From NCBI GenBank assembly GCA_010119145.1, contig JAACSU010000008.1:62001-126000 (forward strand): a stretch of 64,000 bases of DNA, read 5' to 3'. The position numbers were made by a program, and so were the translations under genes. The notes beneath the pieces were generated by a model. That model saw nothing but the letters and a program-made list of their open reading frames with translations, was not told the origin of the DNA and searched no databases. Position 1 is the first letter of the stretch. Each line of letters starts with the position of its first letter. This document shows positions 1-64,000 of the stretch, piece after piece. This stretch comes from Candidatus Gracilibacteria bacterium (GTDB lineage Bacteria > Patescibacteriota > Gracilibacteria > BD1-5 > UBA6164).

Positions 1-669
1 GTATGAAGCAAGCATATCTCATGAAAATTTGAATACATCTCCTGGACTCAGTACACCATTTGTACTAATAGTCATCTCCATAGCATCAAGATTTGTAAGA
101 TCAGCAACTCTAGTAGTCGTAACATCATACTTCACATTGAGAACTGGAGAGAAATTTGCATCTATAAGAAGAACGTTTACATCCTCTTCTCTTTCTTTTA
201 AATCCTCAACGCTCATATAACCAACATTTTTTTCGATTCTGATTTCGATTTCTAATTCTAGTTTATCTTGATCAATCTCAGTGATATACATGTCACTATT
301 AAGAATTTTTATTCCTGATGGAAGAGCTATATCAGCAGCAGTAACCTTACCAGCTTTCTTTTTAGAAATAGTAAGCCACTCTATACCGTTTTCTTTTTTA
401 TCAACCACTAAACCTTTAAGATTTAACATTATGTCTAAGACACTATCTCTAATCCCTGGAAGTGTTGAATACTCATGACTCACTCATTTAACCTTTATAC
501 CTGTAACCTTTGTTCCTGGAATTGATGAAAGTGCAACTCTTCGAAGAGAATTTGCAAGTGTAATTCCATACCCTCGTGGAAGAGGACTCATTGTAAATAT
601 TGCTTGATTTTCCTGCGCATTATTTTGAGTGATTTTTGGAACTCCGATCGTATTATGAAGAATATGCAT
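1..669 (-). CDS. rpoA: DNA-directed RNA polymerase subunit alpha (3' end outside window)
   Basis: Alpha subunit of RNA polymerase, which dimerises to start assembly of the core enzyme. About 223 N-terminal residues are visible and the frame runs off the window at base 1. The alpha N-terminal signature is clear: [25 protein letters not shown], with positions GYG, NSLRR and SSIPG diagnostic. It continues into the [21 protein letters not shown] segment. In-frame TGA codons at 484-486 and 19-21 encode glycine; under the standard code the gene would look split in two. It is the last visible gene of the S13-S11-S4-alpha operon, 51 bases after rpsD. The start is the ATG at 669; no Shine-Dalgarno sequence precedes it. 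Confidence 0.95.
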
Positions 670-720
670 ATATTTTTATATTTGAAAAATAAGATATGAT
701 GAAATGTGACAAGGAAGCTA

Positions 721-1344
721 TTATTTTGAATAAAATTCAACAATCTTTTGGATATCAATAACTTGGTCAAAATCTTCTTTTTCAGGAAGAGCTGTAACAG
801 TAATTTTTAAGTTTTTTACATCAACATCAATCCATTTAGCACTTGAGATTTTTCCTTTTCCTTCTTTTGCAAATTCTTCTAATTCTTCAAGAAGAGATTT
901 ATAAAGTGGAGATTCTTTTAATTTAGCTCTTAATTCAATAACATCACCAACCTTTAAAGAAATTGAAGGAATTGAAACCTTTACTCCGTTAAGAGTAAAA
1001 TGAGCGTGACCTACAAATTGTCGAGATTGCATTCTTGTTCGAGCAAAACCTGATCGGTATACAACGTTATCGAGTCTTAACTCTAATAATCGTAGCATTT
1101 TTTCTCAAGTTGTACCAACTGAATGAGATTTTTGAGCTTTTGTAAAATATGAGAAAAATTGTTTCTCAGAAAGTCCAAACATTCTTTTAGCAAGTTGTTT
1201 TTTTCGAAGTTGAGTTCCAAATTCAGAAGTTTTTCGAGATCGAAGTACACTTCTTTTCCCTTTATCTAAATCGTATTTCTCTGTTCCAAAAAGGTTTACC
1301 CCTTCTCTTCTACATAGTTTTTTCTTAGGTCCTGTATAGCGCAT
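721..1344 (-). CDS. rpsD: 30S ribosomal protein S4
   Basis: Primary 16S rRNA-binding protein of the small subunit, 207 residues, the usual family length. The N-terminal half (MRYTGPKKKLCRREGVNLF...) is followed by the S4 RNA-binding domain at about residues 90-150 (RLDNVVYRSGFARTRMQSRQ, then FVGHAHFTLNG). The TGA at 1105-1107 is a glycine just before EKMLRLLELRLDN. Only one of the cysteines of zinc-type S4 proteins is visible (KKLC), so this is probably a zinc-free form. It lies between rpsK and rpoA, the standard bacterial order. Confidence 0.96.
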
Positions 1345-1402
1345 TTTTACTTATTTTAAAATACTAATAAAATTTTGTTTTGTATATCAATGAAACTTGA
1401 AA

Positions 1403-1792
1403 TTACATTCTTCGAACTTTCTTTTTTCTGCATCCATTATGAGGAACTGGAGTAACATCAAAGATTGCTCTCAAATCTACTCATCCTGAGATAAGACCTC
1501 TAATAGCTTGTTCTCGACCGACACCAATTCATTTTATAAAAACATCAACTGTCTCTAAACCATGAAGTTGTTTTGCTTTTTGAACTGCTTGTTCTGAAGT
1601 CATTTGAGCAGCATATGGAGTAGACTCTCTTGCCCCTCTGAATCAAACAGATCCACCAGTTGCCCAAGAAAGTACATTTCCTTGTTCATCAGTTATACTA
1701 ACGATAGTATTGTTAAACGAAGCCATGATATGAGCTTGCCCAACTTGAACAATTTTTTTTGTTTTTTTAGATTTTTTAGTAGCAGTAGCCAT
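1403..1792 (-). CDS. rpsK: 30S ribosomal protein S11
   Basis: Small-subunit platform protein of 129 residues. Family motifs are present: [45 protein letters not shown] and the C-terminal [16 protein letters not shown]. The N-terminus is lysine-rich ([13 protein letters not shown]). TGA encodes glycines within it. It is followed by rpsD in the same operon. The ATG at 1792 is preceded by an A/T-rich leader with no purine-rich Shine-Dalgarno stretch. Confidence 0.96.
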
Positions 1793-1819
1793 AGATCTAT
1801 GATTGTATATAAATAAAAA

Positions 1820-2188
1820 CTATTTCTTCTTACCAGCGATTGCAACTGATTTTCCTTTTCTCGTTCGCGCATTTGTTTTCGTATTTTGACCTCGTACTGG
1901 AAGTCTCTTTTGATGTCGAACTCCTCTGTAAGATCTAATTTCCTGAAGTCTCTTAATATTTCAAGAAATAAGTCTTCTCAGATCTCATTCTACAATGTGT
2001 TCTTTAATAGCGTCACGAACAAGATCGAGTTCAGCTTCAGAAAGATCGTCGATTTTTCGAGTTCTTTCGATTTTTACTTGATCAAGTATAGTTTGAGCTT
2101 TTGTTCTTCCAATACCGTATATATAGGTAAGGGCAATTTCTGCATGTTTTCCACTTGGGAGTATAACACCGGCAATTCTAGCAGCCAT
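1820..2188 (-). CDS. rpsM: 30S ribosomal protein S13
   Basis: Small-subunit head protein of 122 residues that contacts 16S rRNA and the P-site tRNA. It starts [20 protein letters not shown], has the helix-two-turn-helix [14 protein letters not shown], and ends in the basic tail [20 protein letters not shown] followed by a KGKS...GKKK terminus. The TGA at 1985-1987 encodes the glycine in front of [21 protein letters not shown]. Gene order rpmJ-rpsM-rpsK-rpsD is conserved. Confidence 0.96.
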
Positions 2189-2217
2189 AGTTCTTTAATA
2201 GATATATAAATAAAATA

Positions 2218-2346
2218 TTAACCTTGTCTTTGTTTATGTTTTGGGTCAGTTGAACATATAACTCGTACACACTTTCTTCATTGAAATCTTCGAAGTACGA
2301 TTTTACAGTTTTGACAGATTTTTTTCGCAGATGGTCTTACTTTCAT
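2218..2346 (-). CDS. rpmJ: 50S ribosomal protein L36
   Basis: Small large-subunit protein of 42 residues, reading MKVRPSAKKICQNCKIVLRR then FQGRKCVRVICSTDPKHKQR. The zinc-binding residues are visible (C-x2-C near residues 11 and 14, then C and H later). The glycine of FQGRK is a TGA codon, so a standard-code annotation would lose this gene. It lies between infA and rpsM, as in many bacteria. Confidence 0.93.
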
Positions 2347-2377
2347 ACAATTTATAATAAATAATAATTATTTTGGT

Positions 2378-2602
2378 TTATTTTCGATACGTGATTCTTC
2401 ATTTTCATGGGTCGTATGGACTGAGCTCTATAGTAACCTTATCTCATTCGATAAGCTTAATAAAATTCTTTCGCATATTTCCGCTGAGATGTCAACGCAC
2501 AATCCCTCATCATAAATCCTCTGGTAATTGAACTTCAAAAACCAGGCCGGGTAGAGATTGGATTATTGTACCTTCTACCTCTATTTTATCTTCTTTTGAC
2601 AT
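2378..2602 (-). CDS. infA: translation initiation factor IF-1
   Basis: 74-residue OB-fold initiation factor that occupies the 30S A site. It reads MSKEDKIEVEGTIIQSLPG, then FEVQL, GHLSGNMRKNFIKLIEGD and the C-terminal KVTIELSPYDPGKGRITYR: the complete IF-1 pattern. Six glycines are TGA codons, so under the standard code only fragments would appear. It heads the rpmJ-rpsM-rpsK-rpsD-rpoA run. The ATG at 2602 gives the expected N-terminus. Confidence 0.95.
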
Positions 2603-2676
2603 ATATTTAGTTATCTCACTTTAGATTAAAAGCTCGTGGATTCTATATAAAATTTAATATTTAGCAAATGTTTTTT

Positions 2677-3099
2677 TTAGTTTTTTCACTCATTCTTGTT
2701 CTCTTCTATTCTACTCTCTATAATTTGTTTAACTTCTTCGTGAATACTAGGGTATTTCCGCAAGAGTTCTTGCATAGAGAAGTGTAACATAACAATTAAG
2801 TCAGTATTCTCAAGGGCAATAACACTTGCATTACGATTCGGTGGTTTTCCAAAGAATGCCATCTCTCCAACAAGGTCTCATTTTTGAGAATATGCAATTT
2901 GCCTCAAGACTCATTCATCATTTTTTTTATAAATCCCAACTCCACCAGAAACAATAATGTACAAAGCCTGTGGTTCTTCTCACTCTTGAAAAAGTACATC
3001 TCCCTTAGAAATAGATTGTAATTGACAGAAGTCTGACAAGTTATCCTGTTCTATTTGTGGAAGACTTGAAAAAAGGTCTATATTTTGAAACAGATTCAT
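2677..3099 (-). CDS. cyclic nucleotide-binding domain protein
   Basis: 140-residue stand-alone CNMP-binding domain. It begins MNLFQNIDLFSSLPQIEQDN, has the beta-roll ISKGDVLFQEGEEPQALYII and the phosphate-binding cassette GDLVGEMAFFGKPPNRNASV (GE, then R-N-A) around residues 75-95, then a C-terminal helix. There is no DNA-binding helix-turn-helix and no transmembrane segment, so it is not a CRP-type regulator; it may be a small sensor that acts with a partner. Its start is 1 base before the infB stop region, so it is probably co-transcribed with infB. Confidence 0.85.
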
Positions 3100-3100
3100 A

Positions 3101-5584
3101 TTATTTTTCTATTACTATTTTATAAACTTCTAAGACATCCTTTTCTTCTACGTTAATAGTTCCTTTGATTTTGAGCCCACATTCAGTTGGCCCTTCAAGT
3201 TTATGAACCTCCTCAACTCAAGCTTTAAGAGAATCAATAGTTCATTTTCAAACTACTTTATCTCATCGAATGACTCTTACCTGTGCTTTGTTCTGTATAG
3301 AGCTTCATTCTTCTGTGAGAATAGCTCCGACAATGATGAATTTTTTAGAAGTGTAGAATATAGCTCAAACTTTTGCCATACATAGAGTTACTTCAACCTC
3401 TTTAGGATCTAACATACCACTTACAATTTTCTCTATTCTGTCTGTGATATGGTATATAATTTTACTATTTATATATTCAACACCTGATTTTTCTAAAGTA
3501 GAGCGAGCATTTACTCAAACTGCAACTCCAAATCAAATAAGGATAGCTGAACTTCAACCACACATAAGTACATCTCCTTCAGTAATATTCCCTACTCATG
3601 AGTGAATAATTGACACACTTGTTTCTGGAGTAGAGAGTTTTTCAAGAGCATTTCTTATTGCCTCTAAACTTCAATTAGTGTCAGATTTGAGAACAATTTT
3701 CAAATGCTTGAGATTCCCAGCCTTGATTCTTGTCATAAGAATATCAAGTTGCGATGTTTTCAGCATCTTTTTGTTTGATAAGAATTCTTGGTATTCCACA
3801 GACTTTTGTCTTGCAACATCGATTCCAGAAACTACTTGAAGAATATCTCACCCATTTGCTACCTTATCAAGTCCGACTACAAGAACTGGCATACCTGGAG
3901 TTGCGAGTTTTACTCATTTTCCTGTATAATCTTTTAGAACTTTTACTTTCCCATATGAAGCTCAACATACAATTGCACTTCATTTTTCTATAGTTCCCGT
4001 ATTTACAAGTACTGTAGCAACTGGTCCTAATTGCATATCAAGATATGATTCTATAATCGTAGCTATACCATTTCTATCTGGATTTGCCTTAAGTTCTAAG
4101 ATGTCAGCTGACAAGAGAATAATTTCAAGCAAATCATCAATACCAAACCCTGTTTGAGCTGAAACAGGAACCATAGGAGTGTCTCCACCCCAATCTTCTG
4201 GAGTCAAACCTCTTTCTGCGAGCTGTCCTTTTACAAAGTCAGGATTTGCCCCCTCTTTATCCATTTTATTAATAGCGACGATTACTGGTATTCCAGCTTC
4301 TTTCGCGTGAGAGATTGATTCGATTGTCTGAGGTTTTACTCACTCATCTGCAGCGACTACGAGAATTGCAATATCCGTAGATTTCGCTCATCTTGAACGC
4401 ATTATAGTAAACGCTTCATGACCTGGAGTATCGAGGAATGTAATTTTTCTATCATTATATTCAGCTTGATATGCTCCAATACTTTGAGTAATACCACCAG
4501 CTTCACCTGAAGCTACTTTTGCATTTCGAATATAATCAAGAAGTGACGTCTTCCCGTGATCGACATGCCCCATTATGGAAACAACTGGAGCTCTTTCTAT
4601 AAGTTTAGAAGCGTCGTCTTCTGCAAGAAAATCTTTAATATTTCAACTTGCAAGTTCATCAATTGCAACTCAACTTGACGCTTCTTTTTCAAGCTTCACA
4701 TCAAATGATTCTGAAATAAGTGTCGCAGTATCAAAATCTATTTGAGAATTAATTGTCATCATCATACCATTTTTCATAAACTCAGCAATAAGCCCTGAAA
4801 GTGGAACTCCAATTTTTTCTGAAAACTCTTTGAGTGATAAAAACTCTGGAAGAATTACTGTTTCACCAGTTCTTGCTGTAAGTGTTTGAGAAATATCTTC
4901 TATATTTTTTTGTTCTTTTTTCTTTGTTTTGAGCTTATTTGAACGTGTAAATTGTGAATCATCAACATCTATTTTATTCCTGTATCTTCCTCATTTGTTA
5001 TTTCCATAGAATTTTGATTTTTTTCATCCTCTAGTATCTTCTTGATTTGATTGAGATTTAAATCCAGGTTTCGCATTCGCATTAGAAAAACCAGGTTTAA
5101 ATTTTGTTCCAGAAGAGTTAGTATCTCACGATGAATCAGTCCTACTAGATGATGCGTTATTTTGTTGAGCACTATTTTGATGTGGGTTATTCTGAGTTCT
5201 ATTTCAAGAATTTCAAGATGATCCTCGTGTTTGAGTTTTTGGTTTTTCCTCACTTCATCGAGAAACTATAGTAAGTCTTGATTTTTTATTTGAATCAAGT
5301 GCATCATTAAGAGTTTGTGGTCATTGTGACACCTTAGGTTTTTGCTCGCTCTTAATAGGAGCCTCTTTTCGAGTCTCTTGTGTTTGAGGAGGCATCACTT
5401 TCTTGATTTCTTCTTTCGGGGGATTTACTGGAGTAGTTTCTTTGACCTCTTCAACTTGAACTGCTTTCTTAGCCTTAACTTTAATTTTCTTTTTAATGAT
5501 TGGTTTATTTGAAGCAGAATTTCAATTTCATGATTGTGGGTCAGAAGAAATACTCGAATAATAGTCGTCTATATTTTGAGCCAT
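3101..5584 (-). CDS. infB: translation initiation factor IF-2
   Basis: 827-residue GTPase that places initiator tRNA on the ribosome. The first ~240 residues are a low-complexity Lys/Pro/Asn/Ser region, then an IF2_N-like helical segment. The G domain follows: G1 [13 protein letters not shown] (residue ~338), G3 DTPGHEAF, G4 NKMD and G5 SAQTG. Domains II-IV run to the end ([17 protein letters not shown] near the C-terminus). Many TGA glycines lie throughout. The start at 5584 is read from [11 protein letters not shown], and a good promoter lies about 45-75 bases upstream. It overlaps nothing, and the CNMP gene follows within 2 bases. Confidence 0.95.
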
Positions 5585-5629
5585 AGGTATTTGAATGTAT
5601 GAATCGGAAGTAATAAATTGATAGAGCGA

Positions 5630-5657
5630 ATATTAAGCCTTTTTAATGTATTGTCAA
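5630..5657 (-). promoter_or_regulatory. sigma70-type promoter of infB
   Basis: On the minus strand, TTGACA (plus 5652-5657), a 16-base spacer, then TAATAT (plus 5630-5635). It is correctly placed about 45 bases upstream of the infB start. It probably also serves the CNMP gene and perhaps the infA-rpoA run. Confidence 0.65.
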
Positions 5658-5734
5658 AATAAATATTAAAACTTGTAAAAAGACTGATTTTTAGTAGGCT
5701 TTTATACAATTTACTCTTTAATGTGTAAAAAATC

Positions 5735-6226
5735 ATGTGAGATACAGATATTGAGAATATTGTTCTGACATTTTTTGAAAAATTGTGAATTGCAATTATA
5801 TCAGTGTCTGTTGACCTAGAAACTGAAAATATTTACAATATCAGACTTGAAACTGATGATTCTCATCTAGTAATTTGACCACACTGAAAAAACCTTGAGA
5901 CACTTACACATATTCTCAGACTCATAATCGCCAAGAGGTGTACATGATATATAACATTACACTTAGAAGTGAATGACTACATACAAAAAAAAGAACAAAA
6001 ACTCCTTGATTTTATCCAATCAAAAATAGATATAGTTCTTAATACTTGAAATGAAGTGATTCTTCCGTATCTTTCATCATATGAGAGAAAAAAAATTCAT
6101 ACTTATATACATGAAAACGCTGCAGCTATAGCAAGTCATAGTGAGTGAGAATGAGAGAACAGAAGAATGCACCTAACCAAACAAGATATCAAACTCACCA
6201 TAGATATTGACGGTGACGATATATAA
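5735..6226 (+). CDS. khpB: KhpB/Jag-type RNA-binding protein (KH-R3H)
   Basis: 163-residue protein with a KH-like segment (IGPHGKNLETLTHILRLIIA, residues ~50-70) and a C-terminal R3H domain. The R3H signature is visible as LPYLSSYERKKIHTYI then SHSEGEGENRRMHLTK. The family (Jag/KhpB/SpoIIIJ-associated) binds RNA and affects cell envelope synthesis; usually it sits next to yidC, but here it is divergent from infB while yidC is 10 kb away. Translation starts at ATG 5735 (MGDTDIENIVLTFFEK). The Jag_N domain is absent, so this is a short form. Confidence 0.85.
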
Positions 6227-6241
6227 AAAAAATAAAAAAAT

Positions 6242-7390
6242 ATGCTTAAATCTATGAAAACATGGGTCATTGTTCTATGAATTATGGTAATTGGATACTG
6301 ATTTCATTACGTTAATACTTTGAATTATATGAAGGAAAAACAAATTCAGTCATTGTACGTCAATCACCCGGAAATGCTTCCAACCTCAGAAGCAGCAGAA
6401 GCTTCGAGTTTTGGATTTAGAAATGTTATTGCTGATTTATATTGGTTGCAAGCTATTCAATATATAGGCTCAAATGCTATTGATGGTGAATACAAAAAAT
6501 ATCTATGAGCCATGATGCAAATTATTACAGATCTCAATCCATATTTTGAAAGCCCATATGTGATAGGTGAACTCCTGCTTCCATCTAACGATGGAGTTGG
6601 ATGAAAATTTTCAGAATCAAAAAATCAAGACAATATATTGCAGTGAGAAGCTCTTGGACTCAAAGGGGTTAAAAATTTTTGTGATTCTGATAAAATAGAT
6701 CTCATTTTTAAGGAAAATGACCTAGAAAAAATACAAAACGATCCTCAATTTAAAAATCCTTGTAAAAGTTATAAAATACCCTACTACCTTGCCTATATAT
6801 ATTATTTTTATATGCAAGATGGTACAACCTCTTCCCAATATTATAAAGTCGTAGCAGCACAAGAAGATGCTCCATCGTGAGCAAAGGTTCTCGCAGCTAT
6901 TATGCAATGAAAGGGATGAGAACGAGAAAAATCTATTTTTATGTTTCTTTCACTTGCTAAAAGTTTATGAAGCAGTGAAGATTCCTGTACATTTATGACG
7001 CAGAAAATAAATGATGCCTATAATTATATCACTCAAGAAAATCTTCCAATAAGTGCAGAAATGGTAGCAGCAATAGAAGCTGATAGTAAGTTAGTTCTGC
7101 CAGTACTTACAGAAGAAAATGAAAATGATATTCTTGACGATACTCAATGTACGAACTACCTTGTAAAAGCAATTCGAGAAATAAACCTCCTCTATATAGA
7201 ACAAGCCGACGCACAATATGTAAAAGATAATCCAGAGGAAGAATCAGCACAAAGAACTCAAAAATTATTCGATGAAAAATACATACAATTCATACCAACT
7301 GATTATCAGCAATATAGTGATGCTGATTATGGAATCATCTATAAATATAATGATGAGATAGGCAGATTTGATTATGAAATGTGATACTAA
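6242..7390 (+). CDS. membrane-anchored conserved protein, function unknown
   Basis: 382-residue protein with an N-terminal membrane anchor or signal (MLKSMKTWVIVLGIMVIGYG) followed by a soluble, mostly helical region outside the membrane. The segment SSFGFRNVIADLYWLQAIQY resembles a motif found in TPR-containing envelope proteins of several phyla (from memory, not searched). The last part (NDAYNYITQ..., ADAQYVKDNPEEE...) is acidic and helical. It starts 15 bases after khpB, so the two are probably co-transcribed, and ends at a terminator shared with trpS. I do not know its function. Confidence 0.8.
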
Positions 7391-7418
7391 AAAATAAGCC
7401 TGAATGGCTTATTTTTTT
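7388..7418. terminator. bidirectional terminator between converging genes
   Basis: Hairpin with arms AAATAAGCC (7392-7400) and GGCTTATTT (7406-7414), loop TGAAT, A-run on one side and T-run on the other. It serves both the plus-strand operon ending at 7390 and trpS on the minus strand, whose stop lies in the T-run. Confidence 0.8.
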
Positions 7419-8385
7419 AACTCAGTCAGACAATTTTTTTCAATTCATGATATTTATCTCAGTGTAGCTGGTTTGCTCGCTTATTTCCAATATCAAGTTT
7501 CGCTTGAACGAGTGCAAAGTTATCCATATATTGTGTATATTTAAGTCTCGCATCATGAAAATACTCTCATAGTATTTCCAAGAGTTCCAGCTTAGCGTGT
7601 CCATATCCATATCAACCTGCAAGGTATTTTTGGCGAATAGTTTCTACTCTCTGACTATTAGCAAAAAACTGTATTAAGGCAAATACGTTACAAGTATCTG
7701 GATCCTTGATGTCATCAAGTCATTTATCATCTGTGACGATTGACATTACTCTTTTTTTGAGAGTTTTCTCGTCGTCAAATACACCTATGAAGTTGTCATA
7801 ACTTTTACTCATTTTTCGGCCATCTAATCCAGGAATAAGTGCAACATCATCTTGTATATATGCATCAGGAAGTTTAAAAAACTCTGTATCATAGGTTCTA
7901 TTGAAATTTCAAGCGATATCTCTCGTAAATTCAAGATGTTGTTGCTGATCACGTCCAACTGGAACAAGATCAACATCATAACCAATTATATCTGCTGCCA
8001 TTAAAATAGGATAGTTAAACACTGCCATATTGATATCTGAATTTTTCGTTTGGCTATCTTTGAAACTATGAGCTCGAAGCATTAAACTATATGGAGTAAC
8101 ACTTGATATAATCCATGAAATATCGTTTATGTATTGCATCTCAGACTGCTCAAATACTGTAAATGGAGCATCATCTGGCATGAGAGCAAAGAGCTCACAG
8201 GCAAGTCTCTTTTTGTTAGCACTGAGCTTCTTTGCATCATGAACTGACGTAAGAGAATGAAAATCTGGTAAAAATAAAAATGCCTCATGTCATCTCGCTT
8301 GATTCATAAATGGTCGAAACATACCAAGATAATTTCAAAGATGCATCCCATCTCCAGTTGGTTTTACTCATGTCAGTACTCTCAT
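7417..8385 (-). CDS. trpS: tryptophanyl-tRNA synthetase
   Basis: 322-residue class I aminoacyl-tRNA synthetase that charges tRNA-Trp. The HIGH-type motif is GDGMHLGNYLG near residue 11, the KMSKS motif is DGRKMSKSYDNF (~residue 195), and VPVGRDQQQHLEFTRDIA is the family's tryptophan-pocket region. It ends KYHELKKIVGLS, as expected. The start is the ATG at 8385 (MRVLTGVKPTG). The gene is single and converges with the 6242-7390 gene. Note that UGA is glycine here, not tryptophan: the tRNA-Trp must read only UGG. Confidence 0.95.
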
Positions 8386-8415
8386 AGTTTCTAATTTATA
8401 GTATGTATTAAGCGT

Positions 8416-8442
8416 ATTATACTGAAAGTCCTTGTTTTTCAA
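8416..8442 (-). promoter_or_regulatory. probable trpS promoter
   Basis: On the minus strand, TTGAAA (plus 8437-8442) and a perfect TATAAT (plus 8416-8421), 31 bases before the trpS start. The spacer is only 15 bases, shorter than the 16-17 seen at other promoters here, so the -35 assignment is less sure than the -10. Confidence 0.45.
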
Positions 8443-8460
8443 GCCCAGAGTCAAAAGCAA

Positions 8461-8492
8461 AAAAACAACACTCATAAATGAGTGTTGTTTTT
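8461..8492. terminator. terminator of the 8506-12957 surface-protein gene
   Basis: Strong hairpin AAAACAACACTCA / TGAGTGTTGTTTT with a short loop, flanked by A and T runs. It lies 14 bases beyond the stop codon at 8506-8508 on the minus strand. Confidence 0.8.
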
Positions 8493-8505
8493 ATTTCAAA
8501 AATAA

Positions 8506-11500
8506 CTATTTCGCTACTTTTGTCGTATTAAGATATTCTCAGATAAACTGACTCACAAGAGGAGCTGGTTTATGAAATATTCTAGAACCAAAACTAACGA
8601 TAGTACCAACTGATAGTAATTTACTATCTTTACTAGAAACATAGTATCTACTTTCAACGAGTTGACTAATATCTCCGTAAAGAGATCCGTTTACAACTAG
8701 CTGTTTATTTGTATCTTTAGAAGAAATAATATTTCATCCTTTCCCATTAACTGGAATTGCAATATATGTACCATCTATATGGTTTACATCAGCATTAATA
8801 ATAATATTTCATCCTTTTACAACAAATGCTATATTTTCATTGACATCTTTGATGTCTTTATTAATAGTAAGATTTCCACCTTCTACAATATACGTAGTAG
8901 CTTCAGTGAGCCCTGCTATTTTAGAATAATCTTGACTCGAAAGAGTATAATTACCATTTGCTTTTACAATATATACATTTTCTAAACCATTGTAAGTTTT
9001 AAAGGTCGTATTAGTCGTAGTAGTTTTGATAGTATCTTTTGTTGTCGTAACATTTTTATTATCATCTTTTGAATTTCAAACAGCTCCAACATTGGTAACA
9101 TCATCTGCATAACTTGAGATTCAAGAATCACTCACTGAAGTCCCAACGAAGTTTTTATTATCATCATATCCAGAAACTCATTCTGTTACTTTTTTAATAT
9201 CAGCTGTCGTAGTATCTTTTACATAAGAAGTTCCTCATCCAATCGTAGTGACTGCTGGTTTAGCAACTCGAACATTTAACTTCCCTGCGAAGTAAGCACT
9301 GTAGTAATCGATAGGTCCTTTTTTGACTGTAGTTGAAATAACGTTTGCTCCATAACTGCTTCCTGCAGGTATTCCAGCTTTATTAGCTGTAAATACTGGG
9401 TAGAGTGCAGCATTTTCACTTGAAGGAGGGTTTGGGTATCTACCTTGTACTACGTAACCATTTCCTTTTTTAACTAGATAAATAGTTTCATATGCATAAA
9501 TGATTTTATTTTCAAGTGAAGCACAGAACTCTCCATCAGTAAGAGAAGTACCACTTAGTTTTTTTGAACAAAGTTGATCAAATGATAAATCATAATCTGA
9601 ATTATTCTTGAGGTATGGTATTTCTCATTTAGAAAACATTGGATTTTGAGTATGCCCAACTATGATATCTCATTTTGGACCAAATATAAGTTCTCCTCCA
9701 TTTGGAGTTGTCATAACACAACCGTTAGGATTTCCACATACAGGATCTCAAGTTGGAGTAGTAGTTCCTCCACCGTTTGAACCACCACCACCTCCACCTC
9801 CTGGAATGGTACATTGATTCGCTGTTCCTGGTTTTCTACAACTTCCCCAGTTTCCGTAAGGGTCTCCGACTGTTCCACTTCGACCATAGTCACATTGTTC
9901 TCCTCTATCAACTTGTACTACTCCGTCTCCACAAATAGGATTTTCTTGAATAGTACATTGATTTGTAGTTACAAAGTCAGAAGAAATAGATGTACTAGTA
10001 CTACTTGATCTTGATCTTCCACCATAACATACTGGTGTAGCGTCATCAGCACAAGTAAATGTAGCTTTCGTTCTTCCACTTGATTCTCAAGTTGCTATAG
10101 CTGTTTTAGCAGCGAGGTATTTTAAACTTCCATCTTCATTGGTACCACATTGAAGTACAAACTTTTCTGTAGAATAATTTCAGAAACATGTCACTTCATT
10201 TCCACTTTTTGTAATTTGATTACAACTTGGATTTTGTCATCCACCACCTCAACCGTTTGTCACAGAAAGAGATTGTTCACATTTTGGAACTGTAGTAGTT
10301 TGCCCATTAATGAGACAACTTGCTGTATAATTTCAAACGGTATTGAGTGTAACATTTCCAGAAGCATTATTAATAGTATTAACAACACTTCAGTTTCTAT
10401 CTTTTACAACTATTTTATAGGTTGAAACATTTGTCCCACTACAATTAAGTGTAGTAGTAAGAGAGTTTCTTCCACTATTTGGAGTAGCTGTAAATGTATC
10501 ACAACTCAAATTAACTTCAACTTCCACACATCATTCAGGTGTTCCGACTTCTTTGTCATCATCACATACTGGTGGAGGAGTTGGGTTACAATCTATATTT
10601 GTTCCTTCACATACTACTGCGAGATTTCGTACTTTGCCATTCGCTTTATCTGTAATAGTAAATGAAATATTTAATGAAACACTACCTTTTGCAGGTATAT
10701 TTATAAGACTCTTGTATTCTGCGATTTTTCCATCACTTGAAAGAATCCAATCTGTTGAAGGTACCAGTTTTAATCCTCCATTTGAAGCATCAAAGAATTG
10801 ATCCTCTACTTTAAAGTTCTTTGCAACAACATTACTTGTATTGAAAACTTTTATAACATAGTTTACTCTATCTCAGACTTTCACATCAGCAGATTGACCT
10901 GCCTTGAGTGACTTAATAAGGTATACATCAGGTTGAACTTCAACTTCCACACATCATTCAGGTGTTCCAACTTCTTTATCATCATCACATACTGGTGGAG
11001 GAGTTGGGTTACAATCTGTATTTGTTCCTTCACATACTACTGCGAGGTTTCGTACTTTACCATTAGCTTTATCTGTAATAGTAAATGAAATATTTAGTGA
11101 AACACTACCTTTTGCAGGTATATTTATAAGATTCTTGTATTCTGCGATACCATTAGTCACTATCCAATCACTTGATGGAACAATAGCTAGAGCTCAATTA
11201 GAAGCTATAGTAAAATGGTCTTCTACTTTATAATTTTTAGCTTCAACAGAGCTATCATTAAATATTTTAATGACATAGTTTACTCTCTCTCAAACTTTCA
11301 CGTCAGCTGACTGACTTGCTTTAAGTGATTTAACAAGATATACATTAGGTTTATCTTGATTAATTTTAATAACCGCTATATCGTGGTCATCTTCATCACC
11401 ACCAGCATTACATCCATTTCAAATGTCATCATCAATAAGCCCATCATTTTCTTTTTCACCAGTTTGATTTCCATTTATACTATCTGGAGTACTATCACAG

Positions 11501-12957
11501 TCATTTCCATCATCATAAGATATTTCTGCAAAATTTTTGATTGTAGCAGGAGCACTTGAATTGATAATAAATGATATAGTCTCAGATCTATTTGTTCAAA
11601 CAGCTATATTTCCATAATCAAGTATAGCTTTGCTACCACTTTTAGTCCAAACTGTTCCCTTGAGATTGAATCAAGTAGGGATATAATCAGTAACTTGAAT
11701 ATTGTTAGCTCTGATTTCCCCTTGATTAAATACTGTGATTTTAAATGTAATCTCGTCACCTATATTATATTTAGCTTTTGGATTCACTATAGTTTTTCTG
11801 AGAGCAAGGTCATACTTTTTATCAACAGGTGGTTTTTTAACTACTACACTTTGTTTACAACTTTGTGAAGTAAGTTTATTATTTACAAAACATTGAAATT
11901 CATAGTTTCACTCGCTAGTAAGTTGACTACTTCAAGATTTAGAATTAAAAGTATTCACCGTATTTCCATCTTTTTTAAGTACAACTTTGTATGTACTGGC
12001 TGATGTACCAGAACAATTAAACGAAGTTGTTACACCAGGAGTTCCAGAGTTTGGAGATACTGAAAGACTATCACACGACGGAGCTGGAGGAGTAGGTTTT
12101 ACCACTACATCCTCTTTACATGCATTAGAAGTGATTGTATTATTTACAAAACATTGTACTTGGTAGTTTCCACTATTTCCAAAACTATAAGAAGCTGACT
12201 GAGAGTTAAAAGTTTTAACTGTATTCCCATTTTGTGTTACTTTAATTGTATAGTTACTTGCATTCGTACCACTACAATTTATGTTCGTGTTTAGAGGAGC
12301 ATATCCAGTATTTGGTTTTACCGTAATATTATTACAGGTAGACGGTGTCGGTTTTGTAATTGGTTGACATGTATTACTACACCCACCTGATCCAAATCCA
12401 ACTTTGTTTACATCGTTAGGATCACACGTTTCATACACTTTTTCTCCGTGTATATCATCCATATAATTATCTCTTACACCATCACCACACCAAGTAATTT
12501 CGTATGGTTGATATTCACTATGCCAACCTCTATCTATCCAATTACTTCATACTTTTTCATACTGCCAAACATTATAGATAACTGATAAATTATCTTTTTT
12601 TCTTTGAACAGGAACTGCTTGCACATAATAGAAGTCCGGATTAGATTGAAGAATCTTTACAGACGTTTTAGCAGGGACATATCCCTTCATTGCATCAATA
12701 GCTGCAGTTGATTGAAATCAAGGATTAGCTCATTTATTGTAATCTCCTGGTTCTATTATTTTTGCTTTCGTTTCTCTTAAATAATATTCATTTGTAGAAT
12801 TATTATGATAAATGTCACCAAAATAATAAGCTTTTCCATACCGTAATTTAATAGATGGAAATGTTTGATCATAAGAAGCAGCTGAAACATAGTTTACACT
12901 TCCTATTAAAAGAAATGCTATGATCAATATTCTTAAGATTTTATAAAAACCTTTCAT
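8506..12957 (-). CDS. large secreted repeat protein (PKD/DUF11-like, Cys-rich)
   Basis: 1483-residue surface protein. Its signal peptide is MKGFYKILRILIIAFLLIGS followed by VNYVSA. Then, by approximate residue: a CGDGVRDNYMDD Cys motif (157-180), two Ig/PKD-like units with paired cysteines (206-273, 293-360), a DUF11-like domain (DLALRKTIVNP..., 380-440), two further near-identical DUF11-like repeats of about 140 residues (VKVGERVNYVIKIFNDS, VKVGDRVNYVIKVFNTS), a third PKD-like unit, a second CGDG motif (CGDGVVQVDRGEQCDYG, ~1007), a Gly-rich linker (GGGGGGGSNGGG), and a C-terminal ~400-residue region with beta-helix-like asparagine/valine turns. There is no LPXTG or C-terminal membrane anchor. 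The start was chosen from the signal peptide. Function is unknown; adhesion is inference. Confidence 0.88.
10513..11355. repeat. tandem direct repeat, two ~420-bp units within the surface-protein gene
   Basis: Units 10513-10935 and 10936-11355 each encode one DUF11-like domain plus a CDDDKEVGTPEGCVEVEV linker. The first ~210 bases of each unit are almost identical at DNA level (for example ACTTCAACTTCCACACATCA in both), while the rest has diverged. This pattern suggests a recent partial gene conversion or an old duplication that is being re-homogenised. Confidence 0.85.
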
Positions 12958-12967
12958 AGGAATATAT

Positions 12968-13189
12968 TTATTCAAATAAATTTGGAGCTCCTCTATCGAG
13001 TCCTTCAATATACGATTCAGATACTTCTTGTTCATTTGGCTCTACTATTTCTGGAATTTCAGAAACTTCACCATATTCACTTGTAGTATTTGCATCACCT
13101 TGGTTCGTATTATTCATATCCTCTTTTTCAGTAGAACTAGAACAAGAAGAAATAAATAATAGTAATCCTATTAATAATGTTTTTTTCAT
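12968..13189 (-). CDS. small lipoprotein
   Basis: 73 residues: MKKTLLIGLLLFISSCSSST is a lipoprotein signal peptide with lipobox ISSC (Cys at residue 16), followed by a short acidic tail (many Glu, Asp, Asn) ending ESYIEGLDRGAPNLFE. It lies 10 bases upstream of the 1483-residue surface protein and is probably in the same operon; it may act as its partner or as a membrane tether, which is inference. A TTG three codons upstream is an alternative start; the ATG at 13189 fits the signal peptide better. Confidence 0.75.
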   Translation of the reverse strand: MKKTLLIGLLLFISSCSSSTEKEDMNNTNQGDANTTSEYGEVSEIPEIVEPNEQEVSESYIEGLDRGAPNLFE

Positions 13190-13212
13190 TTTTGTCAAAT
13201 ATAAAATAATAA

Positions 13213-13243
13213 TTTAGGTATTCTTTTTACAGAATACCTAAAA
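13213..13243. terminator. hairpin after the peptidoglycan-binding protein gene
   Basis: Perfect inverted repeat TTAGGTATTCT (13214-13224) and AGAATACCTAA (13231-13241). In minus-strand direction it follows the stop at 13257-13259; the following tract is AATTATTATTTT rather than a pure T-run, so it is a moderate terminator. It also lies just upstream of the small lipoprotein gene. Confidence 0.6.
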
Positions 13244-13256
13244 ATGTTTGATTCTT

Positions 13257-15332
13257 TTAACCTGGAATTCCTCTATCGCCAGTACTCGTTTCAGATTCTT
13301 GGTCAACACCTCTATCGCCTGCAGTTTCAGGAGCTCCATTTCAAGAATTACTTCATCCTGCAGAATCGGTAGTAGGAGTAGTACTTGTGTCTCATTTTCC
13401 ATCAACAGGATCTGTAGTTGGTTCTGTAGTTGGTTTATCTGGTTTGTTTGGTCTGTTTGGTTTTTCCGGTTTCCCTGGTTTATTTGGTTTATTTGGAGTA
13501 GGAGCAGGATCTGTGGTTGGTTCTGTAGTTGGTTTATCTGGTTTGTTTGGTTTATTTGGTGTTCAACCATCATTGTCTTTTGGTCTTTGTGGAGCAGGAG
13601 TATTGTCTTTTATTACTGTAGCAAAAGATACGTTCCCACAATTATGAGCGATAAACATTATCACATTCATCTCAACTTGTCATTTCTGCACTAATTCTTT
13701 AAGAGATTCCACTGTTAATCAGTTAATGTATCGAAGTTGATTATCTATATCTTTTATTTGAGCAAGATTCATATTATCAATAAATTTCAGTTTATCTGAC
13801 ATAGTTTCTTGAATATCCCAAGCATTTACTCAATCTATAGTCAGTGCTTCAATTGAACCTTTACTGAATCCTTCAAGTTGATTATTATTTCCTTTCGTTC
13901 TTACTGAGAATGCTGAATCAAAAGATTTGTAACCTGCAGAAAATTGAGTTCCGGCTTTGATTCTTTGTTCAACTGCATCAATAGTTGCCAGTGATTGTTG
14001 AATAAAAGAAGATGAAAGTCATTCATTTCTCAGAACATCACCCGTTCTCGTTTGAAGTCTATTTAATTCTTCTGAATATTTTCTCGCTGATTCTCGGCCT
14101 TGAGCGATTTCAACTGTATTTCTTCATCCCATTAGTGCATTTGAAATAAAATCAAGTACTCGAGTTTGTTCAATAGGAGATCTTGCCTGAGCAATAGTAT
14201 TGTACAATTCCACTGGAACTTTGTTTCTAAGCGCTACAAGAATAGCAGTATGAGCTTGAGCTATGGCTTGAGGATTTCTACTTTGTTTTGCATTCGTGAT
14301 TTGTTCTCAAATTGCATTTAGTTCAGTATTTCTTGCATCGATAAATTTATCAATACCTGATAGATTTGTTGGTACTTCACCACCTCTTTTGAAAAAATCA
14401 CCAAGTTTTTGAAATACATTTCTTGATTGTGATTGAGTTTCGTTGGTATTTGAAACAGAAGATTTAGTAGTCATAAATGATTTCATGGTTGCACCATTCA
14501 TATCCATTCTTCCATCACCTGATTGACCAAGTTTTTCTTGTTGGTATTTTTTGAGCGCTCATTCAGTACCTGGACCAAATGAACCATCAATACCATTCGT
14601 ATCATATCCCATATTCGTAAGCAGATTTTGCAGTACTACTACATCATCACCACTCATTCCTCTTTTCAGAGTTCTACCGAATTGAACATTAACAGCTTCA
14701 CTTGAAGCTTCTTGACCTCGTAAGTTTGTAGCATCAAGTGGAAGGTTATCATTAGCTTGAACTTGAGTTGCTTCTTCTTTTTGAGCAGTAGATTGAGCAT
14801 TAAGAGCAGTAATAGTTCCAGGACCTGCTTTCCCATCAACGTCGTTTCAAGTAAAACCTAAACTCATTTGTAAGCTCGCAATATTTTGAGCAAAACTTTC
14901 CCAAGAACCATCATAATTAAGTCCTTTATTTTTCATAACTTGAACCAAGTTGTTTACATTTTCTTGTGAACATCTCCCAGAAGAATAGTAATTTACAGCA
15001 CTTGGAACTTTATTTGGAGAAAGAGCTCCTGTTGATTGCTCAATATTTCTACTATTCTCGTTATGTGCAGTACTAGCAGATTGAGTTACAATAGCTTGTG
15101 CTTTTTCTTTTTGTTCAAAGATTATTCTACCTGCTTCGCTAAATCTCTTAAGGTTTTCTTCACCTAAATCATTTTGAACTCTTAGTTTTTGAGCATCAGT
15201 CAATTTATTAAACTCATCTCAAGTAAGCATACCATCTTCATTTGTGTCGGCAGCTCGTAAGTTTCACATTTCTAAAGAAGCATTTATACACATCATAAAG
15301 AGTGTTCTATAGTTTTGTATAAGTGTAAACAT
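13257..15332 (-). CDS. peptidoglycan-binding/EF-hand protein with Pro/Lys-rich tail
   Basis: About 691 residues. An EF-hand-like loop (DTNEDGMLTGDEF, residues ~28-41) lies near the start, then a helical region, a first PG-binding-like segment (LQMSLGFTGNDVDGKAGPGT), and a clear peptidoglycan_binding_1 domain (LKRGMSGDDVVVLQNLLTNM, then DGSFGPGTEGALKKYQ, ~215-265). A long helical middle section follows, then a low-complexity tail of NKPNKPDKPTTEPTTDP units ending GDRGVDQESETSTGDRGIPG. The same GDRG element closes the small lipoprotein (GLDRGAPNL). The N-terminus is uncertain: ATG 15332 (MFTLIQNYRTLF) or the ATG pair at 15296; neither gives a convincing signal peptide. It probably binds the cell wall. 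Confidence 0.82.
13408..13560. repeat. tandem 99-bp repeat coding for the Pro/Lys-rich tail
   Basis: GGATCTGTAGTTGGTTCTGT at 13408 recurs with one mismatch at 13507, a period of 99 bases; inside it are shorter 9-base NKP units. It encodes the NKPNKPDKPTTEPTTDP repeats on the minus strand and is likely to vary in length between strains. Confidence 0.8.
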
Positions 15333-15516
15333 AAGTAAATATGTTATAAAATAATATGTATTTGTATTTCTGTGGAATCAAATAAACATATTAATAGTAC
15401 CATACTTATATTTCTTATGACAAAAAAATGAGCTTGACGATAATTAATTCTTAGGTTAATATTTCAAATACAAAAAAATCTCTCAATAATTGAGAGATTT
15501 TATATAAGAAAAATTA
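15333..15516. other. intergenic region between two surface-protein genes
   Basis: 184 bases, very A/T-rich, with no coding frame of note. It holds the upstream region of the peptidoglycan-binding gene (a possible minus-strand -10 TATTAT around 15352-15357) and the terminator of the LPXTG gene at 15474-15503. Confidence 0.5.
15474..15503. terminator. terminator of the LPXTG-protein gene
   Basis: Hairpin AAATCTCTCAA / TTGAGAGATTT (15476-15486 and 15490-15500) with an A-run before it (T-run in minus direction), 14 bases beyond the stop at 15517-15519. Confidence 0.8.
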
Positions 15517-16221
15517 TTATGCTTTTCTTCTGAATTTAAGGAATCCAAATCCTAGTAATAGAGCAGCAAGAGCAAGAAGAACATGCTCAGGACCTGTTTT
15601 AGGTAACTCAGTTGGTGGAGTTGGAGTTGTAGGTGGAGTTGGAGTAACTGGAGTTTCTCCTTCAGCTGAAGTAAAGAGTACACATTCTCGAGTAATATCA
15701 GCATCTACAGTAAGTTCACCACCTTCTTGAACTTGGTGAGTAGCAATATCATATGCAATAATACCTACGTTTTCTCCGGCAGCAGCTGGGTTAGAAGATA
15801 GTTGGTAAGCGCTTCCAAGAGTTGATTCTATCCATGTTACTTCTGATCCTGCAGTAAGAGCATATCCAAGTTGTTCTTCGTCGTATAGAGCATCAAGATC
15901 AACAGTATACTGCCAAAAATCTACACTTTCACTTGCCTTAACTTCCGTCCAAGTAGCACCGTTGAGTCAAATAATTTGAGGAAGTTCTTGTTCTTCTTTA
16001 AAAAGAACTTGTGAAGCATCACTTGTGTTCTTCCAAACATCAGTAAGCAGTCCCTTATTATCTCATTGAGTCACTGTTCCTCAAATGAAACATTCATTAC
16101 AACTATTAGCTGTAAAGTCAGGGTTTGAATCACAACTTGCCACTTCATAAGCAGCATAAGAACTAGTAACAGTATAGACCAGTACTAAAACTGGAGCAAG
16201 GATCTTTGCGAGAGTGTTCAT
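15517..16221 (-). CDS. LPXTG-anchored surface protein
   Basis: 234 residues: signal peptide (MNTLAKILAPVLVLVYTVTS, then SYA), a ~170-residue cysteine-containing exported domain, a Pro/Thr linker (TPVTPTPPTTPTPPT), then a complete cell-wall sorting signal: LPKTG, a hydrophobic stretch (LLALAALLLGFGFL) and a basic end (KFRRKA). A sortase would cut between T and G and link the protein to the envelope; no sortase gene is in this window. It has its own promoter (16258-16286) and terminator. The domain does not match a family I recognise. Confidence 0.88.
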
Positions 16222-16257
16222 AAATACATTATTTATTAATAGTAGAATTACCGCTCT

Positions 16258-16286
16258 ATACTAAGAGATTGTGTACTTTGTGTCAA
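16258..16286 (-). promoter_or_regulatory. promoter of the LPXTG-protein gene
   Basis: On the minus strand, TTGACA (plus 16281-16286), a 17-base spacer, TAGTAT (plus 16258-16263), about 37 bases before the start at 16221. Confidence 0.65.
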
Positions 16287-16319
16287 ACAAAAAGGTAAGA
16301 AAGGGGCAAGAATAAATAT

Positions 16320-17486
16320 TTACTTTTTTATAATTTTATTTACAAATAATTGTTGCATTATTGCGAACAAAGTAGATATCCCCCAATATAAACCAACTCA
16401 AGCTATAAGAGTATAGGTAAATATGCCGACCATTACTGGCATACCATAGAGCATAAACTTATTGAGGAGTTCTGGATCTGGCATCATACTTGAGTAACTA
16501 TTTGCATCTTTCTTTTTTTCTAATACTACTCAACTTTCTGTGTCTGCCTTGGTTCTATGCATTATAGAAAGTTTAACTTGCACAAACTGTATCGCAGCCA
16601 CAGTCAAGGCAAGGAAAAAACCTACTACTCCTCATGAAGCAAGGAGATTCATACCGAAAAATATGGGATCAATTTGTGAAATACTAAATGCAGGGAGAAA
16701 ATCGTAGAGATAAAACTCATTTTTAAGAGACATTATATCTATAATGATTCTGTATATTACAAGCAATATAGGCATCTGTATAATTAGAAATCCACATGAA
16801 CCCATTGGATTTACTCATTCATCTTTATACAGCTTCATCAGTTCAACCCCTATTTGTTGTTGGTTTCACTTATGTTTTTCTTGAAGTTTTTTAATTTTAG
16901 GCTGAATCGCTTGCATCTTTCTTTGAGATACGAGCATTTTATGTTGAGGAAATAAGAGTAATATTCTTATGATTATGGTAATTGAAATTATGGCAAATCA
17001 CAGAGAGTTCCCAAAGAGATGAATCAAATAAGCCATCAAATTGTATATTGGAGCATAAAACAATCCGATAAATACTTTTCAAAGTGTGCCTCTGTATTCT
17101 ATATCAACTGTGGAAAGATACTTCTTTTCTCACTGAGTGAGTTCAAAAATATAGTTTCAAGGTGTTTCGAACAAATCATAATGTGTCGCTAGATTTATAA
17201 TATCTGTTTCACCTGCAGCAATATTTTTATCCTCACAAAAGCTCTCAGGATAGACTATGAGCTCTCCATTAAGTCGAGTAGTAAGGTTATCACACGTATT
17301 ATAAGAAAAGACCTCAGAAGTGTAATTTTGAAGTTTGAGGCTTATTCAAGCTGGAACCTTGAGGCTTGTGTCAGTAGCTACAAATTGAACTCACGTAAGC
17401 TGGTTTTCTTGTTTATCTCAAGTAAAATATGAGAATATAAAGAAGAATAAAAGCGTGAATAAAAGTATATCTAAGTATTTTTTCAT
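16320..17486 (-). CDS. yidC: membrane protein insertase YidC
   Basis: 388-residue Oxa1/YidC family insertase that inserts and folds inner-membrane proteins. It has an N-terminal transmembrane segment (KYLDILLFTLLFFFIFSYF), a periplasmic-type domain of ~150 residues, then the conserved 60KD_IMP core: LIHLFGNSLGFAIISITIII, the cytoplasmic hairpin KMQAIQPKIKKLQEKHKGNQ, and MPILLVIYRII, GIFTYTLIAGVGLYWGISTLF. It ends in KIIKK. It overlaps the end of rnpA by 16 bases and is translated in a different frame. Gene order rpmH-rnpA-yidC is the classic origin-proximal arrangement. Confidence 0.93.
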
Positions 17487-17818
17487 AGTTTTTTATCAAA
17501 GAGATAGATCAGTTCTTTTTTAAAGTTTTTTAAAGCAGTATCATTATTTTCAAGTTGAGTCTTGGTTTTTACAACGCAACTTATATCTTTAGGGATTGTA
17601 TCTATATATGGTCTACATGTTTCATAATAGAGCCTTCTATATTTATTTCTCACTACAGCATTTTTGACAGACTTTCCAGATATTATAATAGCAAATCTCC
17701 CATGTGATAGTGTATTTGGGAGAACATTAAAAACAAGTGTATAAGAAAAAAAAGGTTTTCATATTTTCAAAACCTTTTTTACCTCACGTTCTTTCAGTCT
17801 ATATATTTTTGAAATCAC
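17471..17818 (-). CDS. rnpA: ribonuclease P protein component
   Basis: 115-residue basic protein subunit of RNase P, which matures tRNA 5' ends with the rnpB RNA. The signature region is GRFAIIISGKSVKNAVVRNK followed by YRRLYYE; the N-terminus RLKEREVKKVLK is typical. No ATG is available in frame; the best start is GTG at 17818 (V-ISKIYRLK). It ends inside yidC (16-base overlap), suggesting translational coupling. Confidence 0.88.
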
Positions 17819-17836
17819 TAAAAAAAATGTGAATTA

Positions 17837-18079
17837 TTATTTTCTTTTTACATAATTACCTTTTCCATCGAAAGGAGATTTTTTTGCAGTTCCACCAGCA
17901 ATTATATGCATTTTAGATTTACCGTTAATTTCTTGGAATCTTTTTGGGTAACTTACTGTAAGTTGGTGTCTTCCTTTTCTTCTTCGGTTTTTAAGCACGT
18001 TTCGTCCAGAATCAGTAGAGCTTCGTTTTAGAAACCCGTGTACTCTCAGTCTTTTTCTTTTTTTAAGTTTTCCTAACAT
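17837..18079 (-). CDS. rpmH: 50S ribosomal protein L34, C-terminally extended
   Basis: 80 residues. Residues 1-43 are a normal L34: [20 protein letters not shown], then [20 protein letters not shown]. Bacterial L34 normally stops there (44-50 residues); this one continues ~37 residues with a mixed basic tail ([20 protein letters not shown], then [15 protein letters not shown]). It contains no TGA codon. A good promoter lies at 18121-18148. The extension may contact rRNA that is altered in CPR ribosomes; that is speculation. Confidence 0.9.
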
Positions 18080-18120
18080 AATCGGTATTGATGTGTGAGA
18101 TAATTTTTATAAGCTGCGAT

Positions 18121-18148
18121 ATCTTATTGTAAAATGATGTCTTGTCAA
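18121..18148 (-). promoter_or_regulatory. promoter of rpmH-rnpA-yidC
   Basis: On the minus strand, TTGACA (plus 18143-18148), a 16-base spacer, TAAGAT (plus 18121-18126), about 42 bases before the rpmH start. Confidence 0.6.
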
Positions 18149-18167
18149 AAAATATTTTATAATTCTT

Positions 18168-18860
18168 CTATTTATCATTCGTCGAACAAATATAGCTCTC
18201 AGTAAAATATAATGAGTTACAGCTTCATACTCACGCATCATTAATAGTAATATTATTTATGTCTGAAACACTTCTTACTTGCAACCAACAATTTGCAGTA
18301 TAATCTCAGCTTGGTTCAGTATATGGAGTATCTCTAAGCCACCATTTTCAACCATCTACAGCTTTCCAATCTGGTGCTGTTTCAGAGTTCATAGCAACTG
18401 AAGTATAATTTCAGCCATTAGTTGGTTTAAAAATTCATGGCATTACTCTAAAGTAACTACTTCAATATCTTTGAATTACATATGCAAATAAATCTTTTGT
18501 TCTTGGAACCAACATATCCATTCATACTTCCTTACAACTATTATTATCTGTTGATCTAAACGACCTAATTCAATTTACTATAGGATACATAGTGTATCCT
18601 CAATTATCAGTGGTCATATCACAATATACTTTTAATATATCATCAGACTTTGTTTTTATAACATACTCTCAATTTTTGTTTTTGAGTTTTGGATTATCTT
18701 CTAAAATTCTAAGACAACTTGAATATTTCTTCCATCAACTTTCTGCTATAAGTGATAATGATTGTAATTGAGATCCCGTTCCAGTTAATGATACTTGGTT
18801 AGAGTTGAGAAAATCTATTGGAATCTTGTGCTCACTTGAGATAATTTGAATAGGATACAA
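18168..18860 (-). CDS. fibrinogen-like pilin C-terminal domain, out of frame with its N-terminus
   Basis: Open frame of up to 231 codons whose convincing part begins near 18803. It carries a fibrinogen-C-terminal-like core (SCLRILEDNPKLKNKNGEY, then VYCDMTTDNGGYTMYP) with spaced cysteines and a Trp/Gly/Asn-rich end (WKAVDGGKWWLRDTPY). Such domains follow type IV pilin N-termini in CPR genomes. It has no good start of its own (a TTG at 18860 is the first) and lies +1 relative to the pilin N-terminus just upstream. So pilin and domain were probably one gene, now split by a 1-base indel, programmed frameshift or sequencing error. Confidence 0.6.
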
Positions 18861-18945
18861 ATCATATTGTAGAAAGTATTCATATAATAGTTATCACTAC
18901 TATGAGTTCAACAAGTGTAAATGCTCTCAATGAAAATCTAGGCAT
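18799..18945 (-). CDS. type IV pilin N-terminal segment (gene interrupted)
   Basis: 48 codons, MPRFSLRAFTLVELIVVITI then IGILSTIGFVSYSNYLKGAQ, ending in DSNRFSQL and TAA. This is a textbook class III signal (F-T-L-V-E, with glutamate at +5) and hydrophobic helix; SNYLKGAQDSNR is the usual continuation. A 48-residue pilin would be useless alone, and the next frame (18168-18803) encodes the missing globular domain. A promoter lies at 18978-19005. Treat the two parts as a broken or frameshifted pilin. Confidence 0.75.
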
Positions 18946-18977
18946 TATAAAATCCTTATAAATAAAGTATGACTCTA

Positions 18978-19005
18978 GTTATAAGGATTAAGAAGTTTCT
19001 TTCAA
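18978..19005 (-). promoter_or_regulatory. promoter of the pilin gene, with overlapping inverted repeat
   Basis: On the minus strand, TTGAAA (plus 19000-19005), a 16-base spacer, TATAAC (plus 18978-18983). An inverted repeat CCTTATAA (18953-18960) and TTATAAGG (18980-18987) overlaps the -10 and could be an operator. Confidence 0.5.
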
Positions 19006-19020
19006 AGATTTTAGGGTTGA

Positions 19021-19734
19021 CTAATTTTCAGAACTACAAATAGACGTCCCCGTTTTATCTCAATTGAGAATTTCTAAAATACTCAATTTATCAAATTTAG
19101 TAACTACAATTTCAAGCTTATTATCTCGAGCAAGAATTATTCAGGTTTGATCAAATACTTGTAGATTTTTTCATATAAACTCATCATAACTTATAGACTC
19201 TATTTTTTTTGCATCAGAATTTTTTATAGGGTCGCTCTCATATACTCCATCTACTTTCGTAGCCTTAATCATAATATCACACTCAAGTTCAATAGAACGA
19301 ACTACTCAAGCAGTATCTGTTGAAACATATGGACTTCATGTACCAGATGTACAAATTACGATTTTTCAAGATTTTAAGTATTCACTTGCTTGTAGTGAAG
19401 TATATCTCACTAAGAATTCTACACCCAGAGCATCTAATACTATTGCTTCAATTCACTGCTTTTCAAGAAAATTTTTAAGACTTAATCCGTTAAAAACTGT
19501 TGAAAGCATACTCATATTATGAGAATCTGATGACTTCATTCAGGCTTTTATGAGGTCTGAACCTCTATAAATATTTCAGCCACCCACTACTATTACGAGC
19601 TCAAGTCATTGTGAGACCACCTCTTTAATTATTTGAGCAACATTTTCTATATGCTTGGATTCAAGTCCTCAAACTCCTGGCTCACAGAACGCTTCTCATG
19701 AAATCTTAAGTAAAATTCTTTTATAATGTGACAC
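19021..19734 (-). CDS. pyrH: uridylate kinase (UMP kinase)
   Basis: 237-residue amino-acid-kinase-fold enzyme that phosphorylates UMP to UDP. Motifs: KRILLKISGEAF at the start, LVIVVGGGNIYRG, DALGVEFLV, ICTSGTGSPYVSTDTAGVVR (nucleotide/UMP site) and KATKVDGVYESDP. The start is GTG at 19734 (reads MSHYKRIL). It lies between the lipoprotein at 19744 (9 bases upstream) and the pilin, and is probably co-transcribed with the lipoprotein. Confidence 0.93.
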
Positions 19735-19743
19735 GAAAAAATA

Positions 19744-20751
19744 TTAAGATTGTAAAATATCTCGCATGAGAGTATCCACTATTTGAGTATTTGGAAATTC
19801 TTTTTCTCAAAGTTCCTTATTTTTTTCTTGAATAGTTTCAGTACTGACTCATTCTCCTGTCTCTAATTCATATGTTCCATAATATCCATTTTTAAAATCA
19901 ATATACGTCCTTTCATATATATAAGCATCACCATCAAGTCTTATGAGATTAAATCTAATTCATTCATCTTCTACTATATCTCTACACGTGTTCCAGTAAT
20001 ACCATGTATTCATTTTTTCTTTTAAAAAATCACCAAGTGTTTCACAACTTACTGTTGGAAGCACTTCTTTTTTCACTTCAAGACTTTTAATCTGTGAATA
20101 TGTAAAGCTTGATTCTCAAACCTTGATAGGTTCTCAGTATCGAGATGACGTTGGCAGATCTCATACTACTAATTCTTGAGAACTCCCAGCTAATTGACTC
20201 TCAGATTGTTTAATATTTTCAGTGAGTGTTTTTGGGATATTAATTGTAACTTCTGTTTGAGATTTTTCTCAGGTACTACTTGTGGCAGTAATGAGGTATA
20301 CATTTTCACCATAGTCTAAAACTTTGGATTTAGAGCTTGCATTGTATAAAAACGTAGAATCACCTGACTTAAAAGTCTGAAGAGTATAATTATCTACAGG
20401 ATAATCAGATTCTTCATTTGAAAACCTCACACTAATAGTAGTAACATCATCTAAAGTTTTTCAAGTAATTTGAAGCTCTCCATCTATACTTTCTTGAGAA
20501 TTAATAGTATTTACAGAAATATATTGAATATCTGATACATCTCGAACTTCCACATACGAATCATTTTGATTTGTATTATCTCATTGTTCTGAAATGTCTG
20601 ACTCTCAACTCGTGTTTTCAACGGTTTGTTGCGTTTGATCCGCTTGTCATTGTTGGAGTAATTCTTGTTTTGCTTGATCAACCTTATCTTGATTTTGCCC
20701 ACAAGAAGCCAATACAATAATAAGCGTGAATAATGATAGAATATATTTCAT
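19744..20751 (-). CDS. lipoprotein, function unknown
   Basis: 335 residues with a lipoprotein signal (MKYILSLFTLIIVLASCGQN; lipobox LASC, Cys 17), a Gln/Asp/Thr-rich linker to about residue 65, then a globular part in two pieces: an Ig-like beta stretch (ISVNTINSQESIDGELQITG, ~residues 78-97, running to ~155) and a helical/mixed C-terminal domain with two cysteines (VSCETLGDF, NTCRDIVED). Promoter at 20781-20808. I do not recognise a family. Its place just upstream of pyrH suggests simple co-transcription, not a functional link. Confidence 0.78.
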
Positions 20752-20780
20752 AAGTATTTTTTAATAAAATTATGACCTGT

Positions 20781-20808
20781 ATTATAAGCTTACGTAAAAA
20801 AAAAGCAA
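20781..20808 (-). promoter_or_regulatory. promoter of the lipoprotein-pyrH unit
   Basis: On the minus strand, TTGCTT (plus 20803-20808), a 16-base spacer and a perfect TATAAT (plus 20781-20786). The -35 box sits inside the rnj terminator hairpin. Confidence 0.5.
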
Positions 20809-20826
20809 AAAACGAGTTTTTTGCTT
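20797..20826 (-). terminator. terminator of rnj
   Basis: Minus-strand hairpin AAGCAAAAAA / TTTTTTGCTT followed by a run of nine T, 13 bases beyond the rnj stop at 20839. Confidence 0.75.
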
Positions 20827-20838
20827 CTTACATTATTT

Positions 20839-22977
20839 TTACACTTCTGTAATTATTGGAATAATCATAGGTTCTCTATCAACTTTTTTAAGAATAAAAG
20901 TTTCCAAATCAGTTCTGAGTATTTTAAGTAAATCTTTCTCTTCAATATCTGGAATATCTTTGAGCGTATTTTCAAATACTTCACGAGCTTTTTTGATGAT
21001 AATTCTATGAATATATCTCACTTCATCGACGTACACCAATCCTCGTGTTTCAAGTTTAATGTGACCTATAATTGCCTTTGATTTTTTATCAACAGTATAC
21101 TGAAGCACAAGTACTCCAGCATTCATCATCTGTTCTCGAGCTTTAATAACATGACTTGTTGTAAGTCCCATTCCATACCCATCAATAACATATTCCATAA
21201 TTGGTACCTTGATTTTTGAGCGAAATACTGAACCATTTGGAGCAAAATCCACTATATTTCAGTTATCAAGGAGAAGAATATTACTTTCTTTCACCCCCAC
21301 TGACATTGCAGTCTCAGCATGTCGAGTTCTAAAGTATAAATCACCATAGATAGGCATAAAATATTTAGGAGCAAACAGCTTCAAGAATATCTTTTGTTCC
21401 TCTTGATACGCATGACCTGAAGTATGAACAGGAAGGTCAGACTTCGTAATGATTTTTACACCATACTTAATAAGTCTATTAATAAGTCCTCCAACTGATC
21501 TTTCGTTCCCTGGTACAACTGAAGAAGAAAATATTACAGTATCACCTGATTGAATAGTGATAGCATTATGCTTTCATTCAGCCATACGACTCAGTGCAGA
21601 GTATTCTTCTCCCTGACTTCAGGTTGTAATAATAATTTGTTTGTTTGCAGGAACTGACTGAGTATTTTTCACTGTCAGTTTTTTAATAGTCCCTGGCTTC
21701 ATTGAAAGATATCAAAGTTTTTGAGCAATAGCAATATTTTCAACCATACTTCTCCCAGAGAGAAATATATATTTGTCATATTTTTGAGCAATATCAATAA
21801 GTTGTTGTACTCGAGAAATCCAAGATGAGAAGGCAGCAATAAGTAATCTCCCATTGGTAGTTTCAGATACGATTTTTTCAAGTGTATCTCACACCTCTTT
21901 TTCACTCATAGAAAATCCTTTCGTCACTGAACCTGTAGAATCTCAAAGATAGAGAGTTATCCCTCTTTTTCCAATTTCTTCATATCTCTCGAAATCAGCT
22001 GGTTTATCAAGTCTTGGTGTGTGATCAATCTTGAAATCACCAGTATGAACCATTTTTGCTCATCCTGGAGTTTCTATATATAAACCAGCACAGTCAGGAA
22101 TTGAATGGTTTACAGAGAAAAACTCAACTGAAAACTGTCCTATCTTCGTAGTGTTTGCAACAGAAGCATCTATCTCTACAAAAGTAGCATAGGGCATAAG
22201 GCCTGCTTCTTCAAGAGATTTTTTAATGAGCCCAAGCGTAAGTTTCGTCCCATACAATGTTGGCATATCGAGAACTGGAAGCACATTTTTAAGCGCTCCA
22301 ATATGATCTAAATGAGCATGAGTAATGAGGAAACCTTTTATATTTTTTGTGTATTTTGTTAAAAATGAAACATCTGGAATAGAATAATCTGCTCCAAGCA
22401 TATCTGGTTCAGCAAATTGAACTCCACAATCAATAAGGATGATATCATCACCAAATTGAACCATGCTCATATTTTTTGCACCTATTTCGTTATTTCCCCC
22501 AATAGGAATATATCGAGTATATCATTCTCTGAGAGTTGGAAGGAAAAATTTTGTTTCAGGAAACTGAATTATTTTTCTTCCATACTTATTACTTTGTGGA
22601 AGCCCTGTTGTATCTCAACCATGTTGGTTTTGATGTTTGTTTCGATGATTATTTGGTCTTTTATTTTGAGCTTGTCCATTATTATTTTTAGCCTGAGCTG
22701 CATGATTATGAACTGGTTTTTTAGCACCTGTATTATTCTTCGTATTCTGGTTTTGAGTGTGTCCAGAGTTGTTATTTACCAATGGATTATCATTTGGTGC
22801 TGGTTTATTATGGTTGTGTACTGGTTTTTTTGGAGCAATAGTATGAGGTTTATTATTGCTGTGTTGTGAATTATTCTGTTGTTCCAATTGTGTAGAACCT
22901 GTTGGTCATGAAACTGAAGCAGTATCAGGAACAATTCACTGAACCTCAAGATCAAGTTCGTCTAGAAAGTCTTTCAT
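20839..22977 (-). CDS. rnj: ribonuclease J
   Basis: 712-residue metallo-beta-lactamase/beta-CASP RNase (5'-3' exo and endo activity) for mRNA decay and rRNA maturation. Residues ~30-115 are a low-complexity His/Asn/Gln-rich region (HNHNKPAPNDN, NHRNKHQNQHGG). The catalytic core starts at RYIPIGGNNEIGAKNM, with HAHLDH (metal motif 2), NHSIPDCAG and HTGDFKIDH. Beta-CASP motifs follow (LYLGDSTG, LPVHTSGHA), then the C-terminal KILRTDLETF domain. The RNase J core is ~555 residues, so the N-terminal extension explains the extra length. It pairs functionally with RNase Y (also in this window). Confidence 0.92.
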
Positions 22978-23235
22978 TCTAATATAATGTAATAAATAAA
23001 GTATTGAAAACTTATATGAGCGCATGAGTACATGTTTATATAATAATATAAATTATGTACGCTTCGTCATTTTATAAAGTTTAGAAGTCATTCATTTCTC
23101 AAAAAGAGAAATGGAGTAAGCAAGTAAATGCCTAGCTTTGGAATAACTTAATGAACTCTAGAAATAACGGGTTGTATTGAAAAAGTAGTACAGTCATAGT
23201 GTTATATACAGAAATATGATTGTATTATGAGAAGA
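22978..23235. other. intergenic region, unexplained
   Basis: 258 bases upstream of rnj and downstream of the metallopeptidase gene. It is less A/T-rich in its middle (about 23085-23195) than the flanking spacers. It contains a hairpin CATTTCTC/GAGAAATG (23094-23113) and a segment around 23115-23190 with no long open frame. It may hold a small RNA or the rnj leader. No tRNA, tmRNA, SRP or RNase P RNA signature was recognised. Confidence 0.35.
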
Positions 23236-24132
23236 TTATAAGTTATTTTGAGTATATTGCAAAAACTTTTTTATATCAACCTCCAACTTTGTAATGTCCC
23301 AATAATAGCTCAAAATAGGCTGATCTCAAGAAAAATTAGTATTTATATATTCTCAATTTGGGAAAACTTCATCTTTAAAAAAATTATATTTCCTTGCAAG
23401 ACTTACTGTATTGCGTGACTTCTCATAAAAATCAGAATTATGCAGAGTATAATACATATAAGATTCTGCGTAATCTTCAAACTGGTTCGTCATAGCATAG
23501 CCCGAAACAAAATCTCAGGTATTTTGACCTCAAGTAATAATACTTATGTCTTCCCAAGAAATACTATAGAATTTAGAACTCAGACTTTTATCTACATCTC
23601 TATTCGAATAGATATCATAATAGTGTCAAAACTCATGAATAAAAACACTCATAAGTTCTTCTTCTCAATATTTTTGAACTCAAAATAGATGGATATTACG
23701 ATTTCTCATACGTCATCTCGTATCACTTTCTTGCTCATATAAGAGAACTGAGAGTTCTGACACTGAGGTTTTTATAAAATCTTGTTTTAAAAAACTCTCT
23801 AAAATTGGAGTGAGTGTATTTTCTATTTTTTGTTTTAAACTGCCAGGAATATATCATACAGCTATTTTCGACTTTTGAGAGTCAAAAAAGTTTTTTTTAT
23901 ATCATTCAAATATAATTTTATTAGTGATTTGAGAAATATCTGCTTGTGTTACACCACTAAAACTTGCGTACATTTTAGTATCTCATGCATTTTGAGTAAA
24001 TGAAAACTCGTTTTCTGATATGTGCGAATCAAAAAGTGTATCATCAAATAAAAGTACAGATACTGCGTAAATAAATACTGTAAAAAAAAATGTTAAACCA
24101 CATCCGAGTTTGAGATTGTACCTGAGTGACAT
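23236..24132 (-). CDS. membrane-associated zinc metallopeptidase-like protein
   Basis: 298 residues with one N-terminal transmembrane segment (LKLGCGLTFFFTVFIYAVSV), so the catalytic part is outside the membrane. The zincin motif is VFIHEFGHYYDIYS (HExxH, residues ~166-170), and a later glutamate lies in FEDYAESYMYYT, the usual third ligand position of gluzincins. It is 7 bases downstream of a four-gene run of VirB2-like membrane proteins and may process or remodel the envelope for that machinery (inference). Family not named. Confidence 0.78.
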
Positions 24133-24138
24133 ATTACA

Positions 24139-24546
24139 TTAAGCCGTGAGAGAAAATACAAGTTCGACAACGATTCTCACCAATGCTCCAGCAACGACAA
24201 CTCACAAAAATCAAAGAATAGACCACTTCACAATATCTTTTCATTTTTTAATCCTCTCATCGTCTCAGAGTGAAAGAGTCATAAGAAATGCACCATATAC
24301 AATAGCACCAACTGCTATAAGTCAGAGAAGTCAGGCAATTGCAGCCGTCCAATCTACTATTTTATTTTTAACATTTCACTCTATGAGTGTATCACCACTT
24401 GCATTCACGAGATTACTATCACTCAGACATCCGTCGAGTGAACTTGCAATATTTCAGTTATATCCACATTCTACCGCTGCGACTGGAAGCAGTCCCATTA
24501 TAAATACAGTACAGAAAGTAATACAGATATTGAGCAGTAATTTCAT
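24139..24546 (-). CDS. VirB2/pilin-like two-TM membrane protein (a)
   Basis: 135 residues: signal peptide (MKLLLNICITFCTVFIMGLL), a short exported loop with two cysteines (VECGYNGNIASSLDGCL), then two transmembrane helices (WTAAIAGLLGLIAVGAIVYG and VKWSILGFVVVAGALVRIVV) joined by LMTLSLGDDERIKKGKDI. This TM-GDDER-basic-TM hairpin is the hallmark of pilin-like proteins (TrbC/VirB2 or Mbov_0395 type) in CPR genomes. The first of these genes to be transcribed lies at 25679. Confidence 0.75.
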
Positions 24547-24557
24547 AATTTATTTTA

Positions 24558-24929
24558 TTAGATATCAAGACCAGCTACAAGTCGAACAATAGCATAAGCA
24601 AAAGCTACGAGAAATATTCATACAGCTGCATATATAAAGCTTTGGAGTGCTTTTTTAAATTCTTCTGGATTTCATCTAGCTACCACAAGTCGCCCACCGA
24701 TGAAAAGAAACATCCCAATTGCTAAAAGAGCCATCACTGCAAATATAGAATCTCTCGCAAATCATAGAAGATAATCAATAAGACTCAAACCTGACTGCGT
24801 AGATGAAAGTGCTGCATTTGAACTTATAGGAATTATCCCTTCTTTTAGCTCACTTTCACTTAGAGCAAATACACTTGGATTCATGAGTTGGTATGCAAAA
24901 AATGCGATCATACTGTATAAATATTTCAT
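24558..24929 (-). CDS. VirB2/pilin-like two-TM membrane protein (b)
   Basis: 123 residues: signal peptide (MKYLYSMIAFFAYQLMNPSVFA), a ~35-residue exported segment and two transmembrane helices (SIFAVMALLAIGMFLFIGG, FIYAAVGIFLVAFAYAIVRL) joined by RLVVARGNPEEFKKALQS, the same hairpin as the neighbours with NPEE in place of GDEE. Its ATG overlaps the stop of the upstream gene by 1 base (TAATG on the minus strand), indicating coupled translation. Confidence 0.75.
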
Positions 24930-25288
24930 TAAACTCTAAAATTATTAATTATATTTATAATTCAAAATGCTGCGACTGATATAAATACTCAAACCAAAGC
25001 CCAAATAATTACATTTTTTGCTTTTTTAATTCTTTCTTCATCTCCACTTGAAATGAGATACATAATTCAACCAACCATAACTGCAAGGACTGCTATTACA
25101 GCTACATATTGAATAAGGAGGGCTACAATATTTCAAAGTACTCCATAAATAGCATCTCAACTCTCAATATTACTTTCACCACATCAAGGAAGTGCTCCAC
25201 AATCAATATCTGGTACTGCAGCAAAACTCAGACTTACTCATAATAGAGAGTAACAAAAGAAAAATAGTTTTAAAATTTTTGTAGTCAT
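24929..25288 (-). CDS. VirB2/pilin-like two-TM membrane protein (c)
   Basis: 119 residues: signal peptide (MTTKILKLFFFCYSLLWVSL), a short loop with two cysteines (DIDCGALPWCGES), and the TM-hairpin AVIAVLAVMVGGIMYLISSG-DEERIKKAKNVI-IWALVWVFISVAAFG. The connecting sequence YLISSGDEERIKKAK is the clearest copy of the module in this cluster. The paired cysteines next to the first helix recur in protein (a). Confidence 0.77.
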
Positions 25289-25295
25289 AGTTTTT

Positions 25296-25679
25296 TTAAG
25301 AATAGAGCAAATAGGCGAAGAGTCTCACTATAATACCAGCAGAGAGTGCAATAGCAAGTGAGATAAGACCAGCCATAAATATAGATTTTCATTTTGAGAG
25401 GAATTCATCCTGACCATGGTAAATTATCATATATCATGCACCAATTGTCATTATAAATGCTGAAAATACTCAAAAAACAAGTATGAGCTTATTGAGAATA
25501 GAAGCAAGAAAATTAGTCACTGTTCATCCTGCTTCATCAGAAATAAGACTCGTAGGAGTAGGGGTAATGGTCCCTACATCGATCGTAAAATTACTACTTG
25601 TAATATCATCAATTGCAAAAGCTGAATCAAAAAAGATAAGTATAAAAAGAAATACAAGTCATAGGAGCAACTTTTTCAT
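25296..25679 (-). CDS. VirB2/pilin-like membrane protein (d), first gene of the run
   Basis: 127 residues: signal peptide (MKKLLLLWLVFLFILIFFDS, then AFA), a Thr/Pro-rich exported segment, and two transmembrane helices (LILVFWVFSAFIMTIGAWYM, FMAGLISLAIALSAGIIVRL) joined by IYHGQDEFLSKWKS, a diverged version of the hairpin linker. It is divergently transcribed from the glycosyltransferase at 25789. Confidence 0.7.
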
Positions 25680-25751
25680 TGAGTGTAAGAGAGGAGTATA
25701 AATTTCCAAAATAATAACAATTATTTCATAAAAGACAAAATTATTGTATCC

Positions 25752-25780
25752 TTGAGTTATATATTTATACACGATAGAAT
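25752..25780 (+). promoter_or_regulatory. promoter of the polysaccharide cluster
   Basis: TTGAGT (25752-25757), a 17-base spacer, TAGAAT (25775-25780). The ATG of the next gene begins only 9 bases after the -10, so the transcript would start at or next to the start codon (leaderless). Confidence 0.55.
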
Positions 25781-25788
25781 AGTACACT

Positions 25789-26925
25789 ATGAAAATAGCA
25801 ATAGTACATGAAATGCTCGTTAAATTGTGAGGAGCAGAAAAAGTAGTAGAAAATTGGGTAAAAATGTATCCACAAGCCGATGTCTTCACTCTCATATATG
25901 ATGAAAAAAAAGTTTGAAAAGTTTTCCCTAAAAACAAAATACATCCTCAAGTTTTTAAACTCCAAACTCAACGAATCTACACGTTAACACATAAACAAAG
26001 ACTCTGCCTTCCATTTATGGCTTGAAGTACAGAAGCTCTGGATTTATCTAGCTACGACGTAGTTTTAGTAAGCAGTTCAGGATTTGCTCATTGAGTTATT
26101 ACGAAACCTGAAACAAAAACAATTGTCTATTATCATGCCCCTGCACGATATATATGGGATTGGACGAACGAGTTCAAACGAGGTATAAATGCGCAAAGTG
26201 GTTTGAAAGGATATGTGTTAAACTCATTATTTTTAAAACTGAGACAATGGGATTTCATAGCAAGTAAACGTCATGATATAACTCTCAGCAATAGTAAAAC
26301 CACTCAAAAAAGAGTACTCAAATATCTCAGGTTAAAAAGTGAAATTCTATACCCACCAATTGAAACAGAAAGATTTGATAAAAATGTAATATCAAAAATG
26401 AGTCCGAAATACACTCACTACTATATTATCCTCTCTACTCTCACGGAGTTTAAAAAAATAGATATAGCAGTAACTGCGTTTAAATCAATACCTAGCGTAA
26501 ATCTAATAATAATTTGAGACGGAGAGTATAGAAAAAAGCTTAAAGAATTAAGTGACTGAGTATCTAATATCTCATTTGCGTGAGCTCAATATTGAGATGA
26601 TCTCGTCTCTCTCGTACAAAAATCTGATGGACTCATCTTTCCTTGAGAAGAGGACTTTTGAATTGTACCTATAGAAGTAATGGCTGCTTGAAAACCTATT
26701 TTTGCTTTGAAAAAATGATGACTTACAGAAAGCGTCATAGCTTGAGAAACATGAGATTTTTTTCTAAAATCAGATTGAAGTGATTTCATAGAGAAATTTC
26801 AAATGTTCCACACTAATAATATGGCCTGAAAGTATAGTTCAACACTATGTAAACAGCAGGCTAAGATTTTCGATAAAAAACTATTTGAAGACAGGATTAC
26901 TCAAATTGTACACCGATACAATTAA
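25789..26925 (+). CDS. glycosyltransferase family 4
   Basis: 378-residue GT-B glycosyltransferase of the WbaZ/GT4 type, transferring a sugar from a nucleotide-activated donor in envelope polysaccharide synthesis. N-terminal Rossmann part MKIAIVHEMLVKLGGAEKVV; YHAPARYIWDW is typical; the C-terminal domain has IIIGDGEYRKKLKEL and the donor-site EX7E motif (GEEDFGIVPIEVMAAGKP). No transmembrane segment. First gene of a three-gene plus-strand run. Confidence 0.88.
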
Positions 26926-27020
26926 AATAGTACATCCAACATCACTCATAAAATTCTCTTTTTCTTTACATTATGAAAAGTGTTTTTATAATTTTCTAAA
27001 TATTTTTCTTTCCTCATATT

Positions 27021-28373
27021 ATGATTCGTAAAATAGTCCTTTGAATACTTTTATTCTTGCTTCCACTTCATGCTTTTATAGTTACGGTTCTAAAATGCAA
27101 ATTTGCAATAGACACTGATATACTCAGATTTTGGAAAGAGTGAATTATTCTCATTCTGCTTCTTATGACATTTTTTACTCAATACAAAAAATACGATTGG
27201 TCACTTAAAAAGCTCTATCATAAAAACACATTACTCGGACTTACAACAGCATTTATTGTGTGTAGTGCTCTGTATTTATATTTTCCATTTTTTGAGCTAA
27301 AGGCTGCATCAGTTCTTTGATTTCGATATGATGTATTTTTTCTATTTGCACTTCTTATTGGTCTCTACCTTCCTGCTTGAGAAGAGGACATACGGTTTTA
27401 TATGAAAATGGTATTTCTCTCTACTTTCTGAATACTTATAGTTTTTCTTCCTTGGTATTTATTTTGAGATATCAAAAGTACTGTATGACTTTTTGGATAT
27501 TCAAATGAAGCATCTACGTATACTGCAAACGCGTGTCTCAGCTTTGCTCAAAATGTTGAAGGATGATATGCAAGGTTTCAAGCAACCTTTGGAGGACCAA
27601 TTCGTATGTCTGTATACCTCACACTTGTAGGTTCACTTTTTATGGGATATATACTCTCTGCAACAAGATTCACTCGAACTCAAAAGTATACGTTCATAGC
27701 AATATTTTGAACTCTTATTCTCACATCTATATTTTTCTCTTATTCTAAAACTTCTATTTTATGAGCTATATTTGCCATCGCACTCTTTAGCTTCTTAACA
27801 TTTAGATATATTTACAGAAGAGTCATAACTCGTAAGATGTATATTCAAGCAGGTATAGCACTCTCTCTTCCTATAATTTTAGTTATAATACTAAAATGGG
27901 ATATGTTTTTACATCTCTGATCCGTTCTTAATCGATTAGAGAACTTAGGGAGATCAGCTGAAATGTTTTTTTATAATCCTATGTGATATGGTTTAGGGAT
28001 TGCAGGACCTGCAAGTCAAATTGGAAACTCAATCGAATCAGCTTGAGGAACATTTATAGCAACTTCTAATGTTTTAACAATTCATAGATTCCTTCCAGAA
28101 AACTGGTATGTTCAAATCCTCTTAGAACAATGAATTATTGGACTCTCTATATTTGTATCGCTTATAATTTTTATAGGATATAGACTTGTATCTCGAATTA
28201 AACAACATAGAGATTTTGTAAGTGTCTGAGTCGCTACGGCCTATTTTTCACTCTGTTTTATGGCTCTCTTTACTCACGCATTTGAAGAAGCAGCGAGTAG
28301 TTATATGTTATTTTTCTTTATTGGTATTCTCCTGCATGAGGGTATGATGATGGAACGACATAGTAAAAAATAA
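27021..28373 (+). CDS. O-antigen ligase/polymerase-like membrane protein
   Basis: 450 residues with 10-12 predicted transmembrane helices and a large external loop near residue 320 (NPMGYGLGIAGPASQIGNSI and a conserved EN-W downstream, FLPENWYVQILLEQGIIGLS). The pattern GxGxGxA...N/S...LLEQGIIGL is that of the Wzy_C/WaaL superfamily, which ligate or polymerise surface glycans. It starts at ATG 27021; the first 40 residues are a signal-anchor and first helix. It lies between the GT4 and the GT-C-like gene. Confidence 0.82.
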
Positions 28374-28375
28374 AT

Positions 28376-30070
28376 ATGAAACTTTCAACCATTCTCTTCG
28401 TGATTCTGTGTATTGTTTGAACGCTGTATCATGCATATTTTTTGCAACTAAACGAAGTTCTTAAAGTAGCCGATAGTTTTGCATATCTACAAATGAGTTA
28501 CTTTATGAAGGATTTCAGTATTGCTTCGTTTTGAAATGGTTGGTTTTGATTTGTATACTCTATTCCAATTGCATTAATGAATCTTTTTATAATAAATGAT
28601 TTTTTGGCAGCTCAAATAGTAAATCTCATACTTCTCAACGTGAGCGCGATACTGTTGTTTAATATATCTAAAAAATATCTTTCTAGTTATTTCTCACTGC
28701 TGGTAGTTGGATTATTTTTATTATCTCCGGTGTATCTTCATTTCAGTATACATGTCTTGTCTGAAAATATTTACATCCCTTTATTTTTATGACTTCTTAC
28801 TGTAACACTTAATTTTGTAGAAGAATGCTATATTTTTAAAAGCCCCTCACAGCATTTACTCAGACAAAAAAAACAAGTTATTATTATAGGAGTACTTTTA
28901 GCTCTTCTCTATCTTACCAGAGCAGAAGCATTTATTTACATATGATCTATTGGAATACTTGCTCTATGACTCGCACTCTTAAAAAAACTGAAATGGAAAA
29001 ACTTTTTTAGTTTATGAATACTGTTTTTTGTGAGTTTTATCATTATTATTTCTCCTTATCTTTATTTCTTACATGATTTAACATGAGAGTGGGGACTCAC
29101 TAACAAATGAGCCAGTAACCTCAGACAGGCTGAACTCAGAGGACAAACCCAAATGGATGATGCTTGATTTGAACAAGCCGTTGCAGAACTCACTGCCGAT
29201 AAACATCATCTCATTGCTGGCTTCGCTGGAGGAATGCCATACGATACTCCAAGTATAGAAGGGAGTCTATGAGATTTTGTAGCGCGTGATCCGGCTTGAT
29301 TTATTGCTCGAGTTTTTAGAAATCAAATAAAACTTTTTACACAAAATATTCCAGAAATATTTCTTTGAAAGAGTCCAAGTTTATATCTCTCTGATAATTC
29401 ACGTTTTTGAGGAAATATATTATTTCTACTATGGTGTCTCTTTCCTTTCCTAGTATTGCTGTATTGAATATATGAATCTGTCAAAAGAGAGAGAGTTTTG
29501 ATTTTAACATCACTTGCATTTTTCACACCAGCACTTATATTTTTTACACTATTTTTTACACTCAATAGATATTTTCTTATTTTTCTTCCCCTTTTCTTTC
29601 TCATATATTGAATTGGTCTCGCTAAAATATATGACTATTCAAAAATACTTTCTCTCTTTCTAATTTGAAATATAGTTTCAGTTCTCCTACTCTCTACAAT
29701 GGTGTACTATAATTGAGAAAAAGACAAAGATGATTACTACACTTTAAAACAAGAAGCTTGAGTCTGGCTGCAATGACAAATTACTGATACAGAAAATATA
29801 AAAATAATGGAACGATTTCCTATCGTAACGTATTACTCTGGAAGTAAAATACGATACATTACTCCTTATACAGATGATATTTCAGATATTTATGAATACT
29901 GACTTTATAATAAAATAGACTATCTCATAGTCGATTCTATGGACTTTGAGACCTATAGACCAGCTCTTGCAAAATATTTAGAGAATACTCCAAATTGATT
30001 TACAAAATTTCGCGAATTTAGCAATGCCAAGAATCAAAAAGTTATCATTTATAAACTCAATGAAGTATAA
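28376..30070 (+). CDS. GT-C-like membrane glycosyltransferase
   Basis: 564 residues with about 11 transmembrane helices. The first external loop has an acidic pair (NEVLKVADSFAYLQMSYF; D-S at residue ~33) as in ArnT/PMT-type lipid-linked sugar transferases, and a RAEAFIY stretch follows the middle helices. The C-terminal ~120 residues (KIMERFPIVTYYSGSKIRYI...) form a soluble domain, common in GT39/GT83 relatives. It starts 3 bases after the previous stop, so the two are certainly co-transcribed. Sugar specificity cannot be told. Confidence 0.8.
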
Positions 30071-30080
30071 GCTTCTTACT

Positions 30081-30115
30081 AAAAAAAGAGACCAAATTAT
30101 TGGTCTCTTTTTTTT
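30081..30115. terminator. bidirectional terminator
   Basis: Hairpin AGAGACCAA (30087-30095) / TTGGTCTCT with flanking A7 and T8 runs. It ends both the plus-strand polysaccharide cluster and the giant gene coming from the other side. Confidence 0.85.
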
Positions 30116-30123
30116 GTGGTGTA

Positions 30124-33100
30124 TTATCTTACTATATAACTCGATTGTATGTCATATAAGAGTTCGGCAACTTCTTGATTCCCTTGTTTTTGAATTAGTA
30201 CATATGATACATTATCTCAGTTAGATTTGTATCCAAGTCTAAACTCAGAGGCAAGGGTGATTCTTCCATCTTGGAAGACTGTCATTATAGGAGTCCTTGT
30301 AGTGTCTCATGTTCGATATATAGATATACTTCATGGATTATATGGAACTCAGAGTGGGACTCTAAAACTAGAATAATCAGTTTGATTTAAAATGTGAAGA
30401 TAACTCCCTCATGTACTAGCTTGACTCAATTTTGAAACTATATTAATTTCCTCTGCCGGAATCTTCATAAACTGTCGATACACTGGAGTATTTGCATAGT
30501 ATATAACAATCTCTGGATACACAGAAGTATTTTTACTATCATTTGACGGAAGTATTTGGATACTTGCAAGAGCGCTTTTTAAATCAATCTTACCAGTGTA
30601 TTCATTAATCTCAGCCAATGGACTATCATTGTAATACATAACAACTCAAGATGACGTCTGAAGTGATTCAAAATCATATCATCAATCTATATTAGTTGGA
30701 ACAAGGTCTCATTGAGTGGCTTCTTGAAGTTTTTCAATCGTCCCTCCTCTATATCTATATAATCGTATTGGCTCGTCACTGAGAGTCTCATCTATTTGAC
30801 CAACGATAGTATTATCAACAACATCATTTATCTCTGGAACTGGAGCATAGACCTCAAAAGGAACAACTTTAGTTCAGGTATTTCCATTATCATCCGTAAT
30901 AGATATTCTAATATTTTTATTTACAAGCACATCATAGGGACCAAAAGTAATGGCAATACGAGAAGCGTTTCGAGTTATTTGAATATTTTGAGTATTTCTA
31001 TCATTTTCTGAGTTTCCATCATTATCAGAGTCTACTTCTAAATCCATATCTAATCGAACTGATGAAATACCAGAGAGTCCCCCATCCTCATAAATATATG
31101 GAGTTAAATCAACAGTTTGAGTTTGATACACTGGAATACGAATCTTTTGATTGAGTCAAATTTGAGGAGGAAGTGTATCACTAAATGTTTGAGGTGAGAG
31201 AAGTATTTGATTTGACTGTGTTCAGATTAAATCTTCATTAAATGCTTGAATACGAGCATAATAGAAATCGTTTGGAACAGAGAGTCGAATATTATAATTA
31301 TCAGAATTATTATTACCAAGATCATAGACTGTATAAGACTCGACTTCTCTCATATCAAGCTGGACTACTGATCCATCGTGATATCCTACATCTACATGAG
31401 AAGATGCTGAAAGTGTCGAAGTATTTCATTCAAATACTATATGAGAATCATTAAAGAGAGGTTTTCCAATGTAACTTGTAATATTTGTCCCAAATATATC
31501 CTCCTGTATTCAAGAGTCTATATACGCATTCCCATTTATTCAAGTAATAGTAGCACTTCTATCAAATACTATAGAACTGTGTGCATCAACTCGAGTTGAT
31601 CACTCTTCTCCATCACTGAATGTATAACGAATTCTAAAAGAATCATTCGCAGAATATAATGGAGTTTTTGATGTCATAATAACTTGTCACCCACCTTCCA
31701 GCACTTCTCATATATTTTGAAGTTTCTGAGTTGTAAGTTTTAGTCCAGACATATTTCAAGTGTATTTGAGATATGATCTATTTTTTTGAATTTTATAATT
31801 TGAACCTGCAGATGATTGTAAAATTTTGTTTCAAGAATCGTAGGCATCTACAATATGTGTTTCTAGATTTGAAGATACGTAGGTGTCACTCTCATCCATA
31901 TACCTATCAACAAGTGTGTTATACGTCAGTCTAAACTGAGAGATTAAAGGATTAGTTGGTTTTTGAAATGAGATATTTATCGCTTCGTCACTCACTTGAG
32001 CTTCTTCAAAATAGTTGATTGATTCGATGTATTCTCATGAGAAGAAATCATTGTCAGATGCAGCTAAAATAAGTGGTGGACCAGAAACAAAGTTTACAGT
32101 TGGAGTATTTTTTCTATTTTCTTTGAAGTAGAGTTTTCCATCTGCTAGATAGAGAACATCTTCATCTCTATCTCCATCAATATCAACTATACTTGGTTCT
32201 TCGTCACCCTTTAAGATATCTGTATAATCAAACAATTTATAGTTTTTTCCATATTCAAGAACATAGATACCATCATAGGTATATTGATAGGTTCCACTTG
32301 GATTACATGTTCATCCTGAAGAAGAAGTCGATGTATTTCAAGTTGGAGAAACGGCAGCTAATTCAGACCCTTCCTTATAAGAATTGAGTCATCCCGAAAC
32401 TCTTTTTTGAATATTTTCGGCTTGCGCTTCAATTTCAAGTCGTTGTTTCTTTGTCGCTTCACTTTCTCATGAGGCAAGAGTTATAGCTGCGTCAAGTGTA
32501 TTGAGATTGTACTCTTCAAGAGAAGAAGTATACATTTCAAATCGTGAACTATTATCAAAATCACTCTCAACTTCTTTTATAAAACTTGGAGCAGAAAGAA
32601 TCTCTACTTTTTTAATTTGGTCTTGTGAGTATTGTATTTCAGTAGAAAGTATATCAATAAGTGCTTTAAATTTTTCGGAAGAGTTATCTTGTAATCATGC
32701 AATAAATGCATCTTCTTTACTGTACTGCAAATTTCTTACTTCATCCCATAAATTTCTCAGCTCTTGTGTTGATTGATCCTGAGTAACATCCACAGATGCT
32801 AGCTGAGTTCCCACATATTTTGTAAACTCAGTATTGTCTAAAGTTTCATCAGCATTTTCTTGCATAAATGAAATCATATCTTGTCATTTCTTTGCAAGTA
32901 AAGCAGCAACTACATAGATCCCATTTGGATTTTCATTCAGTGGAGCAAATGATACATCATCTGATGAAATACTTCAGTCATTTTCTATTTGTATATTTAC
33001 GTCTTCAATTCAAGCATCAGAAAAATCTAGATTAGAAATCTTTAGATCAAACATATTTGCAATATTACTAGTCTTGGAATCAAGTGGTTCCATAATATTA

Positions 33101-36100
33101 CTTACAGCTTCTATAATAAACTCAGATTCAAATTCAAAATTTACATAGGTAGAAACCTTGATAGCTGAAATTGCCGAGTATGAAAAAGCAGGTGGTTGGA
33201 TATCAATAAAATCTGTTGGGAGGTATCCATTTCTTTCAGTAAGAAATGCAATTTGATCACCAGCTCTCCATTCAGGAACAAACGGAGATGTTTTCAAAAT
33301 ACACATCACTTTTGTAACGAGTTTCATTATATTTAAAACTCCTTCAACAGCCCCAAAAAGTTTTGGTATTTTTGGTGGTGGTGGAAGATCTGGTAATTCT
33401 ACACTTGGAAGTGTTGGGAGATCGGGTAATTCTGGAAGAGTATATCTAGGAAGCAGTGGAAGCTCTGGAAGTGTGAGAGACGCTGATGGAGTATCTGGCA
33501 GAACAAGTCTTGGTGCAAGTGGTAATACTATTGGACGAGGAGATATATTGAAATCTGGAAGATATACAGTCAGTCCTGCTCTAATATTAGACAGGTCTAA
33601 AATAATATCCGGCCATTTTGGAAACTCTATTATAGGAGGACTTGGAATAATTGCTGAAACCAGTCTAAAAATAAATGACTGCAGATCCTGTCGTTCATTC
33701 TTACATTCGTGACATTCTTCTTCATATCAAATAAAGACATCAATAAGCAATTGCCATGATTTTAAAATCGCTTTTATAAGTACATAGAGCTCTACCCACG
33801 CTTTGAATCTCTCACCATTGGTACTAATCCATTCTCACATGAGAGTAGCAATTATCTCAACATTACAGAGTATTTGTTCAAGCCAGTGTTCTTTTACCTG
33901 AATTAGTTTAGAGAGTCTTTCTGGAAGCTCTTTGTACTCTTCTAGAATCTGAATATTTGTTTGGAGGGTATAGAGGAGAGCCTTTGCGTCTACACTTGCT
34001 TTATTTTTTATACTATTTTCTTGTTGGCATCTTTCTTGTTCAGCAGTCGTTGCTCAGTTACAAGCAGCTCATAGTGACCATCGTTGCTCTGCCTTTTCTA
34101 TTTCTCTTTGCCATTGTTCTGCAGCAAGTTTCCAATCAACCAGTGATTTATTTATTTCTGTTTGATCGATCCATGGAATACTCACATCTACTGTCTCTGT
34201 TTCGATATCAAGCAGAGGAATATTTCATAAGAATTCATACACTTCTTGAATTCCAGAAAGCGTTTGATTCGTGTTTCCAATAGTTGATTTTCATTGCGCC
34301 GATATGATTTGTAAATCAATAGCTCGACATCGCACAGCATCTCTTCAACTACAATCAAGGGTTGTTTTTTGAGCACGTAATCCATCTATATTTTGAGTAT
34401 ATTCAAGTCTCTCTTGAGTATTGTCTTCTGTTTTTTCTTGATTAAAATCACTACTTGTCTTAGCAAAATTATTCCAACTCAAATTAATAAGACCTGACAT
34501 TTCGGGGAGTACGACAAATACTTTCGGAAGATTTGTAAGTTTTGAAGTAACTTCATCTAGTTGTCTCTCCACCCAATCCATAAGGAAATTAGGAAATGCT
34601 CATACTCTTTTGTTGTTTATTTGTACTACATCACCAAGATTTCAAGCAGCTAATGCAGAAGTATCAATATCAACTGATGTTGACATGAGAGCTGTTGAAT
34701 TTGAGTTTCCAATATTTATAAAAGGTTGGCTTGGAAGATAATAGTTTCCTCATCCATTTTTTCAAAGATCTGTCATAGCTTGTTCATATTTTCCATACAA
34801 TCAGCTTGGAGCTCTCCCGGTTCTTAAATATTCTAAGTAGTCTCGAACAAAAGAATCTTCAAGTTTTTGAGGTGTAGATACTTGAGTAATAGCTCATTCA
34901 CAATTTCAAGCAATTATATCAAAATCTCCTCATCCAATTGGATATCAAAGTGAAGTAGGATCTCATTCACCTCATTCACAATTAAACAATGGCATCGCAG
35001 CAACTATACAGTTTCATCCAGGAACAATAGGATGAACTCACATAGGATTTGCGTTTCATGCTGCAATAGCGGGTCAACCAAAACATGCTGCGATTCAAAA
35101 TCAACCAGTGAGTGTTGGCGTAGCAAAAAGTCTCACAAAGTTGCTTGGAGATGTTACTCATAGTGATCCTCCAGCTCAAGGAGTCCCATTACAAAATCAT
35201 TTATAAGAATTTTTTGAAACTGGCCAAAACGAAGGTATTTGCATACATCCACCAAATCAAAGTGGTACATTCATACCAGTGAGTGCTGAAAATATAGGGA
35301 TTCATTCTCAAACTCTTAGACCATCTCCAATAGGCATACCAAAGAGCGTTGGATCATTTCATGGTGCCAAAGGAGCCCAGTTGAGAGGAGTTGCTATACA
35401 ACTTCAACCTCCAAAACCACAACTCAGTCCGTCAATAAGCGTATCAACTTCATCAGATATTTCGTCAATTGACTGATTTATAGCGTCAAGTTGATCCATA
35501 AAATCGCTTTGAGAATCGCTAGAATCCATATTATCGTCACGATCAGATATCCCATCGTTATCACTATCTTTCGTAAGATTTGCAAGAGCTTGATTTGCGT
35601 ATTTTACTAATTCTTCATTTGCAGCTTCATTATCTGGATTAGATGAAAGAGTTTTAGTACTTTCTAAAATTGTCTGCATATAGTCAGGAATACCATCTTG
35701 ATCTGCATCTTCAAGCTCAGGGAAATTATTTCACACATCAAGTGCATCTTCATCACAAGTTGGTTCAACAGTTCATGCCTGATATGATCGAACTGCTGTA
35801 GATCTAAATATATCTGCTGTCTTCCCACAGTTTTTTTCATCTTTTTTTAAAATAATATCTCCGTAAATATCATCTCATAATTCTCATTTTTCATAGAGTC
35901 ACACTTGCATGTATCAGTACTCAATTGGCAATGTCTCTAGCTCAAACCGTATAACTGCTTCTTCACCTGGAGCCAAAGTAAATCAATCTATAAGTATTTC
36001 ATATTCACCAATTCCTGATTTTCGAACCACTTCTAAATTATCTTGAGAAATTACGGTAAAGTTATCATCTCTAAATTTAAAATAATCTGGAAGATCATCC

Positions 36101-39100
36101 ACAAATGCAATGTTATTTTTTCGGGTATTACTCGTATTTTTTATAGTAATATCATAAAATACCCTGTCTCAATTTTGAAGATATTCACCATTTACATCTC
36201 TATAAGTTTTAGTTATTTGAAGTCATTGAGTACTCGCATATTGACCTCTTAGAAAATATTTATCTTGATTGAAACCATTCTCAAAACCAGAGTATGAAAC
36301 GTAACTTTGATATCAATCCAAAAACTCTCCCAGTTCATCTGCCTGACCAGCCATTGATTCTGACTCTGATGAACCTCACACATTTGCAACACTCTCGCCA
36401 AATGTATTTACAAGGTTAGTTTGCGAGTTTCACGCTTTGAAATTCGTTGGCACATAAGGAAGTGAAGTATAGAGAAAGCTTTCTACCATAGCTTCGTTTA
36501 TAAATTCTGGAGATCCTGGATTTTCTGGATTATTTTTAAGTTGTTCTAGATACTCTGACGAGTCTTGTAATATTGCAGCAGCTTTTTGCTCATCTATTTG
36601 AGTCAAACCATCAAAATATACAGCTCCTCCATATTCTAGAATTTGATTTGATATACGGATAGCTTGACCGTCTCAAACGAATTTTTTCGTAAATACAGGA
36701 GCTCGTGATGTTCCTCATCCATAAAAAATATGAACAAGTCACGCATCATCGAGTGTAACGATGTCATCCTTGCCATCAGCGTCCATATCAAAACTCTTGG
36801 CTTGTATGATACTTCCATCCAAAATAAAGCTATCTGAAATATCATATCTTTCAAAATCTTTAATTCTATTATTATACAGAGCAGGTTTTCAACTATTATT
36901 TACAAAAAATATATCATCATATCCATCTCCTGTAAAATCTCAGGTTTGGACCATTCTAGCTGATCAGCCATCTGCCGAATACACGAGATTTTCATGCGCG
37001 ATAAATCTGCCTTGAGTATCATTATTTTCAAATAACTGCATATATCAGTCATTTTTTATAGTTAATATATCAAGTCTCTTATCTTTATTATAATCAAATG
37101 TTTGATAGCCAACCAATCAATCACTGTCATCTATAATTTCTCATAGAGTAGAATCAAATGACTTAATCTGATTTGGATTATTTGGGAAGCTATTTTTAAG
37201 AGCTTTGAGGGACAAGACTGGATCTCAGAGATTAATAAGTGAAAAACTTTGAAAATTTTCTGTTGCGTCTCACACACTTTCTCCTGCAGAAAACTGTAAC
37301 AACATAGTATTAGTGTCTTGCCACCCTATTCAAGCCTCTTCTGAAGCTTGCTCTCATCATAAAATATCTCATTTATGAAATTCATTGAGAGCTTTATTAT
37401 CTCCAAAAGGATCATTATAATAAAAATTCCATTGCGCTCTATTATTTTCGTCTAATATTTTTCGTGATGAGTATGAATTTGAAATAAGATGAACAATAAG
37501 TGTATCATCTAATGTTTGAAGTTTATTTTGCAGAAGAAGCTCATCACGAGTTATATTCAGTCAAAATTTTCATGATATTTTCATATTTCATGCAAGTGTC
37601 TCTCCGTGCATAATTTGAAGTGAGATTCATGGTCATTGATGCGTTGTATCAAGCATAAGAGTCACTCATGATTTTCTCACAAATCTACCAGATTTGCTTG
37701 CTTCAAAAATAGTTTTTCCAGATGGATCTCTGAGTGATACGTTCCCATTTTGAGTTTTATAACTATAAGCAGCATCTTCATTTATTTCCAAATCAATAGT
37801 ACTTGTATTAGATATGTTGTAGTATACTTTAGCAACATAATCACTCAGTGCAGCATTATATATATCAAGGGTAAGTCTCCCATTTGCATCTAGATTCACC
37901 CCGTATTCTAAATCTTGGGTTAAACTTCATTGTTCGAGTTTTCAAATAAAACCATTTTTCTCTAGAGAAAAAATATCGTTATATTTATACGGAGAATTGA
38001 GTAAAGAACTCACGGCAAGTGAACTATTATTTCTGTCAAAAAGCAGTGCCCCTGCAAGATAATTTTTTTGAGTGAAGTCACCGTATGGAGCACCTAAAAG
38101 AACAGAATATAATCAGTTAAAAGCATTTCAATCAATAGAATCCTTATCCCAAAAGTAAAATGTTTCTATACTTCCAGCATTGGATCATACACCGCTGACT
38201 CTCAAGAAATTTGTTTCGTCCCAAAATTGAGATATTTGTTGTTTCCGAGCTTGGGAAAGAGATGCATATGCTTCACTTGCTTCTAGTGATTTTTTTTGAG
38301 CAAAAAGAGAAATAAATGTTTCACCATCTACAAAATCCTTAAAAAATCTTTTTCAAAGGCTTGTAAGTTCTCAAGTACTTGTTGTAAATCAGTTTATAGT
38401 AAGTCGTTCTCTATTAAATGGAGCCTGCCCCTCTAACTTAAATGAATTTGCAGATAAATCTGGTATGGATTGAACTTTGAAATACGCAGTCCCTGGAACA
38501 TCTGTTCAAGAAATTTGAAATTGAGTTTTACCATCTACCACTGTTTTTCTTTTACTTCAAAGAGTTGCAATAGCAGTGCTTCCCTCAAATATTTCAGCTT
38601 GTATTTCTGTGACGTTGTTATTAAATACCGTATTTCCATATCTATCTTTGAGGCTTACGTCTACTATAGTTTTAGCGTCTGGAGAAGCTTCAATCTTAGT
38701 TTCACTCAGTGCTAGATCAACTTGAATAGCTTTGTCTGGATTGATGTTACTTCTTTTCTTATAGATGTTATTTCATCCTTCCACTTGAAGTTCAAAGAGT
38801 ATTTGCTTTCAAGCAAGAGTAGAGGTTGTCATAGATACAACTCCAACTCAGTTTTTCACCTCAGTATAAATATCATCACTTTGTCAGTAAAGTTTTGGAA
38901 TAGAGAGATATACTCGAGAATTGAGATTGCTAAGTGTATTCCCCGATTTATCTGTGAATGTTGCTCTAAATTTATATTGATTTCCTCAAACTTTTGGAAC
39001 ACCGTTGAGTCTATCAAGTTGGAGTCTAATATCAGAAATAGTTTGTATTTGATATTTTTTTGTTTGAATAACTTTTCATTGTGCATTTCGAAGCTCAACA

Positions 39101-42100
39101 GACAGAGTATTGTTAGATGCTCTATTAGTTGAACGAAGTCTAAATGGCTTATATCACTCTATAATTTGAGAAGTAATTTTGTCAGTTCAATTATCCTCAA
39201 ATACCAATCATCCTCATTGAATTTCCATATTCACTTCATAGAGCTCACCTGAAGCAAGATTTCACAGAGAGTCAAGCGCACTCACTAAATGAGTAGATAT
39301 ATTTCCATCAGTTTCAATAAGAGTGGTAGAAATATTTACATCTAAAACAGATGCAGCCTTCGGAAGAACTTCAAAATTTCTAACACTCACAAATCACGTT
39401 CCATCTCTCACTTCTATCTCATATACTCACGCTGTTTTAGCTCAATAAATGGAACGTGGTGTGCTAAGATTATTTTCACTGATTCAAGACTGTTCATAAA
39501 CAACTTCGTCATTTCTTTTTAAAGTCACGGAAATTGGATACGTCAGTGGGAGAACATTTCAAGCTCTTGAATAGTTTTCTATTCAAAAATACATCTTTTG
39601 ACTCTTATTTTGATTTGTTGAAGCAGCAATACTCTCATCAATTGATTGTTTGGAAGTATCAAAAAGGTAGATATTTTGAGTACTTGAGGCAATAATACCA
39701 GTTTCTCAACTGTAAGTCCCATCATTTTCAACAAGATAGTTTCTTACAAATAATTGATCAGCTCGTATTTCTATTTTTTTTCGTGAACTCACTAGATTAA
39801 TTACTCTCTCTCCTGAAGAGTCATCGGATTGAAGTCGAGATATGAAATACACATTGGCATCTTGGCTTTGTGTAGTGAAGTAATATTGTACTTCTCATCT
39901 TGAAGCTCTTTGCGATACATTTGTAAATGAAATATAGGCTTGAGCTGCAAGCAAATCTTCTTCTCCTGCAAGTTCTGGTATACTCTGATCATAAATAACT
40001 CTTATGTTATTTCATGAAAAAGCAGAATTGGGATCATTAGGTACCTCTACTCTCGCAAGTTCTTGTTTCACAGTACTTGTACTGTCAAAAGTCACTTGAG
40101 CGTCTTGAGCGTCAAAAATTTGAGTTTTATAAACTCATGAACTTCCATAATAATACCTATCGGCATCTGTAATATTTTTGAGTGAACCACCTTGAAGTTT
40201 TCACTCTATACAGTCATTAATTCCATTTTTATTAACATCTCCATCACAAGCAAATATCTCAGCTCTCTCATCCTCACTGAGAAAGAGTGTATCATATCAA
40301 CAACTTCACTGACCAATTTCAATGGTTGGAGGAAGCATATCTTTGAGCCAGCAAATAACAGCCGGAATCCATTCCCATATAGGAACTCAATCAGGAGGGC
40401 TACATTTAAAGGTATCTTCGCTCGAATCGGAAACAGTTATAGATGAACCATACAGTGTTGTTTCCAGTTCAAGATTTTGAGATATTATTCCAGCATATGG
40501 ATGATCTGATTTTTGTTCAGGATCAAGTTTTATGTACATATTTTGAGCATCTCAAGGAGCAGCAAGATATGCTGTTTCATATGAGGGTTTTGCTTTAGGA
40601 AGATGAAACTGTCCATCTGTGTCTTGAAACTCACTACTAAGGTATTCCTCAAAAACAAACTTATACTTCGAAGAAGGTGTTTTGAGTTGATTCCAATACA
40701 CAGCAAAAACTAAAGTATCATAATAACTTATTGACTTACTTTGATTATTCGCTGTATATACTTCAAGCTCCTTATTTTTAAGAGAGGTATAGAGATTTAC
40801 ATTAGCTCTTGGATATTCTCAAGTTTTGAGATACTCATACATTTCTTTTTCTTTCGCAGAAAGATTTCAAGGATTTGAATTTGCAATAACTGTATTTATT
40901 GATTCTGAAATTGAATCTAAATAGTCTTTTGTTTTTTTCTCAACATTTTCTAAAGTAAGATCCTCTCACGCATCAAGCTCAACTCGAAACAACTGTGGAA
41001 AGTCTATTTTTTTATATCAATAGCTCGGTGCAGTTCCTCAATTAGCTCAAATAAAATCAATATATCTATCAGTATCAATTGGGAGAGATGGTGTAAATAA
41101 AGCACTCGTCTGTTTTCCAAATTCTTCATTTGTTGGAGAAGTATGTAAAATATAAGAACTTATATTTTTGTATGTATAAACTTGTGTTGGTGGACAAGGA
41201 TTACATTCTCTTCCATCTTCGCTACTATTTGTACATACTTGCGCCTGTAATTGTGATTGGATTTCTTTTCAATTGTATACTAAACTTTTAATTTTACAGC
41301 TTCCTCATCCAGAATTCCCCCCTGTACTTTGAGTCCATCATTGAGAAACTATAGAGTCGAAAGTTTCTACATTTGTATCTTGAATATTTGTAGCAGAACA
41401 AAATCTACTTTGAGAAGTTGTTCCAGCTGGAGAATTTTCAATTCATACACTGGAAGACCCATTTGTAAAATCGGTATAATATCTTACATTATCTCAAGGA
41501 TTCACTGGAAGATCAAAACGCACTCTACAACCATAAACGGTATCTCAGTCTGAACCACCTCTCTCATAAGAATAATAATCCTCTCTATAGGTTTGTGTAA
41601 GTACAGGATTAATGAAACAATCAACTGGACTTGGGATCTTTGATTCATCTGAAGATTCCTTCGAACCCAATATATCAAAAACTGGTCTAATTCAACCATT
41701 AAGATTATGTTCTCATAGCTTTAAACCACTATTTCAATTATTAAGTCATTCAAGGTTTATTGGAGTATTTTTCCCCCAGAAACCACTCATTCATGATATA
41801 ACCTTTCAACTTGCTTCATCATATTTCATCGCTAATCAACACATTGCTGTATCAGATTGTACATTATTAATATTAATTCATCTATTTGCTTCAACAAGAG
41901 TACCCGACAAGGTACTTCACCTAAACACACTACACTGAGCTGCGTTTGTAATGTCTGAAGATTTTGTTCCAACAATATATCAAGTATATTCTTGTTTACA
42001 TGATGCTCAGATTCATGTAGAAGAATTTCAGACTACAGACTTAGTGAGCGGAATAGCTATATTTCTTGATAAACCTCATGCAACAAGATTAGTTATTTCT

Positions 42101-43314
42101 TCTTCAAGTCCAGTATTGACATTTTTAATAACTTCAGCTGTCACTTCATCAATGACTGAAATAAGAAACGGAGGCATATCTACATTCACTTTTGATCCCC
42201 CCTCGTTATATCTCCCAGCATTAAATACATGCTTTCTCATTTCAGAAAGCGTAGAACCATTAAATATTTCTAAAAATTTCTTCGTTGCGTTATCTGTAAT
42301 ATATCTCGTGGAAACATCAGGAGCTCAAGTAGTATCAGGTCCATTTGAGAGTCCAGAAATATCAAAACTTGGATCTACATTTTTGAGAAGATCTGCTATT
42401 TCAAGATTTTGAACTCATAGTACTTGATCTTTTACTTTTCAAGCTAAGTCTTTAGAGTACCTATTATAGGTAATATCTTCAATATTTTGAAGGTATGCTT
42501 GGTATCAGACATACTTTTGGTATTGAAGTGCATTATTTTCTCTAAATTGATCATAGTAAAATACATACGGTTCATAATCATCATTCGCCTCCGTAGCCTC
42601 ACCATCTATAATTCCTTTATTTTGATTAAATATTCCTTTTCAAATATAGAAATCATGATTTTTATCAAAGTAATCTTTTATAGAATCAATATCATCTCAG
42701 ACATTTCACGTATTTGGAGAAATAACCCCATGCCAAATTTCTGGTTCTAGTTCAGTATTCGCTTCATCAGATTTTTGATACTTAGAACTTAGCTGATCAA
42801 ATATGTACGACTTCTCAGTGAAATCGACATATGGTAAAATACTTTTTCATGATTGCGCCCCATCAAACACCAGTGGAACTGGAATTTTTCAGACTAAAAC
42901 AGTTCAAACAAGTCGTGATTCAAAATTAATGTTATCTTTTACTGATTTGTATCATTCGTTGTAGAGTGATTCATTGAGTGAAGCTATATCCAGTACCGAC
43001 GCGTCACTTGGGGTTGGAAGGATTACAACTTTTGTATTTTCTAAAACTCATTGTATATCACGACTATACCTTACGAGCTTTGATCTTACAGCACTATAGG
43101 TATCTTCATCTACTATGATAGACACTAGGTTATAATATTCATCTTGTGCAGCAAAAGCTTTATATGAGAAATATTGTTGAAATGGAATTTGAAGGGTCAC
43201 AGAAAAGAGCAGGAAAAAAATGAGTAATCCTGAAAGTATTTTTTGTAATCCCGGCATCCACATAAATAGGTAAGTTTTCTGTATACTAAAGGGAGTGTAC
43301 TGAGTTTTTAACAT
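30124..43314 (-). CDS. giant secreted surface protein (~4396 aa)
   Basis: One continuous frame of about 4397 codons; no TAA or TAG occurs in it. Signal region: MLKTQYTPFS...MPGLQKILSGLLIFFLLFSV then LQIPFQQYFSYKAFA. Order by approximate residue: unknown N-terminal ~1000 with cysteine pairs; beta-rich Ig/invasin-like units (LSETKIEASPDAKTIVDVSL, LKDRYGNTVFNN) to ~1700; FG-GAP/VCBS-type calcium repeats (DYNKDKRLDILTI, GDFTGDGYDDIFFV, DMDADGKDDIVTL, ~2085-2190); a DUF11-like domain (~2360); TSP3-like loops (DADQDGIPDY, DSDNDGISDRDD, ~2535-2597); helical region; a Pro/Leu strip (LPELPDLPTLPSVELPDLPP, ~3249-3318); another FG-GAP-like loop (DIDGDRDEDVLYL); beta-rich C-terminus. No membrane or LPXTG anchor at the end. 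Start uncertain: ATG 43314, 43263 or 43257. Adhesion to host or prey cells is likely but unproven. Confidence 0.88.
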
Positions 43315-43383
43315 AGTACCAATTATCGCTCTTAAATCAATAAAAAAGTGAACAAATAATGTGTACAAACTCTTATTAATCCT

Positions 43384-43408
43384 ATATTTTCACAGCTTGT
43401 GAAATATA
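43384..43408. promoter_or_regulatory. inverted repeat upstream of the giant gene
   Basis: ATATTTTCACA-GCT-TGTGAAATAT, an almost perfect palindrome without a T-run, about 70 bases before the giant gene's start and also upstream of the divergent 43600 gene. It could be an operator or a 5'-UTR hairpin. Confidence 0.4.
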
Positions 43409-43599
43409 TAATAAATTCTAGCATATAATACTAGCATCTAAAACTATTTTTGCTTGACGATAACTCGAGTCCTACTCTGAAAAATTACTATCATACAAGT
43501 AATATTTTTCTTACTAAAATATGCAAAACTTTTAATATTTGATTTACACTTAAAAGTATGAGAATATATGTATATATTATATTTTAAAAATTGAATTAT

Positions 43600-43992
43600 A
43601 TGGCACAATTTGATACACCAGATTTTTGTGAAGAAGCAAAAGATGGTTGATTTACAAATGATCTCACTCCAGAAGAAAAGGATGAATGCTGAATAAAATT
43701 AACGCCTAGTGAAAAAGAAGAATTTATCGCTCGGAGACAAATGCTCCTCAAAGAGCTAGATAATTCTAGGAGCCTAGAATTAGATGAATGAGATTTTGAT
43801 CCTATTTTAGAATGATCACCAGATTCACGTACGAGTAAAGATCTGTTTCCATGAGATTTCGATCAAAATCTCACTCCACAAGACAGTATTGATGACAACT
43901 TTCTAAAAAATACTTTTAATAGTAATAACTCACTTATTAAACCAGAAACCAAAGATGAAATAGAAGACATCTTACAATGATTAGAATATTAA
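43600..43992 (+). CDS. small acidic protein, function unknown
   Basis: 130 residues, strongly acidic (MAQFDTPDFCEEAKDGGFTN, then DLTPEEKDECGIKLTPSEKE), no signal peptide or transmembrane segment. LTPEEKDE and LTPSEKEE form an internal repeat, and DFDPILE/DFDQNLT another. Six of seven glycines are TGA codons, much more biased than ribosomal genes. It is divergent from the giant surface-protein gene and ends at a strong terminator. No family recognised. Confidence 0.72.
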
Positions 43993-44016
43993 TAAAATCT
44001 AAGTCAAAATATAAAT

Positions 44017-44047
44017 AAAAAACTTCCCATTTTGGGAAGTTTTTTTG
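44017..44047. terminator. bidirectional terminator
   Basis: Hairpin AAAACTTCCCA / TGGGAAGTTTT with A and T runs, between the 43600-43992 gene and mscL, which converge. Confidence 0.85.
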
Positions 44048-44063
44048 AAAGAAAATGAAAAAA

Positions 44064-44480
44064 TTATTTCTTCATAAGTGAGTCTCTAATTTCAGTCAAA
44101 AGTACAATTTCTTGTGGAATTGCAGCTTCTTCAACTGGTTTTGCTTCTTCTTTCTTTTGCATATTTGAAAGAGCACGCACCATCATAAAAATAATAAATC
44201 CAAGAATTACAAAACTTATAGAGTCAGTAATAAATTGACCGTACTTAATAGCTGGAGCTCCTGCTTCTTCAAGAGCTGCAAGTGACGCGTAAGTATTTCC
44301 ATCAAGTGGGATGTATAAATTAGAAAAATCTACTTTTCAAAGTATGAGTCCAATTGGAGGCATAATAATATTGTCTACAAAAGAACGAACCACCGTTGCA
44401 AATGCAGCCCCAAACATAAAACCTATTGCTAAATCAATAGCATTTCCTTTGAGTAAAAAGTTTTTAAAATCTTGTAACAT
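44064..44480 (-). CDS. mscL: large-conductance mechanosensitive channel
   Basis: 138-residue MscL, the emergency release valve opened by membrane tension. It starts MLQDFKNFLLKGNAIDLAIG then FMFGAAFATVVRSFV (TM1 with the pore glycines), has a short external loop, TM2 (DSISFVILGFIIFMMVRAL), and a cytoplasmic charged end (EIVLLTEIRDSLMKK). Length and pattern are typical. The start at 44480 gives the canonical N-terminus. Confidence 0.93.
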
Positions 44481-44550
44481 ATATTATATATTATAAAGAT
44501 ATAGTAAGTACAATCTTACTATATCTATTTTATAAATTATTTCAAGCACA

Positions 44551-45306
44551 TTAGAACAGTTCAAATATCAAATACAATGCTAATAACACACTTAAATATT
44601 TTAAAAATTTTTCTAAAACTTCACTATGAATTTTATGAACAAAGTATCAGGCAATAAGTCCAGAACACAAAGCTGTAAAAAACATAGGAATATAAAAATC
44701 TACATTTATGAGTCAAAGTCTAAAATACTCTATTGTCCCAACAGCTCTTGCAAATACAAATGCAAAACTCAGTACAAATAGAGCTCTATGATAGGTAAAA
44801 TGAAATATAGTAGTAAGTACTAAAAGTCATACAATAAAATCTCAAATAGAGAGGAAAGCATTATATGTTGCAATAAAAAATCACGCAACACATAATAATA
44901 TTATATTTTTCTGACTTGCGACAAATCACAATTCCGATTTTTTTCAATTTCAAAAAAATAGATTTTTAATAACCAATCATCCAATCGCAAGAGTGAAAAA
45001 TATTTTCACATATTCACTTGGTATAATATTTAGTAAATTTGCTCAAAGTAATGCTCAAAATAGAGCTACGAGAACCAGAGCCCACATCCATTTCTCAATT
45101 TTTTCTTTTTTAAGCAGCATAAATAGCAATCCTAATTCACTTCAAAGGACTGCTGCATTATCCAAAGCAATAGCATTTTTTATAGGAAATCATATTATAT
45201 TTTGTAGAAAGATTTGAGTTACTAAACTCCCTCCTCCTACAAAGTTACCATATAATTCTCAAAAGAAAATACCAATACAAGCAAGGAAAATATCGAAGTT
45301 AAACAT
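44551..45306 (-). CDS. TauE/SafE family membrane protein
   Basis: 251 residues with about eight transmembrane helices. The paired motifs typical of the TauE/SafE (DUF81) permeases are present: GNFVGGGSLVTQIFL in the first half and ATYNAFLSIGDFIVGLLVLT in the second. The family exports sulfonates or other small anions; the substrate here is unknown. It lies 6 bases after the lysS stop and is probably co-transcribed with it. Confidence 0.85.
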
Positions 45307-45312
45307 GGGGAA

Positions 45313-47340
45313 TTAACTATATAATGGATACTCTTTCGTCAACTTCTCTACATGTTTTTTATCTCCAAAAATAAGTATTCCAAGGTATTCAACTTCTGAC
45401 ATTTTTTTTATTTCAGTATTTTTTTGTACGATACTATCATCACTCGTTTCAAGCATTTCTCGAGTAAATGGAACGACCTCTAATCAACCATTTTTAGCAA
45501 TCTTATATAACTCTTGAATTTTTTGATTATTTTCAGCCTGCTTGATAATAATTGCATGTTGAATATTCATTGGAATACTTTGTCCATCTGAAGTTATTGC
45601 TGACTCTTTTTCAAAAAGGCTTTTTCAGACTCTTGCTGAAAACGAAGCAGATAAATGAGCAATAGTGTTAAGCTCTTGCCAATTTTGAAGTTTTGATTCT
45701 TTGTTTAACAGCGCTACCGCAAGCTGTGTTTTCTTACTAGGTTTTTCTTCGTTTGTATTGGTTTTCATAAGTGGAAAGAGAACCATATCTCTAAGATTAT
45801 CTTGGCCTGTTAAGAGAGCCAGTATTCTCTCTACCCCCATTCACCAACCAGATTGTGGTGGCATGCCGTATTCCATAGCAAGAACAAAGTCATCATCACT
45901 CGAGGTTGCCTCCAGATCTCATTTTGCAAGAGCATCTCCCTGTGCTTCAAAATTAGCAATTTGAATTTTAGGATCAACCAGCTCACTATATGCTTTAATA
46001 ACTTCCCAGCCATTGATAACGAGTTGCCATTGTTCAACTATATCTGGGTTCGTGTCATTTCCTCTCGCAAGAGGTTGCATAGTCTTAGGATAGTTATACA
46101 CAAATGCTGGTCCCGTAATACCTGGACGAAGTACTTTTTTATACAGGTAGTCTATCATTGTAGCCGTCACTTGTTTATCTATTCACTCCCAACTATATCC
46201 TGACTTTTTTATTTCAGTTCTGAGTCTATCCTCATCTTCTGGTCAATACTGAGATACATCAATTCCAGATTTGTCTAATACTCACGCTATATAATCGATT
46301 CTTGGCCACGGAGTCGCAAAATTAACTTGTTTTTCTGCTCAAGATTTATCTTTTACAAGGACTTCTTTTTTCAGTTCAGGAATATTTTGAAATACAAAAT
46401 CAAACATATCTTCCGTAAACTTCATATTATCCTCATAGTTCCACCATGCTGCGTAATGTTCAATTGCTGAAAACTCTTGTATATGACTTGGATCTGATCA
46501 CTCATTTCTAAAATTTCTTGTGAATTCTACGACTCTTTCAAATCTTCAAACAGTCGCTTTTTTCAGTGCTGTTTCTGGAGAAATTCGTAGGAAAAACTCT
46601 TCATTAAAATCATTGTGATGCGTAGTAAATGGAGCGGCTGCAGCTCAGGAAGCAGAGTTTCATAAAACTGGTGTCTCTATTTCTATAAATGCTTGAGATT
46701 CATAAAAATCTCTGAGAGTCTTTACAAAGGTACTTCTGAGCTTAAATCTCTCAAAACTCTCAGTATTCATAATCATATCAAGATATCTCTGTCTATAGAT
46801 TGTTTCTATATCCTGAACTCAATGCCATTTTTCTGGAAGTGGTCTCACAGCTTTTGACATGATTTGAAATTCCGATACAAAAATAGTGAGTTCACCATGC
46901 TTGGTTTCAAATAAATCTCATTGAACTGCAATATAATCACCCACCTGACAAAATTTTTCTGCTATTTTATAGGCTGATTTTTCTTCTCCGTCTATTTCTA
47001 TACTCTCAACTATTTCAGTTCCTGTATTTAGTTTTACAAGGTCACGCATAAAAAATACCTGAATATCTCAGCTGTGGTCTCTAAGTTTTGCAAAGGTAAG
47101 TTTTCCATGAGATTTTGTAGCCATTATTCTTCCAGCAGTTTTAAACTCAGCTATACTTCCTCAAACCATGAGATTTTCTATATCTCTAATATATCCTCCT
47201 TTCGTGTCATCTTCACTTCTCTTTCTAATTTCTGCTATATCTATTTTTCACTTTAGGTTATTCGCGTACACGATAACTCCAGCATCTTTCAGTGCCTGGA
47301 TTTTTTTCATTCGGTCTTGTGATTCTTTTGAGTAGTCCAT
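45313..47340 (-). CDS. lysS: lysyl-tRNA synthetase, class II, with C-terminal DUF2000-like extension
   Basis: 675 residues. An N-terminal OB-fold anticodon domain ([20 protein letters not shown]...) is followed by the class II catalytic core: motif 2 [20 protein letters not shown], the [16 protein letters not shown] region and motif 3 [18 protein letters not shown]. The core ends near residue 550; bacterial LysRS usually ends there (~500 residues). The last ~115 residues ([20 protein letters not shown], then [13 protein letters not shown]) resemble the DUF2000/peptidyl-tRNA-hydrolase-2-like fold. Expression appears to be controlled by an attenuator with a Lys-rich leader peptide (47361-47516). 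TGA glycines occur in both parts, so the extension is not readthrough. Confidence 0.93.
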
Positions 47341-47360
47341 TTGTTGCAAGTTTGAGTTAT

Positions 47361-47394
47361 AAAAAAACTGTTTTCTTTTCAAAAAACAGTTTTT
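47361..47394 (-). terminator. attenuator terminator in the lysS leader
   Basis: On the minus strand, AAAAACTGTTTT-TTGAAAAG-AAAACAGTTTTTTT: a 10-base-pair stem and T7 run, ending 20 bases before the lysS start and after its promoter. A terminator inside a leader, before the gene it precedes, implies attenuation. Confidence 0.65.
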
Positions 47395-47422
47395 CTCATC
47401 CAAAAGGAGAGCCATTTTCGAT

Positions 47423-47461
47423 TTATGACTTTCTAGGTTTCTTTTGTTTGAGAATTTTCAT
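47423..47461 (-). CDS. candidate lysine-rich leader peptide of lysS
   Basis: 12-codon frame MKILKQKKPRKS with a TAA stop, starting ~20 bases after the predicted transcription start. Five of twelve residues are lysine plus one arginine. Its position between the promoter and the leader terminator, upstream of lysyl-tRNA synthetase, is that of an attenuation leader peptide: stalling at lysine codons when charged tRNA-Lys is scarce could prevent terminator formation. No antiterminator pairing was found by eye. Confidence 0.5.
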   Translation of the reverse strand: MKILKQKKPRKS

Positions 47462-47488
47462 ATATATAGTAGTTTGAGTAACGGCTGA

Positions 47489-47516
47489 ATTATAAAGAGA
47501 GTGTAGTATTTTGCAA
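47489..47516 (-). promoter_or_regulatory. promoter of the lysS leader
   Basis: On the minus strand, TTGCAA (plus 47511-47516), a 16-base spacer and a perfect TATAAT (plus 47489-47494). It is 149 bases before lysS, leaving room for the leader peptide and terminator. Confidence 0.65.
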
Positions 47517-47542
47517 TTTTTTATAATCACAATTCTCTATTA

Positions 47543-47719
47543 TTAACTCTTTTGTTCAATTTTATCTTTATAGTTAATATCTCGTATAACTTCATCCCCA
47601 CCAAAAATAGTAACGAGACTATCTTTTACACCATCCATAAATCAAGAAACAGCTGCAGCAAAAATACCAGGTTCATTTACTATTACTATTTTTCTCTCAA
47701 TTTCATATCTTTCACTCAT
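47543..47719 (-). CDS. small protein, function unknown
   Basis: 58 residues, MSERYEIERKIVIVNEPGIF then AAAVSGFMDGVKDSLVTIFG and a charged end (DINYKDKIEQKS). No signal peptide or transmembrane helix long enough to be convincing. It precedes the lysS leader on the same strand; no family recognised. The single frame with a TGA glycine and normal codon use supports it as real, but it is short. Confidence 0.55.
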
Positions 47720-47789
47720 ATTTAAATATTTAAAAGTAAAAATGTATTATAAGTATTATATGTATCCTATAACATTGTCAATTGCTTCT

Positions 47790-48182
47790 TTAGAATCCCT
47801 CTCATGTTATAACTCATAAATCTTTCATTTTTTGGATGTCATATTGGTCGGTAACCAATTTTGTTTGTGCTGGAATTTTTTTATTAAATTTCCTATTAAA
47901 ATGTTCAACTGATGACTCATCTTCTATTTGAAAAGAATGATGGAGAGTAGACAGAATAGCATTTAAAGAAACATCAGTTTGCATAGAACATTCCGTACTT
48001 TCAATTCAATAATTTGAAGCTACTGTGTCTAAAATTTCTTGTAATTCTACAGTATCTAAAATATTCATAATATTTCATGAGTGACTTAGAATTTTATATG
48101 TTTCCATATCAGATTCATCAGGATTTCGTACTCTCGGTATTCAGCACGTTCTCAAAGAACCTCCTGAAGTTAAATTTTTCAT
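47790..48182 (-). CDS. small protein, function unknown
   Basis: 130 residues, MKNLTSGGSLRTCGIPRVRN, a mixed helical middle (ILDTVELQEILDTVASNYGI) and MKDLGVITGEGF at the end. No signal peptide, transmembrane helix or recognised motif; two cysteines (residues 13 and ~66). Divergent from the coupling ATPase at 48305. Confidence 0.6.
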
Positions 48183-48304
48183 TTTAAAACATTATAATAT
48201 AGAACTCAATCATAATAATCTACAGTGTTTCGTCAAGCTTGGTTCTTCGCTTAAATGACTAATCTATGCTATTGTTGAACAAATATATATTTATAGCCAA
48301 GTGT

Positions 48305-51130
48305 ATGCGATATCTCATTTCCATTTTAGCTCTCTTCTTTGTAATGCAAAACCAAGTTTCTGCAGCATTGGGTCGTGGCTTACAGCAGCAAGCTTGAGGA
48401 GGAAGTTCATGAACTGCTGTCAGTGCTTCTGATGCTTGATCTGAATGATTCTTTGGAAATATAGCTTCGTTTTTTAGTTTTTTCTTCTTACATGCTCTTT
48501 CGATTGCTATCTGGGCTTTTATAATTTTGACCTGTACTTTTATAGTTTACAAATCTATACGCCTCGCTTTTGAGCTTTTTTATTCTAAAAATCTCAGATA
48601 CCTTAAAATAACACTTCCAAAAGCTGATTCTAAACTCGACAAGGAACGGGAAACAAAAAAAGACTTCAAGGAAAAAATAGGAATGATGTCTATGTTTTAT
48701 AAAGCCATTCATAAACTTTCTGAAGCTGGACTTCGAGATACTCTTCTTAACTTTTTATTCGGACATAGTAAAATAGCCCTCGAACTAGTGTATGAACATG
48801 GGGAAGTAAGTTTTTATATCGTAACCTATGAAAACTACGTCAATCTTATATCACAACATATTACATCTATATATAATGATGCTGAAATACAACTTGTACC
48901 AAAAGAGGATTACATAACTCTTAAAACAAAGGGTTATTCTATGAGAGTAGCGTCTCTCGGAAAAGAGCATGATGATGTCTATCCTATAAAGACATTTAAA
49001 TATTTAGAGGATGATCCTATAAATAACTTCACCAATGTATTTTGAGGTCTCGCAAGAGAAGACAAAGCTGTCTACCAAGTAGTTATAAAACCAATCAGTT
49101 CTAAATGGAATAAAAAGGCACTAAAAGCAGCGGGACTGGTTGCAAAAGGAAAATATAAAAAATGAAGAAACTTTACATTGTTGTCAATTATTTTTAGACC
49201 ATTTACATGGCTTTGGAATCCACTTATGGCATTAGTAGAATGACCAGAAGATATGGTAGGAAGCAATAATGCTCCCGGAGCAAGTGAGTGAGATGCGTAT
49301 AAAATATTCAATCAAGCTGAAACGGAGGCTCAAAAAATAATGGGGGAAGCTGCAGCTCAGCCATCTTTTGAAACATCGATACGTATTATTGTTGCCTCTC
49401 CAAATAAACGATCAGCAGAAAATGGGGTGCACGCTATTGTAGCAGCAGCTTCTATATTTACTGATGAATATAATAACGCACTGGATAACCCTCAACTCTA
49501 TGAAGACTCACTCCCATGGATATTTACTCCATGTCGGTATTTTGCATTTAGACATAAACTCGTAGGATTTTTTCAAAATATATCTGTTTTTTCAGCTGAT
49601 GAAGCCTCAACTTTGTTTCATATGCCAGATATAAATTATAACAAATCACCGATTATAAATTGGCTTGAATATAAGAAACTCCCTCTTCCTCACAATATTA
49701 AATCTCCGATGGACCCAACGATGCTTGAGGAAAAAGATCCAGTAACTGGAGAAACAAAACTTGTACATAGACACCTTTGAGGATTTCCTGTCTATAAAGA
49801 TGGTGTATTACTTTGATGGAATGAATATAGAAATAAAAAAACACCTATTTATTTTAACAGAAAGGATCGAGGAAGACACCACTATATCATTTGAAAATCT
49901 GGGTGAGGTAAGTCTGTATTTATTGGATATATGGCTCGTCAAGATGTCTGGAATGGGGATGGAGTCTGTGTCATAGACCCACATGGAGATTTGGTTGAGG
50001 ACGTACTTGAATTTATTCCAAAAGAGCGAGCAAAAGATGTCGTTGTATTTGACCCGTCAGATACTGACCGACCTATGGGTCTCAATATGTTAGACATTAT
50101 TGCCACTGACCCGGACATTAGAAAGCGAGAAATGGATAGAGCTGCAATGGACGCAACTGAAATATTTATCAAAATATTTGGTGATGAAATATTTGGTCCA
50201 AGGATCCAACATTATTTTAGAAATGGATGTTTGACACTTATGGAGGATGAAGAGGATGGAGGAACTCTCATAGATGTACCAAGACTTTTTGTAGATGAAG
50301 CATTTATGAAATACAAAACAAGAAACCTTAAAAATCCAGTCGTGAAATCATTTTGGGAGCATGAATATGCAAATACTGGGGATAGAGAAAAACAAGAAAT
50401 GATTCCGTATTTTTCTGCAAAATTTGGTCCGTTTATTACAAACTCTACGATTCGTAATATTATAGGACAACCAAAATCAGCGTTTAATCTCAGAGAAGTT
50501 ATGGATAATAAAAAAATTCTTCTCGTTAATCTCTCTAAAGGTAAAATTGGGGCACTCAATGCTCAGCTACTTGGTCTCATATTTGTATCTAAAATTAATA
50601 TGGCTGCGATGAGTCGTGCTGATATTCCAGAAGCAGAGCGTAAAGACTTCTATATGTACGTAGATGAGTTCCAGAACTTTGCCACAGAAACATTTGGAGA
50701 AATACTTTCAGAAGCCAGAAAATATCGACTTGCGCTCATTATGGCTCACCAATTTATTGCTCAAATTTGAGGATCTGGTGCTAAAAAATGAGATAAACCA
50801 TCTATTAAAGATGCAGTATTTGGGAATGCTGGAACTATTCAGTCATTTAAAGTTGGTGCAGATGATGCTGAATATATGGAAAAAGAATATGCTCCTCTCC
50901 TCTCTCAACAAGATATTATTGGGATAGCCAACTATACAGCTTATATTAAACTCAATATAGACAATTCTACGACCCGACCTTTCGATATGAAAACTATATG
51001 GGATAATGGATATCAAAACAAAAAAGCAGCTGCAATTCTTAAAGAATACTCACGAAAAAAATATTGACGAAAGAAAAAATATGTTGATATAGAAATCGAA
51101 GCAAGACTCTGAATTATGAATGATAGCTAA
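48305..51130 (+). CDS. VirD4/TraG-like conjugative coupling ATPase
   Basis: 941 residues. Signal peptide/TM (MRYLISILALFFVMQNQVSA, then a second hydrophobic helix ~residues 55-85), a ~430-residue periplasm- or membrane-associated region, then a P-loop ATPase: Walker A GKSGGGKS (residue ~530; the first and fourth glycines are TGA codons), VIDPHGDLVEDVLEFIPKER, Walker B-like YMYVDEFQNFATETFGEILS (~787) and LIMAHQF. This is the layout of type IV secretion coupling proteins and related DNA-pumping ATPases (VirD4, TraG, TraD/TraM-binding). First gene of a run with three VirB2/VirB6-like membrane proteins (51182-53499). In CPR these loci are proposed to serve DNA or effector transfer, but the substrate is not known. 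Confidence 0.88.
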
Positions 51131-51133
51131 TAG

Positions 51134-51162
51134 TTGCCTCAAAAAGGATTAACTGATATTAT
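51134..51162 (+). promoter_or_regulatory. internal promoter before the membrane-protein run
   Basis: TTGCCT (51134-51139), a 17-base spacer, TATTAT (51157-51162); the ATG at 51182 follows 19 bases later. The membrane proteins can thus be expressed without the ATPase. Confidence 0.55.
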
Positions 51163-51181
51163 ATACCTATACAGTATAATT

Positions 51182-52174
51182 ATGTACATGAAAAATATAA
51201 ATTACATTCTATCACTTCTCATATTATCATTGATATTTCTATTTGGAAATATCTTTATGGCGTGAGCTGTAGATAATACAATACGTTCAAATAACGTAAA
51301 TATTTGAGGAAGTATAGGAAGTGAATCTTCTAATCTATGACAAAATGATCCTCTTGAAGAATTCGGTGATTCTGGTCAGTTCATATGAGTATCAAGTTGA
51401 GGAGAAAGTGGGATTTATAATACTATGATTCGAATCGCAAGAGATATCAAAAATTTATTTTATGCAATTGCTACGGTGCTTTTTCTTATTATAAGTCTGA
51501 GGCTTATTTTTTCCAGTAATACAGAAGAGGAAATAGGAAATTTCAAAAAATGAATTATTTGGATTACCATTTGACTCATCGTTATGCAAATAGCCTACTC
51601 ATTTGCAATCGTAACCTTTGATCAATGAGTATCTGCAAGTCTCTGAGTAAGTATTATACAAAACATAGCCTATCCATTAATTAATCTCATCAAAACACTT
51701 GCTTCTGTATTTTTTATAGCGATGGCAATCTTTGCTTTTTTTAGACTCGTCACAGCCAATGGAAATGAAGAAGCTATAAAATCCGGAAAAATGACTATAG
51801 TATATGCTATATTTTGATTCATTATCGTGAAACTAGCAGATGAGATTGTTCAAGCGTTTTATGGGAGAATTGACTGCAACAATACATCTGGTTGATTCAT
51901 AAATACACAAGCAAATAATTGTATAAACAGAAGTGATATATCTGAGTGAATTTACATAATCACAAATATACTCAATTGGCTCAACGGTTTTGTTGCAATC
52001 GTTGTACTCATTATGATTATATATGCAGGATTACAGATTATGCTCTCTGGTTGAGATGAAGAAAAAATAAAAAAATGAAAACAATCCATCATCTATATCG
52101 CTATCGGGATTGCCATATTGATTGTAAATTACCTAGTTCTTACTTTCTTTCTTGTCCCACAAGGAACTATTTAA
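51182..52174 (+). CDS. polytopic membrane protein with three TM-GDEE-TM hairpins
   Basis: 330 residues: signal peptide (MYMKNINYILSLLILSLIFL, or from the second ATG at 51188), a Gly/Ser-rich exported stretch, then three copies of the hairpin: RLIFSSNTEEEIGNFKKG (residues ~115-130), FRLVTANGNEEAIKSGKM (~200) and LQIMLSGGDEEKIKKGKQ (~285), each between two hydrophobic helices. The same module occurs once in the 24139-25288 proteins. Such repeats suggest a VirB6/TrbL-like channel built from duplicated VirB2-like hairpins. No single-family name is certain. Confidence 0.75.
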
Positions 52175-52186
52175 TAGTAAAAAATT

Positions 52187-53092
52187 ATGAATAAAAAAAT
52201 ATTTATACTCATTTGAATCTTTGCACTCCTTATCTTTTGATTTGACCTCAATTTCGCACAAGCTGTTGAAATTCCTGGAACATCAAAAATACAAGATGTC
52301 TCTTTAAATGTAGGTTCAAGTGGAAATATAGTACGAGATATTTGAGAGATTGGATTTCGAATCCTCACAATTATCAAAAGATTTATAATGTGATTACTTG
52401 TTATATTTTCTGTCTATATTGGGATAATGATGATGATATCACTTGGTACAGACGAAGAAAGACTTTCAGCAGCTAAAAGACAAATATGGTATATGCTCGT
52501 AGCATTAGTATTCATAAATATTCCAGGAACTATTTATGAAGCGTTTTACAAAGATGATGGAACTACTGTTGGAGATAGTATTAATACAGATACTTTTGGG
52601 AATGCAAGTAGCGAAAGCTCTTGAAACCTCTTCTTTGATTTCTTTGTGTTTAGTTATACATTGAATAATCAGATAGTATTGTTTCTGGAAGTTATGATTT
52701 TCCTTTGAGCTATCTTTATGATCGTCCTTGCAGGTATACAACTTATGACTTCCAGAGGAAAGGAAGAGCGACTTACCGAAGCAAAGAATAGGATACTCTA
52801 CATTATCTTAGCTCTCATTTTTGTCAGTATAATAGAGGCTTGGAAACGACTTGCTTTTGGTTGAGTCATAGAAGACTGAGTTAATCTCTTTGCTTCACTC
52901 GCAAATCTTGCTCTCTTCTTTGCAGCTCCAGTAGCTATATTTTTCTTGACACTTGCTGGATATTACTATATTACTTCTAATGGGGACGAAGAAAGAACGA
53001 AAAAAGCGAAAAGTATAATTGTAAATACAGTACTTGCTACTCTGATACTATTAGCAGCCTATACATTCCTCATTGATCTCGCTACTCTTTAA
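52187..53092 (+). CDS. polytopic membrane protein with three hairpin modules
   Basis: 301 residues: signal peptide (MNKKIFILIGIFALLIFGFD, LNFAQA), then three hairpins with linkers MMMISLGTDEERLSAAKRQI (~80-100), MTSRGKEERLTEAKNRILYI (~185-205) and YYYITSNGDEERTKKAKSII (~262-280). It starts 12 bases after the previous gene. Together with that gene and 53101-53499 it makes a set of related membrane proteins of decreasing size. Confidence 0.75.
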
Positions 53093-53100
53093 AAAATATT

Positions 53101-53499
53101 ATGAAAAAATTACTTTGCATCATCTGAATATTCATAAGTCTCTTTTTTATGACTGATTTAGCTCAAGCTATTTCAATCGAAGTAACGGAGCCAATTCCTG
53201 GAGCTTGATGTGTAAAATGAGGAGCAGATGATAGTGAGCTCTATACGTGTTACATTCAAAATGGTTTTTGAGGGGTCACGTGAGTTATTGGAGCAATGAT
53301 TAAGTATTTTACCTATATAGCATCTCTTGCAGCTGTATTATTTATAGTGATTAATGGAATACTCTATTCTATGGCAGGAATAAATGATAGTCTCAAATCT
53401 TGAGCAAAAGAAAGAATTACTAAAACTCTTATTTGACTCATCATCTTAATGATTTCGTGACTGATCCTTAATGCTGTTGCTCCCTGGGTCTATAAATAA
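53101..53499 (+). CDS. VirB2/pilin-like membrane protein
   Basis: 132 residues: signal peptide (MKKLLCIIGIFISLFFMTDL, AQA), a short exported loop with two cysteines (GAGCVKGGADDSELYTCYIQ), and one hairpin in which the linker is SMAGINDSLKSGAKERITKT (diverged DEER) between FTYIASLAAVLFIVINGILY and LIGLIILMISGLILNAVAPW. The closest in layout are the single-hairpin proteins of the 24-25 kb cluster. It ends at a strong terminator. Confidence 0.75.
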
Positions 53500-53503
53500 T
53501 TTT

Positions 53504-53531
53504 AAAAAACTCTCAATACTGAGAGTTTTTT
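53504..53531. terminator. bidirectional terminator
   Basis: Hairpin AAAACTCTCA-ATAC-TGAGAGTTTT with A and T runs. It ends the coupling-ATPase cluster and mutL, whose TAA (53530-53532) lies in the T-run. Confidence 0.85.
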
Positions 53532-55332
53532 ATCGTTCATATTTTTTCTGTAAGTCATCTAAGTTTATTTCATATACAACTGGACGACCATGTGGACAAG
53601 TAGATGAATATTCAAGTGACGCATCTTGTAGGAGTCCATGCATTTCAAAGATACTCAGAGGATCTCAAAATTTTACAGCAGACCGACAAGCTGTATAAGC
53701 CCAAATTTTATTTCTCACTTCGTCAATTGACTGTGATCAAATCTCAGAAATATCATACATCATATTCTTAAAGACTTTTTCTATATTGGCCTTTTTTAAA
53801 AAATCAGGAACTCAGTTTATTTGGATGGATCCATGGGAGAGTATTTCTATTTCAAATCACATATCTCCAATGGTTTGCATATTTTGTTCCAATACTTCAA
53901 TCTCAAATGATGAGAGATGTAACATATTTCAAGAAAGAAGCTTCTGTATTTTTGGAGAATATGCTACATTTGATAGTTTTTCATAAATAACTCTTTCAGC
54001 TAGAGCATGTTGATCTAGGACTACGAGTCCAGAATCATTTTCGACAATAATATAAGAGTTATGACTTTGCCCGATTATTTTTCAAAAAGGAGTTTGCTTC
54101 AAGTCTCATGTACTTGAACTGAGATCTGGATCAAGAATTCTAGAAGTAAAATCAATAGCTTCAAAAGTCTTTTGATTTGGATTTGATGTATGTTCTGTAT
54201 AAGGAGAATAATTTTTAAACTTCGTACCAGATCAACTATAATATTTTTCTCAAACTCCTAAGTTAGACACGTCTTGATGAACAATATTAGTTTTGTCTTG
54301 ACTTGAATTTCACTCAGGAGACTGTGTTACAGTTGCTATCATATCAGATTCGAGCTTATTTTTGACAGCATGGTAGACAGATCTAAATATACTAGACTCT
54401 TGCGCAAACCTCACTTCTAACTTCCTAGGATGGACATTGACATCAACTTGTAGAGGATCAAGTGTCAAAAATATTATATACCCAGGATATCTCCCATGAG
54501 GAATAAATCTCGCGTATGCGTCAATAATAGCTTTGGCCACAATGGGAGAGTTTATAATACGATTATTCACAAAGATAATCTGTTTTGACCTATAAGAAAA
54601 ACTAAGCTTAGGATTTGTAATATAACCCGTAACATGGATTCATCCGAATTCAAAGTCGACAGATTCAATTGATTCGTAAAACTCTTTTCATTGTACTTGG
54701 TACACTCTTTCAATTAATAAATCACAGGCAGTATATTGAAACATACGCTTATCGTTATGAGTCAAAGAAAATGTTATCTGAGGATAAGCGAGTGAAATAT
54801 TTTGTACGAAATCAGATATTTTAGAGTATTCTGTACGAGCAGTTTTTAAATAATTTTTTCTTGCTGGGGTATTAAAAAATAGATTGGCTATTTCAATACT
54901 AGTTCCGTTCTCAGCTCAACTTTGAGATTTTGAAATAATATCTCAGCCGTGACTTATAAGCTGTACTGCAAAATCTTGATGAGTAGGTTTTGATACTAAA
55001 GTACACTGACTTACAGATGCAATACTTGCCAATGCTTCTCCACGAAATCAAAAAGTCATGACTTTTTGAAGTTCTTGCATACTTGATATCTTTGAAGTTG
55101 AATATTTTTCAAGGGCGAGTTCTAAATCCTCTTCAGGGATTCCAGAACCATTATCGACAATTCGAATATTTTCAATTCACCCCTCTATAAGTTCAATTCG
55201 TATATCATTTGCTCCAGAATCAATACTGTTTTCCACCAGTTCTTTCACGACAGAAATTGGTCTCTCAACAACCTCTCATGCAGCAATTTGATTGGCTAGT
55301 TGTTTTGATAATGTAATTATTTTTTGAGGCAT
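53530..55332 (-). CDS. mutL: DNA mismatch repair protein MutL
   Basis: 600 residues. N-terminal GHL ATPase motifs: [67 protein letters not shown]. The linker (residues ~330-405) is low-complexity. The C-terminal domain has the endonuclease motif [12 protein letters not shown] (DQHAx2Ex4E, ~residue 437) and CPHGRP near the end (~582), so this is a nicking MutL rather than an E. coli-type one. It starts at ATG 55332, and the next gene (55396-55653) on the same strand is 64 bases upstream. MutS is not in this window. Confidence 0.94.
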
Positions 55333-55385
55333 TGAATGTTTTTAAATATCTCAGAAATTGTACAAAAAGTAAAAAGAATTTCAAT

Positions 55386-55416
55386 AAAAAAGACCCTAGA
55401 GTATTGGGTCTTTTTC
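55386..55416. terminator. terminator overlapping a stop codon
   Basis: Hairpin AAAAAGACCC / GGGTCTTTTT (55388-55415). The TAG of the 55396-55653 gene lies in its loop side, so the stop and terminator share bases. Confidence 0.7.
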
Positions 55417-55653
55417 TTCAGTATTTTTTTTATCTCTCGAAAGTGATTCAAATATTTTATCTTTTATCACATATGGAACCATAGCATAATATACTATAAC
55501 TTTTTTTACTTCATCATAATAATCAGCGAGTTCAACTCAAACTTTGAGTATTCTGAGAACTCGAAGCATAGCTATAGTGAGGAGTGTCCCGATTACAACT
55601 AGAAAAAAAGTGAGTACAAGTCGCAGGAGATCAAGGATAGAGAGTTCTATCAT
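55396..55653 (-). CDS. small membrane protein
   Basis: 85 residues: one N-terminal transmembrane segment (LLRLVLTFFLVVIGTLLTIA), then a basic/acidic cytoplasmic tail (LKVGVELADYYDEVKKVIVY, then IKDKIFESLSRDKKNTEEKD). It follows the thioredoxin-like gene by 9 bases and probably is co-transcribed with it. Function unknown. Confidence 0.68.
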
Positions 55654-55662
55654 ATGTATTTT

Positions 55663-56157
55663 TTAGAGAGTATCTATGGTAGTATTTATATCTAAAGACA
55701 GTGATTTTACAACTTTTTGTATATTTTCCTCACCATGAATAACTTTTAAAATCTCAGTATTTTCAAAGACTACGAGAGTAGAAACTCAAGTAATCTGGTA
55801 GCTTTCCTCTTGGAGATCTTTCATTCTTACATCTGCAAGTCGAATAGAAACATTTTGACTATAGGCTTTTGCACTCAGAACTGGAAATAAATATAACATC
55901 TGTGAAAAAAATTGAGTTTTAGTGTCTGTGAAAATTACAATAACCCGTTTTTTAAATTTCTTTTCAATTCAAGTTTTAGAGTCTATTACTTGAGAGTTCA
56001 ATGACTTTTGTATAAAAGCCTCTAAGTCTGTCGTATTTTTAAGAGTGAAACCTGAACTTGCCAGTTTAGAGCTTGAATATTCAAGAGCATCTTTCCCAGC
56101 ATCTACAGCTTTATTTTTAAGTGCTTTTGCTTTATTTTTTAAACTTTTAAAATCCAT
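55663..56157 (-). CDS. thioredoxin-like protein without the CXXC motif
   Basis: 164 residues: a basic, coiled N-terminus (MDFKSLKNKAKALKNKAVDA), then an alpha/beta domain with the strand-turn pattern RVIVIFTDTKTQFFSQMLYL ... SIRLADVRMKDLQEESYQIT-GVSTLVVFENTEILKVIHGE, which resembles the second half of a thioredoxin fold (cis-proline region replaced by GVST). No redox cysteines are visible. The assignment is by pattern, not by search. Confidence 0.6.
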
Positions 56158-56233
56158 ATTTTGTACTATTAATAATTATATATATGTATCATAGCATATA
56201 TTTACATAAGAGTAAAAAATCTATGATAAAAAT

Positions 56234-56261
56234 TTGCAATTTATATACTTTTTTATATGAT
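56234..56261 (+). promoter_or_regulatory. promoter of rplS
   Basis: TTGCAA (56234-56239), a 16-base spacer, TATGAT (56256-56261), about 59 bases before the rplS start; a TTTTTCGAGG stretch and A/T-rich leader follow. The -35 TTGCAA is the same as at lysS. Confidence 0.6.
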
Positions 56262-56319
56262 ATGCTCGTTTTTCGAGGAAAAGAATTATTTCTCGATATA
56301 TTTATTTATATATATTGCA

Positions 56320-56799
56320 ATGACAAACGTAGATATAGTACGAAAAGTTCAAAATGAATTTCTTCAAACTGGGAGACCAGATTTAAGAACTGGTATGGAA
56401 GTAGAAGTATACCAAATCATTAAGGAAAATGGGAAAGAAAGAATCCAAAGATTTAAAGGTATTATCATCAAAACTGCTGGTAAATCTGAACTGGAAAAAA
56501 CTATCACAGTTCGAAGAAAAGTTGGAGCATTCGGAGTCGAAAAGATCTTTGCTATTCACTCAAGTACTATTGAAAAAATAGACGTACTACGACAATTCAA
56601 AGTTCGAAGAAAATCTATTAGCTTCATACGAGAACTCACTGGTAAAGCTGCAAGACTCAAAGAAATCAAGATGAGTAAAGAAGAGCTCAATGCTGAAAAA
56701 TCTCTTCCTACAGTAAGCTATCCAGATCAAAAAGAAGCATCAGCTCCAAAAAAAGAAACGGTTGAAACTACTGAAGCATCAACAGAAGAAACAAAATAA
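56320..56799 (+). CDS. rplS: 50S ribosomal protein L19
   Basis: 159 residues. The L19 core spans residues ~1-115: RPDLRTGMEVEVYQI, RIQRFKGIIIKTAGKSELEK, TITVRRKVGAFGVEKIFAIH, VLRQFKVRRKSISFIRELTG. An acidic/lysine-rich extension of ~40 residues ends the protein (KKETVETTEASTEETK). It contains no TGA codon at all. The longer frame from 56257 is not used: it begins in the promoter. Confidence 0.94.
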   Translation: MTNVDIVRKVQNEFLQTGRPDLRTGMEVEVYQIIKENGKERIQRFKGIIIKTAGKSELEKTITVRRKVGAFGVEKIFAIHSSTIEKIDVLRQFKVRRKSISFIRELTGKAARLKEIKMSKEELNAEKSLPTVSYPDQKEASAPKKETVETTEASTEETK

Positions 56800-56811
56800 T
56801 TTCATTATAAT

Positions 56812-56848
56812 AAAATAAAACATCTCAATTTGGGATGTTTTATTTTTT
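56812..56848 (+). terminator. terminator of rplS
   Basis: Hairpin AATAAAACATCTCA / TGGGATGTTTTATT (one G-U pair), followed by a T-run, 14 bases beyond the rplS stop. Confidence 0.8.
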
Positions 56849-56889
56849 GACTATACTAATCATATATATTTATATAAAAAAAGCACATT

Positions 56890-58347
56890 ATGGAACTTGC
56901 GTATAAAAGTATTTTAGAACTCAAAGAACTCATAGATACAGGAAAAATAAGCTCAAAGCAAATTTGGGATTACTTCAATACACGTGCCCAAAAAATTGAT
57001 TCTGACCTTCACTCTTTCAATAGTTTCAATTCGTCATGATATCAGGAATCCAAAGAAGCTTTAGCAGGAATTCCAATAGGAATAAAGGATATTTTTTGTG
57101 AAAAGGGAATTCTCACAACTGGATCATCAAAAATGCTTCAGGATTTTGTTCCTCCATATGATGCTACACTTATTAAAAAACTAAGAGAAGCTGGAATGAG
57201 CTCACTGTGAAAATGTAATATGGACGAATTTGCTATGGGGAGTTCAGGTGAAAATTCTGCATTTGGTGCTACTACAAACCCACACGGAACAAATAGAATC
57301 CCGGGTGGATCAAGTTCTGGATCAGCAGCCGCAGTTGCAGCTGGATTAGTGCCTGCATCACTCTGAACAGATACAGGATGATCTATTAGACAACCAGCCA
57401 GTATGTGCGGAGTTGTATGATTTAAACCAAGTTATTGACGGAATTCACGTTTTTGAGTTATGCCCATGGCTTCAAGTCTGGATACTCCTGGAACATTCAC
57501 TCTTACAGTACAAGATGCAGCATTTTTATATGATATTATGAATGGTGAAGACCTGAATGAAGGTTCGTCTATTGCTGGACATGATTCAATAAATGCAAAT
57601 ATATGGGAATCAAAGGATTTAACTGGAATCAAAGTATGAGTTCCAAAAGAATATTTTGAAGAGGGGCTTGATATTTGTGTGAAACGTGAAATACTGGATA
57701 CTATTTCTAAAATGAAGGAATTAGGAGCTGAGATTGTTGATATATCACTTCCAATGACAAAATTTGCTGTTGCAGCCTATTATATACTCTCTCCTGCAGA
57801 AGTAACCACAAATCTCGCTCGTCTTGATGGAATAAGATATGGACATAATTCAAAACTTCCAAATGATGGTGTAGATGAAATTTATCTTCATAACAGAGGT
57901 GAAGGACTGGGAAGTGAGCCTCAAAGACGAAGTATTCTTTGAAGCTATGTACTCTCTGCTTGATTTTATAATGCGTATTTTAAAAAAGCAGCTCAAATTC
58001 GAACTCTTATTATTGAAGACTTTAATACAGCTTTTCATTCAGTAGATATAATTGTCTGACCTACGGCTCCTTGTGTCGCTTGGAAGCTTTGACAACATAC
58101 CGAAGATCCACTCAAGATGTATCTAGAAGATGCCTATACTATTCCAGCTTCACTTGCCTGACTCCCAGGAATATCAATACCTTGTGGATTTGCAGAATCT
58201 AAGGATGAAGAAAAAGAAACACTCCCAGTTTGAATCCAGCTTCTTGCACCAAGACTCTCAGAACAAAAACTCTTTCAAGTAAGTTATGTACTCGAACAGT
58301 CACTAGGACTTCGAGAAAAAATGATTCCAAAAAAATACAGAGTCTAG
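56890..58347 (+). CDS. gatA: glutamyl-tRNA(Gln)/aspartyl-tRNA(Asn) amidotransferase subunit A
   Basis: 485-residue amidase subunit of GatCAB, which converts Glu-tRNA(Gln) (and Asp-tRNA(Asn)) to the amide. Amidase signature: [13 protein letters not shown] (catalytic Lys), [18 protein letters not shown] and [19 protein letters not shown] (Ser-cis-Ser triad), two of whose glycines are TGA. It starts at ATG 56890 ([14 protein letters not shown]). Subunits B and C are not in the window. Confidence 0.93.
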
Positions 58348-58372
58348 AAATATACTCAAACTTGCAATGATT

Positions 58373-58406
58373 ATCCCTTATATGTTACAATATAAGGGAT
58401 ATTTTT
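58373..58406 (+). terminator. terminator of gatA
   Basis: Perfect inverted repeat ATCCCTTATAT / ATATAAGGGAT with a 6-base loop and T5, immediately before the 58418 gene. Confidence 0.75.
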
Positions 58407-58417
58407 AAAATACAATC

Positions 58418-59650
58418 ATGAGCACAGCTAATACACAATGGAACCCTATAAATGAAAATTTAGAAAATAATGAAAACAGAGAAAAAGATATTGCGTACGA
58501 AGCAAAAAAGTGAGAAAAATTAGACATGAAATGAGGCCAAGAAGCAATGTGAGGCGTATGAGCAATTTGACCAGAAGCTGGAAAAGAAATTGCAAAAAAA
58601 GCGCTAACTTTAGAAGAACAAGAAGCTGAACAAGAAAATCCTGATGATCTACTCACACAACTTGATGGATGAGAATGAAAAGAAAAGAAAGAAAAAACTC
58701 ATTCCCTTAAATGAAGCGATGATTTTAAAGACGAAATTATTGATACTATCAATCAATCAGCAGACTATAGCTTAGAAATTTGAACTTGAATAGATTGAGT
58801 AAAAGATGATGAAAAACTATGAGATACAAATGAAATACCTAAAGACTTCGCGTCTAGCTGTGAATATGCACCACTTATAAAGATGTTTATGGAACAAGGG
58901 AAACTAACTCACGAAGAATGATTAGAATTATGAGAAAAATGACTCAATGCTGAAAATTTTCATCAAGTTATAAAAGAAGTCTGACTCGACTCTGAGCAAT
59001 CAAAAAATCTCATTAATTGCTTAAACTACGTTTCTTCAGATAAAACCACTATTGAGGCAACACAAGAAGTACAAAAATACTTTGAATGAATATTCTGAGA
59101 ATTTAAAAACCCTGAAGCTCAAGTATCTTCTTTTGCATCAGAAGCGTATAATGAAGTAATAAGTCATTATATTCCACACTCTGAGACTCCAAAAGAAAGA
59201 GATCAAAATTTAACTCTCGCTATTCAGATGGCTGCTTGAGATATTGTAAACAAATGAGTACTCAATTTATCTCCTTGAAACACAGAGACCTACAATGCAG
59301 CTCTACTAACCATTCAAAATGATGACTCTCAAGTTGAAGCAAGGTTTGTAGCTCTCACAAAAATATCAGAAATTGTTTGAAGTGATCAAGCAACAAAAGG
59401 TGGGTGAAAAAAGAATGCTGACGCGTTACGCAACAAACAAAAATCTGCATTACAAGCAAAGGAACAAAGCACTTCATTCCTAAAAACTCAAACAGACAAA
59501 ATAAATACAGATCAACTCAATACAAAAATTCCTGAAGATAATGAAAACAAAGAAGCCAAAACATTGGAAGCTAGTTGAGATGTTTTTACTGCATGAACTC
59601 TAGATTTAGCTTCAGACAATACATCAGAGTGAAGTGAAGCAACATCTTAA
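58418..59650 (+). CDS. acidic protein of unknown function, UGA-rich
   Basis: 410 residues, strongly acidic with Lys, Gln and Asn, no signal peptide or transmembrane segment. A low-complexity start (MSTANTQWNPINENLENNEN...GGQEAMGGVGAIG, to ~residue 110) precedes a helical domain (SCEYAPLIKMFMEQGKLTHE, then INCLNYVSSDKTTIEATQEV) to ~330 and a Gln/Lys/Thr tail. 26 of 33 glycines are TGA. It shares no recognised family. The tail-to-tail overlap with comEC is 3 bases (59648-59650). An intracellular scaffold or regulator is conceivable; there is no evidence. Confidence 0.75.
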
Positions 59651-61137
59651 AGTTCATTCTTTTTTATTTTGAGATGATACATTATTAAAAAATATATGAG
59701 AAGAATAAAATATAATGATTCAGCAAAAAATTTATAGTTTCATATTTCAAAAATAAAAAGCGCTCCTTCTTTGTTTCAAAAAAATTGAACAATCATAATG
59801 TCATATCGAAGGAAAATCCATGTTATAAATCATGTCAGTTCAGCAAGTGGAGGAAAAATAAAATAAAGCACTACACTCATAGCTCATCATAGCATAGCTA
59901 AAGGAATAGTCCAAGTAACTGCTATATTAGCCAGCGGAGCAAGAAGAGAGACTTGTCAAAATTGAAAGAGCATAATAGGAAGAGAGAAGCTCAAAGCAGA
60001 GAGCGTAAGTACGAATGCCTCTCTAATAGCAAAACTAGATGGAAGAAAAGAAAATATTTTTTGAAATAATTCTTGGGTATAAATAATCCCTATGACTGCT
60101 AGAAAACTTAAGTGTAGACTTACATCATATACAAGTGCTAAGGGCGACCAGAGAGCCATACAAACAGCAGTGAAGGTAAGGAGTACAATATTCCTTACTG
60201 GACTTCAAGATTGTATAAATATATATCAAAGTATTCACATTATAGAGGCTCTCACAACTGGAGCTCATAGTCATACAAAAAATGAAAAAGTAAGAATAGT
60301 ACTTATAACTCAAATAACCCGAAACCAAATCGGAAAATACGCAAATAAGAAACTCACGAAAATAATACAAAGTGTAATATTAAAACCACTGACAGCTATA
60401 AAATGAGTGAGTCATGAATTATTAAAATCTGTTTTCAAATCACTTGGAATATTTTCTCTCGCTCAAAATAATATTCAGGCTAAAAAAATAGCCTCATTTT
60501 TAGGATATAGTTCTCAAATTACGCTAATGAGACGCTCTCTAAAAATAAATATTTTTTGAGTAATGGAAGTGCTTTCTGAAATTATATCTACCTTTGAGAC
60601 AGAAGTTCTAAAATATATAGATTTAGATAATAAGAAATTTTTGTAAGCGAAGCTATCAAAATCCTCTATCATTTGAAAACGACCAGAAAATTCAATATCC
60701 TGTCATGGCTGTAGCTGAAAATTCTTAGGAACTTTTACAATGGAATATATACTTTTGCTTTTGTTTTTAAGCGTATTTTTAGCTACGAGCTGGATGTCTA
60801 CAATATATTCATCTTGGTAATCATCTCTCCTATAAACTTCTCTCACTACTCACGCATAATTTACATATTGTCACTCATATCTTTCGAGTATATCTAAATT
60901 AGAGTCAATATGAGACTGATGAATAGAACTATATATGAGAGATAACAAAATTCATATAATCATTAACAGGAGCACATATCGAAATTGTCTATAATAAAAT
61001 ATAAAATTAAGTGCTATACTCGCTCAAAAGAGCAGCAATAGGAAAGACAGAAAAATATCTTCAACTCAATAAAACAAAAAAAATCATATTAAAATACCTA
61101 ATAAAAAAGTAAGAAAATATGAATTTATTCGAATCAT
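59647..61137 (-). CDS. comEC: ComEC/Rec2-family DNA-uptake channel
   Basis: 496 residues: N-terminal transmembrane segments and DUF4131/OB-like domain (ERYEGQYVNYAGVVREVYRR, KVPKNFQLQPGQDIEFSGRF), then the competence channel domain (FLAGILFGARENIPSDLKTD, SGLTHFIAVSGFNITLCIIF). It has about 10 helices. The C-terminal beta-lactamase-like domain of full-length ComEC is absent. It starts one base into the lgt stop (TAATG), so the two are translationally coupled. With the type IV pilin nearby, it supports natural DNA uptake. Confidence 0.88.
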
Positions 61138-61928
61138 TATCCATGAAGTTGAGTATCCTGTCCACTCGTATCTCAATGAAAAACTTTATAAAACATGTAC
61201 CCACTCCACACAATAAGCATAAGAGCAAAAAGTTGTGGAAATGTAAATCATGTATTAATTGAGAGTATATCTTGTTTTCCACTAAAGAAATCAAATACTA
61301 GAATCATAGTAGAAAAAAGTATCATTCCTAGGTATCAAATATATCACCTAATATGAACAAAAAGTGACAGCATATACAATGCACTAAAAATAATAAAACT
61401 TAAGAGAGCATATACTATAGGGAGAGGAAAAACGGGAACTTGATACGGAACGAGGGTAAAGGGATTAGTATAGAGTATTTCAATTCAAAATGTTGTTTCT
61501 CTTCCATAAACTTGACCTCATAACAGTGATCCAATATATCAAATACTCACCGTAGCTAAAAATGCGAGCACTACTCCATCTATATATCGCTTCATAGGAG
61601 TTTTTTCAATCTTACAAAGTATATACAATACAAGTAAGAATCAGAATATGGCTCAAAAAAGTGAAAAGTTATATTCACTCATTACAAAGAATTGAAATGG
61701 TTCTGTGATGAACTTCATATCATTCCATTTTCAAATCACATAAAAGACTCGTGAAAAGAAAAACACAGAAAGGAAAAACCAAAGAATATTATGTGAAAAA
61801 AATTGGAAGTTATATCAAAATCTTGTTTCAAGACGTCGTAAAATCCATAAGAAAACAAAAAAACTAATGGTAAGTGCTATTCAAAATGTATAAATAAGCG
61901 CTCCGTATATATCAAAAAATGGATACAA
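61137..61928 (-). CDS. lgt: divergent prolipoprotein diacylglyceryl transferase-like protein
   Basis: 263 residues with about seven transmembrane helices. Layout follows Lgt: YPFFDIYGALIYTFGIALTI at the N-terminus, SVFFFSRVFYVI, SEYNFSLFGAIFGFLLVLYI (canonical FHGGLLG position) and WYIGSLLGGQVYGRET (canonical RIGNFINGELYGR). The residues required in E. coli Lgt (Arg143, Asn146, Glu151, His103) align with Tyr, Ser, Gln and Phe, so it may be catalytically different or inactive. No ATG precedes the first helix; TTG at 61928 is the best start (an in-frame TAA lies 4 codons upstream). Lipoproteins with perfect lipoboxes in this window imply that a working Lgt exists somewhere. Confidence 0.62.
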
Positions 61929-61995
61929 AATATGCCATTAATAAAAATAAATCTCGTTTTATAGTATAGATAATACTACAAAAAGCAACGTAATT

Positions 61996-62553
61996 TTACG
62001 CTCTTCCTAGATACTCTTTCGTCCTTGTATCTACCTTAATATTTTCTCAAATATTTATAAATAAAGGGACCTGGATCACAAGTCAAGTAGTCATTGTTGC
62101 TGGTTTTTTTCCTCAGGTAGCAGTATCTCATTTCTCTCCTGGAGGAGTGTCTTCTACTACGAGCACACAACTTGCATCTAAATTAACATTAATAGGGACT
62201 CCATTGAATTCTTGAAGCATTACCTTATCTCCATCATTAAGAAACAATTCAGCTCCATCAAGTGTTACTTTTGAGAGCTCAACTTGTTCATATGTTTCTC
62301 TGTTCATAAAATAGTATGTCTCACCATCATTATAAAGATAATCATAGGTATGAGTTGCAATATCAGCTGGTGGAAAATTATCCTTATCTGAAAATGTTTT
62401 TGGGATAGTACCACCACTGATGAGGTTCTTACACTTTATATTGATAATCGATCCACCTCGTCCTACTACTTTTTGCGAATAAGCAGTAACCTCATATGGA
62501 TCATTATCCATAAGAAACTTCTTTCACACCTTAAGTTCACTTGCATTGTACAT
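61996..62553 (-). CDS. efp: translation elongation factor P with arginine at the tip
   Basis: 185-residue three-domain EF-P that rescues ribosomes stalled at polyproline. It starts MYNASELKVGKKFLMDNDPY; the tip loop reads KVVGRGGSI with Arg at residue 32, where most bacteria have Lys (modified by EpmA or YmfI) and EarP-type bacteria have Arg. Then KCKNLISGGTIPKTF, the OB domains, and a C-terminal ENIKVDTRTKEYLGRA. Proline-rich targets for it are plentiful here (NKP repeats, LPELPDLP strip). The start at 62553 gives normal length. Confidence 0.92.
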
Positions 62554-62576
62554 AATTATTGACTGTAAAAATATTA

Positions 62577-64000
62577 TTATTTAGCATACTCGATACATCG
62601 AGTTTCACGTATAAGTGAAACCTTCACTTCACCTGGATATTGAAGTTTTTCCTCTATCGTATGAGCTATATCCTGTGCCATTTTTTGAGCCTGCATATCT
62701 GAAATAGTGACAGCATTTACAAATACCCTCACTTCACGTCCAGCACTCAGTGCATAGGCTTTGTCGACTCAACTAAAACTTTGAACCAGAGCCTCCATTT
62801 CCTGTACTCTTTTGAGATATTGCTCTATTGCTTCTCTCCTTGCTCCAGGTCGAACAGAACTAATTGCATCTGCCACTTGAATGATTGCTGCATATATAGA
62901 AATTGAGAATTGTTCACCATGATGATTTTCAATCATGTCTATAACTTCTTCTGGAAGTCCATACTTTCTTCATATTTTTGCTCCAATTTCTGGGTGCGTT
63001 CCTTCTATATCATGATCAAGTGCCTTTCATAGGTCATGTAGGAGTCCTCACATACGAAGTAATTTTTGATCAACTCAGAGTTCTCGACCAATAGCGTCAG
63101 CTATAATAGCTACTTCCTTTGAATGCTTGAGCATATTTTGTCCATAACTTGTTCTAAAACGGAGTTTTCAAATAATAGGAACTATTTCTTCAGGTATATT
63201 TCTGATATTAAGTTCCTCCAGCACCTGATTTCATAACTCTCGTAGCAGATTTTCTCATTCAGATTCAGTGGCTTTGATAACTTCTTCGATTCTGGCAGGT
63301 TGAATCCGTCCATCCTCAATAAGTTTTTCAAGTGATTTCTTAGCTATATACCTACGGTATAGATCAAATGCTGATATAAACACCGTATCAGGAGTATCAT
63401 CAATAATAAGAGACACTCCAGCATTTTTTTCAAATGTCGTAATATTTCTCCCTTCTTTTCAGATAAGTTTTCATTTTATGTCATCACTTGGAATTTGAAT
63501 AACCGTAGTTGTTACTTCGCTCGTAACATTTCCAGCATATTGTTGAATTGATTTAAGAATGATTTCTCTAGCCATTTCAGTTTTTTCTAGTTCAATCTTC
63601 TTTTTGTGCTTATCAATAAGATTTTTAGCATCTAAACTATACTTATCTCCTATTTGAGTTAAATAAATTTCCTTTGCTTCTTCTTCTGAAAGTTTCGATA
63701 TTTCACTCAGTTTTCAATCTAATTCTGCTTCCTTATCACGCAAAGCATCTCTATTTTCTTTCAATTTTTCTTCTTGAACAATAATATCATCTTGTCTTTT
63801 ACTTATTTGCTCAAGACGTTGTTCAATTTTTTCTTCTCTTTCTATGACTCTTAGCTCTGTTTTAGCAATTCTATCTTCTCATTCGCGAGCTTTTGAAGTT
63901 ATTTCTATAGCTTCTTCTTTTGCTTTCTTTACTAAATTTTGTGATTCCTCTCTCGCGTCACTAATCATTCTTTCTCTTTTTGTTTCAGCCTTTGAGACTA
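62577..64000 (-). CDS. rny: ribonuclease Y (5' end outside window)
   Basis: C-terminal ~474 residues of RNase Y, a membrane-tethered endonuclease that initiates mRNA decay. The visible N-terminal part is a long coiled coil (many Lys/Glu, 63550-64000), then the KH domain (KRKIGRNITTF-type region) and the HD domain with [20 protein letters not shown] (HD pair) and THPEIGA. It ends in the diagnostic [14 protein letters not shown]. The N-terminal transmembrane helix lies beyond the window. With RNase J it makes up a B. subtilis-type degradosome pair. Confidence 0.92.

Follow-up and report, generated by a model that had tools for sequence, protein, structure and literature searches.

A putative lysine-codon attenuator upstream of lysS in a genus of Gracilibacteria

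Classical attenuators of the trp, his and thr operons are built from a protector (regions 1:2), an antiterminator (2:3) and a terminator (3:4), with the stop codon of the leader frame beside region 2. The lysS leader described here follows the same scheme, including the stop codon adjoining region 2, but the switch would control a synthetase gene and not a pathway, and the 3' arm of its protector falls in part into the stretch that separates regions 2 and 3. A 2010 survey by Lopatovskaya et al., cited in PMC4833913, reportedly covers attenuation in amino acid and aminoacyl-tRNA operons. Among synthetase genes, pheST is a known target of classical attenuation, and attenuators of trpS and leuS in Streptomyces have been predicted by comparison, while lysine genes are listed as riboswitch-controlled (PMC1262725). 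Like the putative attenuator of lysS, that of pheST in gammaproteobacteria (E. coli) has a leader peptide enriched in the amino acid of its synthetase, with alternative antiterminator and terminator structures ahead of a synthetase operon. The lysS leader differs from it in using Lys in place of Phe, in its host, a Gracilibacterium with genetic code 25, in lacking a Shine-Dalgarno sequence, in being likely leaderless in several relatives, and in its AT-rich terminator. The Streptomyces trpS and leuS attenuators (PMC1262725) are likewise of the classical type and located upstream of synthetase genes, but concern other amino acids in a different, GC-rich phylum. Lysine riboswitches (L box) and T-boxes share with the proposed lysS switch the control of lysine-related and synthetase genes by transcription termination; unlike them, the lysS leader shows no family match and neither a conserved UGGN-ACC motif nor a specifier hairpin. 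Neither leader-peptide attenuation in the Candidate Phyla Radiation (CPR) or Gracilibacteria nor a lysine-codon attenuator of lysS was found in the open-access literature (the 2010 survey lay outside this scope), in line with the first-pass annotation of this DNA, which had regarded such an attenuator on lysS in CPR as new. The kind of system is known, and the lysine codons, lysS and the CPR host are new as far as searched.

The lysS locus and its candidate leader

In the window, which is the whole 64,000-nt stretch of DNA that was analysed, lysS is preceded on the minus strand by the following elements:

47489..47516 (-), promoter of the leader transcript, TTGCAA-16-TATAAT, 10/12 consensus matches
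47423..47461 (-), candidate leader-peptide frame MKILKQKKPRKS, ATG 47461 to TAA 47423, region 1 of the attenuator
47410..47421 (-), region 2, UCGAAAAUGGCU, antiterminator arm directly after the leader stop, pairs with the 5' arm of the terminator
47393..47454 (-), protector hairpin (1:2), Lys-codon region UUCUCA (47454-47449) and following with UGAGAA (47398-47393)
47361..47396 (-), intrinsic terminator (regions 3:4), AAAACUGUUUUUU-GAAA-AGAAAACAGUUUU and U run, identified by folding energy and pair conservation
45313..47340 (-), lysS, lysyl-tRNA synthetase, 675 aa, code 25; TIGR00499 lysS_bact, PF00152, PF01336, PF09391

The encoded protein is an equivalog-level match to TIGR00499 lysS_bact (429 bits, cut-off 427.6). 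Its start codon (ATG 47340) lies 20 nt past the last T of the terminator, and the gene is open under code 25 only (UGA=Gly); the genome reads UGA as glycine. The synthetase carries a DUF2000 domain at its C-terminus (residues 549-674; window 45313-47340, -). Matches span the full length (1-674/675) in G008, G016 and G019, in those members of the genus whose match is complete and, more distantly, in G043 and G050, while in most other genera the match ends near residue 530-540. The window also contains one uninterrupted frame that is 4437 codons long under code 25 (30124-43437, -) and encodes a very large protein, probably a surface protein.

The promoter consists of a -35 box TTGCAA (47516-47511), a 16-nt spacer and a -10 box TATAAT (47494-47489). 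Promoter-like sites are not in excess in this region (43 found, 36.9 expected from shuffles), and the promoter alone is therefore weak evidence. The leader ATG is located 27 nt past the -10 box, with no Shine-Dalgarno sequence before it, and opens the frame ATG AAA ATT CTC AAA CAA AAG AAA CCT AGA AAG TCA TAA, in which five of the 12 codons specify Lys (codons 2, 5, 7, 8 and 11). At least five Lys are found in 3 of the 161 ATG frames of up to 12 codons in the window, so that the Lys content of MKILKQKKPRKS is by itself only modestly unusual. One genome alone would not decide the matter, as Lys-rich short frames and promoter-like matches occur in an AT-rich window; what places MKILKQKKPRKS above chance is the recurrence of frame, Lys codons, stop position, hairpins and promoter in seven of eight genomes of the genus.

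The 40-nt terminator stretch folds with -14.5 kcal/mol compared with -5.2 +/- 1.7 in shuffles (z = -5.5), and the full leader of 143 nt with -28.1 compared with -15.9 +/- 3.0 (z = -4.0). The terminator stem comprises 13 pairs, just two of which are G-C besides one wobble. The promoter and the 12-codon frame with five lysines proposed in the first-pass annotation are both present, and its observation of promoter, MKILKQKKPRKS frame and terminator 20 nt before lysS is confirmed to the base, on the minus strand. Its description of the terminator as "strong" has to be qualified, as the long stem contains just those two G-C pairs. The antiterminator and the protector hairpin, which in folding encloses region 2, were both found by folding and had gone unmentioned in that annotation.

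Conservation and exclusive pairings among relatives

We located lysS in 59 of 60 related genomes (MAGs) and at 80 loci in GTDB genomes, most of which bear the title Candidatus Gracilibacteria or SR1. The gene occurs in every one of the eight genus members, and in seven of them it is preceded by the same cassette: a promoter, a short frame that opens with ATG and has 12-15 codons, 2-5 of them Lys codons with a putative regulatory role, UAA, a conserved segment, and an intrinsic terminator between the leader ORF and the gene, 20-30 nt before lysS. Both the promoter and the short ORF, which is the candidate leader, are thus conserved. The seven frames (MKILKQKKPRKS, MKILKQKKLRKS, MKNKFLKHASKHCR, MQNIFLKHSSKHLD, MKNIFLKRASKHCR, MNIQTIKHTIKHISK and MNFIFLKHIKHISN) have diverged in sequence but retain the start, the place of the stop and Lys codons; two relatives have just two Lys codons. 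The leader UAA is positioned 0-2 nt before region 2, a UCGAnnAUGGC-like segment, in all seven. Most of the seven leaders have a promoter of the form TTGCNN-N16-TATAAT/TATACT in the corresponding position, and the leader ATG lies merely ~6-7 nt past the -10 box in several relatives, which suggests a leaderless start. The upstream genes differ among the seven (they are unrelated in most), yet promoter, leader and terminator keep their place ahead of lysS, and the cassette is therefore assigned to lysS.

The leader is absent from the eighth genus member (G002). A few lysS genes of other genera have an upstream terminator, and no Lys-rich frame with the cassette layout was evident there. A covariance model of the leader finds exactly one copy per genome, at lysS, in the seven genomes and no match in the 41 remaining genomes of the family; as the seven leaders are also its training set, only the single copy and the absence elsewhere are informative. 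Because G002 and all other genera are without it, the phylogenetic depth of the lysS leader, one genus, is shallow.

The seven leaders were folded up to the 5' arm of the terminator in three states: free, with a ribosome on an internal Lys codon (Lys codon in the A site, a fixed 12 nt masked downstream), and with a ribosome at the stop codon. In the free RNA, six of seven leaders form the protector hairpin 1:2 between the Lys-codon region and the segment before the terminator; the exception, G003, prefers 2:3 over 1:2 by a small margin when folded up to region 3. With the ribosome on an internal Lys codon, the antiterminator 2:3, which is exclusive with the terminator, forms in all seven (-8.5 to -17.9 kcal/mol). 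In the model, region 2 is covered once the ribosome sits at the stop codon, and the antiterminator is lost and the terminator free in each case.

Folded up to the terminator, all seven leaders have energies below those of dinucleotide shuffles (p 0.000-0.022). Antiterminator energies, too, lie below the shuffle mean in all seven (p 0.000-0.092), with shuffle support in most leaders and only marginal values in G004 (p=0.09) and G001 (p=0.05). Pairing in register is likewise conserved: 100% of cells are paired in the terminator of the seven sequences (50-63% when slid) and 78% in the antiterminator (37-53% when slid). The terminator includes one compensatory UA->CG change and one AU/GU/GC series, whereas among the seven sequences no antiterminator pair was changed on both sides. 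Region 2 of the antiterminator shows conservation and not compensation, and in three genomes it has a 2x2 U-U internal loop. As covariation was not found, the antiterminator rests on complementarity and energy. In the covariance check of leader and alternative hairpins suggested in the first-pass annotation, compensatory change was seen in the terminator and not in the antiterminator. Conversely, two findings that were to speak against an attenuator, namely a leader frame or Lys codons that are not conserved in relatives and a terminator that belongs to an upstream transcript, were both looked for and not obtained: frame and codons are kept in seven of eight genus genomes, and the upstream genes vary, with a promoter in between. 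Together with the conserved cassette and the exclusive pairings, this supports the proposed architecture of an attenuator on the synthetase of the same amino acid.

We consider it highly probable that a trp-type ribosome-mediated transcription attenuator ties lysS expression to charged tRNA-Lys, a reading that builds on what sequence comparison establishes: the individual elements, their retention ahead of lysS in seven genomes, the exclusive predicted pairings and the thrS and proS counterparts described below. RNA polymerase would start at the promoter at 47489-47516, and the 12-codon leader ORF would be translated at once. When Lys-tRNA is plentiful, the ribosome would reach the UAA and cover region 2, allowing 3:4 to pair and transcription to stop 20 nt before lysS. 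When Lys-tRNA is scarce, stalling on the Lys codons would serve as the signal: the protector would be blocked, the 2:3 antiterminator would form and polymerase would read into lysS, with read-through expected to rise as Lys-tRNA falls. In an untranslated leader, the protector hairpin would form and the terminator would win. If this holds true, trp-type attenuation, and hence tight coupling of transcription and translation, is at work in the CPR, whose tiny genomes probably rely on amino acids from a host or from neighbours, and lysine, which is handled by riboswitches elsewhere, gains a codon-based sensor on its synthetase. It also predicts a set of amino-acid starvation responses in unculturable organisms that is checkable in existing metatranscriptomes.

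Other explanations for the leader

A conserved and structured leader with exclusive pairings could also respond to lysine (L box) or uncharged tRNA-Lys (T-box) bound directly by the RNA, with the short frame being incidental. Region 2 contains UGGC, the T-box sequence for a tRNA with discriminator G, in five of the seven lysS leaders, and T-box-like UGGN-ACC motifs are found before glyS, aspS and ilvA of the same genome. However, G004 (UGAC) and G001 (GAGC) have lost the UGG, and in none of the leaders does ACC follow it, which argues that the lysS leader is not a T-box, and RF00230 is unmatched. The L box was rejected as well, since neither the Rfam lysine riboswitch nor the T-box model matched the window at gathering score or the leader locally at E<=5. 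No other Rfam family reached its gathering score in the window either, and none gave a plausible match to the leader. Moreover, the frame keeps its start, stop and Lys codons, and the position of the stop relative to region 2 is fixed. We regard direct binding as improbable.

Slightly less probable still is a peptide attenuator that responds to a signal other than lysine, such as histidine, a drug that acts on the ribosome or ribosome stalling in general. Five relatives have His after Lys (FLKHASKH, TIKHTIKH), as KH...KH in four and KR...KH in one, and attenuators with non-cognate signals are known from drug-resistance genes (PMC4191407, PMC10314930). Lys is nevertheless present in all seven leaders, while neither the window's own genome nor G004 has His there, on which grounds histidine was discarded as the signal; the thrS and proS leaders, too, match their own amino acid. 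We give the least credence to an ordinary constitutive 5' region, in which the hairpin would terminate the upstream gene or serve processing or stability. AT-rich hairpins are common, the lysS hairpin has only its two G-C pairs besides the wobble, and a 58-aa frame (47543-47719) ends ~150 nt upstream of it. Yet the promoter separates the upstream gene from the hairpin, leader and terminator remain with lysS while the upstream gene changes among relatives, and a constitutive region would leave the leader frame and region 2 unexplained.

Leaders of other synthetase genes

Counterparts of the proposed lysine-codon attenuator precede further synthetase genes of the same genomes. The window's genome has a Thr-run leader, MLALLETSTTTTLNGGVL, before thrS, and thrS leaders occur family-wide (MLALLETSTTTTLNGGVL, MLALLETSTTPTLTGGIL, MLALLVTTTTTTLC, MLALLVTTTTTTLY, MLALLVTSSTTTTLT, MLAQLETTTPISLF, MRLALLVTTPTTLSLEGFL), with more divergent frames in other genera of the family and a terminator ~15-30 nt before thrS in most. 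Lys is absent from the thrS leaders listed for the genus, and the Lys richness of the lysS leaders is therefore not just AT bias. Pro-containing leaders precede proS, in the window's genome as well (MKQLLNWHLQPLNLSS, MKQRLNWHLQPLNLFT, MNTKQNRNLQPLNPSL at the end of a longer frame, MNKQMNLHLQPLNPSQ, MNTKQNWHLQPFYFFFSR), again with terminators, about 20-30 nt ahead of the gene. When thrS and proS leaders were folded, the antiterminator became available with the ribosome stalled on a cognate codon and was blocked once the ribosome stood at the stop.

A terminator scan of 878 ORFs (about four fifths of the genome), from which terminators within 60 nt of the upstream gene were excluded, yielded 17 strong gene-proximal terminators. 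Five of these lie before synthetases (lysS, thrS, proS, glyS and aspS), an excess with p about 2e-5 if about 20 synthetases are assumed among the 878 ORFs. Terminators at leuS and trpS (own genome and G004) were dismissed, being unconserved among relatives and resembling ends of upstream genes. Further strong terminators were observed at G000:C7 142451 (-), before an rplJ-like (L10-like) gene, and 451215 (-), before metK; no cognate leader frame was found before either gene.

Before glyS, aspS and ilvA, a T-box-like UGGN-ACC motif takes the place of a cognate leader frame, and the Rfam T-box model did not match these three leaders even at E<=5. It seems reasonably likely that Gracilibacteria possess both synthetase attenuators (Lys/lysS, Thr/thrS, Pro/proS) and divergent, Rfam-unrecognised T-box-like leaders (glyS, aspS, ilvA), with lysS representing the first lysine-codon attenuator, leaderless in several species.

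Among the thrS leaders (L160/L214 and L159/L215, for example), those of the window's genome and of G004 read through an in-frame UGA (Gly) where close relatives have UAG. This shifts the leader stop a few codons downstream, into the antiterminator segment, and could bear on the working of the switch under code 25. The T-box-like leaders are located at about G000:C7 441430 (glyS), 283023 (aspS) and 616700 (ilvA) (loci L181, L288 and L305) and carry GGUGGNACC followed by a terminator before the gene. A motif ACYUGNAACC / CACCUGCAA recurs in the proS and thrS leaders and in the T-box-like leaders of aspS and ilvA. The UGGA and UGGC of the T-box-like leaders agree with the discriminators of tRNA-Gly and tRNA-Asp/Asn. 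A 5' hairpin is common to ilvA and aspS, and its 7-nt loop holds AUC / AAC as candidate specifiers.
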